62,203 nt of DNA from Phycisphaerae bacterium (GTDB taxonomy: Bacteria; Planctomycetota; Phycisphaerae; Phycisphaerales; Phycisphaeraceae), in the NCBI GenBank assembly GCA_030426385.1, contig JAUHYI010000017.1, positions 1-62,203 on the forward strand, written 5' to 3'. Below the pieces are notes generated by a model. That model was not told the origin of the DNA. It saw only the letters and a program-made list of their open reading frames with translations, and made no database searches. Both the position numbers and the translations under genes were made by a program. Positions 1 to 62,203 of this stretch are shown here, piece by piece (position 1 is the stretch's first letter; every line of letters begins with the position of its first letter).

Positions 1-336
1 TCGACGAATTGCACCTGGCCATGTTGGCACGGTTGGCACGCGAATGCTTGCCTTGGCCGGGGTCACTGTCTGGAGGGGGCGGGTGTAACCCCATGATTTG
101 TTTAACGGATCAGCTTGCGATCCTGTGGAGCAATGCAATGTGTGTGATCGCTGGCCAGAGATCGTCGAAGATTTGCATAGGTCTGTTAGTTTAGATCGGT
201 ATCGTGCCGATGGTCGTAGCGCGCCTCGCCAGCAATGTTCGGCTGATGTTGTTGCAGCCACAATAATGGCGATCGAGAAACGCAAAATCCAGCGTCGCGA
301 CTCGGTCAGCGGCGTCTGAAAATTGTGAGAAAATCC
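1..336. other. left-edge region with no confident gene
   Basis: A frame is open from the left edge to a stop at 192-194 and could be the 3' end of a gene that begins outside the window, but its translated tail (ending ...KICIGLLV) matches no family I recognise. The short overlapping frames between 98 and 319 show no signal peptide or domain. I see nothing else convincing before the promoter at 337. Confidence 0.3.
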
Positions 337-364
337 TTGACAAAGACCGTTTTGGAATTACACT
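337..364 (+). promoter_or_regulatory. sigma-70-type promoter of the GntR regulator gene
   Basis: A perfect -35 hexamer TTGACA (337-342) is followed 16 bp later by TACACT (359-364), a 4/6 match to TATAAT. The start codon lies 37 bp downstream. The -10 box runs into the palindrome at 362-379, so a protein bound there would block this promoter. Confidence 0.6.
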
Positions 365-379
365 AATACCGGTATTAGT
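362..379. promoter_or_regulatory. perfect 18-bp palindrome, probable GntR autoregulatory operator
   Basis: ACTAATACCGGTATTAGT is a perfect 18-bp palindrome centred between 370 and 371. It overlaps the -10 box and lies 21 bp before the start codon of a GntR-family gene. GntR regulators of this size commonly bind such palindromes and repress themselves. A partial extra half-site (CGGTAT) follows at 390-395. That the neighbouring regulator binds here is an inference. Confidence 0.65.
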
Positions 380-400
380 ATTTTAAAATCGGTATATTTG

Positions 401-1549
401 ATGATAAAGCGTGGAAAAACACCTGTTACGAATCAGCGCCAACTGCTGGAGAAAATTCGTAACCATATTGTTTGCGGAGATTTAGGGCCAGGTGCCCGTT
501 TGCCAACACGGACGGAAATCCGCGATCGTTTCGGCGTGTCGAACGACATGGTGCGTGCCGTGTTTGATCGCTTGTTACGCGAAGGATTTGTGGATTCCCA
601 GGGTAGCCGGGGGACATTTGTCGCTGATTATCCGCCGCATCTGTATCACTACGCGTTGGTGTTTCAGGGCCACCCCCAGGAAAGTACTGAGCAACCTTGG
701 TCACAGCACTGGAAAGCGTTGGCCGATTCGGCGGCACTGTTACAGCGACATTCGCCTGTGCCACGAAAGATCATTACTTATCACGATGTCAACGGCCACG
801 ATGACAGTGAAAGTCAACGGCAATTGATCCGCGATGCTTCGGAAAATCGCTTGGCGGGTGTGATGTTCGTCAACTCGGTGTTTGTTCTTGAAGATTCACC
901 GTTGTTGGAAATGGATATACCGCGTGTGAGTTTTAATACTGCGACGGTCAGATTGCCTCAGGTCCATGGGGTGTATGTCGATTTCATGAGTTTTATCGAC
1001 AAGGCACTGGATGAAATAGTGGCCCAGGGAAGACGGCGTGTGGCAGCGCTGGTTGTCGGTAATTGGGATATTTCCTGCGAAGAACATTGGGATCAGGCGA
1101 TCGCTAAGCGTGGTCTGGTTTGCCCTTCCTATTGGCGGCAAGCGGTGGCGTATCCCTATTCGCGTTGGGCCAATGAGGCGGTGCAATTGTTGATGCGTGG
1201 CAAGCCTGAGGAACAGCCTGATGCGATGGTGATTTTTGATGATCACCTGGTCAATGATGCCTCGCGTGGCCTGGTGGCTTCGGGCATGCAAGTTCCAGAG
1301 CAAGTGCATGTGGTGGCCCATTGTAATTTCCCTTTGCAGAACGAAAATTTACTGCCGATTCGTCGGCTCGGCCCGGATACTCGACAGATGATGGCTTCGG
1401 CCATTGAATGCATCGATCGCTTACGCGCTCACGAACCTTTGCCATCGCACAACATAGGCCATGTCCCACTGTTTGATCATGAAATTAGCAAGCAGATGCC
1501 TATGCCTGTCACCAAGCCGTTAAGTGTTTCGAGAAGTGCACCCGTTTAA
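401..1549 (+). CDS. GntR-family regulator with LacI-like sensor domain
   Basis: A cytoplasmic transcription regulator of 382 residues. Residues 1-75 form a GntR winged helix-turn-helix (RLPTRTEIRDRFGVSNDMVR... then GFVDSQGSRGTFV in the wing). Residues about 80-370 look like a LacI/periplasmic-binding-protein sensor, the arrangement of AraR-type repressors, so a small sugar is the likely ligand. The ATG at 401 was chosen over the TTG three bases earlier. Its promoter overlaps an 18-bp palindrome, pointing to autoregulation. It is followed on the same strand by a LamG PEP-CTERM protein and glycosidase-like genes, which it may control. The ligand is unknown. Confidence 0.85.
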   Translation: MIKRGKTPVTNQRQLLEKIRNHIVCGDLGPGARLPTRTEIRDRFGVSNDMVRAVFDRLLREGFVDSQGSRGTFVADYPPHLYHYALVFQGHPQESTEQPWSQHWKALADSAALLQRHSPVPRKIITYHDVNGHDDSESQRQLIRDASENRLAGVMFVNSVFVLEDSPLLEMDIPRVSFNTATVRLPQVHGVYVDFMSFIDKALDEIVAQGRRRVAALVVGNWDISCEEHWDQAIAKRGLVCPSYWRQAVAYPYSRWANEAVQLLMRGKPEEQPDAMVIFDDHLVNDASRGLVASGMQVPEQVHVVAHCNFPLQNENLLPIRRLGPDTRQMMASAIECIDRLRAHEPLPSHNIGHVPLFDHEISKQMPMPVTKPLSVSRSAPV

Positions 1550-1610
1550 GTTTTATCTGACTTTTGTGAAAGTGTTGATTATGTACACCCCCCTAAATGG
1601 AGATGAGTTG

Positions 1611-2417
1611 ATGAAAGAATTGCATCTGACCAAGCGTTTTGTCTTATCGTTTGCCGTCGTGATCCTTGTGGGATTGGTTTTTGCTCATCCACAAACCAGC
1701 TCGGCTGATTTGATCGGCTATTGGAATTTTGGCGAAGGCTCGGGTACCACGGCACTTGATTCATCTGGCAATGGCTATCACGGCGCGCACAATGGCGATC
1801 CAACCTATGTCACCGGCCCGACTGGCTTCGGCACGGCCTTGGCACTCGACGGTTCGGGTGACTATGTTGAAATCACCGGGACCGGCGCTGGGGCGCATGA
1901 CCTGAACCTGGTCGACACCGACTACACCATTGCGTTCTGGCTCGACTACACCTCGGGCGCGCGCATCATCAATATGGATGACGGTAATGACACCGGAGGG
2001 GGTTACTCGATTCGCTCACAGGGAAGCGCTGTGTCACTCAGCCATTTCGGAGCACCATCCAGTTTCAATGGTTCTACCGGCCAAGTATTTAGCCCCGGAT
2101 GGAAGCATTACGCATTCGTGTATTCGAATTCTGGCGACGGCGCGATTCGTCTATATGTCAACGGCGTGCTCAGCTTTACGTCTTCGACTGGACGATCGCC
2201 GTTGGATAGCGAAGAAAACGACCCGCTATGGTTCGGTGGTATTCCCGCGTACGGCCAGTATCTCAACGGCACACTTGACGAGGTCCGGATCTACAACGAA
2301 GCGCTCGATAGCAATGCGATTCAGGCGTTACAAGTCATTCCTGAGCCAGCCTCGGCCGGACTGATCGTTGCCGGTTTGGCCATGATGGCGCCACGACGTA
2401 GCAAACGCAAGCGTTAA
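1611..2417 (+). CDS. secreted LamG-domain protein with PEP-CTERM anchor
   Basis: 268 residues from the ATG at 1611, which has GGAGA at 1599-1603; upstream in-frame starts have no ribosome site and would bury the signal peptide. An N-terminal signal peptide (FVLSFAVVILVGLVFAH, cleavage probably after SSA) precedes a LamG/concanavalin-like beta-sandwich (starting LIGYWNFGEGSGTTALDSSG and ending LDEVRIYNEALD). Such domains bind glycans. The C-terminus is a PEP-CTERM signal: PEPASAG, a hydrophobic stretch, then RRSKRKR. In this family an exosortase removes the tail and directs the protein to the cell surface or matrix; no exosortase gene is in the window. Confidence 0.85.
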   Translation: MKELHLTKRFVLSFAVVILVGLVFAHPQTSSADLIGYWNFGEGSGTTALDSSGNGYHGAHNGDPTYVTGPTGFGTALALDGSGDYVEITGTGAGAHDLNLVDTDYTIAFWLDYTSGARIINMDDGNDTGGGYSIRSQGSAVSLSHFGAPSSFNGSTGQVFSPGWKHYAFVYSNSGDGAIRLYVNGVLSFTSSTGRSPLDSEENDPLWFGGIPAYGQYLNGTLDEVRIYNEALDSNAIQALQVIPEPASAGLIVAGLAMMAPRRSKRKR

Positions 2418-2440
2418 ACCGAGGGCCCTCAATCTCGGTT
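2417..2440 (+). terminator. stem-loop after the LamG gene
   Basis: AACCGAG (2417-2423) pairs with CTCGGTT (2434-2440) around a 10-base loop, directly after the stop codon. There is no U-tract, so it may stabilise the mRNA end rather than terminate. Confidence 0.35.
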
Positions 2441-2521
2441 GTCGCCCAGGTGTCGTAAAGTCACATCAGCGTGCGCCGCATTGAATGCAACAGAAGCCAA
2501 TTTTTTGTATCGGATACTTTC

Positions 2522-3655
2522 ATGATTGAACGTATTGGCTTTTGGGATTACACCTGTCCGCGTCACGGTTCGCTCGAAACGTACACGGCCGACGATTGGG
2601 ATCGCCTGCTCGACGACATGGCTGCTGGTGGGTTCAATGCTTTGGCGCTATCGGTGAAATGGTTGACCACTGGTTATTTTTCTTCGTTGCCCTGGTTGGA
2701 TCAGGATCCCAATTGTACTGCGATCGCCAGCAGGAATGAATTGATTGAACATGCCTTGCGTGGCGCAGCAGCGCGGGGAATTGAAGTTTGGCTGTTGGTG
2801 GTTGGGACGCAGTATCACGAACCAAGTTTCGGCATCGCGCCAGCGAATCCTGGGGCGCGGTGGGGCGACATCGGTTTGTATGATTTGGATCATCCTGAAA
2901 TACAGTCGCGTATTTTGCAAATGTATGCGGAAATCGCTGATCTATTTGGTTCCATGGTGTCGGGTATCGTTGTCGAACTGGAACTATGCGATGGCGATGC
3001 GCCTCACCGCAAACCTATCTACAACGCCTGGGCTCAGGCCAACAACCAACCTGATTACGATGCGATCCATGAGATCGATTTGGAACCACGCAGTTATCCG
3101 TTTGTCTGTTGGCGTAATTTTACCACCGATCGTCGCATCGACATGCTTGATAAAATTCGCGACACGATGGTTGAGCATGGCTACGCAGGTCAGTTCGCCA
3201 CGCTTGTCGAGCTGGAAAATATTCCTGGTGCTGTGGTTCGCAACGTTAACATCGAACGGTTACGCCAAGCGCTGCCTGACTGGGAGCTGGTCACCTACGA
3301 CAGTGTGTACGATCGCAACGTCAACCGCCTGGCCACGATGGGGTTTTGTATCGATGAACCCAAGCAACTGGGATTTGACGTGCAATACCTGACGCGTGGT
3401 GTGATGACGTTTGCCGCAGGCTGGGGTGAACAGGTGGTTGATCTGGAAACCCAGTGGCGTCAATCCATCGAAGACGTGTTAGCTCATCCGCCTCAAACAT
3501 TATGGTTTATGGGTAGCGATGCGCGTCACGATGGCTCCGTTTGCAACCTATCCAAGCTGCCAGCGTTTGGTTTCAACGATGGTCGAACTGCTCGCTTGAA
3601 ACTCATGGCTCTTGCTCAAGAAATGAACCTCATTGAACCCATCAAATCATCATGA
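2522..3655 (+). CDS. putative TIM-barrel glycosidase-like protein
   Basis: About 377 residues from ATG 2522; a GTG at 2471 is possible but adds residues that do not look like a signal peptide. The pattern [15 protein letters not shown] near the start, with [20 protein letters not shown] and later strand-helix repeats including VVELELCDG, suggests a (beta/alpha)8 fold of the glycoside-hydrolase type. I do not recognise the exact family and do not assign catalytic residues. No signal peptide is seen, so it probably acts in the cytoplasm. The next gene starts within its stop codon (ATGA), so the two are probably co-translated. Confidence 0.55.
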
Positions 3656-4506
3656 TCAAAATGCCATCCATTCCAAATTGTCGTTCGGCGCGATGCCAGG
3701 CGTTTACGTTGGTGGAATTGTTGGTGGTGATCAGTATTATGGCCCTGTTGATTTCGCTATTGTTGCCGGGATTGCAACAGGCTCAACTAGCGGCGATGCG
3801 GTCGAAATGTTTGTCAAACATGCGCCAATCATTGATCGCGCTTAATGCCTATGGCGCGGATGATGGGGAATTTCCATTCAACATTGCTAAAGGTGGTACG
3901 CCGGTGTTCAGTGGTTATCCTGCGTTCCAGTATCTGGGCGGGCCATCGCCAATTGCGTACTCGGGGATAGAAGGCCATTGGCGAGCCTACTTGTTCGAAA
4001 TGGGATATGTGACGTCATACCAGGCCTTGGGCTGCTCCGTGCCGACACCGCGTGAATGGCATGAGACTGTCGCCCAGACGGTCAACTATTTGGAAACTAA
4101 CACCAGTTTTGATTCGCTATTTGAATTTCCGCCCTACGCCTACATGGGACCGGGCGTGGATATTTATGGTTCCGGGACCTACGCCACTGGCTTTGCCACC
4201 CCGCGATTCAGTGGTTCGGGGGGAATTATACGCACCAGTCGATCCTATAAGTTTCACAACTCGCATCCGATTCTCAGCGAATTATTTCCGGGCTATGTAT
4301 GGCCAGCCAACGCACGGCGATATACCCCGCACTCCCACCGCTTGTCTTTCGACAGCACACCCAATGGTGAACCTCGCACCAACGATCGTATTTACGACCA
4401 CAGCATCGGTTGGACCGATGGCCATGCTTACCATTTCATGGATAGCGAGGTCGGTTATACGTACTACGACATCGGCCACGATTGGGATGACATCATCGCC
4501 AAATAG
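3652..4506 (+). CDS. prepilin-like secreted protein (type II secretion pseudopilin N-terminus)
   Basis: 284 residues. After a short basic leader comes the prepilin peptidase site and hydrophobic helix [20 protein letters not shown] (residues about 17-36), followed by [21 protein letters not shown], the continuation seen in the large DUF1559-like/pseudopilin group of planctomycetes. The C-terminus carries the usual [10 protein letters not shown] segment. Glu at position +5 after the cleavage site is present. It overlaps the preceding gene by four bases. Function beyond type IV pilin-like processing is unknown. Confidence 0.85.
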
Positions 4507-4528
4507 AGCGCCGTAGCGCTGGATTTTT
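4507..4528 (+). terminator. weak intrinsic terminator after prepilin-like gene
   Basis: AGCGC (4507-4511) pairs with GCGCT (4516-4520) across CGTA, followed by GGA and TTTTT (4524-4528). The stem is only 5 bp, so the call is tentative. Confidence 0.4.
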
Positions 4529-4577
4529 CATCCCGGGGCTATCCTATACCCTTGAATTTTATAGAAAAGGTTTCCTC

Positions 4578-7500
4578 ATGATTACATGTCAGACACAATA
4601 CCGAGTCAACATTGTTTTTTTTATAGCGTTGATCTCGGCGTTGGCATTGACAATGATGTCTGCGTCAGATTGCCTTGCTGATCTGACCATTCACCAGCCA
4701 TTGCGACGAAGCGTTTACCAGACCAATGAAGTTATTCCGTTGGCGGTGGTGCACGATAATTCGGACCAATCCGCCAAGTTGGTGGTGACAGTGACGCGGG
4801 ATGGTGGAATCGGAACCAGCTACACGTTTGACGTAGGGGCAAGCGATACACGTAAAACTGGTGTGACGACAGATCATGTCAACCTGAACGGTCGGCTACT
4901 GCGGCCGGGACAATATACGGTTTCGGTCAGCGTTGGCGATCAGAGTGCGAACGCTGAGTTTGAAGTTTTTTCGCAAGTGCGTAGCTCGTCGTATCGCTTG
5001 ATCAACTGGGGTACGGCAGAAAAAGAAAATCGATTGGAAATCGGCGACAGCAAGTATGGCTACAACTTGTTCTATGGTCAGGGTGGGAGTGATCCGAACG
5101 GCTATTTCATTCGGGCGGGCGTGGATTTTGTGCCCAACTGTGTGATGGGGGGCGGGCATCAGATGAACCTGCGTATGGAATGCGACTGGTCGGATCCGTA
5201 TGCGGTGCGCGGTGGAATGATCAGTGCGGCGAAGTTTGCCTTGCGTGACCGGACATTGCCGAACGTGCCGATGATCCATTTTTTTGATGAGCCGGGATTG
5301 ACCTGGCATGAGGATTCAGTGTCAGGTGATCTGACCGCGCATGGTGTGCCAGCCCAGGTGCGTGCGTATGAAGCAGCGTTCAACAAAACCTATTTGTCGC
5401 ATCATGAGGTCGATGCGGATAAGCCCGAATCGCTTGCACAATGGAAACATTGGACGAAATGGAAACTGGGTTTCATGGATGCGGCCTGGAAACTGGGGCA
5501 GCACAGCGTCAGCGATATCGATTCGTCAATGTTGTCGGTGACGCAATCGCAATATGGTTTCCCAGCGTTTACCGATGGTTACTATTTCAATGTGGCCCGC
5601 TCGTTGCCGATCGTTAGCGGACACGGTGGCTACCATGACTGGGGGCCGGGCTTTTTCAATCCAGGGATGACGCTATCGATATCCCGAGGACGCGATCATG
5701 AAAAGGAATGCTGGTACCTGCCGACGTGGTATGCCAACACGACCAACGATCAGTATCGTGTCGAACAATATTTGTCGTTTATCACGGGTATTCAAGGGTT
5801 AATGTCGCCGCCGCCGCTGGAGCCAACCAAGAACCCGATTGCCCGCGAAGCGATCATTGAAACCAACAGCGTGATGGGCAAGTTGGGGACAATCTTCTCA
5901 ACCATGCCCGTGACGTATCAGCCGGTGGCCATGTTGTATTCGATCTCGAATGGTCTGGACGAGCAGGCGCGTTCGCTCACCGACAAGAAAATTTATTACG
6001 CCCATGACACGGCCCATGGCGATTCGCTGCCGTTCACCTATCTGGCAGGTAAACTCAACCAGCAACATTTTATGACAGTGGTTGAAGAGGATATTATCGA
6101 CGGCACGTTGGCACAGCGTTACAAGGTATTGGTGATTGGTGCGGTGTCCTATCTGGGCGATGGCGTGATCAACGCGTTGGAAGATTACATTGCTGATGGT
6201 GGTAAGGTGCTGGTGTACGATTCCACGGTTGTGATCGAAGGTGCAATTGATCTGGGCGTTAAGGCCGAGTTGCCCGAACAGGCGAAATTTGATGAATTGC
6301 AAAAGACGGGAGATCGGGACAGTTATCTTCCGTTGTCGACGACGGCAAAGTTTCTGGACGGTGCCAAGGCGTTGGCCCAAGCGATTGGTACACACCTGGA
6401 TGAGGCGGGGATCAATCCGGTTATCGAAACCGATGTGCCTACGATCGTGGCCATTAAACATGGGTATGGTGATGTGATGTATGTGTTCGCATTGAATGCG
6501 ACGCCTGATCGCGCCGAAGGCTCATCGATTGATCCGATTGCGGTTGACGCGACGATCGGTGTGCCAACCGAAGGTCGTGCTATTTACGATGCAATGGCCG
6601 GTGGTGCGGCATCAGGCTTGACGGTTAAGGATGGCGTGGCGTCAGGCCAACTGGCGTTTGGCGCAGGCCAGTTGCGCGTGTGGGCCTTGACATCCCAGCC
6701 GATCGGAAAAGTGAGTCTGTCCGCGCCGGTGGTGACGCATGATCTGACTCAACATGAACAGCCGATCACGTTGAACCTGACCGCTACGGTATTGGATGAT
6801 CAGTCGAACGTTCTGTCCGGTGCCATTCCGATGCGTGTGACGGTGACCGATCCTAATGGCGAGGTGCGTTATGAATTGCATCGCGCGACGGATCGCGGTG
6901 TGCTGGAATTGGCATTGCCCATGGCGGGTAATGATGCGGATGGTGCATGGCAGGTGACGGTGACCGAACTGTTGGCCAACACGCAGGGCGAGCGTTCGTT
7001 TGCCTATCAAAGCCTCAAGCGTCCGGCTTCGACCGCAGGTTTGACCGAGCGGGCGGTGGCCTTTGGTGGCGACTTGCAGCATGTGTTTGAATTTGCCCGG
7101 CGACATCATGATGTGACGATCGTCGTGGGTGATAGCGATTACAACCGCTCAGCGGCTGAACGTTTGAAGAAAATTCTCGAGCCATGGGACATGCGTTGCA
7201 CGATCGTGGATGCGGCGAGCGTCGGCCCACGTCCGATCATCGAAGCCGAAGCGCCAACATGGTCGGGTGGTTATACGCACACCCGACGAGACACGGTCAA
7301 GCCCGGTCAGGAAAACGGTGTTGAATACGTTGGGTTTAACCTGATGGGGCCGACGATTTTGATAGGAAATCCTGACGATCATGCGGTGATCAAGTTCCTG
7401 GCTGAACCGCGATGGGGCTTCCTGCCTTACGCACCGAAGCGCAATGTGTTTCCCGGTGGCTCGCGTGGCTACGTGGCCTGGCAACGTGATGCGGTGCAAC

Positions 7501-7643
7501 GTGGCGTCGAGTCGGTGACATTGATTGCCTACGACAAAACCGGCATGCACGAAGCGGTTGGTTCATTTTACGAAGCAGCCATTGGGATGGAACCGTTGAC
7601 GCAGTGGGTGCAACCTGTTGCAGTCAGCAAATCGAATCCCTGA
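4578..7643 (+). CDS. large secreted putative glycosyl hydrolase (GH42-like layout)
   Basis: 1021 residues. A hydrophobic signal segment (IVFFIALISALALTMM, residues 12-27) ends near CLADLTI. A beta-sandwich of about 100 residues follows. Residues about 130-420 look like a TIM barrel (RLINWGTAEKEN..., VPMIHFFDEPGLTW), and residues 440-640 resemble the trimerisation-like Rossmann domain of GH42-type proteins (VLVIGAVSYLGDGVINALED). The rest is beta-rich. The HFFDEP segment is a candidate acidic active-site strand, but this is inference. A short AGG lies before the ATG. It sits among lyase and glycosidase genes, so extracellular polysaccharide breakdown is the likely role. Confidence 0.6.
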   Translation: MITCQTQYRVNIVFFIALISALALTMMSASDCLADLTIHQPLRRSVYQTNEVIPLAVVHDNSDQSAKLVVTVTRDGGIGTSYTFDVGASDTRKTGVTTDHVNLNGRLLRPGQYTVSVSVGDQSANAEFEVFSQVRSSSYRLINWGTAEKENRLEIGDSKYGYNLFYGQGGSDPNGYFIRAGVDFVPNCVMGGGHQMNLRMECDWSDPYAVRGGMISAAKFALRDRTLPNVPMIHFFDEPGLTWHEDSVSGDLTAHGVPAQVRAYEAAFNKTYLSHHEVDADKPESLAQWKHWTKWKLGFMDAAWKLGQHSVSDIDSSMLSVTQSQYGFPAFTDGYYFNVARSLPIVSGHGGYHDWGPGFFNPGMTLSISRGRDHEKECWYLPTWYANTTNDQYRVEQYLSFITGIQGLMSPPPLEPTKNPIAREAIIETNSVMGKLGTIFSTMPVTYQPVAMLYSISNGLDEQARSLTDKKIYYAHDTAHGDSLPFTYLAGKLNQQHFMTVVEEDIIDGTLAQRYKVLVIGAVSYLGDGVINALEDYIADGGKVLVYDSTVVIEGAIDLGVKAELPEQAKFDELQKTGDRDSYLPLSTTAKFLDGAKALAQAIGTHLDEAGINPVIETDVPTIVAIKHGYGDVMYVFALNATPDRAEGSSIDPIAVDATIGVPTEGRAIYDAMAGGAASGLTVKDGVASGQLAFGAGQLRVWALTSQPIGKVSLSAPVVTHDLTQHEQPITLNLTATVLDDQSNVLSGAIPMRVTVTDPNGEVRYELHRATDRGVLELALPMAGNDADGAWQVTVTELLANTQGERSFAYQSLKRPASTAGLTERAVAFGGDLQHVFEFARRHHDVTIVVGDSDYNRSAAERLKKILEPWDMRCTIVDAASVGPRPIIEAEAPTWSGGYTHTRRDTVKPGQENGVEYVGFNLMGPTILIGNPDDHAVIKFLAEPRWGFLPYAPKRNVFPGGSRGYVAWQRDAVQRGVESVTLIAYDKTGMHEAVGSFYEAAIGMEPLTQWVQPVAVSKSNP

Positions 7644-7654
7644 TTTTTAAATGG

Positions 7655-9799
7655 ATGGTGAATCGACCGGATGAATTTACGAACAAGCCATGGTTATTTG
7701 AGTTACACATGAATCCGACAGGCGAAAAAAAAATATCAGCAACATCAACAGGTACCTGGGTTGATGTGGGATGCGCTCGAGTTGAACTGTTGTCACGAGA
7801 TGACAATACATTCGCGGGTATTGGTCGGATTACGATTCACGATCGATTGGTTCGCAGTGGCCGTTTGCCTATTACCATTCGCACGACGAGTTACAGTGGC
7901 CATATTTTGGCCGAGTTGCAGTTGGTGGATGTGGAGCAGAAGTCCGACGAGGTGCGTGTTCGATTGGATGCGATTTTTGAAAATGCGCCCACGAAGATGA
8001 TGCGTGATCATAGCTTTGATCCGATTCACGACACCAGTGACTGGGATGAGAAAACGCTTGAAAAACGCGGTGAAATCGCGCTGGTGCTTAGGCCCGCGCA
8101 AGATGATTTTGAAGGCATTGGCTTTGAGGGCTTGGCCTATCACTGGGAATACAACAGCAGTGATTTGCCGTTGTTTTATCTGATCGATCAGGCCAGTTGG
8201 GAAATTGATGGCGATGTTAACGGCGCGACGATGGTGTCGCAGTCGTCCTGTTCGGATCCGTTGGTCACGATCGAACCCGACACTGCCTGGACCACCGAGG
8301 GGTTGATGCATTGGGATCTGGATGCTCCCAATCCCGTCATGACGCACAACCTGCCACGGTGGGCTTCGCATCAGGCATTCGATTTTCAATACAAGGGCAA
8401 TGTCACGTTAATCGGGGTGTATGAGCGCGTGGGTTTGATTCGCAGTTTGCTCAAACGCGAGCCGGGCTGCGCGGAACTGAAATGTTTTGACAAGCACATT
8501 GATGATGAAACAGGTACGTTTGCCACAGTGCCGAAAAAAATCCTGATCAACACGGAGGCCAAAACTGTTACAGATCAACGCAACCTGTGGACATGGATCA
8601 TGGACGAGGTGCACAAACGGGCACGCGGGGAATTCGGCCTGCGTGAGGAACCGATGGTGCCCATGGTTTCGCACAACTATTGGCGTAATTTTACAGTTGA
8701 TACTTACGACAAGGATTTGTTGCCTGCCACAGAGGCCATTGGTGCTCGCGCGGTGTACCTGGATCACTTGAAAAAATCAGCGATGACTGACAACACGCCT
8801 CATCCCGGTAAATTTTCATGGAACATGTGCTGTAGCCATGAGTATGAAATCGCACCGGAACTCGGTGGCAATGAAGGCGTCAGGCGCTTAATCGATAAGG
8901 CCAGCAAGCGCAACATACGCGTGATGAGTTGGACCAACAACGAGCAAGCATTGTCAAGCCCGCTCAACAGTGTCGAGCACGATAAAAAAAGCTGGTACAT
9001 CCTTATGGAAGACACTCGGCTCAAGTACGGCGGGGCTTACTCGAGTGTCATGTCGTTCATGAACACAGCCAATGATGACATGCGTAGCTATTTCATCGAC
9101 AGTCACAAAAAGATCAAGGATGAGTCGGGGCTTGACGCTTTTATGTTTGACAGTTTCTATAACATGGGCTTTATGCCTGTGTCGTATGCCAACGGCAAGC
9201 CTCACACCATTTGGCGACAAACCTTGCAAATGATTAAGGAATTGCAGGATGCAGGCATAAAATTCTGTATCGAATCATTCGGTCCTTTCGGGCAGGTGAT
9301 GCACGGTTGTCCGCGTTCGTATTCGATCGATCGCGCCTGGGTTGTATATAAAATTTGCCTGGGTAATGATTACACGACCGTGCCAACCGGGAAGGCATAC
9401 GACGACCCACGCGCAGCAGAAGGCGCAGCTATTTATTACCTGTTGGCTCATATGACGCACCCGGTCATGCAGTTATTCAAAGATGACAAGCGCATTGACG
9501 AGCGCTGGGGTGAAGTTCATCGTCAGGCGATGGACGATTATCATGAAGTTTTGCCCAAGTTGTCGCGACGATTTTTGCAGGAAGATGATCAGGGGGTGTT
9601 GTGGCATGACGCTGATAAAACATGCGCGACGCTGTTCAATTTTGTCGATCGCGAATTGGCATTGCCTGGCCGTGTGTACGATTTGACCGAACGCCGTGAG
9701 TTGCCTGGCGGAAAAGCGTACGACCTGAAATCCTGTCACACCTATACGATCGAGCATGATGTATTGCCAGTCTCCGTCCTCGAATCGGCCAATGCATGA
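7655..9799 (+). CDS. alpha-galactosidase-like TIM-barrel protein
   Basis: About 714 residues from ATG 7655; ATG 7709 is also possible. The first 250 residues are beta-rich and the middle has a barrel with ARAVYLDHLKKSAMTD, VRRLIDKASKRNIRVMSWTNN and GLDAFMFDSFYNMGF. The strand ending in FMFDSF places an Asp where clan GH-D enzymes (GH27/36) carry the nucleophile. I infer a glycoside hydrolase but cannot name the family. No signal peptide is seen. The stop codon overlaps the start of a truncated SDR gene. Confidence 0.55.
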   Translation: MVNRPDEFTNKPWLFELHMNPTGEKKISATSTGTWVDVGCARVELLSRDDNTFAGIGRITIHDRLVRSGRLPITIRTTSYSGHILAELQLVDVEQKSDEVRVRLDAIFENAPTKMMRDHSFDPIHDTSDWDEKTLEKRGEIALVLRPAQDDFEGIGFEGLAYHWEYNSSDLPLFYLIDQASWEIDGDVNGATMVSQSSCSDPLVTIEPDTAWTTEGLMHWDLDAPNPVMTHNLPRWASHQAFDFQYKGNVTLIGVYERVGLIRSLLKREPGCAELKCFDKHIDDETGTFATVPKKILINTEAKTVTDQRNLWTWIMDEVHKRARGEFGLREEPMVPMVSHNYWRNFTVDTYDKDLLPATEAIGARAVYLDHLKKSAMTDNTPHPGKFSWNMCCSHEYEIAPELGGNEGVRRLIDKASKRNIRVMSWTNNEQALSSPLNSVEHDKKSWYILMEDTRLKYGGAYSSVMSFMNTANDDMRSYFIDSHKKIKDESGLDAFMFDSFYNMGFMPVSYANGKPHTIWRQTLQMIKELQDAGIKFCIESFGPFGQVMHGCPRSYSIDRAWVVYKICLGNDYTTVPTGKAYDDPRAAEGAAIYYLLAHMTHPVMQLFKDDKRIDERWGEVHRQAMDDYHEVLPKLSRRFLQEDDQGVLWHDADKTCATLFNFVDRELALPGRVYDLTERRELPGGKAYDLKSCHTYTIEHDVLPVSVLESANA

Positions 9800-10319
9800 G
9801 TTGGAGGAATGGGTTTGGGATAAAACGCTGGCGGTGACGCTTAAGGGTGTTTATCTGTGCAGTCGTTTTGTTCTGCCGGGCATGATGGCGCGAAAGCGGG
9901 GCGCGATTATCAATACCACGAGTGTGGCTGCTCAACTGGCCGAGCCGGGTTGCGATGCTTACACCGCCGCGAAGGGAGCGATCATCTCATTGACGCGGTC
10001 CATGGCAACAGAGTATGCACCGTGCAATATTCGTGTGAATGCAATCAGTCCGGGCTACATCATTACGGAATGTCAGAAGCCCTGGTATGACAACGATCCT
10101 GCGGCGCGGGCTCGGGCTGATAGTTTTCATTTGACGCGCGTTGGGCGCCCTGAAGATATTGCCGAGATGGCGTTATATCTTGCGTCTGAGCGAGCTGCGT
10201 TTATTACCGGTGCGGTGATGAACGTGGATGGTGGCTTTACAGCCTTTCGCTATCGGGGCGACGATTATTTTTATCGAACCGGTGATGTGTCGCAGAGTGA
10301 ATCGGGCGATTCCAAGTGA
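9792..10319 (+). pseudogene. N-terminally truncated short-chain dehydrogenase (SDR)
   Basis: Only about 175 residues remain of a family that is normally about 250. It begins at the segment EEWVWDKTLAVTLKGVYLCSR, which in a complete SDR lies near residue 100. The catalytic Ser (NTTSVAA) and YTAAK motif and the C-terminal RVGRPEDIAEM...GAVMNVDGG are intact, but the whole TGxxxGIG nucleotide-binding half is missing. The ATG at 9792 overlaps the end of the upstream gene, so the lost part appears to have been removed at this junction. Without the Rossmann half it should not bind NAD(P). The complete SDR at 22568 shows the missing part. An independent function of the fragment is possible but unlikely. 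Confidence 0.75.
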
Positions 10320-10361
10320 TATGGTTTGCTCGTTTTGAGAAATATCAATTTTAAAACAGGA

Positions 10362-11510
10362 TCAAGTGCCTGCTGCGATTTCCGTTTTTGCTGGGGCCGT
10401 GTGGTAATGTGTAGCGACGGTTTGTCGCAGAGGTGGATCGTTTTCGCCCTCGATTTTAGCTTGAATGGCTTGTCTCGCTCGACGTCCCATTTCTTTTAGC
10501 CCTAAATCGATTGATGGCAGTTGAGATGCCGGGTCGTTTGGATTGATCACGCGGCCCGCTCCGACGATTGACAATTTATCGGGGACGGAAATGTTGGCCT
10601 CTTCGGCAGCGAGCAGTCCGCCACGGGCCATGAAATCTGAAGCGTAGATAATGGCATCCGGCGGAGTATCCAGTGCCAGCAGTTGGCGCGTGGCTCGAAA
10701 GCCGTCGTATTCGGAATAGCCGGCCGAAACGATGTATTCGGATTGGGCTTGTCGTTGATTGGTCTGCAATGCGATTTCGAAGCCTTCGATCCATCGGCCG
10801 GTACTGAAGCGATCGGCGCCAGCAGTGACTAATGCAATTTGGTTTCGGCCCTTCTGGGTTAGGTGGTTGACTGTTTCAATCATGCCGCTGGCATAATTAG
10901 GAGCGATGCAATGGCTGAACCCGTCAGCCAGATCGCTGAACATTAAGACGACCGGTAGTCGTCGGCTTTGGCAGATCGAGACCACGCGCAAGTTGGCGGG
11001 CGACATCATCACCAGGCCATGTAGATCAGCCAATGGCAGTATGTCAGCCAGCGCGATTTTGGGTTGTTCGCGAAAGGGGATGTCGAACAGTCGTATCGCG
11101 ATATGACAATCGTCGTCACGAATGCCATCAAGGATGGGTTGCAGGAATGGATACCCGTCAGCAAAGTCTGCCAGAGCGATGCCGATTTGCAGGGCCTTGG
11201 AACTTTCTCGCGTCCATGATGAAGTGGTCCCGTTGCCGAGGACGACGGTGCCGTGTCGCGGTCGAGATTCGATGAGTCCGTCTTTGCCGAGTGTTTGTAG
11301 TGCCCTGCGAATGGTGACTTCGCCTATGCCCCAGGCCAGGCCGAGTTCGCGTTGGGAGGGGAGGACGGTGCCTGGCTTGAGTGCGCCTGATTCCATGCGT
11401 TCACGAAATAGGGCAGCGACCTGCGAATAGAGCGGGGAGCCGTTATCACGATCGATCCACGTGCCAATGTCACGAACGACAGAATCAACTTGCAGTTCAG
11501 CGGCGGTCAT
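10362..11510 (-). CDS. GntR-family regulator with LacI-like sensor domain
   Basis: 382 residues from ATG at 11510 (a TTG at 11525 is a weaker alternative). The N-terminal winged helix covers about residues 20-90 (SPLYSQVAALFRERMESG, VLPSQRELGLAWGIGEVTIR, GLIESRPRHGTVV). Residues about 105-375 resemble a LacI sugar sensor (IVGAGRVINPNDPASQLPSIDL near the end). It faces a heparinase-like gene across a 261-bp gap that contains three ATTCCA-type repeats, and probably controls that gene and itself. It converges on the truncated SDR. The ligand is unknown. Confidence 0.85.
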   Translation of the reverse strand: MTAAELQVDSVVRDIGTWIDRDNGSPLYSQVAALFRERMESGALKPGTVLPSQRELGLAWGIGEVTIRRALQTLGKDGLIESRPRHGTVVLGNGTTSSWTRESSKALQIGIALADFADGYPFLQPILDGIRDDDCHIAIRLFDIPFREQPKIALADILPLADLHGLVMMSPANLRVVSICQSRRLPVVLMFSDLADGFSHCIAPNYASGMIETVNHLTQKGRNQIALVTAGADRFSTGRWIEGFEIALQTNQRQAQSEYIVSAGYSEYDGFRATRQLLALDTPPDAIIYASDFMARGGLLAAEEANISVPDKLSIVGAGRVINPNDPASQLPSIDLGLKEMGRRARQAIQAKIEGENDPPLRQTVATHYHTAPAKTEIAAGT

Positions 11511-11518
11511 ATTACAAT

Positions 11519-11665
11519 ATTCCAATGCCTGAATGGTGGTGGCTGGTAATTACACGTTTCCGTCCATTTTATGCCAAATGCATAGGAAAATGCAAGGGAT
11601 GCAATGTCGGATTCGTCTAATTCCAGCGCCTGAGAGTGTTTGTGTGTCTGATTCCAATGCTTGGA
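11519..11665. promoter_or_regulatory. repeated ATTCCA-type operator sites in divergent region
   Basis: ATTCCAATGCCTGAA (11519-11533), ATTCCAGCGCCTGAG (11620-11634) and ATTCCAATGC (11651-11660) share one motif. The last is part of the perfect inverted repeat TCCAA-TGC-TTGGA (11653-11665). They lie between a GntR gene and the divergent heparinase-like gene, the usual place for the regulator's operators. Confidence 0.5.
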
Positions 11666-11771
11666 TTGTCGTATTTTGAGGTCCCGGTGTATGGGGCCGG
11701 CTTTTGAGGCGTGTTGGGGTCATGTGTTTCGGCAGGGCAGTCTGCCTCTGCGATCATGCAAGGAGATATGT

Positions 11772-14700
11772 ATGAGATTGCTGGTGGGCCTCGTTTTACC
11801 GGTTGCATTCCAGGCCGTTTTTGCATTAGGCCTGAGTGTGGTTTGTGCGCAAGAGCAGGCTTTGTCGTGGCATGCTGAAGATCGTGCGGATCGGGTGTCG
11901 GCATTGATCCCGGGTCGTCGTATTCCGATGCCTGGGCCGGAAGGTTTTTTGGCCGAGTGGACGCGGGCGCAGGTTGAGCGTTGGAAGCAGTCATCCGAGC
12001 GTGGCGATACGTGGTCTGCGGCGACAGCCTATGAACAATATGTCGCAGCGGCGCCAAGCGATGTCGACCTGCGTGCCTATATTCCTGATCACATATCGCC
12101 GTATGGACGAGTGCTTGGCGGAGCTCCGATTCCCGAACCCACGCGGAGTATTTTGTCGCCCAAAGAAGCGCGGGTGCTGATTAACTATTGTCCGTTTTGC
12201 GAAAAAGAACATCCCAACACCGAAGGCGTCAACGCCAACATGTTCGAATGGGATCCAGACAATCCGTTTCATGCATGGACGATTTGCTGTAAGCAGGATC
12301 TGTATGAACGCGAAGCGGATTACCCAGCCGACTACGCGCTCAGGCCGAACCACATTGCAAGGTTTACCCATCTCGATGAGACCGTCAAGCAAGTGCCCGC
12401 GACGATCTATACCAACAGCAGTGGTGTGAAATGGGAGTTGTATATCGGCCCCACGATTGCGCATAAGCGCTGGACGCGTACGGGTGATATGGCAACCGAT
12501 TGGTTAGGGAAGTTTATCGAAACGGGTAATCCGTTATATGTTCATAAGCTGGCCGTGCTGCTCGATCGAGTTGCTGATGTTTATTACGGGTTGCCACCTG
12601 CGTATCGAAATCTGGTGATGCCTGGCAAAGACGGCGGGCCGTTAACGCGTCGTGAATGGGAAAGTATGCCGCGTCCGGTTCGGCAGGATTTAGGCGTTGA
12701 TAATAAATTCTATTGGAACCGACGATTGCCGTTGTCGAATTGTTGTTGGTTGCATTACTACAAGGAATATATCTGGGTCGAACCATTTGCGCGTGTGCGT
12801 CATCATCCGACATTCAAGATGTATTCAACCCAAAAGTATGGCGACCCTGATGCGCTGGATCGCAAAATCATGCGCAAGCTGATGCGCGAAATTGCATTGA
12901 TGTTTGAAAGCATAGAACTCAAGTCGGATTATCAGGATGGCTACTACACCGAATTGATGATGTTGGGAATCCTGCTCGAGAATGATTACTTGTTTGATTT
13001 TACCGCAGCGCATCAGGAATGCGTGCTATACAACCATCATTATTACGACGGGATGACCGCTGAAGGTGCGCCGAACTACATGGCAATGCTCGATGGTTAC
13101 TATCGTCATACAGTTGACGCGGGCGGTTGGTTAAGATTTGCGCCGAATTTTCTGGAAGAGAATCCATTTTTTGATGTTGCCCGCCGTCAGTGGCGAGAGC
13201 TACGCACAGCTCGTGGCGAGCCGTTGGAATTCGGTGATCAAACCATGTTTGCGTTTAACCCGCCGGATGGATTCGGCAGCGCGGGTATGGTCAAGTCGGG
13301 TGAAGTGCGTCCGAGCATGAATTGGCCTGGGTTTGGTGTGGGTGTGCTGCGGGTGGGCGGCTCGGGACATCGTCAGGAAGTCTCGTTGATGTATGACCGG
13401 ATGAGCATACATGGCGCGGCAGACAAGTTAGGGATTGCATGTTGGTTTGATGGCGTGCCGATCGTGCGACGCGGTGGTTATGCGGCGGTGGCCAGGCATG
13501 TGGCGATCGATAAATCGCGGCCGGAATTTAAGGCGCTGCTCGATATGCCATATCCGAAACCCATGTTCGGCTTATCGTCAGATGGGAGTGATGAAAATTG
13601 GATGCATCCGTGGACACACAGTCACATGGCGCAAAACACCGCATCGGTGAATGAGTTGGGGACGAGTCCCGGCTGGGAAGATGAAGGCGTGGGTGAACTG
13701 ATCACGTACAAAGGTGGCGAAGCGGTTGGGCAAATCGGTGCGTCGTTTCAGGTGCTTGATAGTCGTGACAAGGAATCGTTTGCGCGGTTTGCAAAAAACT
13801 TACGCATTGCGCCGTTTCTATTGCCGGAGTATCGTCGGGCATTGTTAGCTGTTGAAGGGCCGGATGGTCGGCCGTATGTGGTGGATGTTTTTCAGATTGA
13901 GGGTGGTCGGCGTCATGCGCTGTTTCAAAGTGCTTGGGGCGACCGGGTGTCGCAGGAACTGCCCGTCGTGAAATCTGTGTGGCCGAACATGGCCGAGTAT
14001 CTGTCGGATGACAAGGGGACGCCAGCGTTACCCGTGTCCGCTGGGGACCTGAGTAAGAATTATCGACGTCTGGAAAAGGTGGAATCCCTGGGGTTGGCGC
14101 CGGAAGTTTGGAGTGTGACGTGGCGTACGGATCATGCGGCCTATCGCCCGTTTACTGCGAATGGTCAGGTGACGCCACGGGCCTGGCCTGATGATGTGGG
14201 GGTAGCCAGATTGCGAATGATCGGTGTGAATCAGGGTGGCAAGGCGACGCTGTTGAATGCGAAAGGGCCGTGGGTGGCGAAGATTACCCAGCCGCTACCC
14301 AATGGCGAAAGTGCCGTAGGTGACGTGGGTTTTCGTGATGCGTGGGACTACCTGATCGAGCGACGTACCAAGACGGATAATCCAACGCGCGAACTGTTTC
14401 GCAGCAGTTTTATACATGTTCTGGAAGGGCATCGCGATGATGAAGCCTCTGCGATTAAAAGCGTGAATCGATTGTCTGTGATAGGCAGTGGTAAGCGTGA
14501 TGATCGTGTTGTTGCGCTTGAGTTAGTGTTGGCTAGTGGACACATCGACACCATTGTGTATCAGCCTGATGTGGGTGAATTGAAATTGTCTAATGGTGTT
14601 GAAACTGATGCGCGTTATGCATTGTTGCGTCGTGATACTGGTGGCCAAGTGGTAGAGGCGCACATGGTGCGCGGGTCGTATTTAAGGCATGGAGATTACA

Positions 14701-15302
14701 CGGCACAGTCCGCGGGCGATTTACACGGCACGATTGTTGACATTGTTGGCGATCTTACCGGAACGCGCCGCGAGTCGGCATTAATCATAAAACCGCATGG
14801 CGATGATGACGCTATGCAAAGTTTGCAAGGGTGGATCGTCGGTGATGCATTAGTAGGTCGCCAGTTGATCGTTCGTGTTTCCAACGATCACAACGAGGCG
14901 TACACCATTGGGCGTGTAAGTCGAATGGAAGATGGTTTGGTTCGAGTAGATTTGGCCAATCACCCACCATTTGCCAGCGGTTGGTATCAGGTTAATGTGC
15001 TGGACGCGGACAAAGGGAACCGGTTTACCTCGAGTCGAAATCTGATGTTGGGTACGGGCAACCATTGGTGGTGGGGGGCCAAGGCGTGGTTCCCGGAGAA
15101 GGATAAAACCTACACCATTGAGCGGACGGATATAGATCGCGTCACAGTGGATTTTGCGGATCGTGTGAATCTGCGTGATCAAGGGATAGTGCCTGGCGAC
15201 TGGTTTGTGATTTACACCATCGAACCAGGTTTGTCGGTGGATGTTGCCGATAGCTTCGCCTGGCGAACGGGTGTGGATCCCATTTTGAATGCCAGCGATT
15301 GA
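11772..15302 (+). CDS. secreted heparinase II/III-like polysaccharide lyase
   Basis: 1176 residues from ATG 11772, with AGGAG at 11761-11765. An upstream extension would bury the signal peptide (MRLLVGLVLPVAFQAVFALG...VCAQ). An early segment has YCPFCEKE and TICC, a cysteine pattern often seen in planctomycete members of this group. The long middle part (about residues 200-480) is alpha-helical, as in the (alpha/alpha) toroid of these lyases, and is followed by a beta-rich domain that starts around HGAADKLGIACWFDGVPIV, resembling the heparinase II/III core. The C-terminal 300 residues are beta-rich. The substrate could be alginate, heparin-like or another uronate polymer. It is divergent from a GntR regulator. 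Confidence 0.65.
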   Translation: MRLLVGLVLPVAFQAVFALGLSVVCAQEQALSWHAEDRADRVSALIPGRRIPMPGPEGFLAEWTRAQVERWKQSSERGDTWSAATAYEQYVAAAPSDVDLRAYIPDHISPYGRVLGGAPIPEPTRSILSPKEARVLINYCPFCEKEHPNTEGVNANMFEWDPDNPFHAWTICCKQDLYEREADYPADYALRPNHIARFTHLDETVKQVPATIYTNSSGVKWELYIGPTIAHKRWTRTGDMATDWLGKFIETGNPLYVHKLAVLLDRVADVYYGLPPAYRNLVMPGKDGGPLTRREWESMPRPVRQDLGVDNKFYWNRRLPLSNCCWLHYYKEYIWVEPFARVRHHPTFKMYSTQKYGDPDALDRKIMRKLMREIALMFESIELKSDYQDGYYTELMMLGILLENDYLFDFTAAHQECVLYNHHYYDGMTAEGAPNYMAMLDGYYRHTVDAGGWLRFAPNFLEENPFFDVARRQWRELRTARGEPLEFGDQTMFAFNPPDGFGSAGMVKSGEVRPSMNWPGFGVGVLRVGGSGHRQEVSLMYDRMSIHGAADKLGIACWFDGVPIVRRGGYAAVARHVAIDKSRPEFKALLDMPYPKPMFGLSSDGSDENWMHPWTHSHMAQNTASVNELGTSPGWEDEGVGELITYKGGEAVGQIGASFQVLDSRDKESFARFAKNLRIAPFLLPEYRRALLAVEGPDGRPYVVDVFQIEGGRRHALFQSAWGDRVSQELPVVKSVWPNMAEYLSDDKGTPALPVSAGDLSKNYRRLEKVESLGLAPEVWSVTWRTDHAAYRPFTANGQVTPRAWPDDVGVARLRMIGVNQGGKATLLNAKGPWVAKITQPLPNGESAVGDVGFRDAWDYLIERRTKTDNPTRELFRSSFIHVLEGHRDDEASAIKSVNRLSVIGSGKRDDRVVALELVLASGHIDTIVYQPDVGELKLSNGVETDARYALLRRDTGGQVVEAHMVRGSYLRHGDYTAQSAGDLHGTIVDIVGDLTGTRRESALIIKPHGDDDAMQSLQGWIVGDALVGRQLIVRVSNDHNEAYTIGRVSRMEDGLVRVDLANHPPFASGWYQVNVLDADKGNRFTSSRNLMLGTGNHWWWGAKAWFPEKDKTYTIERTDIDRVTVDFADRVNLRDQGIVPGDWFVIYTIEPGLSVDVADSFAWRTGVDPILNASD

Positions 15303-15378
15303 CCGAGATTGGCTTGTGGCATGAACGCGATGTTTATCGCCAACAATTATGTTTTTATTAATGAGTTTGGAGTTCGAT

Positions 15379-17193
15379 ATGTTGGATAGGCTGGCAGAAA
15401 TATCCGTTGCTAATCAAGAGCGCTGGCGCGTTGATGTGTTAAACGATAGCACCGCAGGGCAGGGGCTGTTTCATGCATACAACTGCAAGTTTACGTTGGC
15501 TGATGAATGGTCGTATGGTCGGTTTAGTTCGCAGGCTTGCTGTGAATTGCCGGGAAAATTGTTTATCGCCAAAGCGTCAGGTAAGGATGGTTGTGAACAC
15601 GTGTATGTGGCCAGTGGTTTGTCGGAAGGCGATGATCGCGCGTTGTACGATATTGAAGCGAGCCCGATTTATGTGGCATGGCGGGTACAAGGCCCGAAGT
15701 ATGCCGTGGATGGTGGGCGATTTTCATTGGTTCGGCCGGACCGTGGCCCATGGCGTGTGTGGTGTGAGGCCGAACCTGATGGTCGTGTTGTTTGGCATGT
15801 TGAGGTTCAAGTGGATGGCGTTTGGCAATCGCGCTGTGTGGCGTGCGAAGCGCTGGAAGGTAATTGGCTCGACGTGCAGTTGACTTTGTTTGAAGGTCAG
15901 CTTGTTGCAGAATTTAACCAGAAGCAGGCGGGTTGTTTTGACCACGATGCTTATCCGGGGCGCTTTAGTTTGCAGTTTGGTAGTGCGCAGGATAAGCGAG
16001 GTGGTGACGAGGTCGCCACAGCGTTTCGCAATATCTATGTAGACATCGTGCCGTATCTGTTTGCGTTTGTTGATGTGGTGCAAGGGCCCGAGGATGTGCG
16101 TTCAGAAGATAACGTGATCAACCAATATGCCTGTGAGCCGACGCAGGAATTGCCGCGTCATTCAGAGGGCGACTTGATTGAATTGCAAAATGGTGATTTG
16201 TTGTTGGCGTGGTCTGAGTTTCACACAGGTAAAGCACAGGATTGGCAGCCGGCGCGCATCGCGGGCAAGGTATCCAAAGATAAAGGAAAAACCTGGAGCG
16301 ATGCGCGAACGTTGGTGGAACGAAACCCAGCGTTGAAGCATCCGACGCCGACGGTGAGCTTGGCGTATTCCCGTGACGGCGATTTGTTGATGGCGCATAC
16401 CGAGACGTTGGCGGAAGATCAGGCCTATGCCATGGTGTTACGGCGATCGAAAGATCACGGATTAACATGGTCTGATGCAGAACGTATTTCGCCTGATACC
16501 GGCAATGCGCATCAGATCAACAATGGGTGCTTTCGATATTTACGCAGTGGGCGTTTGATTTTGCCCGCTCGAGAATATGTCAATGGTGTGCGTTGGCCGT
16601 ACGCGTTGTACTCGGATGATGATGGGCGGACATGGCATGCTGGGGCGCGTGTGCCTGATCCGGACCTTTCCGATCGGCTTAAGCGCATTCAGAATGTGAA
16701 TGAGCCGTGTCTGGAAGAGTTAGCCGATGGGCGTTTGTTGATGACAATGCGCTCTTTTGCGGGAGGGCAGTTTTTTTCGTATTCGGACGACGATGGCCAG
16801 ACGTGGACCAAGCCGATCTTGTCGCCGTTGCGTGGCATCTGTTCGCCTGCGGCAATCCGTCGTATCCCGGGGACCGACGATATTCTGGCCATTTGGAATT
16901 ATGACTATGGTGCGCGCTCGCCGCTGCATTCAGCGATATCGAGTGACGGCGGTCTGACGTGGCGGCATTTGAAGCTGGTCGAAGCCAGCAAATACTATTC
17001 ATACAACTATGTCACAATCACGTTTTTGCGTGATGAAAATGGCGCCGATGGTTCAGGCGGACGCGTGTGTCTGTCGTATGATTCGTGTCCACTTCTGACG
17101 GCATTGCAAACATTGCAGGTAGATACAGATGCGAGTGGATTGAGGGTGACGGTGTTGCCTGTGGCGTGGTTTTATCGCAATCCAAAGGATTAA
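15379..17193 (+). CDS. BNR-repeat sialidase-like exo-glycosidase
   Basis: 604 residues from ATG 15379, chosen because GGAG lies at 15368-15371; earlier ATGs at 15349 and 15361 lack such a site. The first 240 residues form a beta-sandwich. The remainder is a beta-propeller with at least five Asp boxes: SKDKGKTW, SKDHGLTW, SDDDGRTW, SDDDGQTW and SSDGGLTW. A potential arginine-rich start is seen in PTQELPRHSEGDLIEL. No signal peptide is evident, so it may act inside the cell on imported oligosaccharides. GH33-type sialidase is the nearest match, but propellers of this kind also include other exo-glycosidases. Confidence 0.75.
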   Translation: MLDRLAEISVANQERWRVDVLNDSTAGQGLFHAYNCKFTLADEWSYGRFSSQACCELPGKLFIAKASGKDGCEHVYVASGLSEGDDRALYDIEASPIYVAWRVQGPKYAVDGGRFSLVRPDRGPWRVWCEAEPDGRVVWHVEVQVDGVWQSRCVACEALEGNWLDVQLTLFEGQLVAEFNQKQAGCFDHDAYPGRFSLQFGSAQDKRGGDEVATAFRNIYVDIVPYLFAFVDVVQGPEDVRSEDNVINQYACEPTQELPRHSEGDLIELQNGDLLLAWSEFHTGKAQDWQPARIAGKVSKDKGKTWSDARTLVERNPALKHPTPTVSLAYSRDGDLLMAHTETLAEDQAYAMVLRRSKDHGLTWSDAERISPDTGNAHQINNGCFRYLRSGRLILPAREYVNGVRWPYALYSDDDGRTWHAGARVPDPDLSDRLKRIQNVNEPCLEELADGRLLMTMRSFAGGQFFSYSDDDGQTWTKPILSPLRGICSPAAIRRIPGTDDILAIWNYDYGARSPLHSAISSDGGLTWRHLKLVEASKYYSYNYVTITFLRDENGADGSGGRVCLSYDSCPLLTALQTLQVDTDASGLRVTVLPVAWFYRNPKD

Positions 17194-17236
17194 GCCGCCG
17201 GTTTTTTAGCGAAAGGCGTGGCAAAGCAAAAATTAA

Positions 17237-17289
17237 TATTGCGATCGCAATAAAACGGCGGTATAATTACAGCATTGCGATGTTGCAAT
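17237..17289 (+). promoter_or_regulatory. promoter with two related operators (ATTGC...GCAAT)
   Basis: TTGCGA (17239-17244) and TATAAT (17262-17267), 17 bp apart, form a good promoter for the downstream prepilin-like gene. TATTGCGATCGCAATA (17237-17252) is a perfect 16-bp palindrome covering the -35 box, and ATTGC-GATGTT-GCAAT (17274-17289) repeats its arms just after the -10 box. A repressor bound at both would close the promoter. Confidence 0.6.
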
Positions 17290-17401
17290 TGGCATTCTGG
17301 CGTTCTGGCGATCGGGGTAGTAGTGTCGGGGTGAAACTGATTGGTTAGGCCGTGGCACGGGCTATATTTGCCTGTTTCGGGCCTTAAAAAGGAGATTTTT
17401 C

Positions 17402-18187
17402 ATGAAGGCTTACCGGCGAACCCCTGGGGCCGCCTATTCAATGGGTCCAGCCGGGTTGGATAGCGTCTCGGGGATGCGTAGGCCGGGGTGGCACGGATTT
17501 ACGCTGATTGAACTGTTGGTCGTCATCAGCATCATTGCGTTGCTTATTGCGATACTGCTGCCAGTCCTGAGTAAATCCAAAGAGGCGGCGTTGCGTTCAG
17601 TTTGCCTGTCCAATGTGCGGCAGTTGGGATTAGCCAACGATATGTACGCCAACGACAGCGATGATTTGTTGCCGTACAACACGGTAGGCGATCCTGATTT
17701 TGGCTATGGTTGGCGGGCGTCGGCTCGGCTATTGATACAGGGTGATTATGTGCCGCACACGGCCTTTAATTGCCCACCAATTCCGTTGACACCGCCGTTG
17801 GGTGACTATCCGATTGTTGAGTATTACGGCGATGCGTTTGATGAAAATGCCCAGTTAGCGGGGCTAAATCCGGGTAAATCGGTTAAGGGAAGCTATGAGT
17901 TTCTGTATTCGGTAGGTAACTCTTCGGACGGATTAGCGCCCCCCGCCTTACGGCGTGATGACCTGCTTCGTTATGCGGATCGGCCACCAGCAATCAACTG
18001 GGATTTGGCGGCAGGGCTGGTGTATTTTCAGGCTGCAGTCGATCCGCGGTTTTACCCCATGGTTTCACATGCGGGCGACGGCGGCAATGTGGCCTACATC
18101 GATGGCCATGCCGCTTGGAAGTCTGCGTTGGATTGGTGGCCGAGTCTGCCGTTGCCAGGGTTGATTCCCGAGGAGCTGGGCTGGTAG
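17402..18187 (+). CDS. prepilin-like secreted protein
   Basis: 261 residues, ATG preceded by AAGGAGA at 17389-17395. A 31-residue leader ends in [20 protein letters not shown], the type IV prepilin cleavage site and N-terminal helix, followed by [21 protein letters not shown]. The C-terminal part has [15 protein letters not shown], the typical DGH segment of planctomycete pseudopilin-like proteins. It has its own regulated promoter at 17237-17289 and lies upstream of a PEP-CTERM gene. Its biological role is unknown. Confidence 0.85.
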
Positions 18188-18234
18188 CGATATTTGGTGC
18201 ATAGATAAAAATACACGAAAAACAGGCAAATGGG

Positions 18235-18281
18235 TTGACGGGGTATTGTGGGGGTGTTAGATTCTAATCATTGCGACAATG
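18235..18281 (+). promoter_or_regulatory. promoter and inverted repeat before PEP-CTERM gene
   Basis: TTGACG (18235-18240) and TAGATT (18258-18263) are 17 bp apart. CATTG-CGA-CAATG (18269-18281) follows directly and resembles the ATTGC/GCAAT operator arms at 17237 and 17274, so both promoters could answer to the same regulator. Confidence 0.5.
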
Positions 18282-18402
18282 GATTGGCGTAATGGTTGGC
18301 CTAAGAGGTGGCTGGGCATATTTACCAGCGCGACCGAGGATCGAGAGTTAGACACATTTCTGAATGATTTCAGGCATTTCTCAATTGAAAGGAGAAACAA
18401 TA

Positions 18403-19227
18403 GTGAAGTACGTAAAAACAATGGTATTGGGAGTGATGGTGGGCGCAATGGTTGCAGGTACGTCGACGATCGCGGGCGCAGCGACCAGCACGGATGATTT
18501 CGAGGGGTATTCGACCGGCGCGTGGACGCCTGCCGGACCGCCGACTGCCGGAAGTGAGGGTTGGACGGTTGACGCGCTTGGGGGCAGTCCGTCGTTTGCC
18601 ATTGCGGCAGGTGATGGTTTTGGTGGCAGTCAGGGGTTTCAGGTTAACGCCAGCGGCTCAGGCGCCAACAAGGGCGGGGCAAACTGGCATGTGTCCGAAG
18701 ATATCAACACGTTGCCCCAACAGACAATTCACGCGGAATGGCAAGGTGTGTTGCGCAACAATGATAGTTTTGGGCGATTGATTTTTAATTCGAGCAATTT
18801 GAATTTTGTGGAGATGCGATCAGATTCTGCGTTCGTGTATCTACGTTACGACTCAGACCCTGGTGCGGGCAAGGCAGCGGCCGATGCGGTGTTGCCAACT
18901 GATGTGGTGGGATTTTCCTGGCCTAGCAATACCGTGGTCACGCCATGGTACGCGGTTGAAATCGAATCAGATTACGACCTGTCAATGATACGCGCACGTT
19001 TCGGAACGCGGGAAGGCGATGGTTCGTTTCAGTGGAATTCATTCTCGCCATGGCTGGATATGTGGGACACCGTTCAGCCGACACAGATCAGCAGTCAGGT
19101 TGAGGGGCGAATCCACTTTGATAATTTGTCGCTGACCGCTACCGGTGGTGCGATTCCAGAGCCAGCGACGTTGGGCTTGTTCGGCATGGCTGGGCTGGGT
19201 TTGGTCATGCGTCGCGCTAAGCGCTAA
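18403..19227 (+). CDS. secreted PEP-CTERM protein
   Basis: 274 residues from a GTG start with AAAGGAGA at 18388-18395; the ATG upstream has no such site. A signal peptide (TMVLGVMVGAMVAGTSTIAGA) is followed by DDFEGYSTGAW, a start common to PEP-CTERM surface proteins with a jelly-roll-like domain. The C-terminus is IPEPATLGLFGMAGLGLVMR and RAKR, a complete PEP-CTERM signal. It has its own promoter and a strong terminator, so it is probably a single-gene transcript. Confidence 0.85.
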   Translation: MKYVKTMVLGVMVGAMVAGTSTIAGAATSTDDFEGYSTGAWTPAGPPTAGSEGWTVDALGGSPSFAIAAGDGFGGSQGFQVNASGSGANKGGANWHVSEDINTLPQQTIHAEWQGVLRNNDSFGRLIFNSSNLNFVEMRSDSAFVYLRYDSDPGAGKAAADAVLPTDVVGFSWPSNTVVTPWYAVEIESDYDLSMIRARFGTREGDGSFQWNSFSPWLDMWDTVQPTQISSQVEGRIHFDNLSLTATGGAIPEPATLGLFGMAGLGLVMRRAKR

Positions 19228-19306
19228 GCATTGAAAGTGTTGATCGCCAAGAGGCCTGATCGGTCCGTGACGTGATCGTGGTTGAAGTCAGAAAACAAAC
19301 AAGTGC

Positions 19307-19340
19307 GAGGGGCGTTTCCTTGCGGGGGCGCCCCTCTTTT
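19307..19340 (+). terminator. intrinsic terminator of the PEP-CTERM gene
   Basis: GAGGGGCG (19307-19314) pairs perfectly with CGCCCCTC (19329-19336), followed by TTTT. The 8-bp GC-rich stem lies 80 bp after the stop codon. Confidence 0.75.
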
Positions 19341-19372
19341 AAATCGTGAGTTGTCGTTGAGGAGTTGAATCA

Positions 19373-20215
19373 ATGGCGAGTATGGCAGGGCTACGTCATA
19401 GTTTGATTCATCATCGGTTGGCGAAGAACCTGCCAATCTATTGTTTCAAATCCAATATCCCCCATCCCATGGTTCCAGAACTCTTGGCATTGGCAGGTGC
19501 GCATTGTCTGTGGTTGGATATGGAGCACTTGTCAACGACCACCGAAACGATGGCGGAATTAATTCGAGCGGCGAGTGGGGTGGACATTGACGCGGTGGTG
19601 CGCGTGCAAAACGGCGACTACAACATGGCCGCGAAAATGCTCGACAGCGGCGCGAACGGCATCATGTATCCACAAGTACGAGATCCCGAAGATGTGGCAC
19701 GCTTGGTCAGGCATACGCGGTATGCGCCCGTGGGACAACGCGGGGCTGATTTTGGTACGGCAGCAGCACTGTATGGGCAGGCATCACATGAAGATGTGTT
19801 TGCCTATCAGAATGAACAGGTCAAATTGGTGGTGCAGATCGAAACGCCGGAATCGGTTGATCGTGTTGATGAAATCGCAAGTGTTCCGGGCATTTCGGTG
19901 TTGTTCATCGGGCCAGGAGATTTGTCGATCACGATGGGCAAGCCGATATCATCCGATGCCGCGCATATTTGTCATGCGATGGAACGGACGGCAGAAGCGT
20001 CAGAAAAATATGGATTGGATTGGGGGATGCCAGTGCTAAATCCTGAGCATGCGAAGCGCATGTTATCAATGGGAGGCCGTTTTCTGGCTCAGGGTGGTGA
20101 TGCGGGTGTTTTGATCAAGTCGGTGCGAGGTATGCGTGATGAAATCGCGAAAATAGCGGAGGCGTATGGGGGCATTGATTGTGGGCGAGATGATTTGGTG
20201 GGGGTAGTTCATTGA
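19373..20215 (+). CDS. HpcH/HpaI-family class II aldolase
   Basis: 280 residues. Members cleave 2-keto-3-deoxy acids into pyruvate and an aldehyde. Family landmarks are clear: LWLDMEH with the active-site His, VVRVQNGD with the phosphate/pyruvate-binding Arg, VVQIETPESVDRVDEIA with the metal-ligand Glu, and VLFIGPGDLSITMG with the second metal-ligand Asp. GAGG lies shortly before the ATG. It opens a run of sugar-acid genes on the same strand, and its stop codon overlaps the next start (TTGA). The substrate is probably a 2-keto-3-deoxy sugar acid; which one cannot be told. Confidence 0.85.
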   Translation: MASMAGLRHSLIHHRLAKNLPIYCFKSNIPHPMVPELLALAGAHCLWLDMEHLSTTTETMAELIRAASGVDIDAVVRVQNGDYNMAAKMLDSGANGIMYPQVRDPEDVARLVRHTRYAPVGQRGADFGTAAALYGQASHEDVFAYQNEQVKLVVQIETPESVDRVDEIASVPGISVLFIGPGDLSITMGKPISSDAAHICHAMERTAEASEKYGLDWGMPVLNPEHAKRMLSMGGRFLAQGGDAGVLIKSVRGMRDEIAKIAEAYGGIDCGRDDLVGVVH

Positions 20216-21477
20216 GCCAGGTGAGATTGAAACACGCGGGGATTGGCTACGGCGCATGGGGGCGCTGTGATGTTGAGTTGATCGAAAAAACGGGCCGGGC
20301 AGAGATTGTGGCGATCAGTGATGAAGATGAAAACAATTTGCAATCTGCGCGAGAGCGACATCCCCACGTGCGGCTGTATAGCGATTGGCGTGAAATGCTG
20401 TCGCGCGAACAAAACGTGATCGAATCAATAAGTGTGAGTACACGTGATCATATGCACGCACCGGTCGTGATGGCTGCGCTGCAGATGGGCAAGCATGTGT
20501 ATTGTCAAAAACCGTTGAGTCGAATGATTGGCGAATCGCGTTTGTTGACCGAAGCCGCACGGCAAGCGGGCGTGGTGACGCAGATGGGCATTCAGATTCA
20601 TTCACATGAAGCCTATCGCACTGCCGTGGCGACGATCCAGTCAGGAATGATAGGTCGAGTACGTGAAGTGCATGTGTGGTCGCGTGAATCGAGCGTTCAT
20701 GAGGCCATGCGTCAGACGCATGATGTGGAAACAATTCCGGACGGCTTGCATTGGGACAACTGGCTGGGCGCGGCGTGCGAAAGGCCGTTCAAATCTGTCT
20801 ATCTATATACATGGAATGGCTGGCTGGATTTTGGCAACGGCTTGCTGGGTAATGTGGGATGTCATCTGTTTGATCCGATCGTGAGCGCGTTGGGGTTGGC
20901 TGCGCCGCGAACCATTTCAGCTGAAGTTCCCAAGGATTGGGCCATGATTTCAACAGGGGAAAAGCAGATGTGGCCGGCGTGGGAACAGGTGCGTTGGGAT
21001 TTTGACCCGACGGCGTATACGGTTGATGAATCGATTGCAGTGACGTGGTACGACGGTGGTCGGTTGCCACCCGAAGCGTTACACAATGGTCGCGAATTGC
21101 CATTGGCTGGTTCGATATGGGTGGGTGAAGACGGAACGATGTTGTTGCCGCATATCGGGATGCCGGTTTTGCTGCCGGAAGAAAAATTTGGTGAAGCCGA
21201 GTTGCCGGTTCAACAGGCAGGCGACCATTACCAGGAGTATGTCGATAGCTGTCTGGGTGAAGGGCAAACGAGTTGTGGGTTTGATTATTCAGGGCCGTTA
21301 ACCGAGACAGTGTTGTTAGGCATGTTGGCTGTGCGTTATTCACCGAATGTGATTGAGTGGGATGGCGCTACCTGCCAGGTTAAAAATCATATGTCAGCGA
21401 ATGATTATTTGATGCCGCATTATCGCGAAGGCTGGGGGCTAGACAGCTTGAATGTATCTGGCGCCGTCAATGAGTGA
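20212..21477 (+). CDS. Gfo/Idh/MocA-family NAD(P)-dependent oxidoreductase
   Basis: 421 residues. The N-terminal Rossmann domain has GIGYGAWGRCD and ends with HVYCQKPLS, the family's (E)KP motif with its catalytic Lys. The C-terminal alpha/beta domain contains GNVGCHLFDPI, where the His is typical of the active site. The TTG at 20212 is used because GGTGGGGG lies seven bases upstream (20197-20204) and the start overlaps the aldolase stop; a GTG at 20221 is the alternative. It probably oxidises or reduces a sugar or sugar acid in the same pathway as the aldolase. Confidence 0.85.
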   Translation: MSQVRLKHAGIGYGAWGRCDVELIEKTGRAEIVAISDEDENNLQSARERHPHVRLYSDWREMLSREQNVIESISVSTRDHMHAPVVMAALQMGKHVYCQKPLSRMIGESRLLTEAARQAGVVTQMGIQIHSHEAYRTAVATIQSGMIGRVREVHVWSRESSVHEAMRQTHDVETIPDGLHWDNWLGAACERPFKSVYLYTWNGWLDFGNGLLGNVGCHLFDPIVSALGLAAPRTISAEVPKDWAMISTGEKQMWPAWEQVRWDFDPTAYTVDESIAVTWYDGGRLPPEALHNGRELPLAGSIWVGEDGTMLLPHIGMPVLLPEEKFGEAELPVQQAGDHYQEYVDSCLGEGQTSCGFDYSGPLTETVLLGMLAVRYSPNVIEWDGATCQVKNHMSANDYLMPHYREGWGLDSLNVSGAVNE

Positions 21478-21503
21478 ATCGAATAAATAGGTTGTGTGTG
21501 ACA

Positions 21504-22571
21504 ATGAAACAAAGGATCAAATCAAACAGGGTTGGCATCATCGGATTGGATACATCGCATGTGGATGCATTTGTGGATCTGTTTAATAATGCGGACCCTG
21601 ATTCAGATGTGGCTGGTTGTCCGATCGTCGCGGCGTATCCATACGGTAGTGATGACATTCCATCGAGCGTAGAACGTGTGCCGGGATATGTGGCACAATT
21701 GCAATCCCAGGGTATTGCAATTGTCGAAACGATTGAAGCGTTGGTTGATCAGGTTGATTCGATTTTGCTGTTATCGAATGATGGTCGCCCTCATCTTCGG
21801 CAAGTGTTGCCTTGTTTTGCCACAGGCAAGCGCGTGTTTATCGACAAGCCATTGGCTGGCAGTTTGGTTGATGTTTTAACAATACTGCGTGCAGCCGAAC
21901 ATTTTGGAGTGCCAACGTTTAGTGCGTCAGCCATGCGTTTCGCACAGAGCACACAAGCGGCGAATCAAGGTGACTATGGTCGAGTTGTAGGCGCGGATAC
22001 GTACAGCCATTGCGAAATTGAGCCGGGACATCCGGACCTGTTCTGGTATGGAATTCATGCGGTTGAAATGCTGTTTGCGGCAATGGGATGTGGATGCGAA
22101 AAGGTGTGGCGATCCAGTGGCGATGATGCGGATGTGGTGATGGGGCAGTGGCAAGATGGGCGCATTGGGACATTCCGTGGGACGCGTAGCAGTCCGCACG
22201 ATTATGGTGGAACGGTATTTACCGCAACATGCACAAAGACCATCGGCCCATTTGATGGCTATCGTGGGTTAGTGTCACGCGTGGCAGAGTTTTTTCACAC
22301 GGGGAAGGTTCCAGTTAGTTGTAACGAAATGATCGAAGTGTATGCGTTTATGGAAGCCGCGGATGAAAGCAAACGGCGGGGTGGTGTGCCTGTTGCCTTG
22401 GCAGAGGTGATCGCCACCGCTGCCGCGTGTGAGCCAGAAGGGTTTGATGTGAAGCCGCCGATGGGTAGCGTGTTGGATCGAATTCAAACGAAAGTTGTGG
22501 GTAGGCCGGAACATGGTTTTGGTCTGCAAGAATCATGCAAGGATGATCAGGGTGGGGGCAGCGAATCATGA
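21504..22571 (+). CDS. second Gfo/Idh/MocA-family oxidoreductase-like protein
   Basis: 355 residues from ATG 21504; an in-frame GTG at 21474 is an alternative. Residues 8-130 form a Rossmann fold (VGIIGLDTSHVDAF, then SILLLSNDGRPHL and VFIDKPLAGS with the DKP variant of the catalytic motif). The glycine-rich loop is the unusual GLDTSH rather than GxGxxG, a variant known in this superfamily. The C-terminal half has ADTYSHCEIEPGHPDLFWYGIHAVEML. It overlaps the next gene by ATGA. Probable role: sugar oxidation or isomerisation with the preceding enzyme. Confidence 0.8.
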   Translation: MKQRIKSNRVGIIGLDTSHVDAFVDLFNNADPDSDVAGCPIVAAYPYGSDDIPSSVERVPGYVAQLQSQGIAIVETIEALVDQVDSILLLSNDGRPHLRQVLPCFATGKRVFIDKPLAGSLVDVLTILRAAEHFGVPTFSASAMRFAQSTQAANQGDYGRVVGADTYSHCEIEPGHPDLFWYGIHAVEMLFAAMGCGCEKVWRSSGDDADVVMGQWQDGRIGTFRGTRSSPHDYGGTVFTATCTKTIGPFDGYRGLVSRVAEFFHTGKVPVSCNEMIEVYAFMEAADESKRRGGVPVALAEVIATAAACEPEGFDVKPPMGSVLDRIQTKVVGRPEHGFGLQESCKDDQGGGSES

Positions 22572-23329
22572 CTGAGTTATCGCTAGCCGGTCAACGCATT
22601 TTCATCACTGGATCGGGCAGTGGTATCGGTGAGACGACCGCACGAAAAATTGTGGCGTGTGGCGGGCGCGTTGCGATTATGGATTTACGCGATGATCTGG
22701 CGCAAGACGTAGCGCAATCATTGGGCCATGATAACGCGATGGCATTTGGGGGAGATGTCTGTGATGAGGCGGTGATTGAAAAAATTTTACATGCCATGTC
22801 AGAAAAATGGGGAGGGATTGACGGCGTGGTGAATAACGTCGGAATTTATGATCATGGTCCGTTGCTGGATTTGACGCTGCCTCAGTGGCGTCGGGTGTTC
22901 GAAACGAATTTGATGGCACCGATTGCCGTGTCATGCGCAGCAGTCCGGCGGATGCGTGATGGCGGTTGCGTGGTCAACGTGTCTTCGGTGCTGGGAGAAG
23001 TGGCTGCGCCGGAGCGCGGGCCGTATTGCGTGTCTAAAGCTGCATTGATCAGCCTGACCAAAATGCAAGCGATTGAATGGGCGAAGTTAAAGGTCCGCGT
23101 GAATGCGATTGCGCCGGGGTACATTTTGAACCAGGCGGTTCAAGACATGATTGACACAAATCGTTTGGATCCCAGCGATATCGAGCGACGGACGCCGATG
23201 GGGCGAATGGGCAGTGAGGAAGAAATAGCGGAGGGAATTTGTTTTTTGTTGGATCCGGTCAAAGCCTCGTTCATGACCGGCGAGTTGTTGTCTGTGAATG
23301 GCGGATGGACGGCATATGGATTTACGTAA
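22568..23329 (+). CDS. short-chain dehydrogenase/reductase (SDR)
   Basis: 253 residues, a complete classical SDR. The nucleotide-binding motif is TGSGSGIG, followed by NNVG (in place of NNAG). The catalytic Ser is in NVSSVLG, the YCVSK motif carries Tyr and Lys, and the C-terminus has GELLSVNGGWTAYG. Translation is coupled to the preceding oxidoreductase by ATGA. It is likely to reduce or oxidise a keto group in the sugar-acid pathway. It also shows what is missing from the truncated SDR at 9792. Confidence 0.9.
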   Translation: MTELSLAGQRIFITGSGSGIGETTARKIVACGGRVAIMDLRDDLAQDVAQSLGHDNAMAFGGDVCDEAVIEKILHAMSEKWGGIDGVVNNVGIYDHGPLLDLTLPQWRRVFETNLMAPIAVSCAAVRRMRDGGCVVNVSSVLGEVAAPERGPYCVSKAALISLTKMQAIEWAKLKVRVNAIAPGYILNQAVQDMIDTNRLDPSDIERRTPMGRMGSEEEIAEGICFLLDPVKASFMTGELLSVNGGWTAYGFT

Positions 23330-23402
23330 TACATGTGATTGGTGAGTGAGATGAGTTTATGTTTTGCGTTTTAATTTTTTAGTGTGCTATTGCAACATCA
23401 AC

Positions 23403-23867
23403 ATGATTATTGGGTTTGACCATACAAGTTTTACGGTGGAAGACGTCGATCGTGCGGTGCGGTTTTGGACCGAATCGTTAGGTTTTGAGCGGTCGGAAAT
23501 TGTGATTCGCGAAGGTGATTGGCCTGAGCGTGTGACGGGCGTGGGCGGGGCGAAGTTGAAAATTGCCCATGTGTTTGGCTACGGGCAACATGTGGAATTT
23601 GTGGAGTATCTGGAGCCGGTAACAAAGTCGGAGGCTGTGGCGCTTTCGCCCAATGTGATAGGTGTGGCGCATGTAGCGTTGGTGGTGGACGATGTCATGA
23701 GGACCAGTGACACGTTGTTGCAGGCGGGGGCAAAGTGGCAAGGCCAGCCTGCGGATGTGGTTGTTGATTCAGTGCTAAAAGGTCGAGCTGCGTATATCCG
23801 CGATCCGAACGGAATCATCATTGAATTATGGGAACCCGTCGCGCATTGTAATGAAATTGAAAATTGA
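23403..23867 (+). CDS. VOC-superfamily (glyoxalase-like) protein
   Basis: 154 residues from ATG 23403, just before the conserved start MIIGFDHTSFTVEDVDRAV. Two beta-alpha-beta-beta-beta units are present. Putative metal ligands are the His in DHTSF, the Glu in EFVEYLEP, the His in GVAHVALVVDD and the Glu in GIIIELWEP, the layout of methylmalonyl-CoA epimerase and glyoxalase I. Its placement in a sugar-acid cluster suggests an isomerase or lyase step. The reaction is not deducible. Confidence 0.75.
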   Translation: MIIGFDHTSFTVEDVDRAVRFWTESLGFERSEIVIREGDWPERVTGVGGAKLKIAHVFGYGQHVEFVEYLEPVTKSEAVALSPNVIGVAHVALVVDDVMRTSDTLLQAGAKWQGQPADVVVDSVLKGRAAYIRDPNGIIIELWEPVAHCNEIEN

Positions 23868-23893
23868 CCCATAAGAAAGATTATGCGAACGAT

Positions 23894-24886
23894 ATGACTA
23901 TCCAACGAGAATTTTCCAACCGATCAAAACAATTGTGTGATGATGCCTTGATCGAGATGTATCGATCAATGGTGACGATTCGTCAATTTGAAGATGAGAT
24001 TCAACGATGTTTTTTAAAAGGCATGATGCAGGGGACGACGCATTTGTGTCAAGGTCAGGAAGCAGTGTCGGTCGGTGCGATGAAAACGCTACGGGATGAT
24101 GACTACATCACGTGCACGTATCGTGGGCATGGTCAATGTTTGGCACGAGGGATGCCGATTGACCGAACGTTTTTGGAAATCCTGGGTCGTAAGGGCGGTG
24201 TGTGTCAGGGTAAAGGTGGCTCAATGCATCTAACGGATTTTAGCCGTGGGTTGTTGGGCTCGTTTGCCATTGTGGGTGCGGGTTTGCCTGTGGCGGTTGG
24301 TGCGGGTTTGTCGGCACAGTTGCGCGGCGATGGTCAGGTGTCGATGACGTTTTTTGGGGACGGTTCAACGAACATCGGCGCGTTTCATGAAGCATTGAAT
24401 CTGGCGGCTGTGTGGCAATTGCCGGTGGTTTTTGTGTGTGAAAATAATTTGTATGGTGAATATTCGCCGTTGCGTGCGACTACGACGGTTGATGATCTGG
24501 CGGTACGTGCGGCGGCATATGATTTGCCAGGCTATGTGGTCGATGGCAACGATGTGTTGGCGGTGTATGACGCGATCGGAGATGCGGTTGATCGTGCGCG
24601 TCGTGGCCTTGGCGCGACTCTTGTGGAATGTAAAACCTATCGTCACAGTGGCCATTCGCGAACCGATCCTGCGACGTATCGCGAACAGGCAGAAGTCGAT
24701 GCGTGGTTGGCACGTGATCCGATTGCTCGTTTACGAAGCGAATTGGTAGAACGAGAGATATTGACCATCGCGCAAAGCGAAGCGATTGGTAGCGAATTGT
24801 TGGCGAATATGCAGGAGGTCTCACATGCTGCGGGGGAAGCGCCTTGGCCTGATGAAAAGGTGATGAGGGAGGATGTGTTGGTTTGA
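23894..24886 (+). CDS. thiamine-diphosphate dehydrogenase E1 alpha subunit (PDH/acetoin type)
   Basis: 330 residues from ATG 23894; a TTG at 23864 overlapping the previous stop is an alternative. The protein matches the alpha subunit of pyruvate, branched-chain or acetoin dehydrogenase E1: YRGHGQCLARG, GKGGSMHL, and the thiamine-diphosphate motif GDGSTNIGAFHEALN ending in CENN. It lies 69 bp before its beta partner. No E2, lipoyl-domain or E3 gene occurs in the window, so either these are shared from elsewhere or the enzyme transfers its two-carbon unit directly. Confidence 0.85.
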   Translation: MTIQREFSNRSKQLCDDALIEMYRSMVTIRQFEDEIQRCFLKGMMQGTTHLCQGQEAVSVGAMKTLRDDDYITCTYRGHGQCLARGMPIDRTFLEILGRKGGVCQGKGGSMHLTDFSRGLLGSFAIVGAGLPVAVGAGLSAQLRGDGQVSMTFFGDGSTNIGAFHEALNLAAVWQLPVVFVCENNLYGEYSPLRATTTVDDLAVRAAAYDLPGYVVDGNDVLAVYDAIGDAVDRARRGLGATLVECKTYRHSGHSRTDPATYREQAEVDAWLARDPIARLRSELVEREILTIAQSEAIGSELLANMQEVSHAAGEAPWPDEKVMREDVLV

Positions 24887-24955
24887 TTTTGTGAGCGTTT
24901 GTAGATCATGGCGTGTGATGAGATTTGATTTTTCGTATTAACAATGGGTGTGTGT

Positions 24956-25951
24956 ATGACTGCGACATTGGTAGAGACAAGCTATCGGGAAGCGATTGGT
25001 ATGGCGTTGGCAGAAGAAATGCGACGTGATTCGACAGTGATATTAATGGGTGAAGATGTGGCTGATGCTGGCGGCGTTTTCAAGGCCACGCTGGGTTTGA
25101 AAGATGAGTTTGGCGCAGCGCGGGTGCGTGATACACCAATTTCGGAAATGGGTTTTGTGGGAGCGGGGTTGGGGCTGGCGATTACGGGTTATCGTCCGGT
25201 GGTTGAATTAATGTTCGCGGATTTTATCGGCGTATGTTATGACCAGATCGCGAATCAGATTGCCAAGTATCGATACATGTCCGGCGGACAGACTGCGGTC
25301 CCGATGGTCATTCGTGCTGTGGGTGGTGCGGGTTTACGATTCGGTGCGCAGCACTCGCAGACATGCGAAACGTGGTTGCTGGCCAATCCCGGTTTGAAAA
25401 TTGTTTGTCCATCCTCGCCGAAAGAAGCCTATGGCATGATCAAGGCTGCCGTTCGCGATGACAATCCGGTATTGGTGTTGGAGCACAAAGGGTTGTATGG
25501 GAATCGGGGTGAATTCGAATGTGGCGAGGAGGGCCTGGTTGATTTGAAAAATCCAGCGCTAGTTCGGCCCGGCAAGGATATGACTATTGTGGCAAGTTTG
25601 GCCATGGTGGGACGTTGTTTGAAAGCGTGTGACATTGTGGCGGAGAAAGGCATTGAGCCGGAGGTCATCGATATGCGGGTGTTGCGTCCGATGGATGTGT
25701 CGCCGATTGTGGCGAGCGTGCGTCGAACGAATCGGTTGATCACGGTGGAGGAAGGGCCACGCGTTGGAGGATGGGGTGCGGAGGTGGCTGCACAGATTAC
25801 AGATGAGGCGTTTGATGATCTGGACAGCCCGCCGTTACGTATCACGTTGCCGGACCATCCCATGCCGTTCAGTGCGCCGTTGGAAGATGCGGTCCTGCCG
25901 AGCGCGGAAGGTATTGCAGAAACAATTGTCGCGTTGCACGAGGGAGGATGA
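24956..25951 (+). CDS. thiamine-diphosphate dehydrogenase E1 beta subunit
   Basis: 331 residues from ATG 24956; ATG 24944 would add four residues. Family landmarks are YREAIGMALAEEMRRD, MGEDVADAGGVF with the Glu that activates thiamine diphosphate, and the C-terminal transketolase-like domain with EVIDMRVLRPMD and EEGPRVGGWGAEV. It forms the heterotetramer with the upstream alpha subunit. The neighbourhood suggests the substrate is a 2-oxo acid released by the aldolase, such as pyruvate or a hydroxy-pyruvate-type acid; this is inference. Confidence 0.85.
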   Translation: MTATLVETSYREAIGMALAEEMRRDSTVILMGEDVADAGGVFKATLGLKDEFGAARVRDTPISEMGFVGAGLGLAITGYRPVVELMFADFIGVCYDQIANQIAKYRYMSGGQTAVPMVIRAVGGAGLRFGAQHSQTCETWLLANPGLKIVCPSSPKEAYGMIKAAVRDDNPVLVLEHKGLYGNRGEFECGEEGLVDLKNPALVRPGKDMTIVASLAMVGRCLKACDIVAEKGIEPEVIDMRVLRPMDVSPIVASVRRTNRLITVEEGPRVGGWGAEVAAQITDEAFDDLDSPPLRITLPDHPMPFSAPLEDAVLPSAEGIAETIVALHEGG

Positions 25952-26000
25952 TGGCGAGGATCACATCGGGATTGTCATGCGCATATTTAGAGGTTAATTG

Positions 26001-26462
26001 ATGGACAAAATTCAATCGCAATATCTGTTTGATATGCATGTGGTGGTTGCGGATGCCGTGCCGATAGGAGAAACGCATTCGGGGCGCAGGCACGTTGTGT
26101 CGGTACGGGAAGGCACGTTTACAGGGCCGGAATTACGGGGGCGGGTGTTATCTGCCAGTGGTGGAGACTGGCTGGTATCGCGGGTTGACGATGTGATGCA
26201 GTTGGATGCGCGGTTGGTATTGGAGACTGATGATCATGCCAAGATCTTGATGCGCTATACAGGCTTGCGTCATGGGGCGACTGATGTGATGGCTCGTTTG
26301 GCTGCTGGTCAAACAGTTGATCCGTCAGAATATTATTTTCGTACCACGCCGTATTTTGAAACCAGTTCGACAAAATATAGTTGGCTGAACCGAATTGTTT
26401 CGATTGGCGTTGGGAAGCGATCACCCAATGCTGTGGGCTATCGGGTTTTTCAAGTCATGTGA
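26001..26462 (+). CDS. DUF3237 (UPF0311) family protein
   Basis: 153 residues. The sequence follows the DUF3237 pattern: GRRHVVSVREGTFTGPELRG, the block GGDWLVSRVDDVMQLDARL, then YYFRTTPYFETSS and KYSWLNRIVSIGVG. The family is a small beta-barrel without an established reaction. It lies 50 bp after the E1 beta gene and probably ends the catabolic operon. Its last 42 bases overlap the tail of the convergent beta-helix gene. Confidence 0.85.
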   Translation: MDKIQSQYLFDMHVVVADAVPIGETHSGRRHVVSVREGTFTGPELRGRVLSASGGDWLVSRVDDVMQLDARLVLETDDHAKILMRYTGLRHGATDVMARLAAGQTVDPSEYYFRTTPYFETSSTKYSWLNRIVSIGVGKRSPNAVGYRVFQVM

Positions 26463-28559
26463 ACGGCCGAGTATGGGTTGCGTTGTTTTTTTATTATGAA
26501 TCACGCGCGTGTGATGACGAGGCCCTATCGATTGGATGTCGATGGGCTTGAATCCCAGTAGTAAGGCAGGGGATTGCGGTGATAGTGTGAAGTCGCCGTT
26601 TTCCGGATCCATAAACATCGGGTCGGCCATCATGGCGTGGGTGTCGATGGGGTCAGGCTTGACGTAGCGGATCGGGCGTGGGCATTGTTGTTGCCATTGC
26701 GTGAATGTCATCTGTCCGAAATCTACATCAACGTTATTGGATTTGCCGTTGTCGTTGTGATGACCAGATGCGTTGCAATACAAATTGTGATCAAAAACGG
26801 TTTCAAACCCATCCCATGCATGGCGGGTGAAAAGTTTGCCCTGCTTCCAATAGATGATGTTGCAGAGGTATGCGTTGGTGCGATCGGTGTCGATGCCGAA
26901 CTGGGCGATCGTGCCCAGGGCAATGATGTTGTTAAGGATAATGTTACCGCCGGTACCGATTTGTAATCGAATGCCCGCACCGCTGAAATGATGAATGATG
27001 TTGTTTTCAACAAGCACGCCCATGGTGCCTTCGTCGAGGTAGATGCCATAGGCGTAGGTGTTGCCGTAGACATGGTGAATCAGGTTGTTGCGGATTGTGG
27101 TGCCCGGTGCAATGCCGAGATTATAGATGGCGCCGCCGTCATCGAGTGGCCCCTGCATCACATGATGAATATGGTTGTGTTCGATGCGATTGTCGCGGGT
27201 TCGATTGCGTGTGAACGCCCAGTTCCATCCCACGGAGATGCCCGTGTATGACAAGTTGTGAATTTCATTGTGGGCGATACGGTTGCCGCTGGATTGGCCG
27301 ATCCATATGCCGACACCCTCGGGAAAAACGTGGCCCGCATCATGAATGATATTGTCGGTGACGGTTGTATGGCGTGTTTCATCAATGTCATGGTCGCGGT
27401 TAATGGTCTCGCCGATTTTAATACCGCCTGCACCGAGATCGTGTAAATGGTTGGCGATGAGATGAACGTCACGACAGCCTTGGCCCATTTCAATCGCATA
27501 ATTACCAATGCGTGTCAGTTCGTTATTTTTAATAGTGCAATTGATCACGCCATGGGCCAGGATCGCGCCGGAGATGACGGTGGCTGCCTGCGGATCGCGG
27601 AAGCCATGGTTTGGTAAATTCCAGTCGGTGTGCTCCATGACAAAACCGGAAAATGTAATGTGCTCAACGAATGATTCCGTCGATGGATCGCCAGCCAGTA
27701 GGATCAACTGTTCAACAACCGGTGCGATGACTTCTGCTGTGTGCATGTCCTCGTCTGGCATAGGTCGGTAAGTCACGATGCCTGCCGTATGATCGAGATG
27801 CCATGCTCCGGGTTCGGTCAGGCCCGACTTGATGTTTTCCAGATAAAAGCGTTTGGGAGGGGCGTAGCTCCAGATATACTCATTGCCTGTGAAACGCACG
27901 ATACCTTGCGCTTCATCCAGTTCCGAAATGGTCATGCGCGTGGTGGCAAAATTATGAATCACCACCAGTTCAACATTCGGATCAGTGGCTTCAGTTGTGA
28001 TCTGGCCTGGTTTGAATCGAAATCCCTTATGGTTGTCGTTGGGTTTACTGTGGCCGGCTAGCCACTCTTCATCCAGAGGTTGGGTGGGGTCTATTTCGCC
28101 TGCAATTTCATGGGTTTGGTTGCAGCTTGGTACACGAGCGCGGCAACGCCGTGCGCCATTGACAAATAGTTGGCGAAACATCCAGTCGTTGCGATTCGCC
28201 ATCGTCGGGATTGCAGCATGCCACAGGCCGTCGCCATTTGTTTGCCAGCCGGTAATGTTTTGTCCGCCGCTGAGCACGGGCGTTTCGCCTGGGTAAGCGC
28301 CATATAGGATCGGCATATTTTCATGGCCTGAATCCTGTGGTTCCAATCGGAATGGTTCGGACAATTGATATGTCCCGCCGCGCACCATGATCGATACGGG
28401 ACGCGTGAATTGGCCCGCTGCTTTCAAGGCGCGAACAGCATCGCGCGCTCGTCGAAGCGTGGCGAATGGGCCATCGGTACCGTTCGCGTTGGGTTCGGGC
28501 AATTGGCCAGACCATCGATCTGAGCCATCCTCGGCAATGTAAAAAACGAACTGATTCAT
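26421..28559 (-). CDS. right-handed beta-helix (pectate-lyase-like) protein
   Basis: 712 residues beginning MNQFVFYIAEDGSDRWSGQL, then DGPFATLRRARDAVRALK, the standard opening of parallel beta-helix polysaccharide lyases and epimerases. Repeated N-rich coils occur from about residue 330 to 600 (for example NRIAHNEIHNLSYTGISVG, IEHNHIHHVMQGPLDDGGA). There is no signal peptide, which is unusual and suggests cytoplasmic action or a different start. Substrate and catalytic residues are not assigned. It is transcribed divergently from no gene and shares a strand with the next two genes upstream, so it may be the last gene of that unit. Confidence 0.75.
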   Translation of the reverse strand: MNQFVFYIAEDGSDRWSGQLPEPNANGTDGPFATLRRARDAVRALKAAGQFTRPVSIMVRGGTYQLSEPFRLEPQDSGHENMPILYGAYPGETPVLSGGQNITGWQTNGDGLWHAAIPTMANRNDWMFRQLFVNGARRCRARVPSCNQTHEIAGEIDPTQPLDEEWLAGHSKPNDNHKGFRFKPGQITTEATDPNVELVVIHNFATTRMTISELDEAQGIVRFTGNEYIWSYAPPKRFYLENIKSGLTEPGAWHLDHTAGIVTYRPMPDEDMHTAEVIAPVVEQLILLAGDPSTESFVEHITFSGFVMEHTDWNLPNHGFRDPQAATVISGAILAHGVINCTIKNNELTRIGNYAIEMGQGCRDVHLIANHLHDLGAGGIKIGETINRDHDIDETRHTTVTDNIIHDAGHVFPEGVGIWIGQSSGNRIAHNEIHNLSYTGISVGWNWAFTRNRTRDNRIEHNHIHHVMQGPLDDGGAIYNLGIAPGTTIRNNLIHHVYGNTYAYGIYLDEGTMGVLVENNIIHHFSGAGIRLQIGTGGNIILNNIIALGTIAQFGIDTDRTNAYLCNIIYWKQGKLFTRHAWDGFETVFDHNLYCNASGHHNDNGKSNNVDVDFGQMTFTQWQQQCPRPIRYVKPDPIDTHAMMADPMFMDPENGDFTLSPQSPALLLGFKPIDIQSIGPRHHTRVIHNKKTTQPILGRSHDLKNPIAHSIG

Positions 28560-28630
28560 GGTCGTGATTCGTGTCGATATTTTGCGGGTCTTTCTCGTCT
28601 TTTATGCGGATTTTCGTTTGGTCGCGACCA

Positions 28631-30253
28631 TCAGTGGGAGGCGCTTTCAAAAACATGATGTGACACGGTTGAAGTACCGGTTAGGATTTCCAGTGCGACA
28701 TCGTCGATTCCATGTTGGCGATAATTAACCCGTACTGATGGGACTGCCCCAATTTGTTTATGCCATTGGTTCGCTCGACGGGTTGCCTCGGCCGGACCGT
28801 AGTGATCCACATACCAATAGTAAGCAGGCCAACTATCGGTCATGGGCACAGCACCCGGCATACCCATGTGCGGCAACAGTGTGACGTCTCCGCCGAATAG
28901 TTCCTGCCACATCGTGGCGTGTTCCAGATCCTCGCGCACCGGCAGGCCACACCATGGTGTTCCCCAGACTTGCCACATGGGTAGCGATCGGCATCGCTCA
29001 TGAAAAATTTCCCCAGCTAGTGCGACGTTTGGGCAAGCCTGCTGTATTGTCTCGATATATTGTTGTGTGGCGTCATCGAAATCACATGCCGCGTCGTCTT
29101 CATAAAAACCAAGTTGATCTAAAAACAAAGCATCAATAGGAAAATGTGACACGAAGCGTTGGCAAACTTCCGCGATTTTATTTCGCCATGCTGTGCAGGA
29201 TGGCCGAATGTATTCAATGGGTGGCTCGCCTTCCATGCGCCATCCTTGTGGTACGCCATGTCGATCGCGCACCTGATGCGATTGGAATTGTTCGAAAATG
29301 GGGAGTTGGCTGTCGCATCCCCAGTAATTCAAATGCGGCATCAAGCGGTAGCCGAATTGTCTTGCGGTTTCTACAACCTTGCTCATTCCGCGTTCGCCAC
29401 CCAGTTCACGAGCTGGCCAATATTCAGGATAACGTGTGTCAAACGGTGCATGAAATCCCCAGAAATAAACCAGGGTGTTTTCGGGCACGTTCGATTCATG
29501 CATTGAATTGAGTAGGCATACCATGTCGTCAAACGTATGCGTAATAGTGCCCTTACCCGTCCACATTTCTACCAGTACCACCGCGGGAATTTGTTGCGTC
29601 CATGCAGGTGCGAAAAACGGTGACGTTGGCCAGGCGATATCCATCCATTGTCGATAGTCCTGCCAGAGGGCGCTCATGCTTTCGTGTTCGCTGAGGACTA
29701 GCGGTGGTGGTGCCGCAGTTGATGTGGCATACGACGCATTTCGAAATATCAAAGTGAGATCAATGCAGGCATCAGTGCTTTTGGCTTGGACACTCAGCAT
29801 ATATTTTGCACAGCAGCGCAGGCTCAATTGCAGATATGTGTCAGCCAACTCGATGCCGATGCATGAAGCTCGCATCGATCCACCCCATGGCTTGGCGTCG
29901 CTGTTTTGTCCCGTGAGTATTCTGCCGTCTTCGCAGGGCAGATGAATGCGGGCGTTATTGGGTATTTGGGTTGTGAGTGTCCATGCATCATTGCCTGTTG
30001 ATTGCCATTGGCCCACCGTGATTGCGTTGATACTCATCGATGAATAGTCCCAAATCAGTAATTCATTTGTCGCAATGGAGCTTGCGATACATGGCTCGGG
30101 TTGGAAACAGCATGGTGATGAATCGCCTATCGTAGGAGGTATCACGTTGATATTGCTGGTATTACGGAGATGGTCGTACAAAACGCCAGTCACGCGGAAT
30201 ACATCATTCCAATGCCGCAATAGAAGTCTACGCCAGCCGCCACTTTCTGTCAA
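28631..30253 (-). CDS. putative glycosidase-like TIM-barrel protein
   Basis: About 540 residues from the only near-cognate start (TTG at 30253); the frame stays open upstream to about 30319 without ATG, so the true start is uncertain and internal GTG/ATG starts are possible. The C-terminal 330 residues read as a barrel: ENTLVYFWGFHAPFDTRYP, FGYRLMPHLNYWG, then FPIDALFLDQLGFYEDDAA, where the LDQLG strand holds a candidate acid. The N-terminal part is beta-rich. It resembles the hydrolase-like DUF6259 group, but I am not sure. It ends 72 bp before the beta-helix gene on the same strand. Confidence 0.5.
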   Translation of the reverse strand: MTESGGWRRLLLRHWNDVFRVTGVLYDHLRNTSNINVIPPTIGDSSPCCFQPEPCIASSIATNELLIWDYSSMSINAITVGQWQSTGNDAWTLTTQIPNNARIHLPCEDGRILTGQNSDAKPWGGSMRASCIGIELADTYLQLSLRCCAKYMLSVQAKSTDACIDLTLIFRNASYATSTAAPPPLVLSEHESMSALWQDYRQWMDIAWPTSPFFAPAWTQQIPAVVLVEMWTGKGTITHTFDDMVCLLNSMHESNVPENTLVYFWGFHAPFDTRYPEYWPARELGGERGMSKVVETARQFGYRLMPHLNYWGCDSQLPIFEQFQSHQVRDRHGVPQGWRMEGEPPIEYIRPSCTAWRNKIAEVCQRFVSHFPIDALFLDQLGFYEDDAACDFDDATQQYIETIQQACPNVALAGEIFHERCRSLPMWQVWGTPWCGLPVREDLEHATMWQELFGGDVTLLPHMGMPGAVPMTDSWPAYYWYVDHYGPAEATRRANQWHKQIGAVPSVRVNYRQHGIDDVALEILTGTSTVSHHVFESASH

Positions 30254-30480
30254 GGGTTTGGTGTGGTCCGGATGAGGCGTAGGTTGCTGGTCGCCGGGCA
30301 GGCGGGCGGGGGCGCGTCAGGCTCTGTGTCCAGGGGGCGCGTTACGAACGTGTTGGTTGTAGCTTTCCCGTTCCGAGCCTGACGGCTTCGTGTTTAGCAG
30401 GCGCGCAAAGCGCTCCATGTTGAAGCTGGAAAGCGTCTGTTCTGAGAGTGGTGTCTGCCGCAATGATTGCGTTGAAAGGG

Positions 30481-31362
30481 TTAGTGGAGCACTTTCGGTG
30501 CCGCGCGGGATTCGTTCGAGGGCAAGATGTTGAAAGCGGCTTTGTATGCCCTCGTGAAATTAAACGGATTGGCATAGCCCATTTCATCGGCGACTTGTGT
30601 GACTTTCAATCCTTGACGCAATAGGCTGCGCGCGTGTTTCAGTCGTTCGGTGCGGATCCATTGTCCCGGACTGATGCCGGTTTTGTTTCGAAACTCATGA
30701 GCCAGTTGGCTGGTGCTTACGTTTAGCGTATACGCCAATTCATCCACAGACCATGGGCGTTGGATATCGCGATGGACGGTGGATTTGGCACGGGCAGAAA
30801 GGCTTTGTTGGTGGGCCAATTCAGAAGCGTGATGAACCATGTCTTCAAATAATTGCGACACCAGTTTGAGAAACATCCAATCCCAGTGTGGCGGCTGGGT
30901 AAACGATAGCCGAATCAACTCCTGAATATTCTGTCGCAACGTCGGCGGGGCGGCTTCGATTAGTCCCAGGCAATCCGTTGGCTTGGGCCAATAGGTGTTG
31001 GCAAAACGATCGGATAGTAAACCGTTAAAAACGAGATAGCGTGCCCGCCAGTTTTTGTGCGACAGGACTTGTTCTTCGTAGGCTGTTTGAGGTCGAACCA
31101 GAAGCAATTCTTTTTGTTGGTATGCCACGCGCTGGGTGGGCGTGCTGATCACGCTTCCGCCTTGCTCGTTCATGGAAACCACCAGGCCTTGGCTTCCTGG
31201 AATCGTGAATATCGAATTCGCTGCGGCGGTTTCTGTGACGGCGTACCAGTCGTCAAGGATTTGTTCCAGTGCGGTGCCTTTGGCTCGGACATGACGTGCT
31301 CGTCGCGACAGGATGGGCATGCAGACAATGATAGTTTTTTGAATGTCGGATGGCAATGGCAT
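30481..31362 (-). CDS. AraC-family transcription regulator
   Basis: 293 residues. The C-terminal 100 residues form the double helix-turn-helix: WSVDELAYTLNVSTSQLAHE, then KVTQVADEMGYANPFNFTRA. The N-terminal part is a cupin-like sensing domain (YQQKELLLVRPQTAYE). A direct repeat (GCAGAA, 31419 and 31441) lies 57 bp upstream of its start codon and may be its own binding site. It sits at the head of the glycosidase and beta-helix genes on the minus strand and probably activates them. The inducer is unknown. Confidence 0.85.
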   Translation of the reverse strand: MPLPSDIQKTIIVCMPILSRRARHVRAKGTALEQILDDWYAVTETAAANSIFTIPGSQGLVVSMNEQGGSVISTPTQRVAYQQKELLLVRPQTAYEEQVLSHKNWRARYLVFNGLLSDRFANTYWPKPTDCLGLIEAAPPTLRQNIQELIRLSFTQPPHWDWMFLKLVSQLFEDMVHHASELAHQQSLSARAKSTVHRDIQRPWSVDELAYTLNVSTSQLAHEFRNKTGISPGQWIRTERLKHARSLLRQGLKVTQVADEMGYANPFNFTRAYKAAFNILPSNESRAAPKVLH

Positions 31363-31740
31363 GGGTGATAATCGTGCGGGTATTTATGCGTGAATTTTGG
31401 CGGGAAATGGTGGTGTTTGCAGAAAAAGACATGCATATGTGCAGAACATGCGTTACGGCTTGCTGGCCATACGCTTTAGAATGTGTGTATGAATGAGCAT
31501 GTCAAACTGTTGTGGCCCGGTTCCGTTTCAGGGCGTGGCCATGAACAAAGCAGAGGCCGAAACCGAAGCCGCAGCCTTGGCTACGGCCGTGATTCAGGCG
31601 TGTATGACGGTTTGAGTGGAGCGATGCCGTTGCGATTTCCATCCGGGTTGGACAGTTCCGAACGCGCCTTGATGCATTCGGGTTTAACGCTCACATCAAC
31701 CATCCCCCGTGACCACGCGTCTCATTTGGAGTCGGCCGGT
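31363..31740. promoter_or_regulatory. divergent region with spaced GCAGAA direct repeats
   Basis: GCAGAA occurs at 31419-31424 and 31441-31446, 22 bp apart (two helical turns), each followed by CATGC. This spacing is typical of AraC-family half-sites. The rest of the 378 bases between the AraC gene and the NagB-like gene contains open frames without recognisable domains; I call no gene there. Confidence 0.4.
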
Positions 31741-32571
31741 ATGTCAGATATCGATTTGCAAATTCCTGAAACTCTGATTCGTCGATATCGCGAGCCGATC
31801 AAGCAGTTCATGGCCAAAGATCGTTCGGTGGCGATTTATGAAGACAAGCGTGCGATGAGTATGGCCGCGGCTGATGCGGCTGGCCGTATTATGCGCGAAC
31901 GTATCGATGTTCAGGGTATATGCCGAATCATCGTCAGTGCTGCGCCGTCGCAAGCAATGATGATTAACTCGCTGGTGGAACGCAGCGATATCGATTGGTC
32001 AAGCGTTGTGGTATTTCATCACGCAGAGTATCTCGGTGTGTCGGCAACGCATCCCGCCAGCTTGCGGCGGTGGCTTAAAACGCATTTGGTCGATCGAGTT
32101 CATCCCAAGGCTACGTATGGTTTGCACGGAGATATTGAAAATATCGAGGCTGAATGCGAACGCTACGGGGAACTGTTGGCTGAGGATTCGATTGATCTTT
32201 GTCTGGCAGATTTCGGTGAAAATGGTCGGCTTGGTTTTAATGATCCTCATGAGGCTGATTTCCACGACCCATGCCGGGTTAAGTCGGTGGCGTTGGATCG
32301 GCATAGCCGTATGCAGCAGATCGGTGAAGGTCATTTTCCGTGTTTGCGTGATACATTGGCGCATGTCATTACGCTGACGTGCCCGACATTGCTCAAGGCG
32401 GACCACGTGATCTGTTGTGTTCCCGATTACCGCAAGGCCAATGCGGTGAAGGATGCGATCGAAGGGCCGTTGACAACGCAATGTCCCGCGTCCCAAATTT
32501 TTACTCACGCGCAAGTCAGCCTATTCCTGGATACGCGCTCGGCGGCACTGCTTGAATGTCAACGCGATTAA
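31741..32571 (+). CDS. NagB-like (glucosamine-6-phosphate deaminase fold) protein with altered active site
   Basis: 276 residues from ATG 31741 with GGAG at 31731-31734; the longer frame upstream is low-complexity and probably untranslated. The fold and key segments of NagB are recognisable: VFHHAEYLGVSATHPAS aligns with FNMDEYVGLPKEHPES, and FGENGRLGFNDP with the VGNDGHIAFNEP block. The catalytic Asp (72 in E. coli) is Ala here (residue 95), Asp141 is Asn (161), His143 is Arg (163) and Glu148 is Asp (168). It is therefore unlikely to be a normal deaminase; a sugar-phosphate-binding or different reaction is possible. It converges on rtcR. Confidence 0.7.
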   Translation: MSDIDLQIPETLIRRYREPIKQFMAKDRSVAIYEDKRAMSMAAADAAGRIMRERIDVQGICRIIVSAAPSQAMMINSLVERSDIDWSSVVVFHHAEYLGVSATHPASLRRWLKTHLVDRVHPKATYGLHGDIENIEAECERYGELLAEDSIDLCLADFGENGRLGFNDPHEADFHDPCRVKSVALDRHSRMQQIGEGHFPCLRDTLAHVITLTCPTLLKADHVICCVPDYRKANAVKDAIEGPLTTQCPASQIFTHAQVSLFLDTRSAALLECQRD

Positions 32572-32636
32572 TTGGCCGTGCTTCGATTCGCAGTGAATTG
32601 CTGTGCATTGTTAATTCAAATTTTTATCTGCTGCTA

Positions 32637-34256
32637 TCAACAGGGTTGGTTTTGCTTTTTGACGCTGGCCCAGTCGAGTTTGAATTTGGCAAGATACTTT
32701 CGTAAGCGGTCCGCATCGTTCAATGTTTTTCGATGTTTGCGAGATTCGGCGAACAGCTTGCGGCCCGCTTCCGATAGATTGGATGATTGGCGGCAAGTGC
32801 GGATCACGGTCTGGAGTTGTGCGACATCAAACAGATCCAGTGCTTCGATTTGTTGATCGTTGAGTATGCTTTGTAGATCGCAGTTGTCATTCTCGCTGTT
32901 TTCGATGCTTGTCCAGGCGCGACGTAAGCGATTGATTTCGTCATCGACCACATCTATTGTGATTCGGCCTGCGGTTGCCATGATGGCCATGCGGCGCATC
33001 GCGGCGTTGAGGTCGCGAAAGTTGGCTGACCAACGTGCGTCGCTGGATATGGCGAATTTCAAAAAATGTCTTCGTGCCTCGGCATTAAATCGAACTTGTT
33101 GGCCGGTGTGCCTGGCCAGTTGTTCCAGTTCGTATTGCACGTTGGGTTCGATATCATCGCGGCGCTGGGCCAGTCCGGGTAATTGAAAAGACCACAAGTT
33201 AATACGGGCGAGTAAATCTTCGCGGAATCGGCCGTTGGCTACGTCAGCGAGTAAATTGCGATTCGTGCCACATGTTAATTGGAAATCGCTGGCAGATTCT
33301 TTGTCGGCGCCTACGGCGAGGAATCGCTTTTCCTCGATAGCGCGGAGCAGCATGGTTTGTTCGTCCATGCCGAGTTCGCCGACTTCGTCAAGAAATAACA
33401 TGCCGCCATTGGCCTCGGTTAGTAAACCCTTACGTGCGGTGACTGCACCGGTGAATGCGCCCTTGGTATGACCAAACAAAGTGGACATGGCTGTGTCGCC
33501 GCGAATGGTGGCGCAATTGACTTCAACGAGCGGTCCATCGAGTTGTCGTCGTTGCTTTTTAAGTTGATAAACCCGTCGGGCCAATTGGCTCTTGCCGGCG
33601 CCGGTTGGGCCTGTAATTAATATCGGGTCGGTGCTCTGGATCGCGACGTGTTCGATCTGTTCGATGGTGCGGTTGAATGCGGCGTTGCGTGTGGGGATAC
33701 CGCTTTTTAAAAATTCCAGGCTGCGCGTTTGTTCCAATCCAAAACGCTGGGCAAGTTGATCGTAACGCGACAAGTCCAGGTCAATGGTTTTTAGTTGGCC
33801 GGGTTGGCCGCTATTTTTTCGGCGTGGCGGCGAGGTCTGTAATAACTTGGCGGGAAAATGTCGCGACTCGGTTAGTAGGAACAAGCAGATCTGTGCCACG
33901 TGTGTGCCGGTGGTGATGTGGACCTGGTACTCGCAGTTGTCGGTATCAAATGGATAGCTGGTGGCAAAGTCATACAGGGTTGCAAAAACCCCTTCGAAAT
34001 CCCATGCGTCATCCATTTCTACCGTATGCAATCGCACGTCGGTTTCGGGAGACACGGATCGAATGTCGTCGGCGACCTGGTTGGCCAGCTTCTGGAATTT
34101 GGGTTGGTAGATCATGTCAAACTGATCGACAACCCAGTCGTCATGTTGGCAGACCGAGACCGTGGGTCGCCAGGATCCCCAGCGATCGGGTCCGTCGCCC
34201 GCCATGCCGCGATCGAGCGTAGGCCCGAGTAATCCAATGACGATCTGTTTTAGCAT
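32637..34256 (-). CDS. rtcR: RtcR, sigma-54-dependent activator of RNA repair
   Basis: 539 residues, from ATG 34256. Residues 1-170 form the RtcR-type CARF sensing domain (VIGLLGPTLDRG, HITTGTHVAQICLFLLTE). The AAA+ domain has Walker A GPTGAGKS (216-223), GAFTGA (266-271), which contacts sigma-54, and Walker B MLFLDE (286-291). The C-terminus is helical and suits a helix-turn-helix. In known systems RtcR is relieved by ligands such as cleaved tRNA and then activates the repair operon. Here it is divergent from rsr, with a clear sigma-54 promoter at 34401-34416. Confidence 0.92.
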   Translation of the reverse strand: MLKQIVIGLLGPTLDRGMAGDGPDRWGSWRPTVSVCQHDDWVVDQFDMIYQPKFQKLANQVADDIRSVSPETDVRLHTVEMDDAWDFEGVFATLYDFATSYPFDTDNCEYQVHITTGTHVAQICLFLLTESRHFPAKLLQTSPPRRKNSGQPGQLKTIDLDLSRYDQLAQRFGLEQTRSLEFLKSGIPTRNAAFNRTIEQIEHVAIQSTDPILITGPTGAGKSQLARRVYQLKKQRRQLDGPLVEVNCATIRGDTAMSTLFGHTKGAFTGAVTARKGLLTEANGGMLFLDEVGELGMDEQTMLLRAIEEKRFLAVGADKESASDFQLTCGTNRNLLADVANGRFREDLLARINLWSFQLPGLAQRRDDIEPNVQYELEQLARHTGQQVRFNAEARRHFLKFAISSDARWSANFRDLNAAMRRMAIMATAGRITIDVVDDEINRLRRAWTSIENSENDNCDLQSILNDQQIEALDLFDVAQLQTVIRTCRQSSNLSEAGRKLFAESRKHRKTLNDADRLRKYLAKFKLDWASVKKQNQPC

Positions 34257-34336
34257 ATATAAAATTATAAATATAGATTTTAAATTATACAAATATGCGT
34301 AGATTGGCTTGTTTGCAATCGCGGGAAGATGTGGGG

Positions 34337-34350
34337 GATAAAAATTTATC
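34337..34350. promoter_or_regulatory. inverted repeat, candidate RtcR upstream activating site
   Basis: GATAAA-AA-TTTATC is an inverted repeat with 6-bp arms, 51 bp upstream of the -24 box of the rsr promoter and 81 bp before rtcR. Enhancer sites for sigma-54 activators usually lie in this range. Binding is inferred. Confidence 0.35.
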
Positions 34351-34400
34351 TTACTGTGATTAATAGGTTTAGGTAACAAGTTTCAAGTGTTGCGATATTC

Positions 34401-34416
34401 TGGCACGCTCCATGCT
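34401..34416 (+). promoter_or_regulatory. sigma-54 promoter of the rsr/rtc operon
   Basis: TGGCACGCTCCATGCT matches the consensus TGGCACG-N4-TTGCT at all but one conserved base, with the required GG-N10-GC spacing. It lies 59 bp before the rsr start and faces rtcR, whose GAFTGA motif requires sigma-54. This is the expected on-switch for the repair genes and probably the Y RNAs. Confidence 0.85.
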
Positions 34417-34474
34417 TAGTCATCCATCGTCCGTAAGGCATGAAACATCAACCTTGACCGAAAGGAGCTACACC

Positions 34475-36061
34475 ATGGCAAACAAAACCCTCTTCCAAAC
34501 CATCGTAGGAAAATTTACCCCCCACACCGACACGGTGAATGATGCTGGTGGTCAGGCGTATCAGTTCAGTCCCGAACATGCGCTGGCCCAGTACGCAGCG
34601 ACCGGCTGCTTGAACGGTACGTTTTACGCGACCGCTCAAATGCAACTGGTTCGTGTCTTGAACATGGCAGACAAAGTGACGCCTGAGTTCATCGCTCGCA
34701 CCGCGTTGTATGCCCGACACGAGGGCTATATGAAAGACATGCCAGCCCTGTTGGTGGCCGTGTTGTCCGTGCGTTCGCCAGGTCTGATGGCCGAAGTGTT
34801 CGATCGCGTGATCGATTCGCCGAAGATGCTGCGTAATTTTGTGCAGATCATGCGTAGTGGGGTGGTTGGACGTAAGTCGCTTGGCTCGCTGCCCAAACGT
34901 ATGGTTCGCCAGTGGATCGAACAGCGCACTGATGAGCAATTGTTCATGGGTTCGGTGGGTAACGATCCCTCGTTGGCGGACATCATCAAGATGGTTCACC
35001 CTAAGCCAACGACGGCGCAGCGCGAAGCGTTGTTCGGTTACCTGATCGGACGCGATGCGGAGGCCTCGGCACTGCCAGATATTGTGAAGCAGTTCGAAGC
35101 CTACAAAAAGGCGAAGAACCGTCGTAAGATTAAAACGCCTGACGTGCCGTTCCAGATGTTGACAGCATTGGATCTGGACGAACACGCGTGGCGATCAATC
35201 GCTCTAAACGCGCCGTGGCAAATGACGCGGATGAACCTGAACACGTTCCAGCGACACGATGTGTTTAAGGATCGTCAGATGGTTCAACTGGTTGCCAAAC
35301 GTTTGCGTGATCGTTCGTTGATCGGAAAGGCTCGTGTTTTTCCGTATCAATTGATGGCTGCGTTCATGAATGTGTCGGACGAGATGCCATTCGAATTGCG
35401 TGAAGCGTTGCAGGATGCGATGGAAATCGCCGTCGACAACGTGCCGAAGATTGATGGGAAAGTTTACATATTCCCGGATATTTCGGGTTCGATGCATTCG
35501 TCAGTCACCGGTGTGCGTAAGGGGGCGAGTTCGAAAGTGCGTTGTATCGATGTGGCGGCCCTGGTCGCGGCAGCGATGTTGCGAAAGAACCCGGATGCTG
35601 TGGTGGTTCCGTTTGAATCGGGTGTGATTCCGCCGTCGAAATTGCGGTTGAACCCACGTGATTCAGTGATGACCAATGCACAAAAGTTGGCGTCGCTGCC
35701 AAGTGGTGGTACGAACTGCTCGGCCCCGCTGCGTTATCTCAACGACCGCAAAGCTAAGGGTGACCTGGTCGTTTACGTTTCGGACAACGAATCGTGGGTC
35801 GATTCGCCCAGTTACGGTTGGTGTGGTGGTAGTGCAACCGAGACCATGAACCAATGGTTGGCATTCAAGCGGCGTAGTCCGAAGGCGAAGATGATTTGTA
35901 TCGACATTCAGCCCAACGAAACGACCCAGGCCAAGGAGCGTGACGACATCATTAACGTCGCAGGCTTCTCGGATCAGGTGTTCAAGTTGATTGCTGCGGC
36001 AGGCCGTGGTGAAACGCAGGGCGACTATTTTGTCAAGCAGATCGAATCGCAGGCGTTGTAA
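34475..36061 (+). CDS. rsr: Ro60/TROVE RNA-binding protein (Rsr)
   Basis: 528 residues from ATG 34475, AGGAG just upstream. Residues 1-300 form the HEAT-like TROVE ring that holds misfolded and Y RNAs (LARHEGYMKDMPALL-type repeats, PDVPFQMLTALDLDEHAWRS). Residues 310-528 form a von Willebrand A domain with MIDAS DISGSM (Asp335), GGTNCSAPL and VSDNESW. Bacterial Rsr binds Y RNAs that act as gates for RNA turnover and, with PNPase, degrade damaged RNA. The Y-RNA array follows directly. Length and domains match the family. Confidence 0.92.
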   Translation: MANKTLFQTIVGKFTPHTDTVNDAGGQAYQFSPEHALAQYAATGCLNGTFYATAQMQLVRVLNMADKVTPEFIARTALYARHEGYMKDMPALLVAVLSVRSPGLMAEVFDRVIDSPKMLRNFVQIMRSGVVGRKSLGSLPKRMVRQWIEQRTDEQLFMGSVGNDPSLADIIKMVHPKPTTAQREALFGYLIGRDAEASALPDIVKQFEAYKKAKNRRKIKTPDVPFQMLTALDLDEHAWRSIALNAPWQMTRMNLNTFQRHDVFKDRQMVQLVAKRLRDRSLIGKARVFPYQLMAAFMNVSDEMPFELREALQDAMEIAVDNVPKIDGKVYIFPDISGSMHSSVTGVRKGASSKVRCIDVAALVAAAMLRKNPDAVVVPFESGVIPPSKLRLNPRDSVMTNAQKLASLPSGGTNCSAPLRYLNDRKAKGDLVVYVSDNESWVDSPSYGWCGGSATETMNQWLAFKRRSPKAKMICIDIQPNETTQAKERDDIINVAGFSDQVFKLIAAAGRGETQGDYFVKQIESQAL

Positions 36062-36130
36062 CGCATGCCCCCACACACCATGGTGCGCGTCGTCTAATCG
36101 CGCCGCACACCCTTGATAGATGCAGATAAA

Positions 36131-36262
36131 ACACGACGAATGCTGATGGAACTACATTAATCCAAAGGTTGCAGGTTCAAATCCTGTCCGTCATTGATGA
36201 CGGTAGCTCAATTTGGATAGAGCATCGGAACACACATGTTTCATCACCCCTTGTCGCCGTGT
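36131..36262 (+). ncRNA. Y RNA 1 with permuted tRNA-like core (class A)
   Basis: Outer stem ACACG (36131-36135) with CGTGT (36258-36262), one mismatch, then CGA (36137-36139) with TCG (36254-36256), giving the Ro-binding CGAAUG / UUGUCG look of bacterial and animal Y RNAs. A second helix pairs UGAUGGAAC (36144-36152) with GUUUCAUCA (36238-36246). Inside is a permuted tRNA: T arm GCAGG-TTCAAAT-CCTGT (36171-36187); acceptor stem CCGTCA / TGACGG (36188-36203) closed by TTGA; bases U8-A9; D arm GCTC-loop-GAGC (36206-36223) with GG in the loop. No anticodon arm remains: its place is the Ro stem. It is probably cleaved from the rsr transcript. It should mimic tRNA for modification or docking. Confidence 0.85.
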
Positions 36263-36282
36263 TTAATTTTGAAAAGTGAATA

Positions 36283-36389
36283 GATCGTCGCGAATGCCGG
36301 CGGGATTACATGGCAAGTCCTTCGGGATCGCGGGTTCAAGTCCCGCTCCGTGCAAACGGAAACTCTCGTCATCGTTTGTCGCGACGATC
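36283..36389 (+). ncRNA. Y RNA 2, D-arm-less tRNA-like core (class B)
   Basis: A perfect 9-bp outer stem GATCGTCGC (36283-36291) / GCGACGATC (36381-36389) continues with GA/TC and opens at the conserved GAAUG. Helix 2 pairs GGCGGGA (36299-36305) with UCUCGUC (36364-36370). The core has a cUUCGg hairpin (36317-36328), T arm GCGGG-TTCAAGT-CCCGC (36330-36346) and a 5-bp acceptor TCCGT / ACGGA with a GCAA tetraloop (36347-36360). There is no D arm, so only a T/acceptor minihelix remains. It shares UUACAUGG with Y RNA 4, not with 1, 3 and 5. Confidence 0.8.
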
Positions 36390-36399
36390 ACATGAATAT

Positions 36400-36548
36400 T
36401 CGGCGAATGCCGGCGGAACTACATGATTCCAGATCCTGAGGTTGCGGGTTCGAGTCCCGTCCGTTCCATTTTGATTTGTTTTGATGCAATGGGACGGTAG
36501 CTCAAGCGGTAGAGCGCAGTAAAACGTTTCGCCACTCCTTGTCGCCGA
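36400..36548 (+). ncRNA. Y RNA 3 with permuted tRNA-like core (class A)
   Basis: The outer stem pairs TCGGCGA (36400-36406) with TCGCCGA (36542-36548), flanking GAAUG and CUUG. Helix 2 pairs GGCGGAAC (36412-36419) with GUUUCGCC (36526-36533), a compensated version of helix 2 in Y RNA 1. The core has T arm GCGGG-TTCGAGT-CCCGT (36444-36460), a full 7-bp acceptor CCGTTCC (36461-36467) / GGGACGG (36491-36497) with a 23-base AT-rich loop that may extend it by 3 bp, U8-A9, and D arm GCTC-AAGCGGTA-GAGC (36500-36515). The loop's DNA looks like a tRNA in permuted order without an anticodon arm. Confidence 0.85.
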
Positions 36549-36592
36549 TTTTGAAATAACTGTTTGCGGTACGGTGCCGCAAGCATGAGGGC

Positions 36593-36734
36593 CAGGCCGA
36601 CGAATGCCGGCATGATTACATGGTGAGAGCACCTGCTTGGCAGGAGGTCGCGGGTTCAATCCCCGCTCTTGATTGGCGAAAGCGATCAAGGTAGCTCAGC
36701 GAAAAATATCATGCCAATGTTTGTCATCGGCCTG
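36593..36734 (+). ncRNA. Y RNA 4, tRNA-like core opened in the D loop (class B)
   Basis: The outer stem pairs CAGGCCGA (36593-36600) with TCGGCCTG (36727-36734); a C-A mismatch then leads into CGAAUG / UUUGUCA. Helix 2 pairs GGCAUGAU (36609-36616) with AUCAUGCC (36708-36715). The core begins with the D-loop GG, then D-stem GAGC (36627-36630), anticodon stem CCTGC / GCAGG with a loop of only TTG (36632-36644), variable AGGTC, T arm GCGGG-TTCAATC-CCCGC (36650-36666), a 7-bp acceptor (36667-36673 / 36685-36691) with inner GAAA loop, U8-A9 and D-stem GCTC (36694-36697), which pairs back to GAGC. It thus keeps every arm but is opened in the D loop; the shrunken anticodon loop rules out decoding. 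Confidence 0.85.
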
Positions 36735-36928
36735 CACGAAATTCGAGAGCCCTTCCGGGGGTATTTATCGAAGCAAGCCTCGTGCAAGTGCATGGAGTAA
36801 AGTTTCTGGGATGAAGTGAGGTGGGGAGTGAGAGGGAAAAGTGGGTGCCAAGCACGAGGAGGAAAAATGGGGGGCAAGCACGAGAAGGAAAAGTGGGGGG
36901 CAAGCACGAGGGGGAAAAGTGGGGGGGG
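36735..36928. repeat. spacer with long hairpin and 26-bp purine-rich tandem repeat
   Basis: CGTGC arms (GCACGA, 36734-36739, with TCGTGC, 36780-36785) enclose a second pairing TTCGA / TCGAA and a CCC-TTCC-GGG tip. From 36833 to 36928 a 26-bp unit (GGAAAAGTGGGGGGCAAGCA plus CGAGNN) occurs about 3.7 times; AAGCACGAG recurs at 36850, 36876 and 36902. The last copy ends in a run of nine G just before Y RNA 5. No Y RNA motif is seen here. Confidence 0.75.
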
Positions 36929-37058
36929 GCGTTGTGAATGCGGATGGAACTACATGTCGTGGGTTCGAATCCCATCGGTCTTGCTGATCAAAAAGTAAGG
37001 CCGTAGCTCAGTCTGGTAGAGCGTGTTTCATCGAATTTTGTCACAGCGTTTTTTTTTT
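36929..37058 (+). ncRNA. Y RNA 5 with permuted tRNA-like core and U-tail (class A)
   Basis: Outer stem GCGUUGUGA (36929-36937) with UCACAGCGU (37041-37049), 9 bp including two G-U; its U-A pair replaces the C-G of other members at the same place. Helix 2 is GAUGGAAC (36943-36950) / GUUUCAUC (37025-37032). The core has T arm GTGGG-TTCGAAT-CCCAT (36959-36975), 7-bp acceptor CGGTCTT (36976-36982) / AAGGCCG (36997-37003), a 14-base closing loop, U8-A9 and D arm GCTC-AGTCTGGTA-GAGC (37006-37022). Ten T follow the outer stem, so the RNA can end at its own terminator. Confidence 0.85.
37041..37058 (+). terminator. Rho-independent terminator made from the Y RNA 5 stem
   Basis: The 3' strand of the 9-bp outer stem (TCACAGCGT, 37041-37049) runs directly into a stretch of ten T (37049-37058). 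The 5' strand lies 104 bases upstream, so the whole tRNA-like core sits in the terminator loop. It would separate the Y RNAs from rtcB unless read through. Confidence 0.6.
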
Positions 37059-37116
37059 ACGAGATACGTAGAATCAAAGGCAATCCGGTACAGAAGACCA
37101 TAACGAGAGAATCAAC

Positions 37117-38616
37117 ATGACTAACACAGCCAACTATAACTACGACCTGATTCCTACTGGCGAGGCCACTGCGATTCTGCCGTTGCCGGGTGACGCAGGC
37201 CAACCGATTACCGTCATTGGCACGCCAGCGATTCGCGAAACGTTCGACAACGATTGCCTGAAACAGGCGCTCAATTCACGCTTGGCACCGGGCGTCACCG
37301 ATCTGGTGATCAACCCTGATGCCCACATCGGCTACGGCGCACCAGTGGGTTGTGTCATGGCTTCGCCGACGCACATTTATCCCGGCCCGGTTGGTGTCGA
37401 TATCAAATGTTCGATGAGTCTGTTGCAATTGGATTTGCCTGCCGATGCGGTGGCGGATAAACCGGTGCGCCGCGCTTTAATTGAAGCGATTTGCCAGCGC
37501 GTGCCAACTGGTGCGGGCAAGGGACAACGCCAGGCCCCCAAGTCGCGCCGCGTGCATGAACAGATGGGCCGTATCATTGCTGCCGAAGGAGCGACCAAAC
37601 AGAATCTGGAAATGCTAGGCATTCCTCGTCATTGGCGACATCGTTGCGAAGACGCTGCCCATGTGGGTCATGACGATACAAACGCAGCACTATACACGCG
37701 CCTCGATCGTCTGATTGGCGAAGGGCGATTCCGCTCGTTCGCCAACAAGATCACCCAACTCGGTTCCTATGGTGGCGGCAATCATTTCGGCGAATGCGAA
37801 ATCGTCCACGTCGATGAATCGCAAAAAGAAACCGCCAAGGTATTTGGATTGAAAGATAACCATGTGGCGTTCCTGTCGCATTGCGGTTCGCGTGGGTTCG
37901 GCCACGATCTGGCATCCGGCCAGTTCCGCGCGATGCAAGCCAAGTTCAACCAGTGGGCGATTCCGTTTCCCGGCGGCGACCGCCAGCTATGCTATGCACC
38001 GTTGGGCACGCAAGAGGCCAACGATTATCTGGACGACATGGCCCTGGGTGCGAACTTCGCCACGATCAACCACATGCTCATCAACGCGCTGGTGCTCGAA
38101 GCATTCCAGGAAATTATTCCGGGCACGACCGGCAACCTGGTTTATTTCATCAGCCATAACATTGCCCGCAAGGAAATTGTCAACAACAAGGTGTCATGGG
38201 TGATGCGAAAGGGCGCCACCCGCGCATTTCCCGCGGGCCACCACGCGCTCAAGGACACGCCGTTTGAAAACACCGGCCATCCTATCCTTTTGCCCGGCGA
38301 CCCGCAGCGCGGTTCCGCCGTGATGGTCGCTCAAGAAGGCGCCGCCCAATCGTTGTATTCGGTCAACCACGGTGCCGGCCGCATCCTGGGTCGCAAGGCC
38401 GCCAAACGTCAGCTCGATCAGCAATCGATCGACCAGTCATTTGAGGATCAGGATATCCTGACCAACTGCCGATCCTACCCCCGCGACGAAGCCCCCGCCG
38501 CGTACAAGGATTTCGAAGAAGTGTTAGGTTCAGTGAAAGGCGCGGGGTTAGCGACAGAAGTCGCGCGATTGAAAGCTCGCTTTGTGATTAAAGATGCAAG
38601 TAAGGCAGATGATTAA
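37117..38616 (+). CDS. rtcB: RtcB RNA ligase
   Basis: 499 residues. RtcB joins 2',3'-cyclic-phosphate (3'-phosphate) and 5'-OH RNA ends with GTP and Mn. Motifs are complete: NPDAHIGYGAPVG, GVDIKCSM with Asp95 and Cys98 as metal ligands, GSYGGGNHFGE with His223, HCGSRGFGH with His255, RKGATRAFPAGH, and SVNHGAGR with His418, the guanylylated nucleophile. KCS replaces the common GCG beside the Cys. GAGAG precedes the ATG. It is in the same orientation as rsr and lies 58 bp after the Y RNA terminator, so it needs read-through or its own promoter. Confidence 0.95.
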   Translation: MTNTANYNYDLIPTGEATAILPLPGDAGQPITVIGTPAIRETFDNDCLKQALNSRLAPGVTDLVINPDAHIGYGAPVGCVMASPTHIYPGPVGVDIKCSMSLLQLDLPADAVADKPVRRALIEAICQRVPTGAGKGQRQAPKSRRVHEQMGRIIAAEGATKQNLEMLGIPRHWRHRCEDAAHVGHDDTNAALYTRLDRLIGEGRFRSFANKITQLGSYGGGNHFGECEIVHVDESQKETAKVFGLKDNHVAFLSHCGSRGFGHDLASGQFRAMQAKFNQWAIPFPGGDRQLCYAPLGTQEANDYLDDMALGANFATINHMLINALVLEAFQEIIPGTTGNLVYFISHNIARKEIVNNKVSWVMRKGATRAFPAGHHALKDTPFENTGHPILLPGDPQRGSAVMVAQEGAAQSLYSVNHGAGRILGRKAAKRQLDQQSIDQSFEDQDILTNCRSYPRDEAPAAYKDFEEVLGSVKGAGLATEVARLKARFVIKDASKADD

Positions 38617-38645
38617 ATGTACTCACCAAACACAGGATTAATATC

Positions 38646-39884
38646 ATGTTGTCACTATCAAATATTTTCGAAAAATCGAGTTTAATGTTGTCACGTGTCC
38701 AACTGGATTCAAACGGTGTGACATACAGTGGGCCGGCTATGGCAAATTGGGATCCAGATGAAGGGTTTCGGTTGCAAGGTGTATTGAATCAAGTTGCTGG
38801 AGTGCGGCCCAAAACAATTACATGTGGTCACGCTATATTTTCCGATAAATGTGAAGGGGCTATTCGAATTGCATACGGAAATTTTGAACGTGCGGCATTT
38901 TTTCACGGTGGAATGGACAGTTATTGCTTCAACCTTCATACGTCAAATTCATTAGACGTAACTTTGAGTGGTCTTGTGTCGGTAAAACAAAAAAAAGAAA
39001 CAATGTCTCAGTGTGGGCATATGGTATATGAAGGAAAACTTCCAATTATTCTTCCTGATATGGTAACGCGAAAAGAAACTATTCGGGATAAAGTAATTCG
39101 AGAAGGATTCTCTCGTGGAATGGATTATCACGAGAATGGCTTTGGATTTGTTATCCATAACAACGACGATGACAAATACCATCTTCGCTGGTCAATTCCA
39201 CCTAGAATAATGAACAACAAAAATTGCGCGCGTTACCCCTATGCCGTGGTGCAAGCATGGAAATTTTTTTCCAATAGTAGTGCCGAACCAATGTATTCAA
39301 ATGTACACGATGGGCGCAGAATTATAAAATATGTTCAAAAACGCCAGAAAAGTATTCGGCTAGGACGATACGAATTAATTCCCTTTGGTAAAGCAATTTC
39401 AGGTGCCGACTTGCTCAAGCTATCTCTATTCTTTCACGAGAATGGCCCTCGTGCACACGTGGCTCGGAATATAATGCTTCAGTGCTTTGAAGCATCACGT
39501 GCGCGAACATGGCATGCGACCATGTTTTTGATTGGATCAGTTCTTGAAGCTGCAATGAGAACCATTTACAGCATACCATTTGAGCATTCCAAGAGACGCC
39601 GGGATTTTTGTATGAATTCATGTTTGATCGATTTTAAGGATACTTACTTAGGAGGAAACTGGGACTCAGCAATAGATAATATTTGCAAAGCATATAAATG
39701 TATTCGACATCGATCTGCACATCCTGATTGGCTAAAAACTGGTGTTGGTTCGCTTACGAAAGAAATGCAAGCCGAAACACACAATGACTTGATTTTAATG
39801 TCCCGATTTTATGGATACATGATTTTAGCTATGGCGGGATTCAAAAATTTGAATCCTGATTTTCCAGAACCAGTGGCTTCTTAA
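38646..39884 (+). CDS. AT-rich gene with C-terminal HEPN-like Rx4H motif, inside the repair operon
   Basis: 412 residues starting 29 bp after rtcB and ending 32 bp before rtcA. Residues 1-230 are beta-rich, without a recognised domain, and may resemble the N-terminal part of ApeA-type proteins. The last 160 residues look like a HEPN helical bundle (TWHATMFLIGSVLEAAMRTI, then ICKAYKCIRHRSAHPDW) with R354-H-R-S-A-H359, the Rx4H active-site pattern of HEPN ribonucleases. Composition differs sharply: one hand-counted 60-base line (39121-39180) has 23 G+C, against 36 in rtcB (38041-38100) and 40 in rtcA (40441-40500). Horizontal acquisition is likely. If active, it would cut RNA and leave the ends that RtcB and RtcA process. 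Confidence 0.6.
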   Translation: MLSLSNIFEKSSLMLSRVQLDSNGVTYSGPAMANWDPDEGFRLQGVLNQVAGVRPKTITCGHAIFSDKCEGAIRIAYGNFERAAFFHGGMDSYCFNLHTSNSLDVTLSGLVSVKQKKETMSQCGHMVYEGKLPIILPDMVTRKETIRDKVIREGFSRGMDYHENGFGFVIHNNDDDKYHLRWSIPPRIMNNKNCARYPYAVVQAWKFFSNSSAEPMYSNVHDGRRIIKYVQKRQKSIRLGRYELIPFGKAISGADLLKLSLFFHENGPRAHVARNIMLQCFEASRARTWHATMFLIGSVLEAAMRTIYSIPFEHSKRRRDFCMNSCLIDFKDTYLGGNWDSAIDNICKAYKCIRHRSAHPDWLKTGVGSLTKEMQAETHNDLILMSRFYGYMILAMAGFKNLNPDFPEPVAS

Positions 39885-39916
39885 CCAGCACGTTTTTCTT
39901 GAATTTGAGTCGTATT

Positions 39917-40966
39917 ATGCAAACGATTGACGGTTCCCAAGGCGAAGGGGGTGGGCAGATATTGCGGTCATCGTTGGCGTTTGCCATGGTGACGGGGCAG
40001 AGTTGTCGTATTGAGAATATTCGGGCGGGGCGGAAGAAGCCTGGGTTGATGCGGCAACATCTCACTGCGGTGCGGGCAGCGCAAGCGGTGAGTGGGGCGA
40101 CGGTCGTGGGTGATGAAATCGGATCCACGCAAATCGAATTCGCCGTTGAAAATCCTGGCCGCGTATCGGGCGGGGAATATCATTTCAGCATCGGCACCGC
40201 GGGGAGTACGACGCTGGTGTTGCAGACGGTGTTGCCTGCGCTGATGTTGGCTGATGGGCCTAGCGTGGTGGTGTTGGAGGGTGGAACGCATAATCCGTTT
40301 GCGCCGCCGTTTGATTTTCTGGTGCGTGCGTTTTTGCCGGCCCTGGAAAAGATGGGGCCGAAGGTGCGAGCCACGCTGGATCGGCCGGGGTTTTATCCTG
40401 CCGGTGGCGGGCGGTTGTCGGTGACGATTGAGCCGGTGAAAAAACTGGGTGTGATGGAATGGCTCGAGCGCGGCGAAACCGTGCGGCGCTCGGCGACGGC
40501 CACGGTGGCGAATTTGTCACGCGAGATTGCTGAGCGTGAATTGAAAGTCGTGCGTAAAAAATTGAATTGGGCCGATGAATGTCTGGTGGTTAACGAGGTG
40601 TGCGATACGCCTGGGCCGGGCAATATCCTGACGTTGGAAGTCGAATCGGATGGTGGGGAAAGTGGAGGGGGTGGGGGGATATGCGAAGTGTTCACGGGGT
40701 TTGGCGAGATGAATCGTCCCGCGGAGGTGGTGGCCAAACAAGCGGTGCAGGCCTGTCAACGTTATCTGTCATGCGGCGTGCCAGTGGGCGAGTATCTGGC
40801 GGACCAATTGCTTTTGCCGATGGCCATTGCGGGTGGCGGGGCGTTCCGTTGCGTGCGATTGACTCGCCACACGCAAACGCATATCGAATTGGTGCAAAAA
40901 TTTCTGGATTGTCAGATCACCACCGAATCGCACGGCCGTGATGGTGTGATTGTTCGGGTGTCGTAG
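39917..40966 (+). CDS. rtcA: RtcA RNA 3'-terminal phosphate cyclase
   Basis: 349 residues from ATG 39917; a TTG at 39899 is less likely. RtcA converts RNA 3'-phosphate to a 2',3'-cyclic phosphate through an adenylylated His. Landmarks are DGSQGEGGGQILRSSLAFA at the start, RAGRKKPGLMRQH, the IGTAGSTTLVLQTVLPAL block, and RHTQTHIELVQKF near the C-terminus with the candidate catalytic His. It completes the rsr-Y RNA-rtcB-rtcA set but is separated from rtcB by the HEPN-like gene. Confidence 0.93.
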   Translation: MQTIDGSQGEGGGQILRSSLAFAMVTGQSCRIENIRAGRKKPGLMRQHLTAVRAAQAVSGATVVGDEIGSTQIEFAVENPGRVSGGEYHFSIGTAGSTTLVLQTVLPALMLADGPSVVVLEGGTHNPFAPPFDFLVRAFLPALEKMGPKVRATLDRPGFYPAGGGRLSVTIEPVKKLGVMEWLERGETVRRSATATVANLSREIAERELKVVRKKLNWADECLVVNEVCDTPGPGNILTLEVESDGGESGGGGGICEVFTGFGEMNRPAEVVAKQAVQACQRYLSCGVPVGEYLADQLLLPMAIAGGGAFRCVRLTRHTQTHIELVQKFLDCQITTESHGRDGVIVRVS

Positions 40967-41366
40967 TTCATAAGTCATAGGTGAGCCAGTCCCGCTTGAT
41001 GCTCGTGTGTGATTCCCGGTTAACCGCCTCTTGCAGGTGGCGCGATGGCGTGTGTTTTCACCACCGTTCGTGCCGCCTGAAGGCAGCGGCTAACGCTGGA
41101 GTTCTAAATGGAATTGGTATCACTCGTGTCACAGGTCGGTCTGTGATGAGATAATTGATCAGGCTATTTCGTAAGCTGGGTGTCAATGAGTTTGATTTGT
41201 AGAAGCCAAATCGAACTAAGGTTGCTAGCACAGCAGCGAGTATGGATGCGGAATGTATTCTCTATGATCAGAATGAAGAAGTGGTTTGGATCGAACGTGC
41301 GGGTTTGTCGCGGTTGCCCATGCGGGTCGCGTTGTGCCGTCATTTCTGAGTGATCGATGTCGTGGT
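40967..41366. repeat. intergenic region with imperfect inverted repeat
   Basis: GTTAACCGCCT (41019-41029) is mirrored, with mismatches, by AGGCAGCGGCTAAC (41081-41094). Each side also forms its own hairpin (CCGCCT/AGGTGG and GCCGC/GCGGC). It resembles the mobile palindromic elements found between planctomycete genes. The rest of the 400 bases has no convincing gene. Confidence 0.4.
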
Positions 41367-42785
41367 CTACATTAATGGAATAGCGGGATTGCCCGTATGA
41401 TATCCCGCATTTTTGTAGTCAGGATCAGCATCGGGGCCGTGGCCTAGCGTGGCTAGTCTTTTGCGGAATCGTTTGATTGTTGCAGCGTGTTTGGGAAGCT
41501 GCGCGACGTTGGTGTTTTCACCAGGATCGTCATGTAAATCAAAAAGCACCTCGCGTTCCTGTTCGCGTTCATTGCATGCGCTACCGCCATAGTATTGGTA
41601 CTTCAGGTGATCCCACTTGATCATTGCGTGGTTGGTGCCCACCTGGGAGACAACTTCGTTATGCCAATCACTGGCCGGGTCTGTCATTAATGGGACCATG
41701 CTTCGGCTGTCTAATCCCGCAGGCGCAGGAATGTCTGCCAGATCGCAGAGTGTGGCGAACAGATCGCACAGGCTCACGTTTTTATTCACCAATTTGCTGT
41801 GGGTAAAACGACGTGGCCACCGGATCAGCAATGGCACGCGAACGCTGGCTTCATAAAATCGCGCTTTTTCCCAGAGGCCGTGTTGCCCGAGCATTTCGCC
41901 ATGGTCGCTGGTGTAGATGATGATCCAGTCGTCGAGATTTTGTCCGACGTGTTCGAGCGTTTCCATTAGTTTGCCGAAATGCGCGTCCACGGTTTCTATC
42001 ATGCCATAGTAAGCGGCGGTGGCTCTGCGGATATCGCGTTCAGAGACGTTGACCGGTTGCCACAGTTGGCTTTGCGAGAGCACGGGATGATCGCATGGCG
42101 ATTCGTTATAAATGGGAACGCGGTTGAGGTAATAATGGAACTTGGATTCGTCGGTGAAAAACGGATAGTGCGGTTGCAGCAGACTCATCTTGAGCATGAG
42201 CGGGCGATGTGAGCCGGGCTTATCGTGGTAGGCGTGGGCGAAATACTGCCTCACAAAATTTGCGGCAGCATCGAGCGCGGTGGCATCGAATGTCTGGTAT
42301 GGGCCATGGGCGATTCCTGCCCGTTCCACTTCTTTTTGATTGGACCATTTGCCCGTGCCTGGCGCAGCGGTGTAGCGATCAAATTCAGATTGAATTTTTC
42401 CCGCGATGTGTTGATCCGAGACCACGGCATCGGGCGCAACGCGCTGCGTCCATCCCTGCATTTGGTCTTTGCCCATGTGGTGTAATTTGCCTGAACAAAC
42501 CGTCTGATAGGCGTAGCGGGAAAACTCACGAGCAAACGTGGTGTAGTCCGGTGCTAGATCGGTCCATCCTTCACACCCGCATGTTTTGGGCAACTGGCCC
42601 GACATCATGCACTGACGTCCTGGCACACATATCGGTGAAGCTGCGTAAGCATTCTGAAACACCACGCTGTTACGTGCCAGTTCATCAAGCACCGGCGTAC
42701 GCACCACTGAATTGCCGGCATAGCCCGCGACATCCGCGCGATGCTGATCGCTCATGAGAAACAGAATGTTAGGGCGGTGGGCCAT
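41367..42785 (-). CDS. type I sulfatase
   Basis: 472 residues without a signal peptide. The start HRPNILFLMSDQHRADV carries the metal-binding Asp-Gln, and SPICVPGRQCMMSGQ contains the C-x-P-x-R motif whose Cys becomes formylglycine. DWIIIYTSDHGEMLGQHG holds the second metal site. It lies 108 bp downstream of the beta-galactosidase gene on the same strand and is probably co-transcribed. Together they suit removal of sulfate and galactose from a sulfated galactan or glycoside. Formylglycine-generating enzyme is not in the window. Confidence 0.9.
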   Translation of the reverse strand: MAHRPNILFLMSDQHRADVAGYAGNSVVRTPVLDELARNSVVFQNAYAASPICVPGRQCMMSGQLPKTCGCEGWTDLAPDYTTFAREFSRYAYQTVCSGKLHHMGKDQMQGWTQRVAPDAVVSDQHIAGKIQSEFDRYTAAPGTGKWSNQKEVERAGIAHGPYQTFDATALDAAANFVRQYFAHAYHDKPGSHRPLMLKMSLLQPHYPFFTDESKFHYYLNRVPIYNESPCDHPVLSQSQLWQPVNVSERDIRRATAAYYGMIETVDAHFGKLMETLEHVGQNLDDWIIIYTSDHGEMLGQHGLWEKARFYEASVRVPLLIRWPRRFTHSKLVNKNVSLCDLFATLCDLADIPAPAGLDSRSMVPLMTDPASDWHNEVVSQVGTNHAMIKWDHLKYQYYGGSACNEREQEREVLFDLHDDPGENTNVAQLPKHAATIKRFRKRLATLGHGPDADPDYKNAGYHTGNPAIPLM

Positions 42786-42893
42786 ATCAAGTGAACGGCA
42801 GTAAAAATTTTGACCAATAGAACTCAGTGCGTTTCGCCTTGCCGTGTCTCATTGTAACCAGGTGCTTCGATATAGTCGTTGTTGCGGCTGAGG

Positions 42894-46705
<3,812 letters not shown>

Positions 46706-47881
46706 ATGTTACTTATGCCTGAGCCGCAACATCACAAAATCGGCGTCCTTTTACATCCGGATTATGATCGGCCGCTCATCCATGAGGTGATCGAATACGC
46801 TCGGCCGTATCGCAATTGGACCGTTCGCCATGCCTGGCCCAAACTCGATGGAGTTCAGCATCTTGCGCAATGGGGCGCGGAGGGAATCATTGGACCGATG
46901 AACGATCCGGAGGTTCTGGAAGCGGTCCGCCAGTCTGGGTTGCCTGCGGTCAACACCCATGATGGCATTGAGCCTATGGATGTGCCTAGTGTGATGTCGG
47001 ACAGCACCATGATTGGGCAATTGGCGGCCAACTATCTCTATCAACTCAACTGCCGACACTATGTGTTTGCTGCATTCAAAATGAATTTCGGAGCGTCGCT
47101 GCGTCGGCGAGGTTTCCATGAAGGGCTCGGCGAACTGGGTGCGTCGCTGGCGTATAGCGAAATCGTGGACATTCCCTGGCGCGAGATCGCCAGGTCTCAG
47201 GCGGCGGGGCGAAAACTCGTGGAAGAGTCGTTGCAGCCCTTGCCCAAACCGATTGGCATGTTTTGTTTCAATGATGAGCTGGCGTTTTACCTGCACGGGG
47301 CGTGTCGTGATAGCGGGTTAAAAGTCGGTCGCGACGTGCATTTGTTGGGCGTGGATAACGACACGACCTATTGCCTGGCTGCACCACCGGCTTTCTCCAG
47401 TATTGATCGTGGGCGCATCGGTGCTCATGCCGCTGAGTGCCTTGAAAAACAATTACATGGCCAGAGCGTACCGCGTGTGACATGGGTGCCGCCTAGAGAA
47501 TTGTTGGCTCGCGATGTGGATGAGTCGGCCCAGGTGATGCCTCCGGAAGTGACCGCTGCGATTCGTTACATCGAGAACCATCTTGGCTCGGCATTGCAGG
47601 TGGACAATGTGTTAAATCAGGTGCCGGTTTCTCGACGGACCTTGCAGATTCTTTTCAAAAAGAGCACCGGGCATACCATCCGTGACGAAATCAATCAGCA
47701 GCGGATCGAGCGTGCGTGCAAGTTGTTGGGCACCACCCGTTGGTCGATCCATCGGATTGCCCATGCGTCGGGTTTCACCGATTCGACTCAGTTCGGCCGC
47801 GCATTTCGGCACAGCGTGGGGCAAACGCCGTCCAATTATCGTCAATCCAACCCATCTCAAGCCAAGTTGGATTTTGATTGA
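46706..47881 (+). CDS. XylR-type regulator: LacI-like sensor plus AraC helix-turn-helix
   Basis: 391 residues from ATG 46706 (46715 also possible). Residues 10-285 resemble the periplasmic-binding sensor of XylR (HKIGVLLHPDYDRPLIHEVI, VGRDVHLLGVDNDTTYCLAAPPAFSSID). The last 100 residues are an AraC-type double helix-turn-helix (LGSALQVDNVLNQVPVSRRT, WSIHRIAHASGFTDSTQFGR). In this family a sugar ligand induces activation. It is divergent from the GH2-sulfatase operon and probably controls it with a galactose-type sugar as signal. Confidence 0.85.
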   Translation: MLLMPEPQHHKIGVLLHPDYDRPLIHEVIEYARPYRNWTVRHAWPKLDGVQHLAQWGAEGIIGPMNDPEVLEAVRQSGLPAVNTHDGIEPMDVPSVMSDSTMIGQLAANYLYQLNCRHYVFAAFKMNFGASLRRRGFHEGLGELGASLAYSEIVDIPWREIARSQAAGRKLVEESLQPLPKPIGMFCFNDELAFYLHGACRDSGLKVGRDVHLLGVDNDTTYCLAAPPAFSSIDRGRIGAHAAECLEKQLHGQSVPRVTWVPPRELLARDVDESAQVMPPEVTAAIRYIENHLGSALQVDNVLNQVPVSRRTLQILFKKSTGHTIRDEINQQRIERACKLLGTTRWSIHRIAHASGFTDSTQFGRAFRHSVGQTPSNYRQSNPSQAKLDFD

Positions 47882-48347
47882 GCCGTGCTTTGGGTTTCGG
47901 CCAGGGGCATTTGGTGCGAGCTGAATTTGAATAAACCAGGCACGATCGCGAGTGCGGTTATGCAGACAGCGAGGCGTTGGTACGCTTGCGCATTGTATCG
48001 TGGATGTACGGCCTGGCAGGGCTGTAAGCCCTGAAGCGAATGCGCGGAAAATACGGGTTGTTTTACGGCGTTACATGGTGGTTATTGTTTTTTTGGTGAC
48101 CAGAAAAATTTTGTAAGTTGTTTTTTTGCAATTGCTAGCGATAGTCATAGTGTGTCTGTGCCCGAAACTTGGGTTTTCGGTCTGTGGTAGGTGGATCGTT
48201 TGCGCTTTTCATCGAAAAGTGTGCGCAAGATGGTGTGGTTTTAGCGAATTCCACCAGTACAATTCAATAGTGCCAAGGGACTGACTACTAATCAGCCAAT
48301 GGTTTATGTGAAATTCTGACGTTTTTTTGCGGAGCCATATTCGAATA
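47882..48347. other. non-coding region with two hairpins
   Basis: CAGGGCT-GTA-AGCCCTG (48017-48033) is a 7-bp hairpin without U-tract. TTGCG...CTTTTC-ATC-GAAAAG...CGCAA (48200-48228) is a two-tier stem about 120 bases before the next start and may be part of the 5' leader. No gene is apparent. Confidence 0.4.
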
Positions 48348-49010
48348 ATGCCCATCTCATTTCGACAGCTGACTATGTTTGCCGCCACGCTCGCCATTGC
48401 GATGGCTATCCTTCCATCGTTTGCCGCGTTCGGGGATATCGTCTATTCGGACGACTTTACGCTTGATCCGGCAGAATCCGGGACTGCCGGCCGGGTTGGT
48501 TTTTCAAATGGTTGGACCGAAGAAGTTGGAACGGCGGACAAGGGTGTGATCCATGTGGTGGGCAATGGCGATCAAGTTGTTTTCCGCCGAACGCGATCCG
48601 ACAAGCGTCCAGATGCCGCCAAGGACTTCGCGCAAATCACTCAGGCCTTCAGTACCGCAGGTTATACCGACATCGCCGTCAGCGTTGATGCCTTCCAGGG
48701 CGGTGGCAAATTCGAGGAACAGTCAGGCGAAAGTGACTATGCCGATCTGCTTGTAATTCAATACAACGTGGGTGACGGCTGGGTCGATCTTGCGGTTGAT
48801 TCGGGCTCGCTCAATGACCCGATTTCAAGCGACGAGCCTCGTTCGGAAGACAGTGAAGGTGCTATTTCCACAGGCCTCATCAAATTACCTGATACAGCAA
48901 GCAATAACCCTGGTCTATCAGTGCGGATTCGATCTCAATTCAACGCACGAGACGAGGTGTATTACATCGAAGGTTTCGAGCTACATGGAACAAGTACAAC
49001 CGTTAACTGA
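48348..49010 (+). CDS. small secreted protein of unknown function
   Basis: 220 residues from ATG 48348. A signal peptide (MFAATLAIAMAILPSFAAFG) precedes DIVYSDDFTLDPAESGTAGR. The rest is beta-rich, with alternating polar strands and no catalytic motif that I recognise; it lacks a PEP-CTERM tail. Because it lies just upstream of a PEP-CTERM gene it may belong to the same surface-protein group. Function unknown. Confidence 0.7.
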   Translation: MPISFRQLTMFAATLAIAMAILPSFAAFGDIVYSDDFTLDPAESGTAGRVGFSNGWTEEVGTADKGVIHVVGNGDQVVFRRTRSDKRPDAAKDFAQITQAFSTAGYTDIAVSVDAFQGGGKFEEQSGESDYADLLVIQYNVGDGWVDLAVDSGSLNDPISSDEPRSEDSEGAISTGLIKLPDTASNNPGLSVRIRSQFNARDEVYYIEGFELHGTSTTVN

Positions 49011-49202
49011 GCGGTTGTGAAATTTTGATTGTGTGTCGGAGTAACGTTTTTAGATTTTAGGCTTATAGGTTTTTTACGGTTTTATGTGTCGACAAGCGGG
49101 TCTGTTTGAATTGCGATCGTGAGCCTTGGGCTTTCGGTTGTATTTGCAGGGCTTGGGCAAAGGCACGCCAATTTGTGTTGTGATTTTAAGGAGATTGATA
49201 CC

Positions 49203-49994
49203 ATGTTCGCCAACTTTTCCAAAACATTATTGACTTGCCTTGTGGCCGCCGGTTTGATGCTGGTCGCAACCGCGTCCAGTGACGCCGATGTGATCGTGAC
49301 TTATTTTGACGGGTCTGGTGAGAGCTTGGCGCCGGTTGGTGCGGTAAGCTTTGTGACCGCGGATACTGCGACGATAAATCACAATGGTTGGTCAACGTCT
49401 TGGGGATCTGCAGGTGATCTGCCTGCGGGCCCAGTGGCGGGTTCTTCGTCCGCTTCCACATGGTTAGGCCTCAAAGGAGCGACTGAAACAGCCAGCTCAA
49501 CGAGTCGTTATGGTGGATTCAAAATAACATATACCGGTAGTGATCAGCTGAATCTTGATACCTTAAGATTCAATTGGACCGCGGCACGTGCAGTAACCAG
49601 CGGGGCGGTGAACTTTGACGTTGGCTGGACCGTTTTTGTGTCGGTCAATTCGGCCGCGTTTACACCAATCGACTCGCTCGCGCTTTCCCCAATCAACTAC
49701 ACCGCCCCGGGATTCAGTGCGGGCAATGGTGGTATTCCTGAAGTGGCAACTGAGACGGTTGATTTAAGCAGCTTGGCGGCATTAAGCAATGGCGACACGA
49801 TTGAATTGCGGGTGGCCATGGCGGATAACACGGGAGCTACCAATTTTTCGACATTTATCCAAGGCCTGGAATTAAACGGCATCGAAGGTACGGAGACGGT
49901 TCCTGAGCCGGCATCGGCGTTGCTGTTTGTGGGTGGCGCGTGTTTGATGATGGGCAGTCGTCGTAAAAATAAAAATGCCAACTCCTCAAAATGA
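49203..49994 (+). CDS. secreted PEP-CTERM protein
   Basis: 263 residues from ATG 49203, AAGGAG at 49188-49193. A signal peptide (LLTCLVAAGLMLVATASS) is followed by a jelly-roll-like domain and the C-terminal VPEPASALLFVGGACLMM with SRRKNKN, a complete PEP-CTERM sorting signal. It precedes a prepilin-like gene by 155 bp, the third such pairing in the window. Role beyond surface location unknown. Confidence 0.85.
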   Translation: MFANFSKTLLTCLVAAGLMLVATASSDADVIVTYFDGSGESLAPVGAVSFVTADTATINHNGWSTSWGSAGDLPAGPVAGSSSASTWLGLKGATETASSTSRYGGFKITYTGSDQLNLDTLRFNWTAARAVTSGAVNFDVGWTVFVSVNSAAFTPIDSLALSPINYTAPGFSAGNGGIPEVATETVDLSSLAALSNGDTIELRVAMADNTGATNFSTFIQGLELNGIEGTETVPEPASALLFVGGACLMMGSRRKNKNANSSK

Positions 49995-50149
49995 GGTGAG
50001 TTGTCGGCGTTGTCGGCGTAGTTGGCGTGTGTCTGTTGTGCGTTTACGTGGATGATTGGATCGGTAATGCGTTGGATGTAATCGGTCTCTGTGGAAGAGT
50101 CGATTTAGTCCATATAAAAGTTCGGCATGCAATGGCCGCGAGACGTTCC

Positions 50150-50908
50150 ATGAAACAAATAATTTTGTCATCAGAAAAAAGCAAGGCCCGTGGTTTCACG
50201 CTTATCGAAATGCTGGTGGTGATTTCGATCATTGCCGTCATGGTTGCCCTGTTGTTGCCTGCATTGCATAACGCTCGGGACTTGGGTGTTCGTATGCAGT
50301 GTTTGAGCCGGGTGCGTCAGCTCGGAATGGCCACGTTTAACTATGCCGCTGACTCAGAAGATGTTCCGCCATTCCGTCCGGTTGCCGACAGCACAGAAGC
50401 TGCGATATTGGATGTGATTAGTGGTGGCTGGACGCCACACAATGCCCGCACATTTTATAAAGCTTCTACCGGCCGCAGTTATTTCATCGATCACTATATT
50501 GTTTTGGAACGAGCGATCGCACTGTCTTGCCCTTCAACGCTTTTCGACGTGCTTAACCCAGCCATTAACAATAACTATGTAAGAAATTTTATGTCGTACC
50601 AGTACTATCCGGGGTCGGATGCCAATCGATGGTTTTCAACGGATCCGCCTCCAGGGCGTGAGCAGCCGGATTACACAACGATTAATGCAGCTCGAAAGCA
50701 GGTGCCGCTTTGGGGTTGTCTGTCAGCGTCGCTTTCCGGTGCAGCGACTTTATTGGCCCACAATAGACCCAATGTGTACGAAGGTGGATTTCAAGGGATG
50801 AACAATGTGTTTAATGATGGGTCTGGTCGATGGACGTCTGAGAATGCAATGGAGCCATTCTTCTTCAAGGGAAGTAACACGTTCTATTGGCCGATACCCG
50901 GACTCTAA
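50150..50908 (+). CDS. prepilin-like secreted protein
   Basis: 252 residues from ATG 50150 (50132 possible). The leader ends in [20 protein letters not shown], the type IV prepilin cleavage site and helix, followed by VRMQCLSRVRQLGMATFNYAAD. The C-terminus has NVFNDGSGRWTSEN, a variant of the DGH segment. Like the others it probably undergoes prepilin-peptidase processing. Partner proteins are not in the window. Confidence 0.85.
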   Translation: MKQIILSSEKSKARGFTLIEMLVVISIIAVMVALLLPALHNARDLGVRMQCLSRVRQLGMATFNYAADSEDVPPFRPVADSTEAAILDVISGGWTPHNARTFYKASTGRSYFIDHYIVLERAIALSCPSTLFDVLNPAINNNYVRNFMSYQYYPGSDANRWFSTDPPPGREQPDYTTINAARKQVPLWGCLSASLSGAATLLAHNRPNVYEGGFQGMNNVFNDGSGRWTSENAMEPFFFKGSNTFYWPIPGL

Positions 50909-51681
50909 CCCCCCTCTCCCCCTCCCCGCACACACCTCCCCAAACACACTCCCAAGCCACACCCCTCGCTCGTTACTCCGGCCACCTATCATGGCATGCA
51001 TAGGCGATTACTTCACGGGGTGTCCCCGCGCGTGGCCTTGATTTTTCAACGGTGAGGTGAGTGCGCGTTTCCTTTAATCGCATCCATCCCAATCGTGGTG
51101 CTATCGTGTTTTGTGGTTAACGAAAAGCATGAAAATGGTTTCGTTCTCCGGAAAGTAGATGGCATTGCAAAAAATGTAATGCGGTGATTGTGGTGAAATT
51201 GCCATGTCGCTTTTTGCAAATTTTGTGACCGTGTCGCGCCCGGTGCCGATCGCTTCGCGCGTTCCAGCCACACGTATAGCGGGAGACGCGCAGCGCTCCG
51301 CTGGCCATGGTGGCACGCGCCCCATATGGCTGTTAAACGCCAAACTTGGGGTTGGATCACTTAAGTGATCGATTTGGCCAATGTGGGTACGGAAGTGATT
51401 CATGCCTGGCCAGATCGCGTTCGGCAAAGGGTTTGAATAAGCCGGGGTGAATTAACACATCACGGCGAAACGTATGCGCAATATATTGTTGGATATTAGG
51501 TTTTTTTGTTAAAAACGATATATTGATTGCGCATAATGTCGAAAAATTTGCGCGAAACACGGTTGGATTTCGTGGCCTGATGGTTATAGTTGGATGAGAT
51601 GAATTTGGGATGGGTAACAAGCATTCGTTGAAATTCATTCTTAAAAGATCACTTGACTAAATCGAAATGGAGACTCTAGGC
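50909..51681. other. 773-bp non-coding region with large inverted repeat
   Basis: The first 100 bases are C-rich. TATGCGCAAT (51473-51482) is repeated inverted as ATTGCGCATA (51526-51535) around an AT-rich 43-base centre with its own GTTTTT/AAAAAC pairing, so a long cruciform or hairpin can form 145 bases before the next gene. A 24-codon open frame (51365-51436, VIDLANVGTEVIHAWPDRV...) may be the remnant of a gene. No complete gene is supported. Confidence 0.45.
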
Positions 51682-53379
51682 ATGACGCAGATGAATATTC
51701 GAATCAATACGTTGTGCGGTGTGGCACTTGTGGCTGTGCTTCTTGGGATGATTGGTACGAGTCTGGCTCAAGGTGAGACATCCCAAGTCAGGCGACTTGG
51801 CCCGACCCCGGATGGCTTGGTCATGCTTGAGCCATCTGCCATTCGAGGGGTGAAATGGAAGAGTGACAACGTCGAAAACAAAGGTGGCGATGTATCGGCC
51901 ACGTTGGATTTTGAGTTTGGCGGTCTTGACCCAGTGAAGGTGGTCAAAGCACTCGAAGAGGCTGGTGTGACCTCGGTCATTATTCGTCTTCACGGGCCGG
52001 ACCGTTTGTATAACTTTAAAAAGCTTTCGAAGGAGCAGCGTGCTGAACAGCAAACGTTCGGCGAAGAGCGCTTGGTCAACCTGATTAAAGTCATCAAGGA
52101 AAACAGCAACTTATCAGTCTATCTGTGGCAGCGTCAGTGGCTCGAGCGTTACGACCGTTACAAGACCGAAGGACAGTTGAAAAAATTCTATGATGAATGG
52201 ATCCGTGTCATCGAACGGGCGCAGCGTGAAGGTGTCGATGATCGTATTCACGGATTGGCTCTGATCGAAACCCGTTGTACCAGTATCAAAGCCGTGTGTG
52301 ACACGGCCTTGATGTTTGCAGAAAACATTAACAAGCGAACCGATGGTTGGCTGAAAAATCGCTCGTTGTTTGTGCCTGGTGCTGGTTTTGGAATGTTTTT
52401 CAATAACGCTCAAGACAACGGCGAAACCTTTTTCCAAGAGATGGATCAACAGGTCGGCACATTTGCGTTTATTTACAAGTCCTTTTACACCGGGGCTGGC
52501 GACCCGTTGCAGGACAAGGGTGCGAAGTTCAAAGAGCTTCGCGCGAATGGCCCTGAGTCTGCGTATAAAAAATTGCTTGACGAAACCTATGGTGTCGTTG
52601 ATCTGCATCAATACATTGAACAATACAAAGGCAAGTATCCGCATTTAGCCAACGTCATTTACTTCGGCGACGAGGGTGATGGTGTGGCCAACACGCTAAG
52701 ATTTGGTGGCGGGTATCGTGTCATCCATGAAATCCTGGTCAAAAAATATGGTTGGACGGGTTACTTTTTCAACCTGGCGATCGCCAATCGTGATGCGGCA
52801 GAGCACCGTCAGGACAAGTCATTGCTCACGGCTGATACCGAAACCGGTGAGGCATACCCCAACCCGGATGCGCACTATCTCTGGAGCAAGTATGCCGATC
52901 CGAATTACAGTTTCACCGATGAAGACCTGAATTGGTTGACTGGTGTATTGCCGATCGAAAGCCTGGAGGGGACCGTTGTCGATGACACCGATGCGACTTT
53001 CGTTGGTAACCTATGGAAGCAAGGCAATCACTCTGGTCCCAATGTTGGCGGAGGTTACCACACTTTTTCTCCGAAGAAAGGTGCTGTTGGCACCGCGACC
53101 TATGAGGCAAAGCTTCCTAAGCCGGGTAAATATGAGGTTCGTGCACGCTATCGTCGAGCCCCGATTCTCTCTAAGCATGTCAAGATTGAAGTCGAGCACA
53201 AAGGCGGTACGACCACCAAAGTCATTGACCAGACTTATAAGGTTGATGAAAGAAAAGGTCCGACGTTTGCCTCCTTGGGTGTATTCGAGTTCGGCAAAAC
53301 CGCAGTTGTACGATATACCAGTGAAGGAGCAGGCGGTCCGATTTTGGTTGACGCCATCCAATGGGTTCCGGTTGATTGA
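51682..53379 (+). CDS. secreted protein with barrel-like domain and C-terminal golvesin-like beta domain
   Basis: 565 residues from ATG 51682, with GGAG at 51668-51671. A signal peptide (VALVAVLLGMIGTSLA) is followed by about 400 residues of alternating helix and strand (VVKALEEAGVTSVIIRLHGP, SVYLWQRQWLERY), a TIM-barrel-like pattern. The last 130 residues have the pattern of golvesin/xanthan-lyase C-terminal domains, which often bind surface glycans: KLPKPGKYEVRARYRRAP and GGPILVDAIQWVPVD. Catalytic residues are not evident. It lies before the membrane/ABC cluster, perhaps as its substrate or partner. Confidence 0.6.
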   Translation: MTQMNIRINTLCGVALVAVLLGMIGTSLAQGETSQVRRLGPTPDGLVMLEPSAIRGVKWKSDNVENKGGDVSATLDFEFGGLDPVKVVKALEEAGVTSVIIRLHGPDRLYNFKKLSKEQRAEQQTFGEERLVNLIKVIKENSNLSVYLWQRQWLERYDRYKTEGQLKKFYDEWIRVIERAQREGVDDRIHGLALIETRCTSIKAVCDTALMFAENINKRTDGWLKNRSLFVPGAGFGMFFNNAQDNGETFFQEMDQQVGTFAFIYKSFYTGAGDPLQDKGAKFKELRANGPESAYKKLLDETYGVVDLHQYIEQYKGKYPHLANVIYFGDEGDGVANTLRFGGGYRVIHEILVKKYGWTGYFFNLAIANRDAAEHRQDKSLLTADTETGEAYPNPDAHYLWSKYADPNYSFTDEDLNWLTGVLPIESLEGTVVDDTDATFVGNLWKQGNHSGPNVGGGYHTFSPKKGAVGTATYEAKLPKPGKYEVRARYRRAPILSKHVKIEVEHKGGTTTKVIDQTYKVDERKGPTFASLGVFEFGKTAVVRYTSEGAGGPILVDAIQWVPVD

Positions 53380-53478
53380 TTGAATTTGAGATGTTGTTCG
53401 GTCAAGCCATACGCCAGCCGATTGCATGATTTGTTGTTATTTCCCGTTGTACGACAATTAATTTTTTGATCGGCATTT

Positions 53479-56133
53479 ATGAGTGCTCGTGCAGTTATTC
53501 TCGGTTTAGCGATGGGTTTGCTTGTTGCTGTTGGAACCTATTTCAACGATGCGATAATTAGGCAGACGTACTTCATTGGCAATTTTATGCCAGTGTCGGT
53601 TTTCGGGGTATTGATCATTGGGGTGATGTTTCTAGGACCGCTTGGGAAAGCGGACAGCCGTTGGCGATTACGTTCAGGTGAATGGATGGTCGCGCTGGCG
53701 ATTGGGTTGGCTGCGTGTGCTTGGCCAGGTGCTAACTTCTATCGTTCAGCCGTGACAATGTTGACGATTCCCTCAACGCTTGAAAAATCACGAGCGTCGT
53801 GGCGTTCGGCTGGGGTGATGTCGTACGTGCCCGGCGGTTCAGCACGCTTGGCACCGGGACAACTGCGCGGCGTGACGTTGGCGGCCGATAGCAACAGCAA
53901 TCGTGACGGCCAGCTAGACGAGCGTGTTGAAGATCACGTTGACCAGAACTCGCCGGTGCCATTGGCGGATGTGTTGGCCCGTGATGATGCCTCTGCGGTG
54001 GAGCAGGCACTGTGGTCAGCAATGCTCCCGCAAGAACAACAACAATTGCAGCGGCTGGCCAAGCAATCACGAATCAGTTCCAGTCAACTGGGGCAGGTCG
54101 TGCAGGCAATTAATCGGGCCATTGATAACCCACGTTGGGTGTTAACGCTCAACGATCAACATGCGTTTGTTGGCATAACAGCCGACTGGTTACAAACGCA
54201 TGCGTCGTTGCTTAAGCAGATCAACACCATGCGCACGGCGGCAGACACGATGGGGGATACGGTGGGGGATACGATGGCGTCTCCTGTAGGTGACGAGACC
54301 TCAGAAGAAATACATCGCCTACATCTAGCCCACTTGCAAACCGAAGCGGATGCGGCACTCGCACGGGCAGCGCGTTGGGCCCTGGTGGATGCACTGCCAA
54401 TGTATATTGCTCCGCCGCCTGAGGGTGACGGCGTGTTGGCTGTTGATGGTCGTGCTGATCCGTGGGTGGTGGATCCGCTGCTGTCATCGCGCGAAGAGGG
54501 GCAATGGTGGTCCATGTCGCAATTGCCGTGGCCGGCGCTGCGTTCAACATTGTGGCAGTGGGGGCCGTTGGTTTTGATGTTTGGTTTGGCGTCGGTGTGC
54601 ATGGCGATAATCGTGCATCCACAATGGTTCAGTCGAGAGCTATTGCCCTATCCGTTGGCGCGTTTCGCCGCGGACTTGTCACAAACCGAACCGCACCACA
54701 GGATGCCGACGGTTGGATTGCAAAAATCATTTTGGATCGCATTCGCACTGGTTTTAGCGCTGCATGTCATCAATGGATTGCATGTATGGTTTAATCAGTT
54801 GCCGCAGATTTCGCTGGATTTCAACCTGACCGCGTTACGTGAATTGTTCCCGATGATGTCGGTGGCGAATCATTCGACATTTATTTTTAATGTCACGTTG
54901 TATCTGACAGCCATTGCATTCGCATTTTTTCTAACACCGAAGGTGAGTTTTAGTGTGGGGTTTGCCACGCTGGCGTGGGTGATGTTGGGCGCTGCGTGCG
55001 CTGCACGTGGCGTGATGCTTTACAACTCACAGGTGGGTGCGGTGCAAGGCAATCTCTTGCGATTCGGGGCCTATGTGGCAGTGGCGTTGACGATTTTATA
55101 CACCGGGCGACGGTACTATTGGGGAGTGACGCTGGGAGCGATGACGCCATCGTTAGGCAGGAATAGGCCTCAAGCCGATATTGTGCGGGAAGTGCCGCGA
55201 TCAGCGGTGTGGGCAGTGCGTGTGCTGATCGTGTTGTATTTCGGATTAGTGTATTGGTTGGCATCGACAGGGTTGGCGTGGTACTGGTCTGCGATTGCGG
55301 TGCTGATGCTGTTGTTGATGTGGGTGGTGATGTCGCGCATCGTGGCCGAGACGGGTTTGTTTTTTATTGAATCGAATTGGTTGCCACTGGGAACACTGGT
55401 GGCGCTGGTAGGTTTTGAAGCGATCGGCCCAACCGGGTTTGTGGTTTTGTCATTGATGAGTCGGCTGATGGCAAGCGGGACGCGTGAAGCGCTCATGCCG
55501 TTTTTATCGACAGGCCTGGCTGCGGCAGACCGAAGTGCGGGCGTCAAGTCTGGCCGAATGGGAAGTTGGATGGGGATGATGGTGGTGGCTTCGTTGGTGG
55601 TGGCTGGGTTGACGACCGTGTGGTGGCAGTACAACACCGGGGTTAATCATGTCGACTATTGGGCCAAGCAATGGATTCCAGTGTTGACCTTTGATGGTAT
55701 GACACGCGAGATGAAGAATGTGCAAGCCGTGGGCAATCTGGAGCAAGTCGTTTGGGCGACGCCTTTGGAGCGGTTGCAAATGTTCTCGCCGAAATCTGGG
55801 GCATGGGGATGGGTCTTGCTGGGCATGGCGCTGGCAGCGGTAGCAGGTTGGGGTCGGCTGCGATTTACATGGTGGCCGATTCATCCTGTGCTGTTTCTGG
55901 TGTGGGGCACGCAGTCGATGGGAAGATTTGGTTGGTCGTTTTTAATCGGTTGGGCGATCAAACTCGCCGTGGTGAAACTGGCGGGCAATCGGGGCTATGA
56001 GGCAGTCAAGCCCGTGATGATTGGCGTGATCGCCGCAGAGTTAATGGGTGCATTTTTGTGGATGGTGGTGGGCGCGGTGTATTACATGATCACCGGCATC
56101 ACACCCGAGACATACATGGTTTATCCAAAGTAA
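53479..56133 (+). CDS. DUF6785/DUF6784-like polytopic membrane protein
   Basis: 884 residues. It begins MSARAVILGLAMGLLVAVGT with YFNDAIIRQTYFIGNFMPVS, the start seen in DUF6785 proteins of planctomycetes and Verrucomicrobia. About 12-14 hydrophobic segments flank a large central soluble part (residues about 110-330), and the end (WWPIHPVLFLVWGTQSMGRF, YEAVKPVMIGVIAAELM) matches DUF6784. The layout resembles oligopeptide transporters, but transport is not proven. Its stop overlaps the next start (TAATG), so it heads a coupled cluster. Confidence 0.7.
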   Translation: MSARAVILGLAMGLLVAVGTYFNDAIIRQTYFIGNFMPVSVFGVLIIGVMFLGPLGKADSRWRLRSGEWMVALAIGLAACAWPGANFYRSAVTMLTIPSTLEKSRASWRSAGVMSYVPGGSARLAPGQLRGVTLAADSNSNRDGQLDERVEDHVDQNSPVPLADVLARDDASAVEQALWSAMLPQEQQQLQRLAKQSRISSSQLGQVVQAINRAIDNPRWVLTLNDQHAFVGITADWLQTHASLLKQINTMRTAADTMGDTVGDTMASPVGDETSEEIHRLHLAHLQTEADAALARAARWALVDALPMYIAPPPEGDGVLAVDGRADPWVVDPLLSSREEGQWWSMSQLPWPALRSTLWQWGPLVLMFGLASVCMAIIVHPQWFSRELLPYPLARFAADLSQTEPHHRMPTVGLQKSFWIAFALVLALHVINGLHVWFNQLPQISLDFNLTALRELFPMMSVANHSTFIFNVTLYLTAIAFAFFLTPKVSFSVGFATLAWVMLGAACAARGVMLYNSQVGAVQGNLLRFGAYVAVALTILYTGRRYYWGVTLGAMTPSLGRNRPQADIVREVPRSAVWAVRVLIVLYFGLVYWLASTGLAWYWSAIAVLMLLLMWVVMSRIVAETGLFFIESNWLPLGTLVALVGFEAIGPTGFVVLSLMSRLMASGTREALMPFLSTGLAAADRSAGVKSGRMGSWMGMMVVASLVVAGLTTVWWQYNTGVNHVDYWAKQWIPVLTFDGMTREMKNVQAVGNLEQVVWATPLERLQMFSPKSGAWGWVLLGMALAAVAGWGRLRFTWWPIHPVLFLVWGTQSMGRFGWSFLIGWAIKLAVVKLAGNRGYEAVKPVMIGVIAAELMGAFLWMVVGAVYYMITGITPETYMVYPK

Positions 56134-57539
56134 TGAGTACGACAACATCCAATTCGATGCTCGCCGCGATTGATTCAAACGAATCGGATGCGCCGTTATC
56201 AGCAACGCAGTTTGTGCGTTGGCAAGGCATGGCGTTTTCATTGGCAGCCGGTTGCGAAATAGCACAACATGCAACCGACGATGTTGGGCATCTGGTGTTT
56301 GTCGAGGGCGCTGAGCCACGGTTCACATTGAATTGGGCGAAATGTGCAAGCAAGCCAGATCTACACCGATTGCGTCAGGATGTGATTAGTCAGGCGCGTG
56401 AGGCGGATCGTAAAACCAGGAATGGAAAGCGGGAGGCGAAGAAGCAATCGTCATCACCATCACCATCAGCATTTCATGTGGACACGTGGCAGCAAGACGC
56501 ATGGTTCGGCTTGCGTTTGCAACCCAGTGGCGAGGAGTCTGCCACAGTGCGCTTGATTCGTTATGACGATTTCGGCAAGCGACTGATCGAATTTGGATGG
56601 ACTGAACAATGTGGCGGTGAATCACCCCCTGCGTCGGTGAGTAAAACGTTGGCGAGTTTTTCGCTGGCGTCGGATGCCAGTGATTTTCGCCGGATGACTG
56701 CGTTTGGATTGAATGTAAATTGGCCCGAGGGTTGGGAGTTGGCACAGGTTCGAGCATTGGTGGGTGAGGTGGTGTTGACGTTTGTGCCGCAGGATCAAAA
56801 GTCAGAGTTGCCCGCGTGGGTTAGGGTCCGACGTTTGCGAATGGATAGGCCGGATGATGTTTGGGCGTGGCTCAACGGGAAAAACAATTGGCAAGGTTGG
56901 GCGTGGGAGGCATTGCCTGGGCATGATGGGGTGCGGATGGCGACATGCCGAACGAGTTGGATGCGTCGTCGTCGGTTGGCGGTACGGTCGTGGTATGAGG
57001 CTGCGTTTGGGGTGCTGGTGCGCGTGGAGGCTGAGGGTTCCAATGCGAAACGTGATCGCATGCCTGCTGACGTGTTGGGGTTTGACGTGGTGGTGATTGA
57101 AAACAATTTTGTGCGTCCGTCACACGATACGAAGCCCGAGAGACCTGCCGTTGGCGATGGTGATAATCCGTTGGTCGTGGCTAATCGGGAAATACGCACC
57201 ACGGGGAATGAAGATGATGTGGTCCTGATGATTCCTATTCGCAAACGTTGGTGGATGCGAGGGCCATTGGGTTTGCGTGATGAGCGTCCGCTGCGACTGG
57301 ATGCGGCGGGTGCGATGGTGTGGCAACAGATAAACGATGCGCCGTCAGGATTGGCAATTAGTGAGTTGGCCGAATTGGTCGCAGGGCCACAGAATTTAGG
57401 TAAGCGTGAGGCGGACCTGATTGTTCGACGGTTCGTTCAGCAAATGGGGCAACACGGACTGATTCGTTTGGTTGGGATCAATGCTGATACTGACGATCAT
57501 GTTGACGTGATTCAACACGAGCGTGGGGGGGACGCATGA
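56133..57539 (+). CDS. protein with C-terminal PqqD-like (RRE-type) domain
   Basis: 468 residues from ATG 56133, which overlaps the preceding stop as TAATG; the earlier in-frame ATG lies inside the membrane-protein gene. Residues 1-390 have no recognised domain. The last 75 residues resemble PqqD: RPLRLDAAGAMVWQQINDA, SGLAISELAELV, LIVRRFVQQMGQHGLIRL. PqqD domains bind leader peptides in several peptide-modification systems. The gene overlaps the permease by ATGA. No precursor peptide was found, so a RiPP role is only a possibility. Confidence 0.65.
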   Translation: MSTTTSNSMLAAIDSNESDAPLSATQFVRWQGMAFSLAAGCEIAQHATDDVGHLVFVEGAEPRFTLNWAKCASKPDLHRLRQDVISQAREADRKTRNGKREAKKQSSSPSPSAFHVDTWQQDAWFGLRLQPSGEESATVRLIRYDDFGKRLIEFGWTEQCGGESPPASVSKTLASFSLASDASDFRRMTAFGLNVNWPEGWELAQVRALVGEVVLTFVPQDQKSELPAWVRVRRLRMDRPDDVWAWLNGKNNWQGWAWEALPGHDGVRMATCRTSWMRRRRLAVRSWYEAAFGVLVRVEAEGSNAKRDRMPADVLGFDVVVIENNFVRPSHDTKPERPAVGDGDNPLVVANREIRTTGNEDDVVLMIPIRKRWWMRGPLGLRDERPLRLDAAGAMVWQQINDAPSGLAISELAELVAGPQNLGKREADLIVRRFVQQMGQHGLIRLVGINADTDDHVDVIQHERGGDA

Positions 57540-59098
57540 CAAGGCCGTTGATCGAAATTGGTGAACAAAAGCGCCTGGGTTTTTTCCGGTGTGTGCAGAT
57601 GGTCATGATCAGCATGCGCTATCGTGCGCTTCGATCATTGGTGACGCTGGCGACGTTGGCATTGGCGGTGGCGTTTCTGATGATTAGCGGTGCGGACAAT
57701 ATGATCACGATGCGTGTGCGGGTTCATGCATCAACGCAATTGGCGCCGCAACAATTGGCTCAGCGTCAGCTTGTCCGGTTCGTGAAGCCGGATGACATCA
57801 ACGACGTTTTACGTTCGTTGCAGGTTGGACAGATTGGACAGGTTGGTGGGGTTGGTGTGGAGGCTGTGGGGGGTGTGGGGAGTGTGGGGGGGGGGGGAGG
57901 GGGGGCATGGTCACCGCGATCATCGCACACGCAGGTATTGGATGAATACCGGGCATGGTTGGGGGGCGATATCGCCGCGGAGCAACAGGTGTCGCTGGCT
58001 GCGGATATCGCGGTACAGCTGCAGGCGTGGGAAACCTGGGCAGACCGATTGTCGCCAGCGGCCCGAGCTGCGTTGCTGTCTGACGCGTCACTGGTGAGTC
58101 GTATGGATCAATGGTCGGACTCGATGCAGTGGGAGCGTCTGATCGACCGGTTGGATCAATGGGGTTTCAAGTTGCCAGACGGTGAGGCGTCGGCAAAACA
58201 TTTCATTACCGAAGATTGGCCGAAGTTTCGTGAGACATTTGTCGCGATCAACACGGGGCATGCGCGAGCCATAGCGGCAATTAGTGATATTGATCTGGCT
58301 GAAAATTCTGCTAATCCCGATGTTCAAAAAAATATAGCAGCCGCTGGTTTTGTGATTAGTCAGGACCAATGGACGCAAATCAATGAGTTGTTGCATTGGT
58401 CCGCAGTACGCCGTCAGATTAACGAGGCGTTGCGTGATACGGTGCTGCGTGCGCGCGTGGGTCAGGTGTTGGGCATGAAATCCAAAGAGGTTGGATTAGA
58501 GCGCGTGCTTGGTGAGATAGATGGGGCGAACATTGGCGAGGTATTAGCGAATACATTGGCAGAATCAGGTTTTTCGATTGATGCTCAGACGATAGTGGCA
58601 CTTGCGGAACGTTATCAACGCGAGGCTGTGTTGTTGTCCGTGTTGGGAGAAGGGCAAGCGATTGAGATCGGCGAAGCTTCGAATAACAAGATTACCCTGC
58701 GCATGAAATTGTTGCTGGGATTGTCATTGTTGGTTTGTGTGGTTGGGGTGAGCAATGCCATGTTGATGGCGGTGACGGATCGTTTTCGCGAGATCGCCAC
58801 GATGAAATGTATCGGTGCGTTGGACGGATCGATCATGGGATTATTCGTGATCGAATCGACATGCCTGGGCGTATTGGCGTCGGTCTCGGGCGTGTTGGTT
58901 GGTTTGGTGCTGGTGGTCATACGATCAACGATTGGTTTGGGAGCATTGCTATGGGAAACCCCGGGGTTAGCGTCGGGGTTATTGCTGGCCGCAGGACTGT
59001 CAGCGTTAGCGGGGTTGCTGTTGGCGGTTTTAGCAGCGGTTGGACCTGCGTGGATGGCGGCCCGACTGGCGCCGATGGAGGCCATGCGCGTCAGTTGA
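57536..59098 (+). CDS. FtsX/MacB-type ABC transporter permease
   Basis: 520 residues. A first membrane segment at residues 35-55 (LVTLATLALAVAFLMISGAD) is followed by a large extracytoplasmic domain of about 330 residues and three segments at the C-terminus (LLLGLSLLVCVVGVSNAMLM, SVSGVLVGLVLVVI and LLLAAGLSALAGLLLAVLAA), the FtsX arrangement, with the coupling segment TDRFREIATMKCIGA. Positions 57886-57897 are twelve G, then seven more after one A, coding a Gly-rich linker; slippage would shift the frame. It overlaps the PqqD gene and precedes its ATPase by 38 bp. Confidence 0.85.
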   Translation: MTRPLIEIGEQKRLGFFRCVQMVMISMRYRALRSLVTLATLALAVAFLMISGADNMITMRVRVHASTQLAPQQLAQRQLVRFVKPDDINDVLRSLQVGQIGQVGGVGVEAVGGVGSVGGGGGGAWSPRSSHTQVLDEYRAWLGGDIAAEQQVSLAADIAVQLQAWETWADRLSPAARAALLSDASLVSRMDQWSDSMQWERLIDRLDQWGFKLPDGEASAKHFITEDWPKFRETFVAINTGHARAIAAISDIDLAENSANPDVQKNIAAAGFVISQDQWTQINELLHWSAVRRQINEALRDTVLRARVGQVLGMKSKEVGLERVLGEIDGANIGEVLANTLAESGFSIDAQTIVALAERYQREAVLLSVLGEGQAIEIGEASNNKITLRMKLLLGLSLLVCVVGVSNAMLMAVTDRFREIATMKCIGALDGSIMGLFVIESTCLGVLASVSGVLVGLVLVVIRSTIGLGALLWETPGLASGLLLAAGLSALAGLLLAVLAAVGPAWMAARLAPMEAMRVS

Positions 59099-59136
59099 TG
59101 TATCGAATGATGTGAATGATGTGAAACCTGAAGACC

Positions 59137-59952
59137 ATGAACGAACCTAACGGACAAAAAATTTCTAATTCGGCAAGTGCTGGTACTAGTGCGATCGCTA
59201 AACCAGCGGGCTCATCGCCGACACCTGGGCGACCCGTGGTTATCCGCACGCTCGGATTGAACAAGATCTACGGCCGTGGCGATGCTGCGACGCACGCCTT
59301 GGCGGGGGTGGACCTGATGGTTTATCGCAGTGAATTTATTTCGATCATGGGACCGTCGGGTTCGGGCAAGAGCACGCTGTTCAATATGATCGGAGCGCTC
59401 GACCAACCCTCGTCGGGACGAATTCTGATTGACGAAGTGGATGTGGCGCAGTTGTCGGCTGATGAATTAGCGTTTTTACGTTGTCGCAAGATCGGCTACA
59501 TTTTTCAGCAATATCATTTGATTGCCTATCTCACCGCGTTGGAAAATGTCACGACGCCGATGGCGTTTGCTGGTTTGCCTGCGGATCGCGCGCGTAAACG
59601 TGGGATGGAATTGCTGGATTTAGTAGGACTGGCCGATCGCTGGGATCATCGTCCGATTGAAATGTCAGGGGGTCAGCAGCAACGTGTTGCCATCGCTCGG
59701 GCATTGTGTAACAACCCCATGATTTTGTTGGCTGATGAACCGACGGCGAATCTGGATTTTGCCACCGGTCAGTCCGTGTTGGAAATTCTGCAACGCATCA
59801 ATCAGGAACGTCAGGTGACGGTGGTGTGTTCGACGCACGATCATCGTTTGTTGTCTATGTGCGAGCGCGTATTCTGGGTGCGTGATGGGGAAATTGAGCG
59901 TGTGGCTCACCGTGATGAAATGACGATTAAATTGGGGAGCATCGACGAATGA
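59137..59952 (+). CDS. ABC transporter ATP-binding protein (LolD/MacB group)
   Basis: 271 residues. Walker A is GPSGSGKST (residues 71-79), the signature is MSGGQQQRVAIARAL, Walker B is MILLADEPTANLD, and the H-loop is VVCSTHD. A 40-residue Ser/Pro-rich N-terminal extension precedes the domain. Its partner is the upstream FtsX-type permease; this type often extrudes or extracts lipoproteins and peptides from the membrane rather than importing. Its stop overlaps the next start (ATGA). Confidence 0.92.
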   Translation: MNEPNGQKISNSASAGTSAIAKPAGSSPTPGRPVVIRTLGLNKIYGRGDAATHALAGVDLMVYRSEFISIMGPSGSGKSTLFNMIGALDQPSSGRILIDEVDVAQLSADELAFLRCRKIGYIFQQYHLIAYLTALENVTTPMAFAGLPADRARKRGMELLDLVGLADRWDHRPIEMSGGQQQRVAIARALCNNPMILLADEPTANLDFATGQSVLEILQRINQERQVTVVCSTHDHRLLSMCERVFWVRDGEIERVAHRDEMTIKLGSIDE

Positions 59953-62203
59953 ATCGGCGCTATTCCCATTATGTTTTGGTATTGCTGGCACTGGTGCTGT
60001 CTGTTTGTCCAGCAGTCGGGCAGTATGACCATGCGTCGTTTGTCGCGGATGTGAACGCGCTCACAAAAACGCCACATCGTTTGACAGGAACCGCTGAGTC
60101 TGCGGCGGCCATCGATTATGTCTACCAACAATTAAGTGCTATCAGCCCGGATGGTTTATGGCGATTGGAAATGCCGGCTTGGCAGTTGAATGAACCTGAT
60201 GGTCCGGGCATGCTGACCATCAAAGGGGTGCAGATTCCTGTCGCAGCGTGTCGGCCGAATGTGTTGGTTACGCCCAGTACGCCGGTGGATGGTTTGCATG
60301 GTCCGGTGGTTTATGTTGGTCGAGGTGAGGTCGATGATTTTGCTCGCCGATCAGTGCAGGGTGCGCTGGTGGTGATGGAATTGGAAAATGCCAACTGGCA
60401 ACGCGCGTTTGCGCGTGGGGCCGCCGCAGTATTGTTTTTGGATCGACGTGATCAATCGCCACGCGCCATGCTGCCATCGCTACAGGCCACGGTGCCGGTG
60501 AATCTGGTGCGGGGTATGGTGACGTGCGATGCGAATGGCACAGCGATGGGCGTCGATCTGACCGCGGACCATGAGGCAGCGAGTTTGTCGATGAACATCG
60601 GCTGGCAGGCGACGACCGGTTCCAATGTTGTGGCTTACATTCGGGGTACAGATGCCACGCGTAGTGGTGCCGCGGATCAACGCGAGGCGATCGTGTTGGC
60701 GGCGTCGATTGATAGTTTCGGCATTGCACCACGGCGCAGTCCCGGGGCACGCGGTGCCGCGAACGCGGCATGGCTGATCGATTTGGCGAGGCGCTTCGTA
60801 ATAGAACGGCCGCAGCGGGACGTGCTGTTGTTGTTTGTTGATGGGCAGGCCCAGTCGCATGCCGGTGCTCGGGCGATCTATGACGCATGGTGCATGGCTG
60901 ATGATGAACATCAACAGCTTGTGACATCGCATCGCGCTGAACATGACCAGGTCACTGCCATGATGCGGCTGTTAAATGGATCGGATTCGTTGCAGGCGGT
61001 AGGTTCTGTGGACGCGGTTGATGCGGTGAATCGTACTGGCGTCACGGAGAGCGGTGCGACTCCCCTGGCGTGGTGGCGTCATGAGGTTTTGACCGAACGG
61101 CTGACCAACCATGCTGACTGGCTACGCGCCGATATCGCACGCCAGTTACAGGATATGCGCTTATCGAAAAATTATGAACACGGTTTGTCGGGTGCCAATG
61201 TCGATGCGACTGAAGCATTGCACACCAGTCAGATGCGATGGGATCGCCTGCGGTCGGCACTGCATGGCGGGGAGTTTGTTGACTTTGTTGAGTCATTAAA
61301 TACGCAAGCCGAATCAGGTGACGCCGCCGCACAGGCAATCCGTGACGGGCAATTGCAGCAATTAAAATCGGTGACTTTGGAATGGTTGCGCAATCGTCGT
61401 GATGAGTTGGATATTGAAATTCGCATCGATGCCCAGCGAGCGGCCATGCGTGTTGGACTAGATGCTGGTTCTGATTCGACTGCGACAAATCGCGTACAAC
61501 CGATATTGCATATCACGTTGGACATTAGTGATGCCGTTGATCGCTATGGCGTGGTAGTCGGTGATTACACCTATGAAATTGCGTCAAATCGTGCGCTGGG
61601 ATCGCAGGCCGACGGGGCACATTTTTATAGCCAGATCCTCAAGGCATTGACCAATGCCACGCGTGGGCTCGACCTGCCATCGTTGGAACAGGCAACCTTG
61701 CGCGATCCCAACAACGGCAAAAATTTTGCACAAGGTTTATTTGTTAACAGTGGAGCGATCGCGGGCTTGCATGGGTTTTACAACGTAGCGATCATGACCG
61801 GACATGACGCTCGACCTCGTGAGGGTAGCTCGCATGACACACTGGATGCACTCGACCTGGATGTTTTCCGTCGTCAGATGGATCAGGTTTCGTTATGGTT
61901 GGCACGAATTGTTGATGAGCCAGCGGTTGCCCAACCGCGCCGTTTTGCCGAACAGACATTGACGCGCCGGGTGGTGTGGTCGAGCGGGATGGTGGATGGT
62001 CCGTTGGCGAACCTGCGGGTGGTTGGTGGGCTCAGTGAAAATCGTCCAGCGACTGGAGCGGTGGTAGCGTTTTGGGCAGGCATTGATAGCGTGGGGCAAG
62101 CGCCGCAGTCGTGGGAAGCGTTGGCGTTGAATGCCGTACCATTTTATGAACCATTGCGGTTGTCCAGAGTGCAAAGCAACGGACGGTTTGCCATTGGGCC
62201 GTT
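59949..62203 (+). CDS. secreted M28-like protein without metal ligands (cut by right edge)
   Basis: At least 751 residues, open to the window end. A signal peptide (LVLLALVLSVCPAVGQ) precedes a PA-like domain (GRGEVDDFARRSVQGALVVM). Residues about 215-310 align with the M28 metallopeptidase core (SNVVAYIRGTD, IVLAASIDSFG, VLLLFVDGQAQSHAGARAIY), but the His of GAHxDS is Ser, the Asp of GxDDN is lost and the Glu-Glu pair is Gln-Ala-Gln. It should not bind zinc. It is coupled to the ABC ATPase gene, so it may be a binding component of that transporter. The C-terminal part is outside the window. Confidence 0.65.
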   Translation, partial: MNRRYSHYVLVLLALVLSVCPAVGQYDHASFVADVNALTKTPHRLTGTAESAAAIDYVYQQLSAISPDGLWRLEMPAWQLNEPDGPGMLTIKGVQIPVAACRPNVLVTPSTPVDGLHGPVVYVGRGEVDDFARRSVQGALVVMELENANWQRAFARGAAAVLFLDRRDQSPRAMLPSLQATVPVNLVRGMVTCDANGTAMGVDLTADHEAASLSMNIGWQATTGSNVVAYIRGTDATRSGAADQREAIVLAASIDSFGIAPRRSPGARGAANAAWLIDLARRFVIERPQRDVLLLFVDGQAQSHAGARAIYDAWCMADDEHQQLVTSHRAEHDQVTAMMRLLNGSDSLQAVGSVDAVDAVNRTGVTESGATPLAWWRHEVLTERLTNHADWLRADIARQLQDMRLSKNYEHGLSGANVDATEALHTSQMRWDRLRSALHGGEFVDFVESLNTQAESGDAAAQAIRDGQLQQLKSVTLEWLRNRRDELDIEIRIDAQRAAMRVGLDAGSDSTATNRVQPILHITLDISDAVDRYGVVVGDYTYEIASNRALGSQADGAHFYSQILKALTNATRGLDLPSLEQATLRDPNNGKNFAQGLFVNSGAIAGLHGFYNVAIMTGHDARPREGSSHDTLDALDLDVFRRQMDQVSLWLARIVDEPAVAQPRRFAEQTLTRRVVWSSGMVDGPLANLRVVGGLSENRPATGAVVAFWAGIDSVGQAPQSWEALALNAVPFYEPLRLSRVQSNGRFAIGP

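Follow-up and report, generated by a model that had tools for sequence, protein, structure and literature searches.

The rsr-rtcB interval and its five predicted Y RNAs

The window, meaning the whole stretch of 62,203 nucleotides that was analyzed, carries a divergent rtcR followed by rsr, an array of five RNA units, rtcB, an open reading frame (ORF) at 38646-39884 and rtcA. The annotated genes and the putative promoter are as follows.

32637..34379, minus strand: rtcR, divergent regulator (CARF plus sigma-54 activator; Pfam RtcR 260 bits, Sigma54_activat 165 bits)
34401..34415, plus strand: sigma-54-like promoter TGGCACGCTCCATGC, one mismatch, 60 nt 5' of the conserved rsr ATG at 34475
34412..36061, plus strand: rsr (bacterial Ro60; Pfam vWA_Ro60 and TROVE)
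37117..38616, plus strand: rtcB RNA ligase (Pfam RtcB 343 bits)
39899..40966, plus strand: rtcA RNA 3'-phosphate cyclase (Pfam RTC 259 bits)

A PADLOC RtcR match at 32637-34292 reached 821.9 bits, and alignment A1 places the conserved MANK start of rsr at 34475. The ORF between rtcB and rtcA had no match in the Pfam and PADLOC searches. Sigma-54 sites were scored with the motif TGGCAC-N5-TTGC. As seen across the 61 loci examined, window included, the gap between rtcR and rsr contains a site with at most one mismatch in 42, compared with a mean of 0.8 and a maximum of 3 of 61 loci in 20 shuffles. Across the whole window, sites with two mismatches showed no excess (95, against a chance mean of 88), and scans of both strands for sigma-70 promoters (1, versus 2.5 in shuffles) and terminators (5, versus 3.1) stayed near chance. 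The locus has the composition of an RtcR-regulated RNA repair operon, with a divergent rtcR, both rtcB and rtcA, and a sigma-54 promoter recognized as a motif only. It shares the divergent rtcR, rsr, Y RNAs, rtcB and rtcA with the Salmonella rsr-yrlBA-rtcBA operon as described in PMC7790460, together with the sigma-54-like site, but has five Y RNAs where the operon name holds two, and the extra ORF between rtcB and rtcA.

The array comprises the units U1 to U5, here typed as A (opened at the anticodon loop), D (opened at the D loop) or T (lacking the D arm).

36129..36264, plus strand: U1, Y RNA, A type, Arg-like; RF02553 59.8 bits; minimum free energy (MFE) z -2.44; 15-48 pair A-U
36283..36389, plus strand: U2, Y RNA, T type; RF02553 29.1 bits; MFE z -3.52
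36400..36549, plus strand: U3, Y RNA, A type; RF02553 69.8 bits; fold z -1.44; 15-48 pair A-U
36594..36733, plus strand: U4, Y RNA, D type (tRNA opened at the D loop); RF02553 24.0 bits; MFE z -3.83
36835..36926, plus strand: 3.5 tandem copies of a G-rich 26-bp repeat, separating U4 from U5
36930..37048, plus strand: U5, Y RNA, A type; RF02553 72.7 bits; MFE z -4.14; 15-48 pair G-C

A sequence-only reading of this DNA had placed five Y RNAs between rsr and rtcB, and this was confirmed: all five units, at approximately 36129-37048, match the Rfam YrlA model (RF02553) on the plus strand, and each carries the Ro-type stem (GAAUG opposite UUGUC). The gathering cut-off of the model is 69 bits, which only U5 and U3 exceed; at this curated threshold YrlA annotation misses three of the five units, U2 and U4 lying 40 to 45 bits below it. 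The array also adjoins rsr in an RNA repair operon, as YrlA does. A permuted tmRNA was rejected as an alternative identity, the tmRNA_permuted model giving 21.5 bits at 36444-36499 against a cut-off of 47. Overall, we predict five Ro-binding Y RNAs within an rsr-rtcB-rtcA cluster with a divergent rtcR, and we judge the array to be a YrlA variant in which tRNA mimics lacking a normal anticodon loop are tethered to Rsr from different sides.

Arrays of this size are not singular. A profile search for Rsr gave at least 80 named loci, and with four further relatives and the window 85 downstream regions were assembled. In these listed regions, a stem finder detected 272 units, compared with a shuffled mean of 13.8, and a T arm was present in 189 of the 272, compared with 53 of 1335 shuffled cores. 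The 64 rtcB-bounded regions among the loci listed contained 217 units, and at least five were detected in 12 of the 64. Partial RF02553 matches in some of the 61 genomes searched (for example G041, G023, G015, G056 and G058) had no rsr nearby and were judged false. Since automatic topology classes were noisy, with shuffled flanks called A in 15.6% of cases and D in 4.1%, the seven D-type training members used below were picked by eye.

Opening points of the tRNA-like cores

The known YrlA order, with the T arm first, then a closed acceptor stem and then the D arm, is seen in U1, U3 and U5, which contain no anticodon loop. This order had been attributed to all five units; it holds for these three, whereas U2 has no D arm and the D stem of U4 is split. 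With YrlA, the three share the Ro stem, the arm order and the rsr-adjacent repair-operon setting, and a review describes YrlA as mimicking the D, T and acceptor arms and as a substrate of DusA and TruB (PMC8394870). The window differs from YrlA in the D-loop-opened U4 with its anticodon arm, in the D-arm-less U2 and in having five units in a row. The MFE folds of U1, U2, U4 and U5 reproduce the described stems and cores; the fold of U3 is weak, with 21 of 200 shuffles equal or better.

The tertiary pair 15-48, which had played no part in choosing the units, was then counted over the 120 anticodon-opened units whose D arm could be parsed. The residues were G-C in 78, A-U in 32, A-C in 4, G-U in 0 and other in 6, so that 110 of the 120 pair as G-C or A-U (Fisher p 2.9e-24, a value inflated by relatedness). 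Control positions 47 (p 0.66), 45 (p 0.09) and 44 (p 0.74) gave no significant association. The near absence of mismatches suggests that the pair is also kept, although descent from different tRNA ancestors could explain part of the 15-48 and D-stem patterns. In the window, U1, U3, U4 and U5 allow the 15-48 pair and keep A14, G18G19 and the T loop. Four of the five units are thus predicted, on modelled folds, to keep the tertiary core of a tRNA, opened at the anticodon loop in three and at the D loop in one.

The D-loop-opened member is U4, and its core is arranged as follows.

36627..36630, plus strand: D stem, 3' strand GAGC, first in order
36632..36644, plus strand: anticodon arm CCUGC-UUG-GCAGG, anticodon lost (UUG triloop)
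36650..36666, plus strand: T arm GCGGG-UUCAAUC-CCCGC
36667..36691, plus strand: acceptor stem UCUUGAU/AUCAAGG, loop-closed
36692..36697, plus strand: U8-A9 and D stem 5' strand GCUC, last in order

The core reads GAGC, anticodon arm, AGGUC, T arm, closed acceptor, UA and GCUC, with the two D-stem strands at its opposite ends (36627-36630 pairing with 36694-36697), and the unconstrained MFE fold of U4 is this D-opened four-arm cloverleaf. Seven D-opened cores chosen by eye, from the window and loci L076, L089, L081, L145, L156 and L162, were aligned (A3; alignments A2 and A4, in which the D strand was misplaced, are excluded from all counts). Compensatory changes, whose absence had been named beforehand as a refutation, are present: 92.3% of cells are paired, and 11 of 20 pairs show both-sided changes, compared with a shuffled mean of 5.6 (0 of 500 shuffles as high). 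The covariation score was 0.474, versus 0.171 in shuffles, and fell sharply when the strands were slid. Most of the covariation lies in three stems (acceptor, anticodon and T); of the four pairs that make up the permuted D stem, three are invariant and one shows a compensatory change, in L162.

R1, a covariance model built from the seven A3 cores, matches those seven by construction (U4, as a training member, scores 65.3 bits) and detected six further members, giving 13 D-type cores in all. Two came from the 85 loci listed (L092, 61.5 bits, and L098, 58.5 bits; the next match had 44.9). The other four came from 392 genomes of the phylum, where the best 30 loci were inspected: G313 (53.0 bits), G175, G296 and G068 (51.8 bits) sit among Y RNA units, and rsr adjoins three of the four. 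The G313 contig stops close to the array, and rtcA and a distant relative of rtcB are visible on it; L181 and L193, contig ends among the same 30 loci, showed nothing. Two further candidates were rejected, as G518 (52.6 bits) consists of two tRNA-Ala genes in tandem and G152 (51.0 bits) is a tRNA-Thr, and because of G518 an R1 score near 50 bits is not proof of membership. By title, the D-type members belong to Planctomycetota and to three MAGs, one each of Bryobacterales (L145, Acidobacteria), Verrucomicrobia (L162) and the PVC group (L156). At an E value of 1e-8, R1 matched 2 of 288 genomes in the phylum of L162 (its own and the false G518) and 1 of 297 in that of L145 (its own), with 17 candidates scored per genome, so that absence here is weak.

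The 13 D-type cores retain G18G19 and A14 in every case and U8A9 in 12. The 15-48 pair is possible in all 13, as G-C in 10 and as A-U in 3 (L081, L145 and L162), and all have the D stem, as GAGC/GCUC in 12 and GAGU/ACUC in 1. Their anticodon loops range from 3 to 10 nt, and none is a 7-nt loop with U33, the single 7-nt loop (CGUUCAC) lacking it. GNRA and UNCG are tetraloop classes, and 7 of the 13 loops belong to one or the other. By MFE, 7 of the 13 whole units form all four permuted D-stem pairs, as do 10 of the 13 cores when folded in isolation. The full stem does not form in the whole-unit fold of L089, L145, L092, L098, L171 and L172, and in L171, L172 and L089 its mean pair probability is at most 0.30 both in the whole unit and in the core alone. 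On modelled energy alone the four-pair D stem is marginal; since it is short and MFE folding leaves out tertiary contacts, such contacts would need to hold it. Outside A3 and the 13 are a unit of L088 (6893-7024) that looks Ser-like and D-opened by eye and scores 17.5 bits with R1, and units of L107 and L122 with partial D-opened features.

U2 consists of the hairpin C(UUCG)G followed by a T arm and an acceptor hairpin of 5 bp with a GCAA loop, and has no D arm. Alignment A5 holds 34 units of this T type, U2 included: from 37 rule-picked units, five were removed by eye as non-T (the first of L142, L148, the first of L158, L163 and the second of L165), and U2 and L076 were added. Over the inner stem and T arm, 91.0% of cells are paired, and both-sided changes occur in 11 of 13 pairs versus 6.3 in shuffles.

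Altogether, the sequence comparisons and the covariation support Ro stems, two opening points, a D-less unit, the loss of the normal anticodon loop and a closed acceptor end. A GG immediately 3' to the ACAU motif was found in 39 of 57 T and D units, in 6 of 56 short T-less units and in 44 of 130 A units, the last figure making it weak support for a kept elbow. D-opened Y RNAs are not described in the titles and abstract starts surveyed, a comparison that did not include the founding YrlA papers, and our literature search found no paper that treats permuted tRNAs and Y RNAs together.

Age of the units, host tRNAs and a possible origin

Ten other loci provided the T-arm-bearing units against which the window units were scored. 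In all five, the best foreign score exceeded the best score against a neighbor (U1, 0.56 against 0.44; U2, 0.51 against 0.35; U3, 0.61 against 0.44; U5, 0.49 against 0.38; and, with a small margin, U4, 0.39 against 0.35), so that the repertoire is old and did not arise by a fresh tandem duplication. Each unit is therefore closer to a unit of another genome than to its neighbors, and the differences between the units are, on this sequence evidence, old and kept. The diversification and the tRNA mimicry that had been proposed both find support.

The proposal that the units diversified for different tRNA-binding partners fared unevenly against 43 distinct host tRNA sequences, an incomplete set without, for example, His or Asp tRNA. 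For U1, Arg tRNAs take all five top places with the 5' part, and the summed parts favor Arg(ACG), the 3' part alone matching Pro(CGG) best. U4 matches Ala(GGC) best. U3 matches Ala(CGC) and then Trp, U5 ties between Thr and Ala, and U2 matches Thr(CGT) weakly, so that the proposal is backed in part, with best matches to Arg for U1 and to Ala(GGC) for U4, ambiguity for U3 and U5 and no clear match for U2. The idea that each unit is a copy of a different host tRNA is likewise supported for U1 and hinted at for U4 and is not general, and guesses by eye that U3 derives from Trp and U5 from Pro were not borne out by this comparison.

R1 also scores pairs of neighboring tRNA genes (L175, L176, L177, L182, L189 and G518), in which it aligns the 3' part of one tRNA and the 5' part of the next. 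We infer that a D-opened core corresponds to the inward-facing portion of two such tRNAs; an origin of permuted tRNA genes from tandem tRNAs has been proposed (PMC3978253). At least five tRNAs, mostly upstream, surround rsr in 14 of the 84 other loci listed, placing the raw material near in those genomes. These clusters resemble the Anabaena trn operon, in which spare stress tRNAs are co-regulated with rtcB under TrcR and for which the portion of the source available mentions neither Rsr nor a Y RNA (PMC10272220); the window itself contains no tRNA.

Proposed role of the array and rival explanations

We tentatively propose, as a reading that falls somewhat short of probable, that the array provides uncuttable tRNA stand-ins tethered to Rsr and acting as decoys or adaptors. 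Damaged tRNAs would switch on RtcR and, through it, the sigma-54-like promoter, which would co-express rsr, the array and the repair genes. The stem would anchor each Y RNA on Rsr, and the tRNA elbow would be presented, from a different side for each opening point, to tRNA-binding proteins, which may include anticodon nucleases, tRNA-modifying enzymes and exonucleases such as PNPase. In this decoy or adaptor role the Y RNAs would keep such proteins occupied during the repair of the real tRNAs by RtcA and RtcB. With the anticodon loop gone and the tRNA 3' end no longer free, a Y RNA could be neither cut there, charged nor used in translation, although a unit of locus L117, outside the window, has its tRNA arms in natural order and an anticodon loop of 7 nt, which counts against such RNAs being always uncuttable there. 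Further points against the proposal are the missing D arm of U2 and its kin, the weak fold of U3, the marginal D stem and an isotype match that is clear in U1 alone. In Salmonella, tRNA fragments are reported to activate the RNA repair operon, with RtcR sensing them; YrlA was proposed as a competitive inhibitor of the nuclease, and its fragments are reported as undetected under tRNA-cutting conditions (PMC7790460). The elbow and tertiary core are kept and the anticodon loop and open 3' end are lost by two routes, which fits the competitive-inhibitor proposal. A fuller version, in which Rsr carries a stress-induced library of anticodon-less permuted tRNAs, variously opened and attached from different sides, that occupies the proteins attacking or handling tRNAs with mimics beyond their power to cut and that arose from captured tandem tRNA pairs opened anew, is possible, but we regard it as doubtful.

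The main rival would have the tRNA-like heads tether PNPase-like ring nucleases to Rsr, as in RYPER, with the opening points setting the geometry of RNA feeding and with no decoy role. RYPER is described for Deinococcus, where a Y RNA bound by Rsr tethers an exonuclease (PMC7790460, PMC4726728), and the tRNA-like head of YrlA binds PNPase according to a review (PMC8394870). The units without a detected T arm that are common in arrays (57 cores of at most 65 nt) also fit a scaffold role. We nevertheless consider this exonuclease-adaptor role rather unlikely, because it leaves unexplained why the entire tertiary core is retained and why the anticodon loop in particular is lost; unlike the Deinococcus case, four window units have tRNA cores. 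A neutral origin, in which Ro stems picked up scraps from neighboring tRNA clusters with perhaps one working unit among them, would account for the tRNA-rich surroundings of rsr in those 14 of 84 loci and for the R1 scores on tRNA pairs, the expected look of capture across a pair. The both-sided changes in the D and T types, the preserved 15-48 pairs and the cross-genome similarity of every window unit argue against such debris, which we hold to be improbable.

Feedback on RtcR is, in our estimate, slightly more improbable still. Here the Y RNAs would turn the operon off after sufficient Rsr RNP has accumulated, either as competitors of tRNA halves at the CARF domain or by binding these halves; the sensing of tRNA fragments by RtcR (PMC7790460) and the grouping of rtcR, rsr, array and rtcB speak for it. 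Against it, the folded units have no free tRNA-half end, and some unit-bearing loci, for example L102, L103 and L115, have no rtcR match in the DNA covered. Finally, the units might be permuted tRNA genes whose transcripts are circularized and cut into working tRNAs, with the adjoining RtcB as ligase. Like junctions exist in the permuted tRNA genes of Cyanidioschyzon, green algae and Thermofilum, at 20/21 within the D loop (type I) and at 37/38 within the anticodon loop (type II) (PMC3978253), and the transcripts of such genes are rearranged back to standard tRNAs (PMC10085705). The window units differ in staying permuted and anticodon-less on a Ro stem: rearrangement would restore no complete anticodon loop (none in U1, U3 and U5, a UUG triloop in U4), and ARAGORN called no tRNA in the window, so that we give this explanation hardly any credence.

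The D-opened and D-less members offer clean contrasts as to the purpose of the tRNA head, having a like stem and elbow with another opening. Different opening points would aim the elbow in different directions relative to Rsr. The tRNA body appears to serve here as a head that is used repeatedly, opened at one point or another with its tertiary pairs kept, a use of permutation absent from the natural RNA permutations listed in the available part of PMC10085705.

An acceptor-opened unit and other variants of the core

Among the other rsr loci compared (numbered with the prefix L), the unit at L117 4480-4584 has a Ro-type stem surrounding a tRNA in its natural order, with the D, anticodon and T arms following one another. 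This unit, identified by ARAGORN as tRNA-Leu(UAA) and retaining a 7-nt anticodon loop, is a tRNA opened at the acceptor, which constitutes a third opening point represented by one example only.

Further variants were observed in the arrays. Inspection by eye revealed Leu-like D arms in anticodon-opened units, namely, L087 6802-6944 and units of L081 and L080, and a long variable arm in the L087 unit; judged in this way, these units appear to be class II tRNA mimics. Several arrays, such as those of L087, L089, L090, L076 and L113, start with a short Y RNA unit whose core spans ~43 to 53 nt, with no T arm detected. Moreover, in L156 6835-6918, the anticodon arm is absent and the D-stem strand GAGC directly adjoins the T arm, making this unit a possible link between the D-opened and D-less types.

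Additional features of the window

Two further features were located between rsr and rtcA:

36835-36926: G-rich tandem repeat of 26 bp, 3.5 copies, in the gap before the fifth unit (U5)
38646-39884: 412-aa ORF between rtcB and rtcA

The ORF had no match in Pfam or PADLOC. Near its C terminus, it carries the sequence RHRSAH, which we take to resemble the RX4-6H motif of HEPN RNases.

tRNA genes within the arrays and around rsr

In L107, L111, L121, L122, L130, L138 and L141, ARAGORN identified free-standing tRNAs next to Y RNA units or between them, in all cases in the interval from rsr to rtcB; these tRNAs are Pro (UGG), Arg (ACG), Leu (CAG) and Phe (GAA).

Among the matches listed, 9 to 32 tRNA genes surround rsr, mostly upstream of it, in 14 of the 84 loci compared (L081, L165, L142, L144, L116 and nine others). 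Since genome G049 harbors 32 tRNA genes within its 16-kb rsr locus (L081) and 78 matches genome-wide, these genes look like a spare tRNA set. Clusters of this kind around rsr, as in G049, resemble the Anabaena trn operon, as described in PMC10272220.
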